64,000 nucleotides of DNA, taken from contig OX485803.1 of assembly GCA_950295325.1 (NCBI GenBank), positions 13,456,001 through 13,520,000 on the forward strand, in the 5' to 3' direction. Shown here in pieces: positions 1 through 64,000 of this stretch. A program made the translations under genes and the position numbers. The notes beneath the pieces were generated by a model, which made no database searches, was not told the DNA's origin, and was given only the letters and a program-made list of their open reading frames with translations. The first letter of the stretch is position 1. Each line of letters opens with the position of its first letter. This stretch comes from Polytrichum commune (taxonomy: Eukaryota > Streptophyta > Polytrichopsida > Polytrichales > Polytrichaceae).

Positions 1-1
1 T

Positions 2-3000
2 TCCAGACAAGATATTGATCCCAGTGCACAAGATGCTGTCCGAGTATCAGCGCTGGTGAGACTTTGTTACTAATTTTGTGTTCTTGCCTTTGAGTATATG
101 AATGAAGTCTGAGGTTGAGTGAGCAATTTCTGGAAAGTGTTCCATGAAAGGAGTTAGTTCATAGAGAGTAGCTGATAGATTTCTTGAATGTGTGGGGTAC
201 AATAGAGTTGATGGTGGTTGAGGTTCCAATACCAAGCTTTCTGCACAAGAATAGAGTTTCTGTGTCAAACAATTATGGGTACCATCATTTTGCACAGAAA
301 CAATTATGGCACATGGGGCTGAATTGGTTGCAACGATGTGTTATTGAATGCAGAATATGGTGGACTTGGCGGGCTCTGAAAGAATTTCAAAAACTGGAGC
401 TGGAGGGGTGCGGTTGAAAGAGGGAGCTCACATCAACAAAAGTCTTACTACTCTTGGCATAGTCATCAACAAGCTCAGTGAAGGAGGGGGAAAACAAGGG
501 TATAGTAATGATACCACACCTATTCATTGCATGAAGCTTGAGTCCTCATTTATTTCATCTTGGTAACTCAATTCCTATCTGAGCCTTTCAACTTGAGTGC
601 TGGAAAATGAAGACATCAATCAATAAGTGGAGTTTGACCTAGTGATTGATGCCTGGGGGAGGATCACATGAGCCTCAAAGAATCACTTTACCTTGTTAAT
701 TCGCGAAATGCAGTGGAAATAGATACATCCTTGTAAATTGTTGTCTCAGATGCAAAGGCATTTAATAGGTACTGGGATCTGTGCATACTATATGAAACTT
801 GTGAAGCTGAGGAAGTGTGATATTGCTGTGTAATATCTGGCGGAAAGGGGCCTAACACATATTCAGAGCTTTTTCCAGAGTTTGTTGTACAGTCTTGACA
901 GGCTGGGTAGTTTGGATCTCACAGAGTTCCTTGTCTACTAACCTTTTGTGTGACACCATATATTGCCCTAGACAATGCTGCTGATAAGTAAACTGTGCAC
1001 AACATCCATGCGAACAAGGCTATAGAGCTACTACTTGGTTACTCTAGTCTATCAAATAGCAATCTTGAGCTCAAAATAGGCAATTTGTGGTTTAGGCATG
1101 GCTGTTAAATTTAGATGTACCATAATTGATTCTCATACTTGCAGGCTTCTTACTTGCACAGAGGAATGACGATGTTGTCATCTTGCAGAGCACATATACC
1201 ATATCGTGACAGCAAACTCACTCGTATCCTTCAATCAGCACTTGGAGGCAATGCAAAAACTGCTGTTATTTGTACCATCAATCCTGATGAGGTTAGCTTC
1301 AACCCATTTAGTCTTATTGTTACAACAATTACCTTGAGAATGCCAACATGTCTTATGTCTTTAGAGGCCAGCTATATTAGGTTATACTTTCCTATTTGAT
1401 TTAAGAATCTTTACATTCGATGTTGACAATCACTAGTAATCTTTCTCACTCTCTTTCTGCTATGCAGATTCACATAGATGAGACAAGGGGCACCCTGCAA
1501 TTTGCAAGCAGAGCCAAACGGGTCACCAATTGTGCTCAAGTGAATGAGGTATCTTGAAGTTTTCCCTCATAGGATTTCTAGGGTCTAAGTCTGCCATGCG
1601 CCTAATCATTATGCATCTCTGGAGAAATGAGTCAAGAGTTTGCTGGAACTGTTTGTTTAAATTGAGTTACTGAGAATGTTTTCATCCTTGGCAGATCCTC
1701 ACAGATGCTGCACTGCTGAAACGCCAAAAGCGGGAGATAGAAGATCTTCGAAGGCGACTTCAGGTTAGTCAATTTAATATTGGAGTTAGGGCATACCTAT
1801 TATCCCTAGATGCATCCTTCATGACAAATGACAAGCTTGAAAATTCTACCAAGCTCCCGGGGACTTATTTGTGTACCTATTGCCATTTGATAATATCAAT
1901 GTAGGAATGTGACAACTATTGTGTTAATCTAAATTTCTAATGAATTCCCATCTACTTAATCTGTGGTTACAGCCAAATCTCTTGGTCATTTATCGTGTGA
2001 CAATGGTGCTTGTTTCATTGCAGAATTAATTGCCTTTACCATTCATATGATGCCTTACACTTAATGTTCTCATGTGGTGTTGTTATTTCTTAAGGGATCT
2101 CCTCATTCAGAAGATTTGGAGACAGAGATTTTGCGCTTGCGAAATGATTTGCTCAAGGTTGGACAATATTCTTTAACTTCTTGTGTCTGACAATGTCTCC
2201 CCCTATCTAGATTGTATCTGAGAGGTTGTGAGGCGTGGTTATTCTTTTTCTACAGGGAACATGAACTGAAAAGTAAAACGAAATTGTTCTGGCCAGTTGA
2301 ACAGTGTGCCTCAGTACATGCAATGATTATAGCTTGTTGTCATATTCTCTGGCAGAGATTTCTCTTTGTTCACAAGAAAAGAAGGGGAAGACCTGAGGCT
2401 CAGACAATTCTATGCCATGTTGCTTGAAATTATTGTTTTGCATTTACACAATTCTAAGATATGGCTTCCCTGTTTGCATTGACCAGTTTGAACTGGAGAG
2501 AGAGAGGTTGGAACTGGAACTTCAAGAAGAGAAGAAAGCACAAGTTGAACGTGAGAGGAGGATTAAAGAGCAAGAACAGCGGATTGAAAATCTAAGCACT
2601 CTGGTGATAAGTGGTGCCATGGAAGATCGTGAATTACCCAACAAGAAGGCATGAAGCATTCTCTGCATCTTTGGTTTTCCCACCCCATGTAACCCATTGT
2701 ATTCGATCTGATGGATCCCTAACTAGGATCAAAAAGTCCCGGACATTCTAGAACATCCTGTCCTCCCATGGGACAAGTCAAACAGAAATGGATTTGGGTG
2801 TACTTATTGTCAGGAACAACTTAAATCAAATGAATACGTTCAATCACGTTTATTTTCATTTCAGATAATTGAATTGGTGGATATCTATTGCAGGGTAACA
2901 GGAGAGAAACATGGTGTCCACGAGTCTTCAATTCAGATATTGTTGATCAGGTATTTCATCTTTCCTTCTTCTGTATGATATCAGAAAACTTGGCTACTGC

Positions 3001-6000
3001 TGCATTTATTTGAATAAGTGCAATGTATGCCTCTGCAAATGATACTAACCAGATATTTCACAGGGCTTCCGAAGGCTCATCCCAGGTAACAAGGACTTCT
3101 CTGTCTCAGCCTCTTTTGACGCAAGTTCGCGACCTGTGGCATCACGGAGGGATCGAGCTTTTGGCCTTCCCCCTGCTTTCGAAAGTCTCGTTGACGATGA
3201 AAGTGACTCGTTTTGGAGTAATTCCAGTGGTGCGGATGTTCAACCTACCTTGTCGAATTTCGAGAATGTTGCTGATGAAGATACTTGGATGAGTCTGAAT
3301 AGAGGCACTCCAGACTTTGCAAATGTTGCCGATGAGGATACATGGGCAAATTTGAATGAAGGCCATGTAAATATGGATACACGATTTTCATATTCTGTGT
3401 CAGACATTGGCACAAGAGAGGGGCCTAGGCTGGCCCAACCATTAGTTGATGAATCACCAAACACACTTGTTTTGGTAAGTATCAGTTTATTTCCTGCATT
3501 TTGTTTTTATATACCCATTACCAAGTAGCCACAGTTGTGAGCACCCTTCGAGATGCTGGAAAGCTGTTTGAGATTATGTATTGATGGATGTATCCTACAA
3601 TCCTGGGAAGTCCTTGATGTGTTGTATGCTCTTGTACCATCTCTTACACCTGAATGTGGGCCTTGCAACAGCTAGAGCAGCAGCTGAAGGACATGAAATT
3701 GCAGTATCAGGAACTTCAATCATCTATGGAAGCCAAGGTAGGAATGACATGTGGAAAAATTTGAAGAAAAAATGATTACTTTCTACTGGTATAGAGAGCC
3801 CTCTACAGTACTTTCTGATATTGTACAATATTAATCTTACAGGCTTCCATTTTCTTTGAACTGGAACAAATTGCTACTGGAACAAAGTGGAGGCAATTAA
3901 TATATTTAACTGTTGCAGATTCAGGAAGGGTTGAAAGATGCCCTTACAGAATCAACGAAATCAAGGCAGCAACTGGATGCATTACACAATGAAAATCTCA
4001 GGCTTCAGGTAAAAAAGCATACCACTATTGGCATGTAGAGAATATTGGTGATACTAGACAGCAATGTCACGTACATGGCTGCTAGGTTGCACTGCAGTAA
4101 CGTTTTCTCAGTGCATGAAATCGGGACAAGTAACCAAATAGAGGTTGTGCTTCCTCAGCACATCATTCTAAAATCCTGTGTATGTCGAATGTGATTGCAG
4201 AAATCTCTAGCTGAACAAGAAAATTTGAGCATATCAAACTCTATTGGTGATGCCACTTACATGAAGGAACTGGAAGCACAAGTCAAAGAGTTGGAGAATC
4301 AGCTCAAGAACTGCAAACAAGAGAACATTGACTTGCGTACTGAGAATGTGAAGCTCCATGACCAAGTTCTTCAGACACAGACGGCTCTTGAGCAAGGGGT
4401 TCAGGAGAGGGTATCTATGGATGAAGAAAATAAGTTTTTCAGGGAAAGATTACGAAGTCTAGAGATGGGAATTCAGGACGACTGTCATCAACAATGTGAC
4501 GGGGCCTTTGACTGCGAGGATGATCTTGCTCATGAGTCACCTACAGTAATCTCGGACAGTAATATGTGTGCTGTATGTCAGTCAACCACTGACAAGAACA
4601 CTGAAGGATATTCAACGCAAGTTGAAGCATTGGGAAGTAAGGACCTGGCTACAAACTTTGAAACCTTAGTATCCAAGGTGAACAAGAGACGGCTTTTTGA
4701 TAGTATTGATGATGGTCTTGGACAAGCTCTTGGGGAGTATGAACTTGAGAAACCACAAAGCTGTGATGAAGTTAGTGTGGAAGTTGACTATGGTTTACAG
4801 AAGAAGTTCATGGGCAGGGAAGATGGAATTGTCACTGCTCTGAGCTGCCTGTGTTGTCGTATCAAACAACTTGTGGATCCAGTAGCCAGTGAAGTAGAAT
4901 TTGGAAGGAAGGAGCCAAGAGTTGCTCAAGCTGGAACAAGTCTGAAGGTGGCTTTAAATCGTGCAAGGAATCTTGCAAGCCAACTTCTCAAAGATCTTCA
5001 TGTTATAGTTAATCATGATACTCAGTGCTTGGAGAGTCATCTTATGTCAAAGGGGACAGTTGCTACAAACTTGGAAGCTCTTCAGCTGGTGCTGTTACAG
5101 ACTGCAGATGTTGCTCTCTGTTTATTTCACAAATTGTGTTCAACGGAGCCTCAGATGATCTACAAGAAACTGCAGCAATTTGTTCATGAGGTACTGGGAG
5201 ATGGAGCAAAGTCAACAGTGATTGAGTCACATGCACATACGCTGAACAAGGTAATAAATGCATTCTTCATTTTTATTATAATGATTATTGAAAGGAGATC
5301 GGAGTTGTTGTTGGTGGTATTCTCTCAGCTGGCAAGTGTCACAGTAAGGCAGAGCATCAACTGGCTAGCTGGAAGGACCTCAGATTAAGTTGAGCTAGAA
5401 AGCAAAGTTCAGTCACAATACAATCATCATAATGATTGCATTATTTTGAACGGTGGTCATGCAATGATCTTGGAGGCTCAAAACTTCACTTGAAGTCCCT
5501 AAAATGTTGCACACTAGACAACAGGCAGATAATTGACTAATTGACTGAGTCTAACACAACTGGGATACGACCTTTTCCACGAGACTGTCATGTTATCAAC
5601 TCCTTAAGCCTGCAGTGACCAGCATATTCTCCGCACAAATAGGACCTGAAAGGTTCTGTATAATTAAATTGTTCATTTAAAAGATTTCTTGGTTTCATTA
5701 CCAAGGCAGAGTTATTGTCCATGCAGACGTTTTTGTCAAAAAAAGATACCACAAACATACACAAACCATATATGTAGTTCCAGAGAGTGAGGATGTGGTG
5801 GATGCAACCTTAGTCCAATAGTTGCCTGGTCCCCTAGTGTATCTAGGACCACATGGGGATGTGGTGGCAGAGGAATTACAAATGAGAAAGGACAGGACCG
5901 TGGCCAAAGACAAGAGTATTGGCCATTGGCTAATTGGGGCTTTCTCCGTGAACAGGAGGGCAAAATGACACATCCTGTAGATACAACAAAGGTTGAAATG

Positions 6001-9000
6001 GACGTTGAAGAAAATACTGGTACAGATCTACTCCCAGAGCTCAGCAAAGTAACTGGCGAAGCAGACTCAGGGAACACAAATGTAGAGATTGAATTGCGAT
6101 CTGTTGAAGCTGAGGTGGCAACTGAAGAAGGATCGGAGTTCATTGAGAGACTGAAAATGTCAGGACAGCATATTTCAACTTTGGATTCTGAGCTGGCTGT
6201 ACAAAGCCTTGTACAAAAGAAGATTTCCAAAGCTTTGATAGAGCAGCTGAACATGAACCATGAGAGTATGAAGGCCATGAAGGCTGAGAAGTTGCGGCTG
6301 GCCAGAGATTTGGAAAACTACATGGGGGCCCTTGCAATGCATGATGAAGTCGTGGCTGCCATTTGCGCAGAAATTAAGGAGTTTGAAAAGGATGTCGGGA
6401 TGAAGAGACATGACCCATCCCAGGTGGCCATTAAGAAGGCTGAACTAAAAAGTGTAGACTGATTCAGTAGGGTAGTCATTGATCGGCACTCAAACTGCAT
6501 TGGGCAATTGCTGTGTTGGACTTAGGTGTCAGAAATGAGCCAGAGATGCATTTCTAATGCCTACAACTGATTAGAGAGGCACTGCTCAACTGATCCAACA
6601 TCATCAGCAATCTTTTGCTATTTATCTTCATTGATCCCAGTTTCCTCCTGAGGCCTGCTCCTGGTTATGCACAGAACAGTTGTGCTTGTACCATGCCTCT
6701 ATCAACGCTTTGTTGACTATTCAAGTGTTATGATTGAGGAATGTGCTCCTTAAGCAAACATTCAATAGGGAGTTTGATAACAGTTGACTTCAACAGCTGA
6801 TTTGAAGGAAGCTCTGTAGATTAAGTTTTGAAAGGAGGAAATAAAGGGCCGATTTCTTTTTCTTCTGTCGATGTCGTCTAGATTCTCATGTTTATTGCAC
6901 ACCATCAGATGGAAAGCAATAATTGGGTCTGTTCAAAGGGTCCTCGATACTTTGTTTCTGCTTCTCCTTTTCTCTGCCAGGCCTCTGGCACCATGTCATA
7001 CTTTGATAAGTTTGGTAACATATAATTAGTTGGTATCCATCTTTCACCACTTATTTCCTGAAAGCTTATTAAGCACATTGCTGTAACTGAAATTCTGTTG
7101 AACTACTTCTGCTGTGGTTTTCAGACTGGACGTGTTATGGAACCAGGTCAATATTATCAGAAGCAGAGCAACTATGAAGTGGTGAAAGTGGACTCAGAAA
7201 CTCTTTTCATGGATGATGATAGAGAGACCCTTCAGCTAATTTTGGAGCACAGCAGAAAAAGTCCTCCAGATGAATTTGACTCCAGACACAATCTCAGCAC
7301 TGTAAGTTGGCCTTCACTTGATACTACATTGTTGTTTTGGGAGAAGCTTGATTTTGAGAGATGGTTTGTGCAGTCTTCATTTCATGTTTACCTTGTCTTA
7401 CAAGCTCACTTTCACTTTGGAACTGATACGAATTGTTCTTTTGGCAGGAGATTTTAGTTGTATTTGTTAAGAAGAACCTGCTACTTCAGAAATCTCTCAT
7501 TCATGCACAAAGTAAACTCAAAGTTGCAGAGGAAGAAATTACACAACTTCGTCAAAATATCGAAGATGGCCTCTCCATGTCTCCTCCATTGGATTCCACA
7601 GAGTCTCTAGATCCATGTCGCTACAGTGGTCTATACTACTTTAACCCAGAGGAAGAGCGGAAATCTGCTTCTGAAGATGCCGAAGAGGACTTATGTAATC
7701 TAGACTTGCAGACTGGCATTGAGCAAGAACCTGGTGGAAAATCAAATGGGCCCTCTGATATGTGTTTAGACTTGCAAGTGGCAGACTACTCAAAAGACTC
7801 TGTGAACAATATGGAAGCTTTGCAGAATGCTCAAGGTGAATGTGACATATCTGTGGAGGAGCAAAGGTTAATGGCCAACATGAGTGAGGCAGAGAAACAG
7901 TTTACAATGGAACTTCTAAGAAAGGTAACAGCACCTAATCACTACAGTTGACCTGGTTAAACCCATGGCTATAAAATTGTGATCCCACCATATTGTGTTT
8001 TTTGAGAACTTGATGCTGATCACCATTCAACATTTTTTTTAAGGTTTATTGTCTCAAGTTTATTATCTGAACCCTGTGTGTGTGTTTGTCTTATGAAGGT
8101 GAAGGCTCTTCAAGTGAGACTTACAGTGGCAGAGATGGAGTTGGTGGAATACAAAGTGGAAATGGAACATTTCAAGTATGATCTGTGTGCCCTATTGTGT
8201 ATTTGGTCCTTGTACTCAAATTTACATGTGAATCAGTATCTAATTCTAGACTTGGGTAGCTTATACACTTGAAATGGAAATGGAAATGGAAATGGAATAC
8301 CTTTGTGAATGAGCATGTTACTTATCTAGATCTCAAAGCATAAGTCTCTCCTAGATTGTCAGGAATATCATCACCTCTACAATGGTTCTTGGGTAATAAT
8401 TTGTCTACAAATGCACATCTCAAGCAAGGTAACAATCGTTTGATCCACAGAGCAAACAACCTGAGAGTATCCATAGAGGCTCCTCTGGATAGTGGGGATT
8501 GGGAGCTCCAGACATTACGAGCAGAATGTGAAGTACACAAGGAAGAAATTCGCCAGTTGTTGGAGCAGGTGATGACACCTGAGGCTGAGCTTGAGCGAGA
8601 AGCTCTCTTCCAAGACACTATAGAGCGGAACAATCGTCTTGAACGTTATCTGAAGAAAACAGAGAGGCGTCTTCTCAGGGCAAAGGTGAGCCATCAAAAT
8701 ATACATTGGTTGCAACCTCACTGATATGCAGAATCAACGAAGTCTTGTTATATTGTTGGACACAGGCTCACATACAAAAACATCAAGAACCTAGTTTCAT
8801 AAGTTCTAGGATGAACTATATACATTGGTTGCAACCTCACTGATATGCAGAATCAACGAAGTCTTGTTATATTGTTGGACACAGGCTCACATACAAAAAC
8901 ATGAAGAACCTAGTTTCATAAGTTCTAGGATGAACTGTCAGCTTGCATCCAACCCATCTACGACATAAAAGGCTGCTCTGTGCCAGGAAATCACCTCTCA

Positions 9001-10071
9001 CTAGTCAGGGCCATTTTGTTTGTTGCAGGGGTGGCGTGAGGAGCTGCTTAAGCTACGGGAAACAGAAAAACTCAAAGAGGTACATCAGATTCCAGTATCT
9101 TAACACTTCTGATGTTGAGCAACGCATGCATGCCTTGTGTCTATTCTGCATTCTGGTTGCTATGTCTACACCGACGACTATGTGAATAAGAACTGGATTA
9201 TCACGTGCTCTTAATGTAATGTTTTTGACTGCTCAATCAGGAAAGCACTCACCTCCAAAGTCATCCTGCCAATTTTATTTGTTTATTGTTCACAGGTTGC
9301 CTGGTACACAATGTTCATGTATAATTTAACTTTTTAGTTCATTGTTTATATCTGTTCCCATGTGGTTCTTCAGTGATCTTGACACAGTTATCAAAACAAT
9401 GCAGAAGTTGCTTCATGATACCCAAGCAAGAAATGTAAAGCTTAAGGAGGAAAGGATGTTACTGAGGCAAGCTTTATCAAAAGCACAACGGTCACAGTCT
9501 GCAAATCTGCATGGATCAGACGAGGTTCAAAATATGGAGCTCCAGGTACCAACTTGTACCTTATATATACCTTGATCAGCTGTAAACACATATTGATACT
9601 ATGCGTTTAGATCTTGCATTATATAGTTTTTTTTTTTTTCATTCAAAATAAATGGAATGTTCATGACCTGTTGTATAACTCGTAAGGCAGGTGTAAATCT
9701 TGAACTTAGGAAGTGCTCTTATAATGTTTTGTGAATCAATACTTCTGACCTGGTTCTCTCATCAGCAGCTTACATCTGCAGTCAGGTCCAGAAGGCAGGA
9801 CGGTGTGATGCCTTCACCAACTGCCATTGGCTCCAACCTGCAGTCCACTCTTACGCCCTGCAATCATGCAAGAGGCTTCCATCTACAACCAGCCAGGCCA
9901 GTTTTGGGGGATTTGAATAAGAATAATATCAACTTGTTGCAGTCAAGCTTACGAAAAAATCTGAAAGAAGTTCACTGTCACCATGATGATGTGAAGAAGA
10001 GACCACTGGATGTTTGGTCCAACAAGGAAAACCAATCCTGTTCCATAGATCCCTTTGCCAGTACAAACTAA
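2..10071 (+). CDS. KIN-7 (CENP-E-like) kinesin heavy chain, 5'-truncated by window
   Basis: This is a microtubule motor of the plant kinesin-7 family. Exons I infer: 2-55, 354-499, 1189-1291, 1468-1548, 1695-1763, 2095-2157, 2487-2648, 2894-2950, 3064-3474, 3672-3737, 3919-4008, 4201-5250, 7125-7301, 7448-7924, 8099-8175, 8451-8685, 9029-9079, 9405-9545 and 9769-10071. They give about 1,270 residues. The motor part shows [16 protein letters not shown] (switch II), the INKSL segment, [13 protein letters not shown] and the neck-proximal [16 protein letters not shown] that is typical of KIN-7. Two copies of a VADEDTW motif follow, as I recall from the KIN7N/KIN7O group. The remainder is coiled coil and acidic linker. 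The P-loop exons lie upstream of the window. The start of exon 18 is uncertain: 9405 is the nearest acceptor that keeps phase. The last exon has a NAGNAG acceptor (9766 or 9769). The KIN-7 assignment is firm; the subgroup is tentative. Confidence 0.88.
5965..6462 (+). CDS. Intronic ORF inside kinesin intron 12, possible alternative terminal exon
   Basis: A 165-codon ORF lies in the 1.87-kb intron between kinesin exons 12 (ends 5250) and 13 (starts 7125), on the same strand. The frame is open from 5791, so it could also be entered through an acceptor such as the one near 5869. The predicted product is acidic in its first half. From about residue 70 it is heptad-rich and lysine/glutamate-rich, with segments such as [20 protein letters not shown], which suggests a coiled coil. 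It ends in TGA with no convincing donor before the stop. It may be an alternative 3' terminal exon, a skipped exon or chance. The composition resembles the neighbouring kinesin exons more than intron sequence. I do not recognise a domain. Confidence 0.35.
   Translation: MTHPVDTTKVEMDVEENTGTDLLPELSKVTGEADSGNTNVEIELRSVEAEVATEEGSEFIERLKMSGQHISTLDSELAVQSLVQKKISKALIEQLNMNHESMKAMKAEKLRLARDLENYMGALAMHDEVVAAICAEIKEFEKDVGMKRHDPSQVAIKKAELKSVD
8701..8937. repeat. 119-bp tandem duplication in kinesin intron 16
   Basis: Two adjacent near-identical 119-bp copies start at 8701 and about 8820. Each begins ATACATTGGTTGCAACC, and they differ at only one or two positions. The repeat lies wholly in an intron and looks recent. 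Confidence 0.85.
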
Positions 10072-12480
10072 GCACAACACTCTTCTATTCATTATGGCTG
10101 CCTAATCTGACTGGATATGGGTGCAAGGCAGACATGATTTCTGGCTATTGCCCAGATTCCAGCAGATTTGGGTAGGGATGTGTTGTCATCATCAAAGCAA
10201 GATGGGGGCAAAGAATCTATGCTGTAGGATGTCTGAACCCTTCAGACATCTTACTGCAGGACACCATTATCAAGATATCTCCTAATCTTTCATATGTTGC
10301 TTTCAATCCAACTTGACAGCTTCATATCTTTAGTGATCTGGTATGCAATAGGAGCCCAGGACAATTTCCAAGTGAACTGGAAGCCAAAAAATTCACCAAC
10401 ATCCATACCTCCTTCAGCCATAGAGTTACAAAGTAGGTGTTGTCATCCTATACTTGAATCAGAGGTATGACCATGGGAATTCTATTCTTGCAACGCAGTG
10501 TGCTATTGGAGGAGGGACAGGAGTGACATTACCCTTCAGTGGATTATGTCAACCACATCCAGGATCCAACCATGGAGACTTAGATGCCGTGCTTAACAAT
10601 TTCTCATGTTTTTAAATCATCTGTGGATGATCAAAGAATCAAGGCTTCTCAGTTCTCCACAGCAGTAGCATGGTGAATATCTCAAAGTGTGGAAAGAATT
10701 GGGAACAAATGGTACAACAGTGATAGCGGAAGTTCAGGCATGTCAGAAGAACCCAATCTTCTCTTACAAAAGTTTGACCTCCTTTACAAACTCTTAATAC
10801 CCATGTGAAATATCCACGTAACAAGTGGTACTTTTGTCATTTATATGATGCCTTCTTCTGCATCATACTCTGTACTAATACATTTCCTTTATGGAGAGAT
10901 CATAGGTTTGCGACCTACCTGCACATTAAGATGATGTCAATGATGCTGCTTATGTGCAAGCTCTGTATAATACCTTCTTATTCGGTAGGGTTGACCCCTG
11001 TTGGCAGGTTAGGGCAAGTTTTACAGTTATCTCCAGTGAAGGCTTCACAACAATAATTAGTGAGTGGCCTGACTGTGATGTAGCAAAGAAGTCTTTGCAT
11101 TTGCCAGATATAAAGTACTGATCTTTACAGATTCGTCCGTCTGCCTGTCAGGATCTGCATGGTGTATCCTGGTGTTATCTGGTTTGACTTGGGGAAGTGG
11201 TGATGAGTCTGGTAAGTATCCTTTCTGCTGTGCAGAGGTTTGTCATCAGCTACACATTTGATGTTATATTGCACTTTAGTATTCTGATTATAGTGTTCTG
11301 ATTCATTTCTCTGGCCGTGAGAGATGTCTTCCAGCATTAATATTTGCCAATGCCACAACAGTTCATGTATTCTAAACACAACTGTCAAGTAAATTTGGGA
11401 TGCATTTAGGTAGATCAGCATTTGAGTCCTATCTGGTAATTGGTTGTCTGTCAACCAAAATCCAGTGTAGTACGTACATGGGTCAGTTTTATTGGTTCTG
11501 TCGCTCTTGGGTTCATGGCCCATAACTTCTTGAATGAATGGACGAGAGTTAATGAGTCGAAGAACTCATCTTGCACAAGTAACTTTAGAGTAGGTATAAT
11601 GTCATTTTCAATCAGTTTATTCAATTTGGAAGTCTACTTTATGGAAGGCCACGCGGAAGCAAAGAGTACATAGAGAAATTGGTGGATGATTGGACAAATC
11701 CTGATTGCAACAATTTTGTTGCACATAGCATGCCTAGTTGCTTGTATTGTATGATATAGAATATTTGTCTTTTAGAAGAAATTGGCATATGTTTTGATCT
11801 CATTTATTGGGACCTATGGATTTGCATGTGGAAAATGTGTTTGAAGGTGTTGAACCAGATACCTAACCCTCTTATGGTACAGTATGAATTTCATTGTACT
11901 TAACTTATGTGTGACTATTTGTTTCTTTCATTATGGTTTCTAGGTTAAGCCAGATTCCAAAGTAGATGTATAAACAAATTGAGCCACCTCAGCATCATGT
12001 ATTGGACAAATTATGTGGTTATAAAAACTTGTGTATTGTGGTTACCAATTCTTGATCATCTGGTATTTGATTCCTCATCAGAACCTAGGACATGAAATCG
12101 ATCAATCCATTAGGCATAGTCACACATGTGAACCCCCATGTGTAGATTTATCAATCACTTCTGTATGTAGTTGGATGTGTGTGGCTTGCAAAGAAGTCAT
12201 CAATCTACAAGTTGACTAGAAGTGTGCACACATGACACTTGTTGTTAGTATGCTCAATAATATCTTCCCCTTGCATAATAAAACACAACACTATTGTCTC
12301 AAGTATCCCAATCTGCTACGCTAAATGTCGCAATGTAGGTAACTTTTCCCTATGAATAAGTTATTAATGTTGACAAATAGTATCATATTGGCAATTAGCG
12401 CACATGACGCTTTAAGTGACACTACATACCGTACATAGTGTAGAGAGAAGTGTTAGGTTAACTATAGTTTGACTGTTGTG
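10072..12480. other. Spacer downstream of the kinesin gene
   Basis: Kinesin 3' flank and AT-rich spacer. I find no coding pattern, RNA gene or clear repeat here. Short open frames lack codon structure or homology that I can recognise. Confidence 0.5.
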
Positions 12481-12509
12481 GCGATGTTGCCATGTAACAT
12501 AAGTATTGC

Positions 12510-13110
12510 TAAGGATGGGTTCAAGCCCAAAGAAACTCCAAAATCAAGCAAACTTATTGGTTGATAGAATGGTTTTGTTGGACCCAAGGAGTTTGACGCT
12601 AGGGTTGGTCCAGAGAATGAGAAAATGAAATGGTGCTAATGTGGCATCTTGTTTTTATGGCTAACTCTTGTTGGTTCCACCCAGTGCCTGGGAAGTTTCC
12701 AGGCATAGTCAGTCAAGATCCTAGTGATTCAAAATCCAGCCGGTTACATGTTGACATATAATGGGTTTTCTTTATTCATTTGAGGTATATATTCTATAGA
12801 TTGCTCTAAAACAATTAACAATTCTCTTGAAATCTCAAACTTCAACCAGTCATTCCTCCAACTCAACAGGTTCATCTGTAACTCATTGACAATTCTCCCT
12901 GGACAATGGTTCCAACTCAAGAAAACACTCCCCCTAATTTGAGAAACCAATTTTCAAAGTTAAATCCAATCTTGAGTTTAAATTAAGGTTCATTGCGAAT
13001 TATTTTTGGACTTGAAGTTTCTTGAACATGCGCCCGAATGTAAAGCCACCCTAAGTGGACTATTGAATACTGAGAAACCACCCCCAAAATCGCACTTAAT
13101 GTATGTACTT
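12510..13110. repeat. Dispersed repeat copy interrupted by another repeat
   Basis: The flanks of this stretch (about 12,510-12,660 and 12,905-13,110) resemble 18,010-18,390, sharing wording such as GAAATGGTGCT/GAAGTGGTGCT and AACTCAAGAAAA. The centre (about 12,690-12,905) instead matches the repeat seen at 16,260-16,470 and 28,925-29,125. This looks like one repeat inserted into another. Confidence 0.5.
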
Positions 13111-13341
13111 ATTTGACTATTGAAAATTTCCGGAGCCGTATAAGGGAATTTTGGTCAAAATTTCTTCCTTTCTAGTGGGCCACTGGTCCAGTACATGTAG
13201 TACAAGGTAACAAGAAGATGTGAAACCCCACGTATAAAAAGCTATTCAGGATGACCACAATCTACCCACGTTATTAAGCATTACCTCTTTGTGAAAAGCT
13301 TGTTGCCAGTAAGCTTTTGTGCCCCAAAGGGAGGCGTCATA

Positions 13342-13914
13342 GGGCCAAGTTCCATGTCCCGGTCCCGGTCCGTTTTTTAAATGGGTGAGAAACGGATGAC
13401 ATCATCCAAAAAATGGGTGATGTCGTCCATTTTATGAAGGGGTACTTCTATGTACATAGAAGTACCCCTTTCTATGTGGGGTGCCGGTTTTTTTCGATTT
13501 CCTACTTTCTAACTAAATTTGGTGAGTGATAAGACATGACACTTTATGAAGGTCACCGGCAATGAAGGTCATCTAGATTCTAAAAACATCATAAAATACA
13601 CGGTTCTCTAGGAGTACTCCTCAAAAGAAGGGACTAGAAGAACAAAGTGGCCTTTAGTATCCAAGGGTGTACCCTAGGTGACCGGCCGATCCGGTCACCG
13701 GAGCTTTCTAACCGGCACATGTCCTTCTTGTGACCGTTAGGACCGCCGGTCCTTTGGCACCCGTTCTTGCACAACACAAAATGTGGGACACCCATCCATG
13801 GGGGGTACCGGTCCTTGGGTGAGAAGGATGGGCACATGGCACCACCCTCTTTTCACCGGCCCACCCATTTATTTTGAAAAAAACAGACCGGGACCGGCAC
13901 ATGGAACTTGGCCC
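13342..13914. mobile_element. Non-autonomous TIR element (MITE) with internal palindrome
   Basis: Terminal inverted repeats start GGGCCAAGTTCCATGT at both ends and extend through a GGTCCCGGTC block, about 30 bp with a few mismatches. The element is flanked by ATA on each side (13,339-13,341 and 13,915-13,917), a plausible 3-bp target duplication. It is 573 bp and non-coding. A perfect 34-bp palindrome sits at 13,437-13,470 (half-site AAGGGGTACTTCTATGT). The superfamily is uncertain; the 3-bp duplication and GGG start are closest to PIF/Harbinger. Confidence 0.7.
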
Positions 13915-14349
13915 ATATTGGATTAGATCTAAGGTTAGATGGGTCTCAAATAGATACAACTTTTTTGACTAAGGGCCACTTCACACACGAGACTGAGAGC
14001 CCATGACCATTACACTTCAAGCACTCTCATTGGTGGAAAAGGCGGAGCCGCACCAAGTTCGCTTCTCACTACGGTTGAGGGACCAACGAAGTATGTGAAT
14101 GCAAGATGGATGTAAAGTCTACATGGATTCCTACGTGGCATCCAATGGATCATGTTTCAAGGTCACTTGGACTGTTTTTAAAAACCATCTCTTGGAGGTA
14201 GGCCTAACACAAAACCGGGAGACCATGGCATTCTGAACGCTCACAATCATTGATTTATTCTATTTTTATCATGTGTGAGGACCTGCATGAATAGAAATTC
14301 GTTGAAATAGCATTTGGTTGATGATCTGGTCACATATGACTTCACACTA

Positions 14350-15676
14350 CAGTCTAACCTTGATAATGTCACACCATCCGTTTCACCAAAAAGAGTGATA
14401 TAAACAAGGTGTGACATATTTGATAATGTCACATTTTGAAGATTTGTGCATAATGTGATATTATCAAAAAAATAGGTAGAAAATCAAAATGAAATTATAA
14501 TGTAAAAAAGAAAATAACAAATACGAGACTTCAATGTTTTTGAATGTAAAATCTAATTCAAAATTGTGAATAACAAGAAGAGCACATCATAATGTGTCAT
14601 TAAGATCAGGTAAAGACCTCTCACTAGAGACAAAGAAGCTTCTAATGTCACATTGTTTTGTTGATGTTAAATGTGCAACACCAATTCTAATGAGTTTGTC
14701 ATGGATTTTTCCCATTCCTAACAACTCCAGAGTGTTGAAAATCTGAGAACCTTGACTAGCCATAAAATTCAAAACATCTTTAGCATATTTTTGTGCATCG
14801 CTAGCTTCACTACTTTAGACTCATCATCACTGCTATCAACAATCAATGGGTCTACTTCCATGGAATCAAGAACTTGTTCCCCATCTTGCACTAATTGCAC
14901 AAGCTCCTCAGTAGAATATTCCACCTCAAAATCATCTTCACCCTAAACATGCATGTGATGGCATTGGCGTCTTCCACACGCAAGACCTATCTGCTCACTC
15001 CCAATTTCCGTGTTCCCATATATGAGAGAAAGCCAAAAACAGAGCCGAGAAGGTTATCTCCAAAACTAGGAAATGAATTAGATGGGCGCCCAAACTAAAT
15101 AACCAGTGATAAACAACCCTCTAACTTAGTTTACAAATTCTGCTAAACAAAATTGGGGATCTCCCTCTACTTCCCAAATGTGAGTACCTTCCAAAAACCC
15201 CAATTCTAGCTCCGTGAAGCAAAATTCCTTGGTTTCTTCTTCTTCTTCTTGTGCCCACATGCGTGAACACCGTGAAAAGACACACAGTTAAACACATGTG
15301 ACGGAAGGTGGGGTGCATAGAGGCCGAGAAGTCTTGATAGCGCCATGAAAAGACAACACCTTTGAGTGCCGTGTATAGACAACACCGTTTAGGGTTGGTG
15401 CACGATCAAGTTCCAAGAATAACATTGCATTTATCACAAGGGCGGCGCATGACCCTTTCGGCTACTACAATCTGTCCATCCAACCATCACATACAATCCA
15501 TCCATACTTGGTATTATCACATTTACACTACGGATTTTGGAAAAAAATAGTGACATTACCAAGGGTGATAGGGATAATAACGAGGGATTTTTACACTATG
15601 AAAATCGGTTTCAAACTTTTAGGTGACAATATCAAGGTGTTCTATTAACAAGGGTGACATTATCAAGGTTAGACTG
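14350..15676 (-). mobile_element. pogo/Emigrant-like Tc1-mariner element, degenerate, nested
   Basis: Inverted ends CAGTCTAACCTTGATAATG are flanked by TA on both sides (14,348-14,349 and 15,677-15,678). The CAGT..AACCT start and TA target resemble pogo-type plant elements of the Emigrant/Lemi1 group. The minus strand retains a decayed frame at about 14,587-14,945. It encodes an acidic stretch followed by a C-terminal tail with QCDIRSFF, which fits the PCNA-binding PIP-box pattern known from pogo transposases. No intact catalytic domain remains. Confidence 0.72.
14587..14945 (-). pseudogene. Remnant C-terminus of a pogo-like transposase
   Basis: Read on the minus strand, an acidic stretch (segments such as STEELVQLVQDGEQ and DSSDDES) is followed, after a frame change, by about 60 residues ending just past STKQCDIRSFF. 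An acidic linker and a terminal QxxIxxFF motif are the expected C-terminal layout of pogo-family transposases. The position inside matched CAGT ends supports this. The upstream part of the element shows no recognisable CENP-B or DDE coding sequence, so this is a fragment. The PIP-box reading rests on eight residues and is moderately secure. Confidence 0.5.
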
Positions 15677-15784
15677 TACATTGAGGTGTCTTGGGACAAC
15701 CTTTGGACACTTTCTTTTGGGCTCTCACAATTTCGTGGTCACAACTCTCGGCTCATGTGTGGAGCGGCCCTAAGTCCACCTCTC

Positions 15785-16490
15785 CTAGGATACAAAACAC
15801 GCGATTATAAGATGATTAGCACATCCAAATTGAGGCCATAGCCACTTCCCCCATGATTTTCAAAGCTTGTATGAAACTATAACTCATCATAAAAATGAAG
15901 AATCTCGTGCTCATTAAATGGTCATATAGAAGACCCTCTGCCCCTCCCAATCATGTTGACCGAATAAAATGATATGTTCATCATATTTTGAACATGCAAT
16001 CCAATCTCGTTAGACACCCGTCTTTTTGAAAAGCCGTCCTTGGAGCCGCACCAAAGCATGCACCAATCAAAATATAGGAAGTGGACTCCTAATAAGAAAA
16101 GAAACCAAATAAGGGTTGTCTACCTCACTTGAAAGGTAGAGATTAGGCCCACTTCATATACCTAACCTTAAATTGACAATCTTGGTTAATGTATTTTATC
16201 TCACGGAATAAGTTGGGGTGTTGTTGCATTATGTGTTATAATGCACCATTCCTTCAGTATCCGGGGAGATTTTTGGGCATATTCGGTCAAAATCCTAGTG
16301 TTTCCAACATGTTACATGTCATGACCTTTCAGTATTCTTCATTAATTTGAAGTATATTCCATAGATTCCTCTAAAATGATGGGTATTTTGTCCTGAAGGC
16401 TTGATCTTCAGTCGGTTCTTTCTCAAACTCAACCGGTTCATCTGTAACTAGTGGTCAATTCTCCCCATTCATTGTGTGTCCTTCATTCAT
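15785..16490. repeat. Dispersed repeat family copy (composite)
   Basis: This copy shares blocks with 28,650-29,130, 43,855-44,480, 45,880-46,470 (inverted), 59,365-59,530 and 63,770-63,945. Diagnostic blocks are the CATATTTTGAACATGC-type segment, the GGTCAAAATCCTAGTG segment and the CAACCGGTTCATCTGTAAC segment. It is non-coding and the termini are not defined. Confidence 0.6.
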
Positions 16491-16537
16491 TCATTCAACA
16501 AGGACACACAATGAATGGGGAGAATTGACCACTAGTT
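16446..16537. repeat. Perfect 38-bp-arm hairpin
   Basis: The arm 16,446-16,483 (starts AACTAGTGGTCAATTCTCC) is exactly complementary to 16,500-16,537, with a 16-nt loop. It sits at the end of the dispersed repeat copy. Transcribed RNA would fold into a stable stem. Confidence 0.9.
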
Positions 16538-16539
16538 GT

Positions 16540-18000
16540 GTTTCTTGTGCTTTCCACATGTGAGAAACATCTCAAATCCTTGTTGAAGGTTTCATGAAGG
16601 TTTTCCAACCAATGTTACCAAAGTGTTTTACCAGTTTCACGAACCTTCTAAATTAGGTCACGATTCTTCTAAATGAACTTGACTTGTGGTACGGTGCCTT
16701 AATTTCATGATAGTGGACCTTTATCTCTAGCAACTTCATGAATCTTTTCACACTACGTGGTTTTCGTATTCTCAACTACTCGCATCCTTGTTTCGCATAC
16801 TTTGCCTTCTCATTGTTCATTGGTTCCCCTTTGTTCAATGTTTACCTTGAATCATCTAGCCTTGATGTCAATTTTTCTTTGGTCTTTCATTACAATGCCT
16901 CAAAGCCAAAAGCAAGCAGTGCCGGTTCTTCTTTGGTCTTTGATTATTGTAAATTGAAGCAAGTAGCACAAACCCAATGTAGTTGCAGTGCGCAAACTTG
17001 TGACTTTGAGAGTGTAGTGTGGTTGTGGATTTGATTGTGGCAAGAGTGTTGGTCCAAGGTTTGATATGAGAGGTTGATCAATCTACCTACCATGACAATA
17101 TTTGTTCACTTAATCATAAGAAATGTCATCCCAAAAGTTACCATGGTGACCCCCCCCCCCAAAAAAACCTTATGACACTAAATATCATATTTGGTGCAGT
17201 TAGTATGCACACCGAAGAATATGATATAACTTAGTTGGTAAAAATTGATGATGTTGGTAAAAATTTATAGCAACACATAACTTTGAATGGTAACCTACAC
17301 TAACTAGACAAAACAATGTAGATGTGATGTTCTTTGGCTAAAAGCAAACAAAAAAAACCCCCAAACTGGTGGGAGCTGTCAGCTAGCTATGCCCACTGGT
17401 AGGTGTGGGCATGGCACAAGTCTTCATTACTTTGAAAATATGAATTTATTTAATGGGATTTTGGGACTTTTGCATTTACTCTAGAAAAAATGCATATTGA
17501 TTATTCACTTCTTAAAATAACAAGCTATAACAACCCTCTTTAGTACTTGTGATCAGTCAATGTTCTTTAACATTCTATAGAATCAAAAGGTAGAAATGAG
17601 AATGGAATACTTAACAGATAATATATTTATAATATGGGATCCTAGAACTAGTTTGGAGAGCTTCTTATTGATTGGGATTTATGATTAGAATGACTGATAT
17701 GGAGATGAATAAATACCAATATTACACCTTCTTTGGCGCAAAATAAGAAAAACAAGGTACTAACCGGAGACTATGTACATATATATGTTGTTTGTATATA
17801 TTATATAATAAAAAAACAAAAACATGGTTTTTTAGTCCAAGGGGTCACACGTTCTAGTAGATATTATCCTGATAACAAATCAATCTTAAACATCAAATGT
17901 AAGGTGATGAAGTCCAAATCCAAACATTGAAGTAGCGTTATTTTACAATTATCACATTATGAAGATTTGAAATTTGAAAAACACAAACCCAAATCACAAT
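16540..18000. other. Spacer
   Basis: AT-rich spacer with a C-run at about 17,149-17,160. No gene, RNA or bounded repeat is recognised. Confidence 0.45.
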
Positions 18001-18979
18001 TGGAACCGGACTTAAGGTGGGTTCACCCCAAGGTCCAAGACCAAAGAAGCTCCAAAATTGAGCAATCCTAGTCATCCAAAGCAAGAAGTGGGACCCTAAG
18101 AGTTTACATAACTAGGGTACGGGTCCCAAGCATGGAAGAAAATGAAGTGGTGCTGATGTGCATCGCTCTCCCCTAAAATCTCAATGGTCCCCACTCAAGA
18201 AAATACGCCTCCTAAGTACGATGAGGAACCAAAGGATCTAAGCTCGAGTCCAAAAATAGGGTCCAATTAAATTAAGTTTCGAACTCAAGTTTCTTGGACC
18301 GGGACCCTAATAATGCTTCTCCACCCTTGAAATATAGCTTGAGTTCGTGCTTAACTCACTCCAAACCTCATATATAAAGAGGAAAAAAATGAACTTGAAA
18401 GGCTTGCCAAGTGATGATGTTGTGGATCTCACTAGGGCAAGTTGGACTAGTGTAGTACATAGATGAGCGACACGTGGCATGTAGGACGGGTCTCCATTCT
18501 AGGACGGGCCGGCCCGCCCGCCCACTCACTCCCGTTGCCGTCCCGTTGCCTCCCTCTCTTCGTATGTAAATGGTAACTTTAAAGGCGCGTGAAAGACGCC
18601 ACCAAAGTCAGCCAATGCAATTGATTCCACACCAACACCACAAAGAGAGAGGAAGAGACGAGACCATGAGAAGGACAGAGGGAGGGAGGGAGAAAGAAAG
18701 AAAGAAAGCTTATTAGCTAGCTGGAAGGGGATGTTGAGTCCAGAGCTTACTTGCGAAGGAAGTAGTCAAACGTACCACCATAGCCATGACCACCAGGGTT
18801 TGCATTCCTAGGGTTCGCATGCTCACCACCTCTCCGCTTCGTCGCCCATCACGGCAATTCTTCTCTTAGAGATTCGCCACCCTCCTCCTCTCAGCCCGAT
18901 GACAGAATTTCGGAGACTTTGGCTCCTCTTTCCGCCCTCTTGCGACAAACCCTCGTTTGGCGAACAAACCCTCCCATTG

Positions 18980-19078
18980 TATAGATATATATAGAGTTTT
19001 TTTACATATATATGTATATATATATATATATACGTATATGTAGAGAGAGAGAGAGAGTGTGTGAGTGAGTGAGAGAGC
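18980..19078. repeat. TA/GA/GT microsatellites upstream of IRE1
   Basis: A run of (TA)n, interrupted, is followed by (GA)n and a GTGTGAGTGAGTGAGAGA tract. It lies 120-220 bp before the IRE1 ATG, probably in the promoter or 5' UTR. A separate GGGA/GAAA tract lies at 18,678-18,708. Confidence 0.85.
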
Positions 19079-19199
19079 CTTGGATGTTGTAGCGCGGAGA
19101 GGTTTGCGCCAGTTTTTGACGAGGAAGAGAAGAGCTTCTCTGTCTCCTGTCTAGTCGGAGGTGCTTGCTGGTTTTGGGAGGTTTTGTTAGGAGAGTTTA

Positions 19200-24273
<5,074 letters not shown>

Positions 24274-25459
24274 GTGTAAAATATCTTGTACATCTCATGT
24301 TGCATATAAGATCTATGTGACAATGGCCTCATCTGCTGTCGACTATTTGAGATTGCAGAGACGGTGTTGAGAATTCTGTCCACACAAACCTTCATCAACC
24401 TCTGGTATGACCCAATCCTAGTCACACCAAGCTCAAGTGTGGATGTAAACTCTTTAGTGTCACATGTTTGCAACAAGATGTCCTTCAATTAGTCAAATTT
24501 GGGACCTTGCCTATTGTGGGTAATCACTTTTTTATTTGCTTAGAGCCATCTGTATCACTTGCAGGTGACATGTTATCGCTGCACTTGAATGAGCTTAACA
24601 ACTCGGCAATTGTGATCTTGTCGGCAACAACCTACTGGGACGAACTTTCAATTGCAAGTGAGTCTTCTTTCTTTTTATGAATAATAAGTTTTCTTCTATA
24701 TTGAGCTCAAAACATCACTTTTTACGTCACTTGTTTGCAGGGGAGCTGCTGAATATTGAGCTATTGACCAATTTTGTGTGCCCTTGCCCTCCAGCCTACT
24801 CTTCTGAACAGTGTGCATGTATACAGGAAGGAGCGATGGATGATATATATGTGATAATCACCAGAAGATATTCTCAGCACATTGCAGCTTCTTGTACAGC
24901 TATGTCACTCCTTGATTATAAGCCCTACCATAGCTCAAAGGTTGTGGGCCGGTCTAGGCCTATGGTCTACTGTACTACGCATCTTGCTTATGGAAAACCA
25001 TAGCAATTGTGCTTGCTGCTACCCATTGCTAGATTGTTCCAGTGTATACCACTCATTTCAATTGAAGCAGTGGTACCACTATCCAGGTTATATGGTACCA
25101 ACGCTTTGTGAGGATCTTATTTTCTTGTACAGGACTGAAATTCTTTGACAGATAAAAGTGCTTTTCTTTTTGCTCAGTTCTCATTCATTATTTGATATAC
25201 CTGCTTCAGTAAAATTTCTCCTCTGCTTCAAATGTGTTAAATAAACAGAACCAAAGCTTGAAATGGACATACTATTGTCACTACTCTGATGAGTACATTT
25301 CATCAGATCACAGCTCAGTTCAGTTTTCTAAACTAGTGCTTTTGGACGTATTAGATATACATGATTACCCACAACTAGATTCTCACATATGTGCTTGAGT
25401 TTAAAGTTTACCCTGTGAGTGTGAGCTGCTACTTGTGCAGTTGTGCAAGTCCAGAGATA
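24274..25459. other. IRE1 3' flank
   Basis: 3' UTR and spacer. No further gene or bounded repeat is seen. Confidence 0.5.
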
Positions 25460-27049
25460 CAGCGACTTCAAGAAATGAGTCTATGAGGGTATTTGATTTA
25501 GAAAAGTAACAACGTAGAGAGTATGAAGAATCAAAGCAATAAATTTTGAACATGAAAGTTTGAGAGCATGAAGTAACTGACAACCTCAAGAAAATTGAAA
25601 AGAAATTGCCACTAGATTAAAAAAATACATAGTGCCAAAGTTGACATGTACATAGACTCATTTTTTGAGGCGTTATAGAAAGAGTGGTCAAAATCTTGTC
25701 CACTTTCCACGAGCAGCCAAAACAGCTGCAATTCAATCTGGCATGCTAGCATACAATCTCTCACACTGCTCTGTAGTGATCGTCTTATAAGTCTCCTCCA
25801 CACACTACCATAATTGCAAAAGACCTACATGAGGAGTTGGATAGGAATTCAAACGATGTTTGAGAATTGCCCAAACATGTTCTATGGGATTTAGGTCTGG
25901 GGATTGAGCTGGCCACTCTAAAATAGTGAATGGTTGCTCTAAGAACCATTTCTGAACAATCTTTGCCTTATGTATAGGAGCATTATCATGTTGGAAAATG
26001 ACGTTATCGAGGTTCAAGTATCCTAATCTCTCTAAACTCAAGTACAAATCTCCATGCAAGATTGTAATATAGTCCTTTGCATTTATACGCCCATCCACCT
26101 TTTGTAAATCACCTACACCTCTTGCTGTCATACAACTCCGTAGCATCAAAGACCCTCCACCATGCTTCACTGTTTGCTTCACCGCACGATCAGGGAAGTT
26201 TTTTTGGTCATTGACCCAACACCAAGTCCTCCCATCCGCATTGAAACGATTTATCTTCGTTTCATCACTGAATACAACTCTCTTCCAATCCTCTATTGTC
26301 CACTCTTCATGAATTCTTGCAAATCGTAGCCTCTCTCGTACATTTTTATGTGACAAACAAGGCTTAGGAATCTTCTCACAGGCACTCAATCCAGCATCTC
26401 TCAAAGCAGACCGCAAAGTGTTATCACATAAACCCACTTCTCTACCCTCTCTCAACACTTTTGCTGCATGTATTGCCGTTTCCAGCCCTCCAACCGTGAC
26501 CAAACGCACAGCACGTCGTCTCTCTGAAGTGCTAAGAATCTTTGGAACACCTCGTTTTGGCAATTCTAAGTTACTACAATGTTTCTTCCTCACTCTATTC
26601 ACCGTACCTGTGAGAAACCCAATGACTTCGCAACCACTCTTGTACTCTTACCTTTCATCAAAAGAGCAACAATATCTCTCACTTTGTCTCCTGAAATTAG
26701 CTTCATCATGCCAATTCTAATTCCTATTCTCCACAATATGGTCCACAAGAAGGAAGAGAAGAGAAATCACAAAAAAATTCATCAAAAAACACAAATTTCT
26801 CTATGTTCTACACTCATGTGAAGTTGCTCCACAAGCCACCTCAAAAAATGAGTCTATAAGGGTACATGCACATTTGTGATCTTAACTCACAATGTAGATA
26901 TTATTTAGGCAAAGCACCATGTGGCATGTGTTAAGAGTGCATGAGGCACAATAGACCTTTTTGCTCGGCTTCATCCGCCTTAATGTTTCCCGGCTAGCCC
27001 CCATCAATGCTCCTTGATAGGGGCATTGACTCATTTCTTGAAGTCACTG
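25460..27049 (-). mobile_element. Tc1-like (DD34E) transposon, inactive
   Basis: The ends CAGCGACTTCAAGAAATGAG (left) and CAGTGACTTCAAGAAATGAG (right, inverted) are flanked by TA at 25,458-25,459 and 27,050-27,051. The element is 1,590 bp. A second pair of related motifs lies inside (25,649-25,670 and 26,839-26,862; core AAAAAATGAGTCTAT), each inverted relative to the nearer end. The single gene on the minus strand is a Tc1-type transposase, now broken. The CAGT start, TA target and DD34E spacing all point to Tc1 rather than the DD39D mariner-like group usual in plants. Confidence 0.92.
25688..26709 (-). pseudogene. Tc1-like DD34E transposase, frameshifted with two stops
   Basis: This was a cut-and-paste transposase of the Tc1 group. 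The largest intact frame (26,602-25,805) covers the DNA-binding remainder and DDE core. It shows VVFSDETKINRF (first Asp), FQHDNAPIHKAK (second Asp) and SPDLNPIEHVW (Glu), with exactly 34 residues between the second Asp and the Glu. Upstream, an ATG at 26,709 opens a helix-turn-helix-like segment (DKVRDIVALLMKGKSTRVV). It runs out of frame near 26,607-26,609, consistent with loss of one base. Downstream, an in-frame TAG (25,807-25,805) and TGA (25,735-25,733) interrupt the usual Tc1 C-terminus, which ends at the TGA at 25,690-25,688. The MPD-stop-IAAVLAARG context suggests CGA decayed to TGA. The copy cannot make full transposase. Confidence 0.9.
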
Positions 27050-27051
27050 TA

Positions 27052-27590
27052 TCTGCACAAACATGTTTTCTGCATTGTATAGATGTTTGCACAGTTGCAA
27101 TGACCTGCTAGGAGTGAAGTTACTTGTTGTGTAATGCAATCCACAAGCAACTAGCTGCTAACATATTACAACATATGTTCAACATATATATTCATATCTT
27201 CAAAAGCGCATATGAAAAACATACAAGCAATACTTTAGAGTTGATCCAAAACACATCAATTTTTACAATTTGTATATACTACCCTCCACCCCACCCAAAG
27301 ACCTATTGCTCTCAACTGAGTTACCAGCATTCCCAGAAGAGAATACTCTTCCACTGGCATTCTGAATCTCGAGTATTTGTCTTCATGAACAAAAGTTTGT
27401 TCGGGCATAGGGGTTTTCAACAACTAGTACTGGTTTGCATCCAAACTCAACTTTGCAAAACAGATTAACTTGGAGGCTGGTCTTCATAGACCAGGGGCCC
27501 GGGTTTCTTGACATACTGGGCGCCCGCCCGTTTTGGTCTTCCAATTACGGTGACTGATGGTCTCCACTGAGGAAGGCAAGTTATGCAAGG
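27052..27590. other. Spacer
   Basis: No gene, RNA or bounded repeat recognised. Confidence 0.45.
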
Positions 27591-27594
27591 GTTA

Positions 27595-28125
27595 TATTTT
27601 GGAGAAGTTATCTTCTTTCCCAGTCCCGGAATGTCACCTCAGGCGCCAAAATGTTGTGCAGTATCTGGTGTTTTGGCCACGACCACCCAAAAAGTGACGA
27701 TATAAGAATATGAGAATTTTTGTATAAAATACTACCAGCAGATGTATGATGGTTGTTTGCAGAAGAGTGGTTAACCCTAATTTCCTCAATCTGGGAGCAT
27801 CATGAAGTAGGCTGATTTTGGGAGCTATACTATAGTCGACAAATCTATGGGGTAAGATCTTGATAAGTCATCCTCTTCCCCGATTATGGAACATCACCTC
27901 GGGCGCCAAATGGTTATGGAGCTAATGGCATTTCAGTTTCAGCCACCTTCAGCTTCTGCCCAAGCTTCGAGCTCGTCAATAATGCCCAAAACAGTGATGA
28001 TATGACATACTCAGAGCCGGCGTAAGACGGATGTTTGCACAAGAGATGGAATTAGAGTGATAGTTAACCCTAATTTCTTCGAGCTAGGAGCATCATAAAG
28101 ATGTTTGATATTTGGAGCTGTACAG
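27595..28125. repeat. Two diverged tandem copies of a ~258-bp unit
   Basis: Units at about 27,595-27,840 and 27,853-28,125 share, in order, a TCTTTCCC/TCTTCCCC block, CACCTCRGGCGCCAAA, a GTGAYGATAT block, TTAACCCTAATTTC and GGGAGCATCAT/AGGAGCATCAT. They are non-coding. They lie just downstream of the cytochrome b561 stop. Confidence 0.7.
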
Positions 28126-28168
28126 ATTGACAAGTTGACGAAACCTCAGCTAGTTCTTGCCATTCGGC

Positions 28169-31100
28169 TCAAACAGACGAGCTGAGAGAATCCCTCTTCT
28201 TTTCGTTCAATGATTCTTTGCCTAATTTGCCTGTGGTATCAACAGGACTGCCCGCGTGATGCATCACGGGGCTGATGTTCTGAGGCCGCTTCAGCCACAT
28301 GGTCCACGTTATGATCTCAAGCACCATGCTCGTGCCGCCCAGCACGATGATGGCCGCAATGTAGGCGTCACGCCATTTGTTGCCGGCGTCAAGAATGTGG
28401 AGGCCCTCAAACACGTTTACGAGGATGAGGATGATGGTGGTGTAGCCCACAGTATGGTGAGACACATTCCAATATGGCCGGATCGCGTGCTGCTTGTTCG
28501 GCCTCCAGATCACAGCGAGCATCTGGTAATCCCAAGGTCAAACAAGAAAGATGGATTAGATGGAGAAAGGTATGGGCGATGTAGATAGATATAAATGTCG
28601 GCCCCTGAAGGAGCAAGCATGAATGAAGAGCCTCGTCGCCTGCAAGCTAAGGTACACAACCCTCTCGGTTGATGTTCTTATTTGAACACCTATACTAGAG
28701 TGGGATGTGGCTTGGTGTAGTTCCAAGAACGGATACCAATTGGACATGTTTTTTAAAACAAGTGGACTGGGTGCTCAAAATATGATAACTATTCTAGGCT
28801 CAATAGGTCAACATAATTGGGGGGACCTGTATGACCTTTCACTGAGCACAAGCATCGTCACTTCAATAGTGAACTAGATATTCATATGAGCTCCAAATAT
28901 TATGAAGGATGAGGCCGTGTCCGAGGAGATTCTTGGACATAATCGGTCAAGATCCTAGTGTTTCCAAGTCCAACCAGTTACATTGACATCCTGCGATTTT
29001 TGAAGAATATTCTATAATGTCATCTAAAATAATCTGTTCTTTTCCTAAAGTCTTGAACTTGAACCGGTCATTTCTCAATCTCAACCGATTCATCTGTAAG
29101 GAGAGGTCGGTTCTCCCCATTCGTTGCTTTGAGGATAACTCTATCAGGTGCTTTAGTGATCTGACTGACCTGGAAGGTGGCGAAGGCAAAGATGGCGATG
29201 CCAAGGTTGCGATGCTTGTAGAAGATTGCACCCTTGTTGTAGCTCTGGAGCTTCATGCCCAATCCCCAGCCTGCCACTCCCAGGATGTACCCTGTGCACT
29301 GACAACTCACATGCACGTAGAACCAGAGAGGATTGTTGGCGCCGCAGATTGGACGCAAGTATCGAGCTGCCATCACTCCCACAGGAAGCAAGAATCCCCA
29401 CGCCACGGCGTTAATTATACCGTGTCTCTGCTCACATCAACCAAAAAAAAGAAAGAGTCCACCAACAATTAACTTGGGCTTCAGAATTTATCAATCTCTA
29501 CCCATGCAGTGTAGACCATTAATCCCACAAGAACCCCAAATCCAGAAATCGACATTTGAAAGTGCGAACCATTTTCTGATCCAGAAACATAATGGTATGG
29601 CATCAATGGATTCCTCTGAATGCCCTCTTTTCAAGCATTTTGGTCCTCTTTGTGAAATAACGATTTACCAATTCATTAGAAGCTTCAGTAATGGTTCAGG
29701 GAAAAAAACTGTTCTCAAGGAAGAGTTGCCACCCCGGGTACTTGCCATTGTAACCATCCAGGGCAACCTAGAAACCCCAGATGAACCCAAAACCCCAAAA
29801 CCCAACCCACGGTGGCAACTATCTGATTTGAAGCTGCTAAATCGTTTAAAAGCATAAGCACTATCCTGGAGCTTTTGCATTCTCAGCATTTTTATGACTG
29901 ATTTCTAAGAAAGTTTGCGAAAAAAGAGGTGAAAATAAAGAACTAGGGGGTCTCGATTGTGACCCAGCTTCCTAGAGAATAAGTTGGTTCTAAGATGACA
30001 TGTGAAAATGAAAACTTTTTCTAATCCACACGAAAATATAAAGGGATTCCTCTCAATGCTCTCTTTATGAACACGTTGCTCCTCCTTGTGAAATAACAAA
30101 ATGATGAATTTATTAGAAGCGTCAGAAGTGATTAAGAGAAAATCCAAAAGTCGCCATTATTTGTTAGCATGCAGAGAGACCATAAACCCCAGAAGAACCA
30201 AAACCCCAGAAACCCAAGCCACTGCAGCTTATAGCGATGTATACTTGAGGAGGTTGCTACAAAGAGTCTTGGGAACATAAACAACTTGGTTACGAGTGCA
30301 TTTGGAGTTTTGTTTTTGGCAGCACTCACATTCTTCAGTTTTTGGTGCGGTAGCTCCACCTGCGAGGTAGCACCTGTGCTCAAGTTGATGGGCAACACAC
30401 TCTGGATGTTCTCGCCTGTGAAGCTGTGCGGGCCAGGAGAGTTGGAGGTCAGGTTCACGGATGATCCTCGGTTCCAAACATGGTTCATTTGGAGCGATTC
30501 GTTGGCGTTCAGGTTGAGAGTTGCGTAGATGGTCAGCTGCGTACCGAGAATCTCCGCGGAGGAGTTTGTGAAGTTGAGGGCGATGTGGCCTGGAGTGAGG
30601 GAGAATCCGGGACTCATCAATTCCATGCTCAGGTTGTATGTGTACACCACAGGGCCCTCCGTGGATTTGAAGGCTATTAAAGCTTGGCTCCCTATCATGG
30701 CTGCAGCCGTGGGGTTTATGCCCCACCCCACCCACCCTCCGCTGCTCGGTGCCGCATCTGCAATTACAATTACAGGAGCCAACAAATTACAAAATAGTCA
30801 TATGTATGTGATTAAGTGGTTTTGCAATAAAGGATCCAGCAACAATCAAAACTAAAATGCTTACAAAAACGGGGCAAGAATGGTTGGGAATGGATAAAAT
30901 TTTGGGGGATGGGGTACTACAAGGCGAGAGAAAAACAATTTCCTATTTGCCGAAGGGAGGACGCTTCACTTGCACGTGATGAACTTGAACCGACATGGAG
31001 ATGGCTGTGTGCATAGCGACTAGAAAAATGACTTCTAAGATGGGAAGTCGGTCATCGAAACACTGAGATGCTTGAGAATGGGAGTAGGGTAGTCATCAAG

Positions 31101-32346
31101 GCAAGAACACACTACTTGCACACTGCAACAATAAATCGGTGTTTGAGAAATGGAATGCGGCGCCTGTGTGCATATGATAATTAAGAAGAGCAACCAAAAT
31201 CTTCAAAGAGGACTTCCGATCCTCTGCACTTGTAGTGTGATGACAAGTTTCCATTTGTGCCATGTGGTCGGGGAATACTTCACTTTCAATCAACAACAAT
31301 CAAAACGGAATTGCTTACACGAATGGATGCGATACTAGAAGGGGAGAAAGAAACGGTCTTCCATTGGCCGCCTGTGGTTTATTTAACCATGATATGATTG
31401 CCAAGCTGGGGAGTCAGTCATTGCAACACTGAGATGATGCAGCTTGATGATGGGAGTACGTTGCGGCCGCCAAGTAATTCAGGCAGTGATCAAGGAAAAA
31501 AACAGTTTACATATTCACTGCAGCAAATTAATTAGATCCTTAAGAAACGGCAAGCCTGTGTGCGCACCCTTCTTCAAGACGAGGACTTCTACTTTGAACT
31601 TGTACTGGATTCACAAGTTTCCACTTGAGCCATGTGGCTGGAAAATACTCCACTTTTGTCATGACGTGGACCCTTAGCCAATTGTTTGTCTTGCCCTTTT
31701 GCTAAATGAAAGAATGGCATGGAAGAGGGCTACCAGAGCTAATGAATGAGGCTTAGGGGGGCTCATCACTCATAAATGTTTCCAAGCAAAAAATGAGTAG
31801 AGGATGATATGCAGGAAACTCGACAGTGCAGAAGAGTTTAGCTCTCTTAACACCGACTCTTATAGGACCTGTAAAATTTAGTATAAGCTCCAGCAGCTCG
31901 GTTCTTACGCGATCGGGTTGCATCAAAGCGTGGCTAAACTCATGGGTATCAAGCTATCTTCTTTATAATGTCAAAAGGAAATGCTGCATTAGTCTCACGC
32001 TGAACAGAAAGACGGAAGAATTATGGCGATTGATGGCAAGTGGAAAGGAAGGAAGGAAGGAAGGAATCTGTATGTAACCTGAGAAGGCGAAGTCAATAGC
32101 ATTCTCATCTTCCCGCACTGTCCACGCAAGAGTAGCCCCCAGCTTCGGCAGTTGCTGGCAACTCTGGAACGTCCTGCCTGAGCTCCCGCTCAGATTTGCA
32201 CTACCGCAGGAGCTGGAGGTTTGAGCGCAAACATGAGGTGCAAACCTCAAAACTCCACATAAAATGGCCATGACCACCACCATCAGAGGCATACGCTCCA
32301 ACTTCATCAACCCCCTGCAGGTGATGGCCATTTCCCCCTCCACCAT
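28169..32346 (-). CDS. DOMON and cytochrome b561 domain-containing protein
   Basis: This is a predicted plasma-membrane or secretory electron-transfer protein: an extracytoplasmic DOMON heme domain fused to a trans-membrane b561 core, typically ascorbate-linked. Minus-strand exons are 32346-32079, 30757-30330, 29427-29170 and 28522-28169, giving 435 residues in phase with GT-AG borders. A signal peptide (MPLMVVVMAILCGVLRFAP) precedes the DOMON part, which contains LAWTVRED and the diagnostic APSSGGWVGWGINPT. The b561 core shows the four expected histidines in RHGIINAVAWG, WFYVHVSC, FYKHRNLG and WNVSHHTVGY, each within hydrophobic segments. The start is uncertain between ATGs at 32346, 32331 and 32307, all in frame. 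A TATA-like tract at about 32,408-32,430 fits the first. The tail (KEKRDS-like, basic/serine) is cytosolic. The gene looks intact. Confidence 0.93.
30830..31680. repeat. Diverged ~450-bp tandem duplication in b561 intron 1
   Basis: Two units (about 30,830-31,285 and 31,285-31,680) share CAACAATCAAAAC, GGGAGTYRGTCAT, CAACACTGAGATG-type and CAAGTTTCCAYTTG blocks in the same order. They lie wholly in intron 1. Confidence 0.6.
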
Positions 32347-32404
32347 ATAACCTTCAAACAAATTAAACCCCCCACTCCCTGCAACTCTCAACTCTCAACT
32401 CTCC

Positions 32405-32436
32405 CTCTCTATATATAAATATATATACACATATCA
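32405..32436 (-). promoter_or_regulatory. TATA-like region of the b561 gene
   Basis: On the minus strand an AT-rich TATATATTTATATATAG tract lies 60-85 bp upstream of the first ATG (32,346). The position suits a core promoter. A pyrimidine-rich stretch (CTCTCC type) lies near it on the plus strand. Confidence 0.45.
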
Positions 32437-32829
32437 AGTTTCAGCCTCCCTAACCCCCCAGTACCAACTCACTCTCCCAGCTCCCAAACACTTTGTAACA
32501 ACGACGACCACCACCACAACGACAAATTAGTGATGCACTCACAGCTCACTCACAGCTCCAAACACCACGTCCACCTTTGAACTTATACTCCCACCATACT
32601 GTCCTTGGCAACCAAGACTAGGATACATCACTGACCGTAAGTACGCATGCAGTGTTGAAATTGTGGCTCATGTATGGGTCGGTACGAAGCAGGACTGGGG
32701 TAAGGCTGTAACTTAGGTACTGAATAAATGCCCATGCAAATATGGAGCTCGCTGCAGCAGGTACCGTAGGACTTCAATACGCAGTCGAAGGTGAGAGTAA
32801 GTGGGGAGTTTTTGAAAATGCACCCAGCT

Positions 32830-33170
32830 CCTTCCCTCCTTCCTTCCTTCCTTCCTTACTTCCTTCCTTCCTGCCTTCTTCGCTTGGTCCGCTGGCGGCC
32901 GAGTGCTTCCAATTAATTGCTCTCCTTCAGCTTCTCTTCTTCCTTCCTAATTGCTGTGAGCATCCATGAGGAGTGGCCCAAGTCTACTCCTCCTCGGTTG
33001 CACCGCAGGCAGGCAGGCAGGCAGTCAGTCGGGCGGGCAGGCAGGCAGTCGAGCTCATCAATGGCCGCTGCCGCATCAGTAAGTGTATGTCATGAATGCA
33101 GGAAATTAAGCACCGCCTTCATACACTTGCGGAGGAGGAGGAGGACGACGACGACGACGATGACGACTAG
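32830..33170. repeat. Microsatellite-rich segment
   Basis: (TTCC)n at 32,832-32,875, (GGCA)n at about 33,007-33,050, and (GGA)n/(CGA)n at 33,132-33,167. A short frame starting at 33,061 followed by GTAAGT could be a first exon, but nothing supports a gene. Confidence 0.8.
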
Positions 33171-33179
33171 GAGGTAGTC

Positions 33180-34950
33180 ATCAGGCGTTGTACTCCCCTA
33201 CCTAACTTAACTTCTTACAAAGAGTTTCCCACCCAATATGAGGGGCTGTTTACGTCATGGACCATGGAGTTGTCCCTTGCTCCCTTGCTCCTCTAAAATA
33301 TGTGATTGGCCGTTGAATTCGTCCCAAGGCCACCCCGGTCTACATCAAGGAAAAGAAGAAGAAAATTGTAAGAGTGACCATGGAATTTTGAGGTCTCCAA
33401 AAAGCGTGTTTTTAGGCCTACATTATCCATTTTCATGATTCAATGGGTTTTGAAGTGAGAGAGGCAAAAAGAAAGTTTTTTGGCTGCAAATGTCAGGGGG
33501 ACCATGGCAGAGAAAATGTCATTCTTTTTCTTTTCTTTTCTTTTGTCCAAACAGTTAGTGTAGTTTAGAGGGGAGAAGGTCAACCATGAAAAAAGTCCCA
33601 ATACTTCTCTTTTTAGACATACATCAAATAAACACATCGACTTTTGGGTGCATGGCCATTTCTCTGGGTCCACATTCGGTGTACACCTAGTGAGGGGCCC
33701 AAAGGCTTTAAAATTGCAGCGCCCAAAAGTCGGATCATGGAAGTGTGCCCATGGAAAAAGGCCATCTGGTATGGACAACTTTGTGGTCCATGATGTAAAT
33801 AGCCCTTGAGTTTCCAATGTTGGGAACTTGGGAGTTGGCTGCAAATTTTGTCATGAACTCGAGGAATACTGGAGGAATACTTGAGTTATTGACTTTTGTG
33901 AAGAGTAGGTATGGACTAAGATAGATAACCATCGAGAGGAGAGCAGAGAGTCATCCACCTCCCCGAGCCAGTTATCAAACATAACCTTGGAATTATGGAT
34001 AATATCATCTTTACATGGATATGAAACATTGTGACAAGTCCTCATAACCCTTATGCTCTTGGATGAGCAATTGGTTGCGTCATATCTATGGGACTATCGA
34101 TGATATTTGAGCCTTGTTCCATGCAGTCATAATTTGGGTACATTTTAATGGGTTGTTTACACTACCAATATGTATTATGGTGGACTACCAACAACCACGG
34201 CATCAAATTAATCGGCTATTACCAACAACTCTTGAGATGATTTGTTACCATGTCATTGAGATGGATGGCTATCCATGGTAGCCATTCGGAAGGTTTGCAG
34301 GCAGCTACCAATTTGTTGTCTTGGTGCCAAGACAACAATTTCTCAAATTCTGGATTTCTTTTTTCCGTTTTTTTCACTTTTGAGGGCCATCAAATTAGTC
34401 CCTAATCTAAATCCAATGGTTGAAAATACTTGTAGTTGTGCTTGACCCATCACAGTAAGCTTCTTTGATTGGTTCCCTAGGGTTGCTTGAGTGGCCATGG
34501 CCTAGCCCTGCCTTGTGTGAACCTTAGCCATTATGATATCGGGGGAGGCCCTTAATTTTTGGGGATCCTTGAATCAAACATCAAGGCCTAATTTGATGGC
34601 CCAATAATTGATGAAATTTGAAAGAAAAAACCAAACATTTTGTACATTTTGTTTAATCTTTGCATTTGAGAGCCATCATTGTAGGTCTTAATCTAAATGC
34701 AAGGGTTAAATATACTTGCATTTGTGTTTGACACATCACATTTGGCTCATTTGATTGGCTATTTAGAGTTTCTTACCTTGATTGCTTCAAGCCCATGATT
34801 TTGAAATGAACAAAATTTGAGCGTTTTCCAATTTTTGTATTTTTTATTCTTTTAATATACGAGGATCATCGTGATAGGCCTTTCATTCCAATCCTATGGT
34901 TGAAGCCCAATTTTTTTTTTTGATTATTTTTGGATGCATGATGATGTGGA
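33180..34950. other. Spacer
   Basis: AT-rich, no gene recognised. It may include the eroded left part of the decayed element whose right end lies at 38,742. Confidence 0.4.
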
Positions 34951-36238
34951 TCCTCTCCCTAGTGCAGCGTTCTCGTTAGGCTTAGTTAGTGTTGATAATA
35001 GTATTAACCACATGCGGACTTTACAAAACACGAACTTCAATGTTCTCATTGGTGGGTTGAGGTTGAAACCAATTCCTAAGACACGCATGAATGTTCCACT
35101 TTGTCAACTTTAGCCATTGCCATTGGTACAACCCACATTGGAGGTTGACGTCCAACTGCTACAACATGAGTTTGCCAATGGGCATCGCGAAGGCAATAGA
35201 GTTATATATGTGTCCATTAAAAAATGACAAAGGTGAACATAAATATGTTATTCAAGACACTTATGGATCATGGGATAACCGTTGGCGTACAAGTAATGAC
35301 TCCTTTGAGGTTTTCTCATCCACTAACCCTTTGTAGAAATGTTGAAGGGGAAATTGATTTGGGTGTGGGAGGGGGAATCATAGTGTCAATGCATGGCATC
35401 GTCACATAGACCGCCTTCATGCTAATGACCCACATTGGCACTACTCACTTGGTTGTCTGTTCCTAGATCTTCCTATGGGACCGTTGGATTGTTGCTTGAT
35501 GCAATGCATGATGCCAATAGGTACCATTCCCTATTTTGAATCATTGTTTACTAGTTGTGATATTCATTGTTTATCATTACCTGATCCATTTCCTTATATT
35601 GCCTAATTCCAAGGGTGTTCCAAGGTCTACAGAATGCAAGCATGTTAAGACAAACTTGGTTCACCGGATCCATAGGGTGAAAGGTTTTGGCATTTTGTAT
35701 CTGCAAGGGTTCAAGGAACTTCTACCCACAGACCATTATACAAGTTGTGAGAAAGGCGCAACAAGAACACTTCATACCCCTTGACATTGGATGTCTTCGT
35801 GCAATCACTATATATGGTTAGTTATAATATGTGTACTTTACAATTCCAAATGTCCATGGTCTTCTTTTGTAAGTTCCCTTTCCCAAACTCTTTATTGTTA
35901 CACAAAGAAATAGTTATTACCATGGAGGAGGCTCCTCGGAAATATTATGACGAGACACCTCTTGTGAAAAGATCTTCAAAGGGCATGTAGATGGCTATGC
36001 ATGCAACAAGCAAAAGGCAACATCACACATAAGGAAATTGGAGTTGGAGAAGCTATTGGTAGTGACAAAACATGTAGATGGAGATGATATATTTTAAGTA
36101 AATTTTTTAATATATTCTCATCATCATTAGTATTTCCTATCCACCACCCTTACCCAAATTCCAATTCATATAAATTTATGGTCCTCAATATATAGATCAA
36201 TCATTGTTTTGGGACTGCATCCATCCCTAAAATGACTT

Positions 36239-36422
36239 TGGAGCAACTACAATGATTGCTAGACCATAGAGGGCTCTCTATTCCAAAACAAAATAATTAT
36301 TTTACCCTCAAGATTTGCCACATTTCATGCTCAAATTCACTAAGACCAACTTGTACCGGGCATATGGAATTTGCATTCCATCACATGTAAAGATGAAATA
36401 GAGAGCCCTCTACAGTAACTCC
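36239..36422. mobile_element. Small MITE (GAGGGCTCTCTATT family)
   Basis: Inverted ends of about 40 bp, starting TGGAG and both containing AGAGGGCTCTCTATT, bound 184 bp of non-coding DNA. A related end sequence occurs in kinesin intron 10 (about 3,793-3,815), and a longer relative lies at 45,146-45,525. The target duplication is unclear. Confidence 0.6.
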
Positions 36423-38712
36423 AGTGGAATTTGTTAATTAAGCAAAATGGTTGTGATGGTGAAAGTCTAGCGCAATGTCAAAGAATTCCTTGGGATTTCC
36501 TCCAGGTGAAGTAAAGGGGAAAGACTTGAAGTTGTGGCTAGTGAAGCCTCATTCTAGGCGCATGTGAGTTTTTTTCCCTTTTCATTTTCACATTGTGTCC
36601 TTCCTTCTTCTTTTTTAAGTATGTGTTATGAATTTTTGGGGTTGGTTGGTTACATTTAAAAGAAATTGTTGCTAAAGAATTCAAGAGCATGTGGATCATC
36701 TAAGCGAGTTTGTTGAGAAATGGTGAATCCTTCTTTTTTTAGTGGCCCTTCATCAAATGTTTCAAACTAATTTGCATTTTACCACATCCAAGAAGTTAAA
36801 AGACTTCATTGGAGGTCCACAAGCCATCTCATGGGTACTCTACAAGTATTAAACATATCTTAGAGAGATTGATTTTGTTGCCAATAAGACTTCATAGCTT
36901 AATGTCATAATTATATTGACTATTCAAATTGATGGCACATGTATATGAAAAGACATATTTTACCTCTCAAGGGTTGCTACATCTATGCTTCAAGTATATG
37001 TCCTTATTGAAAACATTGCCATTCTTGCCTTCGTGGAGAATGGCACCAATGACCACCCCATTATAGTGGAGACTTTCAATTTTGTCAAAAAAACAAGTTT
37101 GCAAACTATGGCTAATGTATTGAGTGTGTAGTTAGTTTAATAGGGATCGTGAATAACTTGGAGGTGTTTTTGAGTGCTCGTGCTATTGACCTCATTGTTG
37201 CAAGGCTTGTCATTCCCAATGTTCCATCCCCTCCTTCATCGACTCGTGCTTGGAATACACACAATTCTGCCAAAATCGGGGTCTTCTTTGAGTTTGCTCA
37301 TGCTTATTTGCATGAGGAAGCTTCCATGCTTACATTCCTTCTAGAGATTAAACAAGTTAGGGACGATGTCAAAACATTTGTGGGCGCATATGAATTTATA
37401 GTAGCCAAGGATTGGTGGGGCTTCAATGAGTTGCATTTGTGTTCGATTTCATAAATCTTGAATGGTAACCCCTAAACCCCTTAACCTTGAGAATGATCAT
37501 GACATGTTTTTCAAATTCTTTTATGTTTACCACTTTTAGTCAAGTTTCCTAATGAATGTGTGTTTGTTCATGCAGACTAGACATTTCCACATTGTTATGT
37601 TTGTTCACAAGAAGTGGTCCGCATTGCAATTTGCTATCCACAATAACAATGGTATATCAAAGTTGGAGTTGGAGGATACCAAATCTTCTCCAACCTTACA
37701 AGTTCATCTTTGCGGCTCATGACTTTTGGCATCTCTTGGAGAGGTGCTATATATATAAACATGTTTTGTTTCAATCATGACTTAAAATCTAAAATGCTAC
37801 ATCGATTGCAAGTGTGCCCATTTGCACATATAGGCGTAGTGGCCACAATGTCATCGCATTTTAGGGAGATCATGCTATCTTTGATGCCATCCTAGCTCCA
37901 ATGTGCAATACAAATCTTGCTCTTGACACATGTAATATTGTCTTGGATGTAACCTCACTTGGCAATGACGATGAGGCCCTAGTTCAAAAGGTTGAAAAGT
38001 GCAATTGCATTACTAAGTAAGTTGGTGGGGTTTGCATTCTAACTTAGTTCTTTAAGGTTGCCTCACCAATCGTCTTGCCATCTGGTTGTTGTTTGGTGGT
38101 GTGTGCAGAAAAATGATATCCAACATGTTGCCTCCCGGCTCAATCATTATGCCTCCATATGCAGAGAGTATAGCAAAGATTATGTCACCCACCTCCTTTT
38201 TGGCACCTTGTGGTAGGTCTAGGCGACCTTCTCACAACCCATTCATAGATGCATGGCAGAGGAGTATAATACGAGGGTAGTGCATAATTACGCATAGACC
38301 ACCATAAATGTGCTTGGTATTTGGATTAATGTGACTATGTTTTCAACCTCTGTTGAACTTAATATATATTTTGTTGCACTTGTCCCACCTACGTGCATTA
38401 CGGATTTTGATATTCTAAATTGTAATTGTTTACCTTTGCCCAACTGTCCAATTATACTTTATGCATTGTCCAATTGGTTTTGAATTTACATTTTCATGTT
38501 GAGACTAAACATGTATACAAGCAATTGAGGTTTTTTGGAGTAAACTCCATCATTATATATAAGTAGGGTGTTTTCTTTCAACTTCCCTATCATTACATAA
38601 TATACTAAATCTTCATTATGTGACTTTAAATACCATGGTGATAGGTTACCAGTGTGTGTTTTACCCAAAAAAATTTGTTTCCTCGCCACTCACGTATTAT
38701 CATTTACTCCTT

Positions 38713-38742
38713 ACTGCTCACCGTTCATATGATAGCACTCCT
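38713..38742 (-). repeat. Right terminal repeat of the decayed Mutator-like relative
   Basis: Inverted, this reads AGGAGTGCTATCATATGAAC followed by GGTGAGCAG. It closely matches the end of the 11.3-kb element (GGGGAGTGCTATCTTATGAG). Confidence 0.7.
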
Positions 38743-39900
38743 CATATCCTTGCCTAGCCTACATTGAAGTTTTATGTTGTATCCTAAGTGACATCTTTTG
38801 TAAATAAACAACAAGGATACTATGAAGCCTTTGTGAAACCAATCTCCATGAAGCTCTCAATTCTAGGTTCCAAATCTCAATGGGATTATACAAATTGCTA
38901 GCAATTGAGTATGAAAAAGTGGCCAAGATAACTTATAAGGATATTGGCCTTTATCAAACTTCGGTACTAAAGTGAAGATGTGTAGACCCCTCTTGCAAAA
39001 TAATTGGGTTGGGGATGGAGCAAAGCTTGAGACTATGGAAGAGCATGTTTCGGATGGCGTGCAAATTCCGGTGTTGTTCCAATAGGACATTGTTAACTTT
39101 TGTCCCACCAAAGCATGTATAAACATTTGTTTATAGTTTTTAGTGTCACATAAACTATTTGCAAAGGGTTATACTAATTTGTCTATAATTAAAAAAATGT
39201 CATGGGATGCAAGCATGGTAAAGTGGACCAAAAAAGTGTTTTGGTGTACAGAAGCCATAAAGTTTTTGGTTAAATGTCTAAAAGTAACAGCAAAATGTTG
39301 TTCGAATATATCTCTAACAGTGTAAAATTCAAAATTAATCTTAAAAAGTGAATTATCTCAAAAATAATGCTCAAAAGCAACTGGTTGAATCTAGTTTTGG
39401 ACATAAGTTTCACGACCTTAAGTGTTTTGAACTTGAAATTTATTTCATTTTTCTTGATTTTATTGTAAATTTGAGGGCATCACAAAAATGTAGAATTCAT
39501 CAATTTTGATGTAAACTAACTCTATCAAAACAATCTTTGAATAGTTACTTGCTCAATATTACCTACTTGCACACCACTTGCATCTTCTTCTAAAATATAC
39601 ATAATTTTTTGAATTTCTTTTTTGTCAACATAAATTTTGTGGCTTTGTAAATCAATATTTTAAAAATGTTTATGATTTTTTTTACTGAATTGAAAACTAG
39701 TATATGATTTGAATCACTTTCACATAAACCTTTGCAAGGATCAAGAGCTACCCATTCTATTGTGTCGCAGCCCACGTTCATACTACATAATTGTCAAATA
39801 TACTCATCATTATTGTCAATATAGGTATCTATTTGAGAGAAATGAGCTCTTTCAATGTGATATTTAAGAATTTTGTTAGTATGGTGTTGAAATAATCTTA

Positions 39901-40325
39901 GGTTCACTTCACACACGAGCCAAGAGCCGTGACCATGAGATTGTGAGAGCCCAAAAGAAAGTGTTCAAAGTCATGTAGTGTGAAGTCATACGTGACCCAA
40001 GTCCTCAACCAAATGCTATTTCAACGAGTTTCTATTCATGCAGGTCCTCACCCATGATAAAATAGAATAAATTAACGGTTGTGAGTGTTTGGTCTCCTGG
40101 TTTTGTGCTAGGCCTACCTCCAAGAGGAGGTTTTTGAAAGTAAATCATGTGACCATGAAACATGACCCATTTGATGCCATGTAGAAATCCATGTAGACTC
40201 TACACCCATCTTGCATTCACATACTCCGTTGGTCCCTCAAGCGTAGTGTGGAGCAAACTTGGACTGGCTACGCCTTTTCCACCAATGAGAGTGCTTGAAG
40301 TGTAGTGGTCACGGGCTCTCAGTCT
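39901..40325. mobile_element. Harbinger-like element copy, inverted, empty at the pogo site
   Basis: Inverted, this matches 13,973-15,770 on both sides of the nested insertion but lacks the insertion. The uninterrupted site is the single TA at 39,976-39,977. The left end is preceded by TTA. The other terminus is truncated, having lost the outer GGGCCACTTCACACACG part. Confidence 0.75.
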
Positions 40326-40504
40326 AATGGGACCTATACATTGGCTTTAATATAGGATATTTGATACCAAATACAGTGTAGTCTTGATTGACCTACCTGG
40401 TCTGGAACTGCTTATTATTAACAGCACCATCCTTAATACATTCTTGGTTTTAAAACCATCTGGGGATACTGTTATGTGGATTAGTAGGGACTACAGATAT
40501 CTTA

Positions 40505-41108
40505 GGGCCACTTCACACACAAGACTGAAGGCCCGTGACCATTGCAATCTAAGAGCTCTCATTGGTCAAAAGGGTGGAGATTGTCCAAGTTTTTTTCACA
40601 CACGAAGGTGAAGGTCTAAGGGCTCGAAGGCCCAAAGAAGACTTCATAGATAAAAAGTCTACATGGAGTCCTACATGACGGACTATGGATAAGGTTTCAT
40701 GGTCTCCTGGAATTTGTGTCGGGTCCACCTCTTGGAGGTGAGCCTGATGAAAATTCCGGGAGATCATGACCTCTTTTTAATACCATTTTTTTTCAGTATA
40801 ACAAATTCCAGGACATATTGCGAGGCATATTTCATAACAAATTCTAGGACAAACAAACACCACCAAGTAATTCTCTTAAATTGACAGAATTTAAGACATA
40901 TTATATTAAACCAAATCCTCCCCTCTTGTTATGTCAACAGAATATGCAATGGTCCCGCAACATGGTCCATTCACACTTCACTCTATGCTTGAGGGCCTGT
41001 GACTACATAAAACGGCTTTCCCAACACCCATGGTACGGCCTTCGGATGAGAGTCAAGGGTCCTCACCATTACAAGGTCACGGCTCTTGGCTCATGTGTGG
41101 AGTGGCCC
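40505..41108. mobile_element. Harbinger-like non-autonomous element with TTA target duplication
   Basis: Ends GGGCCACTTCACACACAAG and (inverted) GGGCCACTCCACACATGAG, with a further shared GCCCGTGACC/GCCGTGACC block, are flanked by TTA at 40,502-40,504 and 41,109-41,111. The element is 604 bp and non-coding. It belongs to the family of 13,973-15,770. Confidence 0.78.
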
Positions 41109-41111
41109 TTA

Positions 41112-43000
41112 ATGATAACTTTCTCAAGAGTCACATTCATAGAGTTTTGTAAGCATTCAATAGTGGCCATTGAAGTAATAACAAGTATTTGAATCCCAAA
41201 CTTGCACTTCCATTCTCACAATTAAACATGGGGACATATCTTGTCACTTGTGTGGCCATGGGCTTAAGGAAACCTTTTGAGCAAAATGTGACCCACAACT
41301 TACCGTTCTTCATCTCTCATCCCGCATTCACTTCTTTTTTTCTTTTTCTTTTTTTTGGGGGGGGGGGACCAAACATGTGAGTCATATGGTTTCTTTAAGC
41401 ATATGAGGACAATGACAAGTACAAGTATAGTTATCATTGTCTCCATCGTTGTTGTTGATGGTGGACTCTACATAAAGAAAAGAAAAAGAACGTCTTATTT
41501 TGAAACCGACGTGAAGACATCCCCAATTTAATTCCGTAAGGAATAAAAGAGGGGTGGGGGAGGGGTGTAATGTAAATTGTTGATAGGTGGGGTCCATGGT
41601 GGTCAAGAGGATGTGATTAATACTAGTCTTAGGGGACATGAGCTTGATGTTTCTTTTTGTTGACAACGATATATGTGAGGTATTTAATGGCGTTGAGTGA
41701 AGTAGATTCCATTAGGAATTTTAGTTATGGAGAGAGTGGTATCTAGATCTTTAAGTTTGGTGATGAAAGATTTATGGACAGTGTCTTGTATTCTGGCTAG
41801 TATGAACCAAGGCGGAAGAGCATTCCAATTTTAAATGGCGGAGTTGTGGAATTAGTGTATCATGTTTAGCATAATTATGAGTAGTACCACACTTAAATGA
41901 TGTTAGTAAATATGTGAATTCAATGAATTGGACAATGAGTTGAGGAGAAGGAGAGAAGGGGACATTCATAAGGGTCTTTGATGCATAAAATATTTGGTTG
42001 TAGTCTGGTGATTCATTTGTATTTAGGGAGGTAGCATGAACACAAAATGAGCCATATGGGAAGTGTATTTTTCAAGGTGTTTGTTTTCTTCTAGGCTTTG
42101 CAGGAATAAGTGTAGCATGACGAGTGGTGTGGTGAGCAAGCATTGTTTTGACAATTGTGTGGACAACCTTGTTGTGATAATTGGTTCTCAAGTTAATAAT
42201 GTGTTTACTGGTACAACACGAGAGAAGGTGGAGACAATTATCATTTTGGTTGACGCAAAATAGGTTGCACAGAGGAAAGATGATGGATCCGAGGATTTTT
42301 TGTTTATGAAAATTACCCATGTATCGTCCATAGCAAAATTTAATCAAAGGTAATAAAGTGGGTAAAGTGGTAAGATTTTGCAAGTTGTTCCAAGAGCCAA
42401 ACAAGAATGAATAACACAAATAAGAGTAATACCATACTTACTATAATAAGGGTTTTAAGGTGATTTGGGCATCCAATCTTTGTTTGGGTTTGAAAAGAGG
42501 TTGGACCGTTCTAGGTGGATATTAAGATTGTCTAGCAATTTCCCACATATGGTTATGTGTTCGTAGCACAAGGACATTGTATAATTGAGGTGTTCTTTTC
42601 AATATAGAGTTTTTAAGTTGTGTATTAAACCATCATGTTAAAGTAGATGTAGGAGTGTTGGATTAGGGTGCCCAGTGAGATGGAATGGAACGTGAGTAAT
42701 GATGTCTCTTTCAAGCCTTTTTTGGCTATTTGTTTTAGCCTCATCATTTCCAAATACAATGGTATGCACTTGCACTTTTTGAATGATGATATTGTATGTG
42801 ATATTGCGGATGCGGTATGTGCAATTAGGTTGTCTTTGTGAATAGGTTGCCTCTTTACCCATCTAGTGGATCACACAAGCATTCTGCTCATTTTCCACGT
42901 GAATTTGATTGGTCAAAGGTCTTTTGGGGAGGATAAAACATGGCATTTTCTTGTGTATCCCTTTCCTGCAAATGGAGTAGTACAAAAGTACAATGGGTTA
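41112..43000. other. Spacer
   Basis: No gene recognised. A G-run lies at 41,357-41,367. Confidence 0.45.
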
Positions 43001-43009
43001 TTTGTGCCC

Positions 43010-43504
43010 CAGGGAGTGCACTGTTCAAGTACTGTAAATATACATGTGCGTGCACAAAAGGGGTATTATTTAGAACAAGCATGTACAAAATGTACGTACA
43101 AGAGACATATTGCTATTAAGAAGGAAGTAGATATACATGAGGCTGGAGATAAGGCTATAGAAAAATATATGTAAAGTACGCGTTTACGCGTTCAAGTCAG
43201 ACCTGGACCAAGAATCATGCGTTTTTCATCCACTAAGTAACGACTTTATAACTAAAAATCCATGATTTGATATTATACATATAATAGGGCCATATTTTTG
43301 CATTTCCAAACATTTGTACTCATGTTATATACAATTTCTGTATTTGTTTTTGGACCCTTGTGTACGTATGAAAATGTATTTTGAAGCAATGAGATTTGTA
43401 AGTATATTGCTTGATTTTAGCAAAAATAAAATGTATACAGGGGTATTTTAATAAGGGGCATGCACGCACGTGATGCTTGGTTTTAATGAATAGTGCACTC
43501 CCTG
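43010..43504. mobile_element. MITE with CAGGGAGTGCACT ends
   Basis: The ends CAGGGAGTGCACTGTTCA and (inverted) CAGGGAGTGCACTATTCA bound 495 bp of non-coding DNA. The CAGGG start would suit hAT elements, but I see no clear 8-bp target duplication. Confidence 0.6.
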
Positions 43505-43854
43505 AGATTCGTGCCCATTTCCCCTCCGAATAGTTTATCTCCCATGTTTCAAGATCATGCGGATAAATCCCACTTCAACCTCAAAACTTGTCCATGAAAA
43601 TTCCACAACCAACATTGGGTGAAATGCACTCAAAACAACCTTTTCATAGGCTTGGGAAGTTAGGGGTTGATGTGGTTTGTTGTGGCTCCAATTTCATTAC
43701 AATACATTGGCACAATTTGAATCCCCTTTACAAGCACTATATTGGTTTGGTTGCTTGTACTTAGATAAATTAAGTAGTTAATTACTCTTAAAGAAAAAAA
43801 CCAAAACCTTTTTAATGAATACCAAAACAACATATATTTTGAAGAGATTGTATT

Positions 43855-44480
43855 GCGTGCTCAAAAATATGATAACTACTCTTACCAATAGTCAACCTAA
43901 CTAGGGAGACCTATATGGCCATTTAATGAACATGAGACTCTTTACTTTGATAATGAACGAGATATTCATAAGGTAGAAGTGCCTAATTTTGTGTTTGTCT
44001 TAAACAGACACCCATCTTTGATTCTTGTACAGTTGATATGAATCTAAGAACGGACATTGAGCATACATGTGCTAAAAATAAATTGAACTAGGTGTTCAAA
44101 GTTTGTTGACCATTCTACACGTAATCATCAACATAATTAAAGGCGGGGGGGGGGGGGGCTATATGATCATTAATAACTTAAAGAAACTTTACTTTGACAA
44201 TGAATAGTATATTTGTACCAACCACAAAATTTATGAGGAAAAGTGGTTATGGCCGTGATTTGGATTTGCTAATCATCTCATGGTAATTGCGTGTTTCATA
44301 TCCTACAAGAAGCAGGTGCAAAGAAGAAAAATGTTTACTTTACGAGCTATAAAAATTATGAGGAAAGTGGCTACGGCCTTGATTTGGATGTGCTATATGA
44401 CCATCCTTTTCTAATCCAAGAAGAAGGGGGCCACTTAACAAAAAAACAACTATTTAAGGCCCATCTACCCATAGCCATTG
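43855..44480. repeat. Dispersed repeat family, two overlapping copies
   Basis: Copies at about 43,855-43,990 and 44,030-44,480 share the CTCAAAATATGATAACTA-type block, GGGGGACCTATATG-type block and ATTATGAGGAAAGTGG block with the family seen at 28,650, 45,880 (inverted) and elsewhere. A G-run lies at 44,144-44,158. Confidence 0.55.
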
Positions 44481-45145
44481 CCATGGGGTGATGTATGACG
44501 AAGTATGGGAGCAACGAGTCATTAAGCTAGGAGAACCTTCAACTGTGAGGTTAAGGTATTTGGCATACATGTATGGCAGTACGAATCGTATAAATTATTC
44601 TCGTATAGGGGAAAAAAAGACCTTATGTACTACAAATTTTTTTTGTGTGTGTCTATAATTTTGAAATTAAAAAAAAAATGAAGTGAAAATTGTATCGACA
44701 CCCAAAACCGTTAGGGGACATCTGATGTTCACATAATGAACATTCTCAAAATCAACATGAACTTATCGAGCAAGGTTTCAAGGGTGTTGGTTTTGGGTGA
44801 TGTCTTGATTTAAGGTGCTCCTACCTTGGTATTCCTCCTCCACTTAATTTGTTGTAACATAGTGTGACACAATTGGATGATACATGTGCATGAAATGACC
44901 TAGCAATGGATGAATGAAAAATGTAGAGAAAGCTCTGTGGATGAACGAGCAGCTGGTGGTATTGTTTGTCAATGACCGTTACTTTTGGCTTTAGGATTGA
45001 GTAGGCCGATGCCAAATGCTTCGATTCTCATGTCATAATAAGTACCAGAAGTATTAAGTAGCCACACCAGACACTGACAAAAAGTATGTTAAATAAACCA
45101 AGTGTTTTCAACTTTGGCTTGGCAGTGTGGATGGTTGACTGGGCA

Positions 45146-45525
45146 GCTACCGTAGACTCGGGCTCTCTATTTCGACACAATTAGTTAATTTCTCTTCAAA
45201 GTTTTGCCACGTGTCAATCTTACATTGGTTGAGACCTCTCTTGTCCCATGTGGAAACTCTCACCGCACTACATTGTTTATCCCATTTATTGTGTGTCACT
45301 GGTTGGAGTTATGAAGTGCTATAACTATTCAATGAGAAGGTAATGTCTTACCAAGCAACATCATTGATGTTTTCCAATGTTTGAACAACCTAGCGAATTT
45401 TCGGTTAGTTTAAATTGGACTCCTGAGTAAGACGTTATTGTACTGCGTGGTTTCGAATAGTAACATGCATTAATTGGGGTAATCAAAGTAGTAAAAATGG
45501 AATAGAGTGTCCTCTACGGCAAGAA
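45146..45525. mobile_element. Possible MITE related to 36,239-36,422
   Basis: A CTACCGTAGACTCGGGCTCT-type left end and (inverted) TGCCGTAGAGGACACTCTAT right end bound about 380 bp of non-coding DNA. The ends match imperfectly. Confidence 0.35.
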
Positions 45526-45879
45526 GGATTTGCATGGGGTTCTTCTCCTTCTTTTCAATTTTCAACAATCATGGAATTTGACGAGTGCGTAAGGTAGACG
45601 TGCCCCCCTAGATGGATGTTTTTCTCTCTACACCGAATGGACGGGGAGAACTGACTGCTACACTAAACATGATATTTAATGTCACTTGCTATTTGACATT
45701 ATGCAATGCTATGTCTATTTATTGTATATCTCATGTTTTACCAACAAATGTTAATTTGATTGTTTGGACATTATAAAACATTAACAACTTGACTTGGTAA
45801 AAAGTATATCAATAATAATAATAAATAGCATTGCGTAATTCCAAATTGTAAGTGATACTAAATATCATATTTAGTGTAG

Positions 45880-46467
45880 TTATAAACGAATTGGTTGAGT
45901 TTGAGAAATAATCGGTTGAAGTTCAAGACTTTAGAGAAATTACCCATCATTTTAGAGGCTTCTATGGAATATTGGGATATACCTCAAATTAATGAAGAAA
46001 AACTGAAATATCACAACATGTAACTAGTTGGAATTGGAAGCACTGGGATGTGGACTGATTATGTCTTAGAAACCTCTTTGGAGATTGTTTGCACCCACTT
46101 CTTGTAGGATATGAAACTGCAATCATTGCAAGATGATTAGCAAATCCAAATCTTGCCCATAGCCATTTACCTCATAGTTTCTGGAGCTCGTATGAATATC
46201 TCATTCTTAATCAAAGTGAATGTTCTTGTGCTCATAAAATGGTTGTATAAGCTCCTCCACTTACGATGACTATTGAGCCTAGAATGGTTAGCATATTTTG
46301 AGCACATAGTTTAATCTCTTTTATACACATGTTTTTTTGGTGCCAGTTTTTAGATCCGCACTTAACCACATACCACTCAAACACAAGTTTCCAGATTATC
46401 AATTTGGGCTTGTCTACCTTAAGTTTGGGTTTACACTAAGGTCCAATGCTCCACTCCTTGGTTGCTC
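45880..46467 (-). repeat. Dispersed repeat family copy next to the Mutator-like element
   Basis: Inverted relative to 28,650-29,130, this contains the GAACCGGTT/AACTAGTTGG, CCTAGAATGGTTAGCATATT and TTTTTTGGTGCC blocks. The 11.3-kb element is inserted just beyond it. Confidence 0.55.
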
Positions 46468-46477
46468 ATTTGCATTC

Positions 46478-46560
46478 GAGGGAAGCTATCTTATGAGCGA
46501 TGAGCAGTGAGCGGTGAGCGGTGAGTAGTAACACATGAGCAATGAGCAGTAACATATGAG
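46478..46560 (+). repeat. Left terminal inverted repeat with heptamer subrepeats
   Basis: The GCTATCTTATGAGC core is followed by six or more TGAGCGG/TGAGCAG/TGAGCAA motifs, two of them after TAACATATGAGC-like spacers. The repeats are candidate transposase-binding sites. Confidence 0.8.
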
Positions 46561-46807
46561 CAATGATTCCAAATTTAGTAAAGACACACGGGTTTAGGGT
46601 ACACAACCAAAATTTTGAGAAATTAATTGCATATTTTCAATTGTAAATTGCCAATATTTTAAATGAAGCACAAGTGAAAGGGCCCTATTTCCATAGATCA
46701 TTTAAAACACTTTCAATTCATTGCTGATTTTTATTATAATAATCCAAACCAATACATGTCATTTATTGACATCCTTATACATGTAGTTACAACCAACACT
46801 TGCACAA

Positions 46808-46927
46808 CTACTCACATTCCACAACACCATCAAGCTCAAGTAGGTGCATAACCTCATTATACGTACATGTAGGTGCCATAATTGTGAGCCACTCAAACTG
46901 CTCACGGGTTGAATTAAGGCCCAGAAT
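46808..46927 (-). CDS. Second, downstream copy of the transposase terminal exon
   Basis: After a TTTGTAG acceptor, a 39-codon frame ends in CTYNEVMHLLELDGVVECE and a TAG. It parallels the end of the main transposase frame (YTYNEVMRLLELAGIVECE). The surrounding non-coding DNA (46,700-46,940 versus 47,270-47,490) is also duplicated, but the two copies differ throughout, so the duplication is not recent. Coding potential is preserved, so this could be an alternative last exon. It could also be a leftover of element recombination. Confidence 0.55.
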   Translation of the reverse strand: MLGLNSTREQFEWLTIMAPTCTYNEVMHLLELDGVVECE

Positions 46928-46974
46928 CTACAAATGAAAGGAAATTAGATATTAGAAATAGTCAATATGTAGGT

Positions 46975-47210
46975 AACTACTAGGTTTTGAGACATCCGCC
47001 TGTGGATGCGAGTTGTGTAAGAGACTGGTATTAGGTCTGTATCAACCCGGGTTCGAATCCGGTTGGTTACATTGACTGGTGCTATCCCAAATTGAGCTAG
47101 TGATAAAGCAGGAATAATTTATAGGCGGATACCAAGAAGACGTTACTACGCGGATGTGCGTAGAATCTTCTCAATTATTTTTTATTTTTAGAAACTTGTT
47201 ATTATTTATC
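46975..47210 (+). repeat. Possible tRNA-derived SINE
   Basis: An exact RNA polymerase III B-box, GGTTCGAATCC, sits at about 47,050. An A-box-like GAGTTGTGTAAGAG lies about 40 bp upstream and a T-rich tail follows at about 47,178-47,192. It lies between the duplicated transposase 3' ends. It does not fold into a full tRNA cloverleaf by eye. Confidence 0.45.
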
Positions 47211-47383
47211 CATGTCAATCAATCAAACCGCTCACGGTTGGGTCGTAGTCTAAATAGAAATGAAGTTACTGAATCATTTGAAATACTTCCAGCCCATTGC
47301 TGATTTTTATTATAAAAATCCAAACAAAAACATGTCATATTTTGACATTCAAATATATGGTACTTAATAGACCATTTGCAATA

Positions 47384-50300
47384 CTACTCACACTCTACAA
47401 TACCAGCAAGTTCAAGTAGTCGCATGACCTCGTTATAGGTATATGTAGGTACATGAATGAACTTGTCACTCTCGTAATCCACCTTGCACAAAAATCTAAA
47501 CACATAATAAAGATGTTTACAATACACCCATTTTCCTTTCTTTCCCAATGCATGAGAGGACATTTTTGTGAAATCCGGGCATATGCAATGCGGGATGTCG
47601 CCAATTGTGACATGGTAGGTGATATCCTGCTTGGAGACAATGTTGATTATCACTCCAAAACCCGGATATGGAATGGCAGTGACCCCAACCACATAGTAAC
47701 CCTCCATGAGCCCGGCGCTCTCCCATTTGTTTTTGTGATCCGCTAGCGGTGCTGTTGGATTACGACGCACTATCTTTCCAAACCTGAATGTAGGGTGGGC
47801 GTCTGGGTTTGGTGGCATAGAAAAATGCGAGCGAGGGATGGGGAGAGTTGCGATTGTTGAAAGCCTACGACGAGGGGACAATGCCTCCCTCTGCTGTAGT
47901 TGAAATCCAGCATCTTCAAGTGCCAAAACCTCCTCTCGCGATAGATTGGTACCTATCTTCACCGGCCATGTGTTGGGTACTATAGGCCAGTCCAACACAT
48001 ATTTCTTCTTACTGCCATTCACACAACGTTTGATGTCGTCAGGGCAAAACCAAAATTCATACTCCACGTTGTTGGGAGAGCGAAATTCCTTCCTGAGCCC
48101 TTTGTATGTTTGAGCAGGTGTGCCATGTTTTCCAGTCCCGACTTTGGCATTGCACATAGTCCCTGTGATGGCCTGCAGTGCCCAACATCGTTTGGCTGAG
48201 TTGGGTGGTAATCTTGCAATGTGCCACTTGGAAGCAAGACAATCTGTCTCTAACACGGATGTAGTATGAGCCACACCATGAATTGTAGAACTCAACGATT
48301 CCTCTATGCGTTGACGGATCATGTCGTCCACTGTAGCTTCATATAAACAAGACATCTTGTTGCCGGACTGTTGGAGCCATTTGTTGTGTACAGTTTCTGC
48401 AAGGTTGCATGTTGGCATTTCCGCACGCTCTTCTATTGTCATATCCTATGAACAACACACAAATACAAGGATAAGACAAACATAAGATAGATTATATATC
48501 TAGGTTTGGGTCGTTCAACCCAAAATGGCTGCCACGTTTGGGTCGAACAACCCAAACTGCCTACAAGGTTTGGGTCGAACGACCCAAACTGTTTGTTGTT
48601 TGTTATGTACAGTCTCTGCAAGGTTGCATATTGGCATTCCCGCACGCTCTTTTATTGTCATATCCTATGAACAACACAGAAAGACAAAAATAAGAAAAAC
48701 ATAGGATATATTACATTGAATAATGAAGTTTGATATGTACTTACAAGTAGCATATGGCCACCCCATTGTCTGTAACGAAAGTGCCAAAATCCCAACCACT
48801 CTGAAAGGCCAAGGATGCCTTCTTCGGAGGCAGCTCCAGATGACAACCACCAAGAACGAATCACATGGTACTTGGTCTCAGCGTCGTCCATTGTTTTCGC
48901 GTCTTTGTAATCCTTGCATATTTGTTTGTGTTGAAATTGCAAGGATGGTTTGATATACTTTTGGGTCACCTTATCCAAGCTTGCGGACCAATGGAAAAGA
49001 CATGTACGCTCACGTGCAACCATGGGTAGACTTGGATCACCATCCCCGTAAATCGCCCTCACCGCATTCCAATTAGCTTGAGCACTATGAGCCATAAACC
49101 CTTTGAAGTTTACGTTTGGTACATCATTATCTGCCATGACAGCATTCAAATTTTTCCAAAAAAGAATTTGCGCTGCACCATCTTCAGATTGCATGTCACA
49201 ACACGCAATATTCAACACTTTATAGTATCGACTGTCGTACACATGGCAAGTCATGGTCGTCCAGTCCTTCAAACGTTTGACATGGTCAAACATAATCCAT
49301 GAATTCTCCATATCCCCACCGACTTGCATCCTCTTCACAAGCTCCACACCACTACCTGGAAGGTCTACAGACACCTTAAAAATAAACACTTTGTCCTTTG
49401 ACTGCCCTGGGAACCGACTACCATGGACGAATTTGAAAGCAGAGTGGTCTTTGAGCGCCATAATACTATCCATAGTTCCCATTCTACTACGCAAAAAACG
49501 CTTTGATCCAGATACAAAGTTACGACAATTTGGAGAGGCAAGAGTGCTGAATTTGTCCATGACGACCTCTAGGGATGAACCAACCAAGTGATGGCCTTCG
49601 ACATTTGCGGGAGATTTGAGAAGGTAATCGGCCAAGAATGGTTTGCTCGCCGCCATAAGTATGGCTGAATTTTTTGCTGTGGGTGTTTTCAATATTTCAT
49701 TTGTAACGCATTGGTATGTCATGTCCAATGATTCACGGCATGTGCCATTGGCCACAGGGTGATCATGTACACCAAGATGAATGCAAGCCCTGGACATTCC
49801 AACGGATGTGGAGTGAATGTATATGATTCGAGCATTACACAAAGCAATGCACACAGGTGTGGAACGACATACCTTACACTCGACAGTGGACTTAGTAGGG
49901 GGAACAACACCCACAGCAAATGGGATAGGAGTTGAACCGGCCCATTCAGTGTTGTTCCGGAGGCCCCCATTGCGATTCATGTAATCACAGTAGTCATTAT
50001 GACATTGGAGATGACCAGCACAAGTAGAGCGCCGGAAGGACAGTCCAAAGTCATTTTGGATATTTGCAGTTTTGGTAGTGTACCAAGGGTGACCGTCGCA
50101 CATCTTGTCCATGCCGTCCATTGAGCGACCATACGTACTTGGAGCTTTGAGTGCCACAGGAAGCAAGAGAAATAAAACATCACCATTAAAAGAAGATGGT
50201 AAGTACTTGACTTCACGAACATCTATACTGTCAAAATCAATGGATGCAAGATCGGACTTTGATCTTTTTCTTGACTTTGTCAGCTTCAAGGCATCAACCA

Positions 50301-50847
50301 TAGTCAACCCTGTAGATGAAGGTGAAGGGTGTAGTGGAGGACGTTGAGAATGTGAGATTTGGGGAACCACCTTTTTGTACATAAGACCACAAGGGGATTT
50401 GGCTACACTTCTAAATGGAAATGGCGATGTGTTTGAAAGATCAATAGATGCACAAATGTCATCTTCTGAATCTGATAGCACAAACACACTATCATCAAGG
50501 GGTTCCACCTTAACAGGTGTGATAGAGGGAATTTGAACTGTGGATGTACCGGATTTGTTTGTCAAAATGACAGTTGAAGCTTGCATTTGAGACTCAGAAA
50601 GTCCTATCACCCTAAATGAACCAGGTCCTAAGATCCACATAAAACCAACATCAGTTCTATTTTTTGGAACCAAAATCGTTTCATACACCTCTCCATCTGC
50701 AGAGTACATCTCATGCTCTAAATACATGGTTCCTATCTGGAGGTTGAATCTCAAACTAAGTAAATCCTCTGAAACACTCACATGACCATCATCTTGGAGT
50801 GGCAAGATGAAGGGAACAAAAGATCCATGAGCTCTAATGGTAGCCAT
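47384..50847 (-). CDS. Mutator-like transposase with GCM/FLYWCH-like and SWIM zinc fingers
   Basis: The gene has two exons, 50847-48745 and 48445-47384, giving 1,054 residues, joined in phase through GTAAGT and a TTCATAG acceptor. Residues 1-110 form an unrecognised N-terminal domain. Near 117-126 VFVLSDSEDD looks like a SUMO-interacting motif. Residues about 245-365 hold a Cys/His-rich region (STCAGHLQCHNDYC, CIHLGVHDHPV) like GCM/FLYWCH DNA-binding domains. The RNase-H-like core spans roughly 500-690, with CHVYDSRYYKVL, CCDMQSEDGAAQILFW and ERTCLFHW. A SWIM finger (HCICPDF...YCKHLYYV) lies near residue 986. At the FMAHSAQANW position Mutator-type enzymes usually carry the second catalytic Asp. 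Here it is His, so this copy may be inactive. Its intron contains three palindromes and a duplicated exon start. Confidence 0.87.
48381..48720. repeat. Duplicated exon start around a palindrome array in the transposase intron
   Basis: About 120 bp containing the acceptor and the first about 65 nt of exon 2 occurs twice (48,381-48,500 and 48,599-48,720). The second, upstream acceptor (exon base 48,664) leads to a frame that stops after about 47 codons. Between the copies lie three TTTGGGTCGNNCGACCCAAA-type palindromes. Confidence 0.82.
48505..48589. repeat. Three 20-bp palindromes, array B'
   Basis: Three copies of TTTGGGTCGNNCAACCCAAA or TTTGGGTCGAACGACCCAAA are spaced about 32 bp apart. They belong to the same family as 53,313-53,494. 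Confidence 0.93.
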
Positions 50848-51369
50848 AGAAAATCAAAAGAACATATGAACAACACATCACAAAAATATAGGGTGAATGT
50901 TGCTTTTGTATAGAGTTGTGTGAGGAAATGAATGGAAATGAAAATGTGTGATACAATAATGGATGGAGATGAAAGCGTGTGATACATAGCATCTGATAAT
51001 ACAGAAGTGGATATAATACAATAATAGTCAGAGACTATTTACAAGCAAAATATACACAAAACGGCGTCAAATACTAAAAGGATTGGTAGAAATTTAAAAT
51101 ATATATGTGTGGACTGACGCAGATGTAGAAAGAATTAAAATTGGTTGGAAAAATAAATTATTGATCATTATGAATAGAACAAAGTAGGTGTCAGAAAATT
51201 TTGGCGGATATAACAAAAATAAACACATAATGACAAACGCGTTGAAATATCTCGTTCATTGAACGCCAATTACAACATGTGATCGTAATATACGCCGGAT
51301 TTTGTGAGATAGATATATTGGAAGAATAAATGATAGTACCTGATAGAAAACATATCATAGACACCAATA
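50848..51369. promoter_or_regulatory. Divergent intergenic promoter region of the element
   Basis: 522 AT-rich bp separate the ATG of the transposase (minus) and the first ATG of the cargo gene (plus). It must contain at least the transposase promoter. No TATA is clearly placed. Confidence 0.5.
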
Positions 51370-54300
51370 ATGGTAGACGATGTAGAGAGAACACCCGTGA
51401 GGCCGAAGAGAAGACGTAGGAAAACTTTGTATTTCACTTCTGAGAAAAAGAGGTTCAGACTCAGTGTGGGAAAGAATGATGCAAAAAAGGAAGGGAAAAG
51501 AAACTTGTTGAATACGGTAGAAGAAACTGTGAAGACACTGGATTTTGATGCGATGGAGGATGATGAAGGTGCAAAGAGCAAAGAAGATGTAGATGATCGT
51601 ATATCAGAGTCCGAATTGAAGACGGGTTCAAAGAAGACGACAAACAAAAACGTAAGTCAGTTCAACGTTCACATAATTTGATAGTGCATAAGTTGTAAGT
51701 TAGGACGGAGAACCTTGTACGTTCACTCACATGTCATGTAGTAGCAATTTATAGAGGTTATAAATTGGAGAGGAGAAACCCTATACGTTAATGCACATGG
51801 TATATAACAGAAATTTAGGAAGGCTAGAAGTCAGGAGGATAACGCACAAGGTTTATAAGAGCAACTTAAGAGACGAGAAGTTGAGAGGCGAAACCATGTG
51901 CGTTAACGCACAGGGTTTATAAGAGCAATTTAAGAGGCGAGAAGTTGGGAGGTGAAAACCCTGTACGTTAACGCACAGGGTTTATAAGAGCAACTTAGGA
52001 AGGCCGAAGTTGGGAGGAGAAACCCTGTGCATTAACGCATAGGGTTTGTAAGAGCAACTTAATAAGGCCAAAAGTTGGGAGGAGAAACCCTGTGCGTTAA
52101 CGCACAGGGTTTATAAGCGCAACTTAGGAAGGCCAAAGTTGGGAGGAGAAACCCTGTGCGGTAAGAGCAACTTAATAAGGCCAAAAGTTGGGAGGAGAAA
52201 CCCTGTGCGTTAACGCACAGGGTTTATAAACGCAACTTAGGAAGGCCAAAGTTGGGAGGCGAAACCCTGTGCGTTAACGCATAGGGTTTGTAAGAGCAAC
52301 TTAGGAGGCAAAAAGTTGGAAGGCGAAACCCTGTGCGTTAACGCACATGGTTTATAAAAGCAACTTAGGAAGGCCAAAGTTGGGAGGAGAAACCCTGTGC
52401 GTTAACGCACAGGGTTTGTAAGCGCAATTTAGGAAGGCCAAAGTTGGGAGGTAAAACCCTGTGCGTTAACGTACAGGGTTTGTAACAGCAATTTAGGAAG
52501 GCCAAAAGTTGGGAGGTAAAACGACTAGGAGAGCCTAAAATTAAAACAAATATCTATTGTATGAATTTAAATCGATGTTCAGAACATAGGAGCAAAAAAA
52601 CTATTCAAAACGAGGTTAGAATGCAAGAAATGACAAATATGACTACTCAAGTACTCATGCAATACGTTATAGGAGCTAGAAAATGACACAAAATAGCATA
52701 AATTTTTTTTTGCCCCGAAACCCAAAATCTACGAGGTGGCCCAAAACAAGGAAATAGATAGAAGAATGAGAAAAGAAAATCATTTCAAACCAAAACAAAA
52801 TATCAAAAGAATTTGTAGCTACGGAAATTTAGATAATATAGCATATTTTTGTTTTTTTTTGGATCCCATTAGCATTTTTTCCAGATTTTATAAGTTTTCG
52901 CAAATCTACGAATTCCAGTCTCGGCCCTGTGCGTTAACGCACAAGGTGTATGTGGTAACGCATAGTGGCTAGAAAGTTGCTAGCGCAGACCCTGTGCGCT
53001 AACGCACAGGGTCTACTTGCCTAGCTAGAGGCTTCGCAAAGTTGGGCAAGTAGACCCTGTGCGTTAACGCACAGGGTCTGCGCTAGCAACTTTCTAGCAG
53101 CTATGCGGGGCCACGAAGAGCCATACTAAATATGGCTGCAGGGACAAGTAGTATAAATTGCCACAACCCCAAAGCATTCAGTTTTTTTTCTCTCCTCCGT
53201 CGGACCTGAGCTCATCGCTGCAAGCTCTCTCATCTACAGGTGCAGTACAAGGTTTGTTTGCACTTTCGTGGTGACTGGGTAATTGCGCATAATCAGGCGT
53301 AAATTGCGGACAGTTTGGGTCGGTTGACCCAAATTGTGAGCATGGTTTGGGTCGGTCGACCCAAACTATGAGCATGGTTTGGGTTGATCGACCCAAACTG
53401 TCTACCTAGTTTGGGTCGGCCAACCCAAACTGTGAGCCTAGTTTGGGTCGAACGACCCAAACTGTGAGCGTGGTTTGGGTCGTTTGACCCAAACCTCGCG
53501 TCCAACTTTGTTAGACCTGTAGTTGGACGCACAGGGTCTGGCCTTGTAGTTTTGGGGTGAGCGGCCATCCTAATCGTACAATATTTAAAGGTGCAAATGA
53601 CTGTGTCTAGGATAATTTTTGTCATTCTTCCCTGTGTTCGTGGTATTCTGTTGTTATTGTTGTTGCTATTGCTGTTGTTTTTGTAATGTTATTGCTAATG
53701 TGTTGCTATTTGTTTTGAAATATTTATGAAACTTATTTCATTTGTTTTAGGACCAATCAATGGATTTGGAAAGAACGACTCCTATTTCTACTGATGATGA
53801 TTCCACAATGCATTCAACTCAAGATCATCCATCTCAACAAGTTCATCAGGACATATCATCAAATCTTCATAATAAGAAAAAGAAAAAAATAAATGAATCC
53901 CTCGATGATTTTGACTCGGATGAAGATAATGATGGTGACAATAAAACTTATCAAGAGAAAGTGTGGGAGCTTACGAACAAACGAAAGGTCAATTCCACTT
54001 CTACAATTTCTTGAATCCGTGCTGGACCTAATGCTCGCTTGCGTGTACCCTTATGTCGCATGGTTCCTATGCCGATTATGTGTCCTGCTTTGAAGGGTGA
54101 CATTACTAAATTGGAGGCTGATTTTTTCAATGGTTATCGTGATGGTGACCGTGTGTTTTATATATCGGCCACCGATTCTAAGGGAAACTTTCAATTCGTG
54201 GATGATGAGGTTCGCGCATCTTGGAGCCCAAATTGGGCTCAAGCCAATGCCCTGTTTGAATTTCAATTGGATACAGATTTGTCATTGACGTCATACAAGA

Positions 54301-57300
54301 ACAAGATGTTTTTTATATGGGATGGAAATCACAGATTTTTTGTTTGGAAAAATTATATTGACCGCGTATATACCGAAGATTATGAACGTCATGTCTTTGT
54401 GGATTCTATCATTTTGGCGCCCGAGCCTGACGACATTCCAAATTTGTTGACTGCTATGCATGACATCAACAAGTAATGTTCTTACCTTTTTTTTACACTT
54501 ATTTCTAGTTTATATTTTGTTTTCCAAATTAAATCATCATGAATCTAATCAATTTAATGTTTCTTTTAGGTCAACCGAAAATTCTCACGTATCCACCAAT
54601 TTGGTGCATACTTTATATCGGATGCAAAGTATTGGCACCTTGCCTTTGACTTCCTTCAGAAAACAACTGGATCCAAAGAGTTATAAACGATGTGAGGAGA
54701 AGTCCGTCGAAACTTGGTATTCTTTGACACGACCAATTTTTTTGGATTACATGTACAGTGTAAGTTCTTCTACCATTGCTAATATGTGCCTTATGTTTAT
54801 TCACCTTCATTTTACATTACATCTATATGAACTTATAAATATTGACTTTTGTTTGATTTTTCAGCAAGAACTTGCTGAGGCTAGCGATATTGCTCTCAAC
54901 CAGTACAATGAAACTCATCCTCTTGAACGGACATCAGACGGAGTTTCAAAAGTAATGTCCGCAGCTGTCAACAAAAAACGTGCAATGTTATCTTCTAGTT
55001 TTACGAAACAACTAGCGATTGCCGATATCAACCTTACCTCTGCTTTCCTTGAAGAAGTTAAGCACCATTGGGGTTCATTTTCGGTGCCTGAAACGCTACA
55101 AGAGAAACTTCATCGTGTTGTTGTCAGTAATGTGGATGCAGAAGTCAAAGTTGGATGGCTCAAGCTTTGGAATGGCAATAGATTTGACAAAGATGCATTG
55201 CATTTCCCGAAATCGCCCCTCTCTGATTCTGCACTTGATGATTGGTTATTAAAGTCTACATATTGGGCACAGTTGGAAAAAAAAGCTATCGAAGAGCTTC
55301 AAAGTATTCTTTCATCTCCTCTTCAGTTGCCTACAGATGTGCCTACTCTCTCCGAGTATATCCAAACCTGGAAGTTTGCGGCTTTCAATTCAATATTCTA
55401 TCGTGAATTCCAAAGCAGAAAAGTTAAAAAACACAACGGTTGGGATGAACAACCTAATATTGATCTTGCTATGAAACGTGTATTATACAGGTACAACCTA
55501 ATCTTATTATTTTTTTGATTTTTTTTATTCCATTTGTCAAATTGTCATGGAATATTTGACTTACAATATTTTTGTGTGTAGGTATTTTCGATATGTTTTG
55601 ATTCCACATAAATGCGTTATAGGAGAACCTCGTTTTTTCCCAAATTGGCGTGACACTGGTGCAGGAGATTCATGCATGTTCACTACTGAGATTTGTTTGG
55701 ATTGGTCGCTCCCACACTATGAGGATTGTGGTTGGTATCTTGATTGTCCTAAGGATGCATGTCCGTCAAGTGAGAAGACAATCCGTCAGATAAATGATGC
55801 TAAAAATGTGGATCCTCGTGATACTGCAATTTTGCAAGCACAAATTGTGCAGCTTAAACTTAGAGAGCCAGAACCAAAAGAGACAAAACGTTGTAAGAGG
55901 AAACATGTTCCTGAAACCAAAATGCAAAATCAATCGGAAATTTCACAACATGAAGAATTGCTTGTTCTTTCCAATGATTTGGATAAGAATCCACTTGGAG
56001 GCGAAAGTTCAAAGTCTGGGTGCGATGTATTGGAATTCCATTACTCGAGCACCTATGACGCTATTCATCGTGCGCCAACGAATGTTTTGAGAAAAGAGTT
56101 ATTCATACTGAAGAACTTTCTCACGCTCTCTTTTGCTCGATCTACTGCTGTCAATAACAAGTCTGAAGGGGTTGAAGTAGGCCATCCTGAGTGGATCCAA
56201 TGGCGGACATTTCTTGAAAACGTAAGTATTATTGTTTTGGTATTTTCTGTAATGTTTTTACTTTCATTTGGATTTTATTTTGTGTCTTATATTGTGATAT
56301 GTTGTGGTATTTCAGTTCAAAGACAATCGCGAATTTCATGTCATGGAAAGTCCGACTCCATTTGCCGTTGACTTGGTTTTTCTGCAATTTCCCGACGGTC
56401 TTGACTTCAACCTCTCCAATAGACCTGCTGAAATTCCTCTTTGGAATAAATATGACAAGAATTGGATGGTTGCAACAATGTCCTTGTGCAAGTCCATCTT
56501 GTCTGATGATGGCGTCCTCATAGTATTTTTTGCTATCGATATGCAAACCAAGAAGGTTTTGAATTCAACCTTACACAACGGCAACATGAAAGTTCTTAGG
56601 ACTTTTATTTGCCTCAATTCGTACATGGTGTTCAAGGATCCGGAGTCTCCAACCTACACCGTAAGTATAACATATCACAATTGTTTCTATTTAATTATTT
56701 TGGTGTTATTTGCATTGTATATAGTTTTAACACAATTTATATTTTTTTGTAGACTCCGGCATTTATGGCTCATGTCTTGGTAAGGGATTTTACTACCACA
56801 AAATCCACGAGACAACCAAACTCCACTTTTTTTGGCACTGGATTGAAAAGCAAAAACTTGCTTTTCAATTTTGTGGATGAAAAAAACATGTTTCTTCAAA
56901 AATCGGGAAGACCTTGGAGGGGGCCATATCAAAAATCGCCGCGTTTTTTTCAAGATCTTATTGAATTGTTTACACCATCGAATGGACGCGTTGTTGATTT
57001 GATATGTTCCACTGGAGCTTCTATCCTAGCAACACGCGCATGTGGCAGACATCTTCTTGCATTTGAGGGTGATAATGACATGTTTGAGCACATATTGAAA
57101 CCGCTTTTGGAAAACGTTTTGAAAGAGGGGTCATCTAAGGAGAATATACAAGATCTCACAAAAGAAGATGATAACCTCTCCGATGAGGAGATGCTTGAAT
57201 TTGAGTGTGAGTAAGTTTTAATACAATAAGTTTTTATTCAATTCATTCGTTTCATTCAATTCATTGGTTCATTTTGATTTCTTCACATTATTTACATGTT

Positions 57301-57571
57301 TCATCGATTTGATTTCAGGAATACGATTGGAAAGAGGACATGTCTCCCGTTTTGGGCACATAGACAATTCCTACGAAGTCCAAGCCGTAGCCCGCGTCTC
57401 CCATCATATGCCGAGAATGTTGCAATTGCAATGTTGAATCTCGAAGATTCGGATCCAAATGAAGAATCTTGCTATAGTTCCAAAATCAATTCGCAATGCA
57501 AAGGTGCTCGAATATATATAGATGACGAGGCAAAAGATAGTTTCATGTCTAGTGCTACTACTGATGAATAA
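51370..57571 (+). CDS. Cargo gene: ParB/Srx-like motif plus degenerate DNA-methyltransferase-like region
   Basis: Exons 51370-51651, 53751-54472, 54570-54759, 54865-55490, 55582-56221, 56316-56660, 56753-57210 and 57319-57571 join in phase with good GT-AG sites, giving about 1,171 codons. The N-terminus is basic (RPKRRRRK, a likely nuclear signal) and then acidic and low in complexity. Near codon 285 FFIWDGNHRFFVWKNYI resembles the GxHR box of ParB/sulfiredoxin-fold domains. C-terminally, AVDLVFLQFPDG (about 837-848) sits where beta-class amino-methyltransferases have DPPY. FFQDLIELFTP..GRVVDLICSTGAS (about 1000-1025) matches their motif X-motif I order, but with DLICSTG in place of the usual D-P-F-x-G-S-G. 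The catalytic and SAM motifs therefore look eroded. One in-frame TGA lies at 54,012-54,014. The fold calls are inference; the gene model is strong. Confidence 0.72.
51772..52520. repeat. Tandem array A: ~12 units of ~63 bp with GTGCGTTAACGCAC palindromes
   Basis: Units comprise a GTTGGGAGGAGAAACCC start, the palindrome GTGCGTTAACGCAC embedded in a 28-bp perfect palindrome in the best copies, then TTTATAAGAGCAACTTAGG. The first two copies are degenerate and one (about 52,150) lost half its palindrome. The array lies in cargo-gene intron 1. Confidence 0.93.
52968..53098. repeat. 54-bp-arm hairpin containing array A palindromes
   Basis: Arms 52,968-53,021 and 53,045-53,098 are complementary with one mismatch, separated by a 23-nt loop. 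Each arm contains its own GTGCGYTAACGCAC palindrome flanked by AGACCCT/AGGGTCT. A solitary GTGCGTTAACGCAC also lies at about 52,928-52,941. Confidence 0.93.
53148..53200 (+). promoter_or_regulatory. Candidate internal core promoter in cargo intron 1
   Basis: GTATAAATTG (about 53,150) is followed 30-40 bp downstream by a TTTTTTTTCTCTCCTCC pyrimidine patch, the usual plant TATA/Y-patch spacing. Transcription from here would use the ATG at 53,760 and place array A upstream as enhancer-like DNA. The exon at 51,370-51,651 also splices in phase, so both starts are possible. Confidence 0.45.
53313..53494. repeat. Array B: six 20-bp palindromes
   Basis: Six TTTGGGTCGNNCGACCCAAA-type palindromes repeat every about 32 bp, separated by CTGTGAGCATGG-like spacers. 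The central bases vary (GGTT, GGTC, GATC, GGCC, GAAC, GTTT) while the arms are kept. Confidence 0.93.
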
Positions 57572-57684
57572 ATTTTTGGACTTCATGTTGTTTATCCTTC
57601 TCAACCCTCTTATTACTAAACCCTAAAATCATCATTTTTAAGGCCACAATTCTACGGTTATAGGATATTGGTGGCCCTATTACC

Positions 57685-57754
57685 AAAATTTTCATCTTCC
57701 TCACTGCTCATAAGTTACCGCTCATCGCTCACCGCTCATAAGATAGCACTCCCC
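57685..57754 (-). repeat. Right terminal inverted repeat with heptamer subrepeats
   Basis: Inverted, this reads GGGGAGTGCTATCTTATGAG, then GCGGTGAGCGATGAGCGG and a further TTATGAGCAGTGAG, matching the left end. It is followed by the 10-bp target copy. Confidence 0.85.
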
Positions 57755-57764
57755 ATTTGCATTC

Positions 57765-58370
57765 TATGCATCAAGGTGAATCCGAGAGTGGGCTTCAAAG
57801 TCCTTAATTGCTCCTTAGTGTGATTTTGATGTTAACTTGCACTTAGTCTTGGTGGTGGTATGATATGGCAGCCACACCGCCGTGCGAGGGGGGGGGGTGG
57901 TCCAACTAGCCCGGAGCCCTGCATCCAGCCAGCTGGGGCCCTTTGAAACGTTGTCCCTTCTACCCGGGGGGGGGGGCACCAGGTTAAGTACGTGCTTTGA
58001 AAATAAAACTCCTTGTTTGTGCTTGGGAGATTAAGTTTTCTTCAATGGCGAAGTTGGTCTGTTCAATGTTGGAGGTGTAGTGTTGATTGTTGGAGGTGCA
58101 AACTTTGTTTCGAAGTTCAAGGTTTGAGTTTAGTTCGAAGCAGACAGTGTGAAATCTATTTTGAAGTTCCAAAAGATCTAAACCATTGTTTGCGTACAAG
58201 AAGAAGGCATTGCAAAGAATGTGTAACCTTGAGGAGCCAAGGATCTCGGCATCATTTCGGATCATGACTTCGAGAAGTGGTGTGCCGAGATATTGGAATT
58301 GTGCATTCGTATGATATAAAGCTCCATTACATACCTCCATTATATACCTCTTCGCCATTGATTTATTCAT
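57765..58370. other. Spacer next to the Mutator-like element
   Basis: Contains G-runs at about 57,889-57,898 and 57,966-57,976. The open frame on the minus strand (58,370-57,984) resembles nothing I know. Confidence 0.4.
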
Positions 58371-58372
58371 TT

Positions 58373-58740
58373 GCTTAAGAGATGGGTTTTTGATTGCACA
58401 CTAGAATTTATGCACACAAGTGGGTGATCAATGAGATCTTCTTGCCATAAAGTTGGGTAGGTATGTGCGTGCTTAAGAGTTGGGTTTTGATTGCACATAA
58501 GAATTCGTGCACCCAAAGTGGGTGGCTAGTGAATTCTTCTTGCCATAAAGGCTTGTAAGCATATGTGAGTCGCACTTAAGAGTTAGGTCATATATGTGAA
58601 TGCTTAAAAGCTGGGATTCTTAATTGCATACTAGGATTTGTGCACCCAAGTGGGTGGCTAGTGAGTTATTCTTGGCATAAAACAAAGTTCGCTAAAATTT
58701 TATGCTTAAGTGATGGGTTTACATCACGGCTGGGGTGAAC
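58373..58740. repeat. Tandem repeat, about 3.3 units of ~100-130 bp
   Basis: Units start near 58,373, 58,471, 58,601 and 58,703 with GCTTAAGAGNTGGG. They contain GATTGCACAYTAGAATTTRTGCAC-like and AAGTGGGTGGCTAGTGA blocks and CTTGCCATAAAG. Non-coding. Confidence 0.75.
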
Positions 58741-58744
58741 CAAC

Positions 58745-60044
58745 TTGTAACCTGGTTTCTTGGAGGCAAGGGTTTAGGCATCCAACAAGGAACGAGTGTA
58801 TGGGTGGTTCGCCCACATTTTTATGTCACATAGTGTTTTAGAACTGGGCATTCATGTGGGTGATGAGTGAAAGACAATTGTATGTCAAGTTGGTTATGAA
58901 GTCATAGTACAATTGGTGGAAGAATTGGGTTTGTGAGACCATCATAGTCTAAAGTTACACTCATGTAATTGATTTTCATATATGTAAAATGAGCATGTTA
59001 CATATGTGACCAAGTGGGGAACGTGAGACCATATTGTCACAATGATTAGGATCGCCTTGGCAATGCAGGGAAACAATGGATGTAAGGGTGGGAATGGGTG
59101 CGGTGGCGCCTATAGTCTGAGAAGACCACATGATTGGTCATATATGTTGGCTAAGGCTGTCACTAATTGAAGTGCCCCCATTAACACTAGGTTGGGTATA
59201 TAACATGGTACCCATGGTCCTTGAACCTAGTCAAACTCCCTAAATCATGGTCAATTCTTCAATTCATTTATTAGCGTTTTACCTCACATTAAGGGTTGTG
59301 GGCCTATACATGGGGTCTAAGTAGGGACCAAGTTGGGCCTCATTAACATATAACTCTATTGTCAAATTGAAGATTCTCTTTCTTATGAAATGACCATATT
59401 AGTTGAACCCCCAATTATATTGACTATAAAGCCTAAAATGGTCAAGATATTTTGAGGACATAGTCCAATTTATTCTACACATGTGTCTTTTTGGTGTATG
59501 TTCGCACATCCACACTTACCTACGCACCATAGGTTTGGTAGAGAAGCCTACCCATCGAGAATATGTCCTAATTGTAACTCACTCTATGCAAATGCTTGGT
59601 TACACGTACATCTTAAATGCAAACAACAACATATTCATGCACAGATAACAAAAAGGCATAACAAGCTTGTCTGCAAACTAAGAAAACTTCTTGTATCAAA
59701 CACAACATCAAGGCACTACAACACTTATGAATGTAGGTACCTTCAACGAACATCCTCAAGAAAACACAATATCATCATGGTTATTACTGTGTATTTGTGC
59801 TACTCAAAGATGCCATTGTAACGCTAAGTTCAAACCCAAACATACTCTATTCATATGCCACCCATACAACAACCCTCCACCGGCACCTCAACCAAAACTC
59901 ACCATACTATATTATAGAATTCACATACTATAATCATAGAATTGCCAAAGAGTCCCTTGCCAAGAAACATACAAAATATGAACTACTCATTAATAACACT
60001 ACCGGTACTACAAGTGGATAGAAAGTAACCTCCATTCTTGGTAA
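58745..60044. other. Spacer with a dispersed-repeat fragment
   Basis: The dispersed family (CCTAAAATGGTCAAGATATT, TCTTTTTGGTGT blocks, inverted orientation) occupies about 59,365-59,530. Nothing else is recognised. Confidence 0.45.
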
Positions 60045-61014
60045 TACCGTACGTTAAGGGCAGGTTCGGCACAAAAATAATTCTAAAAATAGATGCCAAA
60101 ATTTTGGAAAATTATTGGTATTTTTTTTCCGAATATAAAATTAATTAATTTTCAAAATTGCCGAAAAGTAAGAATTTTTTACTTCTCACTAGAGTATTAC
60201 TTACATCTCACTAGAGTTTTACTTACAGTGGAAGCATATGTGAATTTTGAAAGAGAGAAGGTGCTCCTTTTGTAATCAAGCTCACTTATATTAGTCCACA
60301 AAGAATATGGGTTAAGAAGTAGCAAGACTCTAGGTGAGGCTTTTCAAATGTGTTGTACACACAAATTTTTGGAGTCCAATTGAGCATAGAAGATGAAGTT
60401 TTATAGAATTTTGTCCAACTAACAAAAGTTGAGAAATCAATCCTTCTTCCACCTCCAACAAGTTTTGTGTCAAAATAAGTCTTTATGCAAAAGATATGGA
60501 CAAAACATTGCAGCCGTGTAAAGATCAAAAAATTAAAATGCGTTCATAACAGTTTTTCGGAGCTCATTTGTGCATAGAAGATCAACTTTTTTGGAATTTT
60601 GTTGGTCTAAGAAAAGTTTAGAAATCAAGTAATCTTTCACCTCCAAGAAATTTTATGTCATTTGAAGACTATGCAAAAGTTATGCGTGTTATAAAAATGA
60701 AGTCTAACTCGATGCTTCACCTCAAAGTTTACATATCCCATATGCATTGTTGAACACAACTCCACTCTACTTGCATAAAGCACAGAGCATTCTCAACTAT
60801 TCACTCACATCTTACTTGTCATTCAATGCAAGAGAGATGTACAAGATATATGCTTAAATAGAAAATTACAAATGAATTTAGGTTGAATTTTTAAAAATTA
60901 AAAGAGAAAATTGCCAAAAATATGAATATACTATTTTTAGGTGCCAAAGCTACTTTTTGAACTTTAATTAATTATTCGGCTAACATGTGTCGAAGCTGCC
61001 CTTAACGTACGGTA
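60045..61014. mobile_element. Non-autonomous element with TACCGTACGTTAAGGGCAG ends
   Basis: The ends TACCGTACGTTAAGGGCAG, continuing as GTTCGGCACA (left) or CTTCGACACA (right), are inverted and bound 970 bp. Inside, two diverged copies of a ~190-bp unit (about 60,355 and 60,550) share GAGYYCATTTGTGCATAGAAG-type and CACCTCCAA blocks. No coding sequence and no clear target duplication. Confidence 0.7.
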
Positions 61015-63342
61015 GTTGTTGGTGCAAGAGCAACCCGTGCACATCCCATTAATGAAAAGACTAGAAATACAATTAAAAACCCAAGACACAAAAATAAAAT
61101 AAAATCAAGCAAATTAACACAATTTCCACACAATATGCACATTTCATACTCGTCCACAAAAAAGACTTGAAAACTAACATTCAATTGTTGACCTCAAAGG
61201 TCCATCATAGATCAACAAAATGAGAATAATAAGCAGGTAGCGGCACACACCACTTGTTTTAGTAACTCCCCAAAACACTTGACACATAGCTTTAGATAAG
61301 ACGGATGGATGAGCACATTTCTAAAGATATGTATCCTACTAGTACCTGGTAAATTTTACGGTTACTAACATAGTGTCTACTCCATGAAAAGGGTGAAATA
61401 GCTTTACATCCTACAATGTTGACCCTTGGGCATGATCACGAATGTTCTATGAACAAACTCTCTGTTCACTTTGGACTTGGTCTTGTCCCAACGCCAAAGT
61501 TCTTATTATGGTAGGGTGCAGGTTGAAGCACACACATGTGCATTTTCGTAGGGTCCTTTCATGTTGACGTAGTCGGATCAAGATATTTTACCATTTCCTT
61601 TGCACTTGCAATGACAAGGATCCCCGAAACCAACAAGTCATCCTCTAGAAATTGTGGCAGGATCTTCCATGGACATTGTAAAATACAAAGGTACGATCTC
61701 AAATCACAATCCTCAACGGATTCAAAATGTTGCCTTTTGTAGTGACTCTTAAGGTATGTGTCCCCTCACTTAGAGCATGCATAACAACATACACTATATT
61801 GATAATATACAAACCAAAACAAATGATATGAATTACAAATACATTGTAGCTAATGTTTGCAAGTAAGCTTTACATTTTATTATGTAAGCAAGACTAGAGC
61901 CCCCAATATGATACCAAATCCAACATCATTGTATATAATTATAGCAATCCATATGAATCGTTCACCGTCATGGTCACCCCAAACACTAGCATTTAGCAAG
62001 TTACATATCATCACAAGAGGTGTTAGCCTTGTCGTTGGGGCCTCATCAAATGCTTCAACTTAAAATATTACTCCCACAGTTGTTCATATCCATCACTTCT
62101 TATATCTTGGCTATTACCTTTATAAATCAATGTCATAAAACATAACGAGACTATCAAATAATGAATGAAAGCAATCAAAGATAGGAAAAAAACACATAAC
62201 CATGTTCCAACCAGCACAAGAAATACTACTTACAAAACCTTGATTGTCCAAAGCATACGCACAATGTGCCTGAATACGTCCCCTACCCCAATTCTTATAG
62301 CCTTATCTGTACCTCCAAAACCCCTCATTTGCCCCTTGCTCTCGTTGGTTTCTCCTATGTAATCTCTAAACATTCATGGGGGTCTCCACACTAACGATCC
62401 CAATTGGAACAAGACCTAATTTTGAAACTCAACAAAATAAGTACCTTATATATACATATGCATACTTAACATAAAAAATTTCCTATGGCAAAAGAAAACC
62501 ATTATGGGGGTTTAAGGCGCTTAGTTCTTGTCACTGAAAGAGCTCCAGATCTACACCCCCCATGGATTTGAGATCGTCCTCAGCGTGGTGACAGCCTTTC
62601 TGCAAAACCACCAAGCAAGGTGCACATGGTCACAATAAGTAGTGCGATTTGTGGTCCCCATGCTCCCTTGCCAACTTCTATCCATCGAACCAGGCCCAAT
62701 GTTGAGATTCAATAGCATTGCAAATCGGTACACAAATTTGGTGTAGGATTTGTATTATCCATGGCTACTCTTCTCCCAGTTTCGACCTTGAATTTGTAGT
62801 GAATCTTCTTCAAAATTATTGTTTCCAGTGCTTCAGATCAATAAAGATCGAAGAAAGGGTTGACGGCCTACATAGCCAAGTACAGTGTAAACAACGTAGA
62901 GGAGGCGGTACTCAGAATCAAATTGGTGGCTGCTGAATTTTTATTTATTTATTGGGTTTAAGAGATGAACGTTGATGTCTTGATCATCTCGGAATCTTTG
63001 ACAAGATGTCGAAAATGCAGTAACTTTGATCGGACTTAAGTTCCAAGCGTATAACTATTCCATGGAAGACTTGATTAGAGTTTCATTTGCATCACTTTGA
63101 TCCATGCAGTTTGCTCACCGTACTGTCTAACTAGGGTCTCCTTTTCCGCACTCACTTGCGTAAAGTGTCAAAAGACCCAATTTGTCTAAAGGACGTGTAG
63201 AAAGAAGATGTACACCACAAGTGCGCTTAATATCAACCATCAGATGCGTCACAAAACCCTAGTAAGTTCTCATGAGTCCACAAGAATAATCTGGGGGATG
63301 GAGTAGTATGTGATTTGACAATGAATTTTGTTGTTGTTGTGA
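61015..63342. other. Spacer upstream of the WAT1-related gene
   Basis: No gene, RNA or bounded repeat recognised. The last few hundred bases are presumably promoter. Confidence 0.4.
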
Positions 63343-63358
63343 GTGGGTAAGGAAGTCG

Positions 63359-63378
63359 GGGAGAGAGAGAGAGAGAGG
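63359..63378. repeat. (GA)n microsatellite in the 5' UTR of the WAT1-related gene
   Basis: A run of about ten GA units ends about 20 bp before the ATG at 63,397. Confidence 0.9.
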
Positions 63379-63396
63379 GCCGAACACAGAAGCACA

Positions 63397-64000
63397 ATGT
63401 GGAGTAGGGCGAAGGTGCACATGGCTATGGTCATGGTGGCCATGGGGTATGGTGGCTACTCCGTGCTTACTAAAGCATGCTTCACAGGCGGCATTAGCCC
63501 CTTCGTCTTCTCCGTCTACAGGGATATCATTGCCTGTTGTGTGCTGTTTCTCACAGCTGCCGTGCTTGAAAGGTGAGAAAAAGGCCATGGCTCTCTCAGC
63601 TTCTTATTCAGTTTTGGGCTTCCCACATCTGCTTAGGTAGATGGGCCTTATTTCGTTACTGCTTTTTGTTGTTGTCTTATTACTAGGATTTGCAACGTTG
63701 ACATTTCTGTGCGTTTGCAAATGTATGCGAAGAAGCCAGGACTAATCCCAGAAAGTTTTGGAGCTGGTCTTGACATTGAGCCATAAGAAGGCCACATAGC
63801 CCCCCGCAATTATGTTGCCTATGTTAACATATTTTGAGCATGTAGTCCAATCTTTGAAACACATGATGCCTTTTCGGTGTCTGTTCTTGGATCTGCCCCT
63901 CACCGCTCAAATACAGATGTCCAATTAGATAAGTAATCAAACCAGACCCACTTACCTTACCTATCACAAGCAGATGGGCTTCTCTCTGTGTTTGGAAAAG
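63397..64000 (+). CDS. WAT1-related (EamA/nodulin-21-like) membrane transporter, first exon only
   Basis: Exon 1 (63,397-63,572) encodes MWSRAKVHMAMVMVAMGYGG followed by YSVLTKACFTGGISPFVFSV and YRDIIACCVLFLTAAVLER. This is the two-helix opening of WAT1-related proteins, a DMT/EamA-superfamily family of about ten membrane segments; members move auxin, amino acids or related compounds. The GYGGY..TK and VYRD motifs are characteristic. The exon ends at a GAAAG|GTGAGA donor, after 58 codons plus two bases, and the rest of the window is intron. That intron contains a dispersed-repeat copy at about 63,770-63,945. The start is the first ATG after the GA repeat. The substrate cannot be predicted from this part. 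Confidence 0.85.
63770..63945 (-). repeat. Dispersed repeat copy in the WAT1-related intron
   Basis: Contains CATATTTTGAGCATGTAGTC and CTTTTCGGTGTCTGTTCTTG-like blocks of the family listed at 15,785-16,490. Confidence 0.6.

What the first reader, a model, noticed from the sequence alone, without database searches (positions are those of the whole stretch)
46478..57754. Two-gene Mutator-like element coupling a transposase to a ParB/methyltransferase-like protein
The matched ends, the 10-bp ATTTGCATTC duplication and gene content define one 11.3-kb element. Besides the transposase it carries a large 8-exon gene whose product combines a DGNHR motif with a beta-class methyltransferase-like C-terminus. 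I know of ParB-domain plus DNA-methylase fusions in bacteria and phages, but not of such a gene as cargo of a plant Mutator element. A related decayed copy 12-15 kb away has both the cargo remnants and the same right terminus, so gene and element have travelled together.
Basis: partly seen in the sequence, partly recalled or inferred. Interest (0 to 1): 0.9.

Follow-up and report, generated by a model that had tools for sequence, protein, structure and literature searches.

The report
Plant transposon with swappable companion gene
A family of plant jumping genes appears to keep one transposase and one pair of ends while exchanging an inner cassette, a gene for a methyltransferase-like protein next to that cassette's own repeated DNA palindromes, which suggests that each element tags itself for its companion protein, perhaps to escape silencing.

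Summary
The element is real: matched ends, exact 10-bp ATTTGCATTC duplication, two divergent genes. It is a high-copy DNA transposon in a 408-Mb plant (probably moss) genome. 83 of 115 listed cargo loci have a divergent transposase within 30 kb (shift controls 0, 1, 1, 0); 7 of 8 complete copies have exact 10-bp duplications. The cargo is under purifying selection (dN/dS 0.14, one pair of copies). Its C-terminus has a beta-class DNA-methyltransferase fold (hhalign 97.5%, E 8.7e-12), but the catalytic DPPY is altered in all seven cargo types read, so it is probably no ordinary methylase. ParB is only tentative. The window copy is itself broken.

Most cargo types lie beside their own repeated palindrome (10 of 12 other loci); the window family's two palindromes are in 8 of 8 of its copies and 0 of 4 elements with other cargos. 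Anatomically this resembles Arabidopsis VANDAL/VANC anti-silencing elements. Most likely: a self-targeting, sequence-specific DNA-binding accessory protein. Binding and function are inferred, not shown.

The parts
46468..46477 (.). left target-site duplication ATTTGCATTC
46478..46566 (+). left terminal inverted repeat (GAGGGAAGCTATCTTATGAGCG...) with GAGC-rich short repeats
48745..50847 (-). transposase exon 1 (DDE-like core by eye; an Asp of most other copies is His here)
48446..48744 (-). transposase intron; carries a short array of palindrome B
48502..48591 (.). palindrome B array (GTTTGGGTCGnnCGACCCAAAC, 32-bp units) inside the transposase intron
47387..48445 (-). transposase exon 2 with SWIM-like C-x-C...C-x-H (by eye)
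51370..51651 (+). possible first exon of the cargo gene (basic/acidic; the ORF is kept in C3_28, C1_63, C3_25r, C6_14r)
   Evidence: inference
51840..52516 (.). palindrome A tandem array (AAACCCTGTGCGTTAACGCACAGGGTTT, 64-bp units)
52925..53080 (.). further palindrome A copies (AGACCCTGTGCGTTAACGCACAGGGTCT)
53313..53494 (.). palindrome B array upstream of the cargo's ATG
53760..54472 (+). cargo exon 1 (P-motif-like DGNHR at 54321-54335; in-frame TGA at 54012-54014)
54570..54759 (+). cargo exon 2
54865..55490 (+). cargo exon 3
55582..56221 (+). cargo exon 4
56316..56660 (+). cargo exon 5; methyltransferase motif IV position reads QFPDG (56385-56399) instead of DPPY
56753..57210 (+). cargo exon 6; methyltransferase motif I (DLICSTGAS, 56996-57022)
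57319..57571 (+). cargo exon 7
57700..57754 (-). right terminal inverted repeat
57755..57764 (.). right target-site duplication ATTTGCATTC
34952..37748 (+). decayed cargo pieces of a different (L023-like) cargo type
38716..38745 (-). right terminus of the decayed relative

Best explanation
SHOWN by sequence: Mutator-like DNA transposons that share a transposase and ends carry different internal cassettes. A cassette holds a fast-diverging cargo gene (GNHR-motif domain, long middle region, beta-class methyltransferase-fold C-terminus with an altered catalytic motif) and, in most cases seen, repeated long palindromes particular to that cargo type. INFERRED: the cargo protein binds, probably as a dimer, the palindromes of its own element family. 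By analogy with the VANC proteins of Arabidopsis VANDAL elements it then counteracts host silencing of that family; the methyltransferase fold serves as a SAM- or DNA-binding module rather than as an ordinary methylase. Each cassette is thus a self-recognition (key and lock) module, and swapping it changes which copies are served.
For: Linked mobility: 83/115 listed cargo loci with a divergent transposase within 30 kb, shift controls 0, 1, 1, 0; 10-bp TSDs in 7/8 full copies. Purifying selection, dN/dS 0.139 for one pair of open copies. Five of five sampled transposase loci without a listed cargo carry a diverged cargo homologue. Swap: T16 has 94.5% and 89.1% DNA identity with C1_63 over left end and transposase and 80% over 189 columns at the right end, with no blastn match over most of the stretch between; transposase dS 0.187, cargo 33% identical; the unit has a 10-bp TSD. 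Palindrome cores A and B in 8/8 window-family copies (5-8 and 3-10 sites) and in 0/4 elements with other cargos; 10 of 12 other loci have a repeated palindrome of their own; types differ between cargos that are at most 54% identical, and are shared by the close pairs (L017/L026 82%, L019/L020 96%; L022/C2_1340 89% in upstream DNA). 444 exact palindrome-A sites, reversed control 0; 45 of the 50 listed lie within 6 kb upstream of a listed cargo, random positions 0.27%. Array B also sits in the transposase intron, beyond exon 1 from the cassette, and is missing there from T16. VANC targets are tandem repeats in introns and upstream regions that differ between related elements (PMC5735166, passages). 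Methyltransferase fold.
Against: No binding, expression or methylation data. Palindromes and cargo sit in one cassette, so their covariation is partly linkage, and close pairs share palindromes by descent. Only 15 of 36 sites of palindrome C lie near a listed cargo of its type. C3_48373 has no repeated palindrome and L026 a single copy. In L024 and L025 some palindromes lie beyond the start of the cargo, not only upstream, and no transposase was found in the 4 kb upstream of these two. Five of the 50 listed palindrome-A sites lie away from a listed cargo. Homology to VANC was not tested. ParB assignment weak.
Confidence: 0.5

Rival explanations
1. The cargo is a transposition co-factor or regulator (like a second MuDR-type gene): it binds the palindromes as operators to control the two divergent promoters or to assemble the transposition complex, with no anti-silencing role.
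For: Arrays lie between the divergent genes, the place of a shared control region. Purifying selection.
Against: The ends, not the arrays, are the conserved cis sites; transposase and ends stay similar while cargo and arrays change together, which a structural co-factor of the same transposase would not easily allow.
Confidence: 0.25
2. The cargo is an active DNA methyltransferase that marks the element (N6A or N4C, or a new chemistry), the mark protecting it from silencing or nucleases.
For: Profile match across motifs IV, X and I; the Asp of motif IV is kept in 6 of 6 non-window cargo types in which the motif could be read.
Against: The aromatic residue of DPPY is Asp or Glu in all seven types read, and the Asp is Gln in the abundant window family.
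Confidence: 0.15
3. Passive gene capture: the cargo is a hitch-hiking host gene fragment and the palindromes are by-products of DNA folding or replication slippage.
For: MULEs often capture host sequence (established knowledge). The close pairs share palindromes simply by descent.
Against: Open multi-exon frames and dN/dS 0.139, a cargo homologue in 5 of 5 sampled transposase loci, and no repeated palindrome in the other 52.7 kb of the window.
Confidence: 0.05

Closest known systems
VANDAL elements with VANC anti-silencing proteins (Arabidopsis)
   Same: Mutator-like element with extra genes; fast-diverging accessory protein; family-specific motif in tandem repeats in introns and upstream noncoding regions (PMC5735166 abstract and passages; PMC10398659 passages)
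   Different: Here the motifs are palindromes of about 18-36 bp, the accessory protein has a methyltransferase fold and a GNHR motif, and whole cassettes are exchanged under a similar transposase; no functional data; homology to VANC not tested
Phage ParB-CTPase / N6_N4 methyltransferase fusions
   Same: Proposed domain pair; fusions with PF01555 are reported for phages (PMC12704722, abstract and sections 6, 7, 10)
   Different: No confirmed relative in viral or prokaryote contigs and only weak matches among 50,697 phage records (two DNA methyltransferases at E 0.3 and 1; one hypothetical protein at E 5); catalytic motif altered; eukaryotic, with introns; ParB part unproven
Retrotransposon-borne DNA methyltransferases (DNMT retrotransposons of dinoflagellates and charophytes; DIRS1-like elements)
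   Same: A mobile element that encodes a methyltransferase domain (PMC5890265 abstract; PMC3266345 passages)
   Different: Those are retrotransposons, and the DNMTs are C5 type; here a DNA transposon with a beta-class fold and cargo-specific palindromes
Known MULE accessory domains (PMD, FAR1, SET, OTU and unknown ORFs)
   Same: Extra domains or ORFs in MULEs (PMC6446971, Table 1 in section 6)
   Different: That table names no DNA methyltransferase and no ParB-like accessory (SET is a protein methyltransferase domain); some second ORFs there are unidentified

Membership tests
Mutator-like elements (MULE) | 8-11-bp target-site duplication | tested here: met
   10 bp in 7 of 8 full copies; 9-10 bp in 3 of 3 diverged elements with both ends read, the left end of a fourth not being in the fetched piece
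Mutator-like elements (MULE) | terminal inverted repeats | tested here: met
   imperfect repeat with a perfect 15-bp core in 8 of 8 full copies
Mutator-like elements (MULE) | MULE transposase domain by profile | tested here: inconclusive
   no Pfam MULE model hit (E up to 5, up to 10); SWIM E 0.091 in one of two proteins, below cut-off; DDE-like and C-x2-H motifs by eye and recall
VANDAL/VANC system | accessory gene with a family-specific repeated noncoding motif | tested here: met
   (anatomy only; 10 of 12 other loci)
VANDAL/VANC system | sequence homology to VANC | not tested
   no VANC sequence or profile was compared
VANDAL/VANC system | sequence-specific loss of DNA methylation | not testable with these tools
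   no methylation data
beta-class N6/N4 DNA methyltransferase | fold with motif order IV-X-I | tested here: met
   PF01555 in 4 of 7 members, best 2.5e-7, window family below the curated cut-off; hhalign 97.5%, E 8.7e-12, 196 columns
beta-class N6/N4 DNA methyltransferase | catalytic D/N/S-P-P-Y/F/W | tested here: not met
   QFPDG in the window family, D[LIY]P[DE]G in 6 of 6 other cargo types read
ParB/Srx-fold proteins | recognised by PF02195 or a canonical ParB profile | tested here: not met
   0 of 8 in Pfam; hhalign 0.2%, a test shown to have little power
ParB/Srx-fold proteins | P-motif-like GxxR stretch similar to orphan ParB-like proteins | tested here: inconclusive
   phrog_1033 in 3 of 8, E 0.06-0.14; hhalign 68-72% with L086, 11% with four orphans, above 30 and 40 shuffles
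ParB/Srx-fold proteins | NTP binding, DNA clamp | not testable with these tools
   single-sequence model pLDDT 34.8, not usable

The most novel reading that the evidence does not exclude
A eukaryotic self-recognition system of ParB-parS kind: an NTP-gated ParB-like clamp fused to a retired methyltransferase loads on its own palindrome array and spreads over the transposon to keep it open, and these key-and-lock cassettes are traded between elements under a similar transposase, much as restriction-modification specificities are traded in bacteria.
Probability: 0.2. Interest if true: 0.93.

Novelty: new variant of a known kind. Interest (0 to 1): 0.82.

Why it matters
If right, it would be another anti-silencing or self-recognition system of Mutator-like elements, built from bacterial-type parts and found outside Arabidopsis. 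With nine cargo-palindrome pairings seen in one genome (two of them, L024 and L025, not yet tied to this transposase), the question of how transposon factors tell their own element from the host becomes directly testable by binding assays and swaps. It would also show accessory genes being exchanged as cassettes under a similar transposase, and give candidate sequence-specific DNA binders.

Tried and rejected
Active-methylase reading: lowered because the motif IV aromatic residue is missing in all seven cargo types read and the Asp in the window family. ParB as a firm label: lowered. No Pfam hit in 8 of 8. hhalign 0.2% against frames from 22 of 25 fetched canonical loci, picked by a motif; at least one of the 22 (L093) is not ParB-like. 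A search of 398 bacterial genomes gave two matches at E up to 0.05: the better (0.0074, L085) matches another part of the domain in a short 85-aa frame and does not look like ParB; the other (0.049, L086) is an orphan protein matched on the GNHR stretch. L086 and three relatives (two annotated ParB-like or ParB N-terminal, one annotated streptomycin biosynthesis protein) resemble that stretch only. L086 against canonical ParB also scored only 0.28%, so the canonical test has little power. Fifteen other prokaryote genomes: 2 weak matches, E 0.036 and 0.11. Structure: one single-sequence fold of the window's exon 1, pLDDT 34.8, not used. GNHR is not absolute: the C3_25r copy, left out of alignment A2, reads GNYK, and L026 reads GDHR. 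Of two decayed cargo copies, C4_41cr has one palindrome A and C5_25c none; both pieces are partial. CpG observed/expected: arrays 0.83 and 0.78, flanks 0.47 and 0.43, transposase exons 0.58, but cargo exons also 0.83 and the palindromes contain CG, so not taken as evidence. Palindrome nulls are single-base shuffles. Host: PsaB of the 146,561-base plastid contig is nearest to 7ksq, 6l35 and 8htu, which I recall as moss photosystem I; species not determined. Literature: searches listed no MULE with a ParB-like or DNA-methyltransferase-like cargo; this holds for that open-access library and those terms only.
Full report
WHAT IS THERE. The 11,277-bp stretch 46478-57754 is flanked by exact ATTTGCATTC duplications and has matched ends. 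It carries a two-exon transposase on the minus strand (1054 aa in this copy) and, divergent from it, a cargo gene of seven coding exons, possibly with an eighth, upstream exon at 51370-51651 (in frame by my reading). The window lies at G000:C1:13456001-13520000 of a 408-Mb assembly with seven contigs of 42-78 Mb and a 146.6-kb plastid contig; PsaB is nearest to entries that I recall as moss photosystem I.

IS IT ONE MOBILE UNIT? Yes. The searches list only the best-scored candidates, so counts are lower bounds. Of the 150 listed cargo matches, 115 distinct loci remained after merging exons 5 and 6; 83 of 115 have a listed divergent transposase within 30 kb upstream (79 within 12 kb), against 0, 1, 1 and 0 after shifting positions by 0.2-1 Mb; 34 of the 40 listed right ends have a listed cargo within 6 kb and 19 of the 40 listed left ends within 30 kb. 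Of eight complete copies (the window's and seven fetched), seven have exact 10-bp duplications, each different, read from the flanks printed; C7_12 has none.

IS THE CARGO KEPT BY SELECTION? Of ten cargo copies read, C1_63 and C3_25r are open over 1076 codons (C3_25r has a changed donor at exon 2), C6_14r has no stop but lacks one base in the last exon, the window copy has one TGA, C3_28 has four stops, and five are frameshifted or decayed. C1_63 against C3_25r gives dS 0.197, dN 0.027, ratio 0.139; the transposase of the same pair gives dS 0.056, dN 0.011, ratio 0.203. The cargo's exons 1-3 (dS 0.24-0.57) are older than the transposase of the same pair, so even close copies look like mosaics.

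WHAT IS THE CARGO PROTEIN? C-terminal part: PF01555 (N6_N4 DNA methylase) in 4 of 7 members, best 2.5e-7, the window family below the curated cut-off; phrog_67 3.8e-8; DpnA structures 1.3e-4 and 1.5e-4; profile-profile against 17 bacterial enzymes (17 of 32 loci gave a DPPY/F frame) 97.5%, E 8.7e-12, 196 columns, aligning motifs IV, X and I in the beta order. The DPPY position reads QFPDG in the window family and D[L/I/Y]P[D/E]G in six other cargo types. N-terminal part: GNHR in 8 of 8 rows of alignment A2, but GNYK in C3_25r and GDHR in L026. Pfam gives no ParB; phrog_1033, ParB-like, matches 3 of 8 at E 0.06-0.14, each time on this stretch. Profile comparison gives 0.2% with canonical ParB, 68-72% with one orphan protein and 11% with four; the comparisons score above 30 and 40 column shuffles. 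ParB is therefore a lead, not a finding.

CASSETTE SWAPPING. Sixty-seven of the 150 listed transposases had no listed cargo. I fetched the cargo side of five of these; all five hold a cargo homologue, 29-39% identical to the window family's. Of the four of these transposases compared in full, three are 78-92% identical to the window family's and one (T18) 67%. The clearest case is T16: 94.5% and 89.1% DNA identity with C1_63 over the left end and transposase, 80% over 189 columns at the right end, weaker similarity (73-76%) up to C1_63 position 5891, no blastn match over the rest of the cassette, and a 10-bp duplication around the whole. Transposase dS there is 0.187, which cannot be squared with a 33%-identical cargo by divergence alone.

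PALINDROMES. Between the genes lie tandem 64-bp units with the perfect palindrome AAACCCTGTGCGTTAACGCACAGGGTTT, then 32-bp units with GTTTGGGTCGnnCGACCCAAAC; the second type also sits in the transposase intron. The window's element has 17 palindromes (arm of 8 or more), with groups of 8 and 5, against 7 unrepeated ones in the other 52.7 kb. All eight complete copies have both cores (5-8 and 3-10 exact sites); none of four elements with other cargos has either. Those and further cargo loci have their own: L018 AATAAGGGTGGCCGTTAACGGCCACCCTTATT; L019 and L020 AAAGTGGCATCTCGGATCCGAGATGCCACTTT; L021 TGTTTGTGCGCCAACGCACAAACA; L017 and, in one diverged copy, L026 CAGAATTCTGCAnnTGCAGAATTCTG; L022 and C2_1340 AGGGGTTTCGGTACCGAAACCCCT; L023 CAATGAAGAAGCTTCATTG; L025 GTGTCTCGGTCCCGAGACAC; L024 GGTTTCGGGACCGAAACC. 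Of the 12 loci, ten have a repeated palindrome, L026 has one copy of its sibling's, C3_48373 has none. Close pairs share a type (L019/L020, 96% cargo identity; L017/L026, 82%; L022/C2_1340, 89% in 3.1 kb of upstream DNA, the latter's cargo not read), which descent alone explains; cargos at most 54% identical have different types. In L024 and L025 some palindromes lie beyond the start of the cargo. No transposase was found within the fetched 4 kb upstream of four of the seven loci, so their elements are not proven to be this kind. Genome-wide, the 22-bp core of palindrome A occurs 444 times (reversed control 0); of the 50 sites listed, 45 lie within 6 kb upstream of a listed cargo, against 0.27% of random positions, and the other five form one cluster. 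Palindrome C (L019/L020) occurs 36 times (control 0); 15 of 36 lie within 6 kb upstream of a cargo of its type, and 5 of 8 such cargos have one.

HOW IT MAY WORK. Linkage inside the cassette explains part of the covariation. It does not explain why unrelated cassettes so often have their own palindromes at about the same place, or why the window family has the same palindrome again in the transposase intron, beyond transposase exon 1, where the otherwise 89-94% identical T16 element has none. The simplest reading is a dimeric, sequence-specific cargo protein and its own targets. In Arabidopsis, VANC21 binds YAGTATTAY repeats in introns and upstream regions of its own family and removes methylation there, while VANC6 uses other motifs (PMC5735166, abstract and passages; PMC10398659, passages). 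The anatomy here is the same in kind. I therefore favour self-directed anti-silencing, at 0.5; binding, dimerisation and effect are inferred.

COMPARISON AND NOVELTY. ParB-CTPase/N6_N4 methyltransferase fusions are known from phages, and the most common eukaryotic member of the ParB fold is sulfiredoxin (PMC12704722, abstract, passages and sections 6, 7, 10). The MULE survey table names PMD, FAR1, SET, OTU and unidentified ORFs as extras, no DNA methyltransferase (PMC6446971, passages and section 6). Retrotransposons with methyltransferase domains are known (PMC5890265 abstract; PMC3266345 passages). My searches listed nothing like this element. I file it as a Mutator-like element by TSD and TIR, with the transposase family unconfirmed by profile, and not as an active methylase or a ParB.

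Noticed in passing
L021 (G000:C5:16864770-16874769), minus strand about 4514-5623: ORFs that look by eye like a protein kinase (RLGRGSYGMVWK, HCDLSFTNILFHFG) lie between transposase and cargo of this element; possibly an additional cargo.
   Followed up: no
G000 genome-wide: The GNHR-domain exon is very abundant: each list 150 matches, in large part at different places, including many near-equal open copies about 52% like L020 whose host elements were not examined.
   Followed up: no
G000:C7:12033000-12080000: Two window-family elements lie within 48 kb in opposite orientation; C7_12 lacks a duplication and has a 1-kb insert in cargo exon 1.
   Followed up: partly
window 34952-38745: Decayed element of another cargo type (L023-like), about 8 kb from the young one.
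   Followed up: yes
G000:C8: 146,561-base plastid contig, larger than I recall for most mosses; host species left open.
   Followed up: partly
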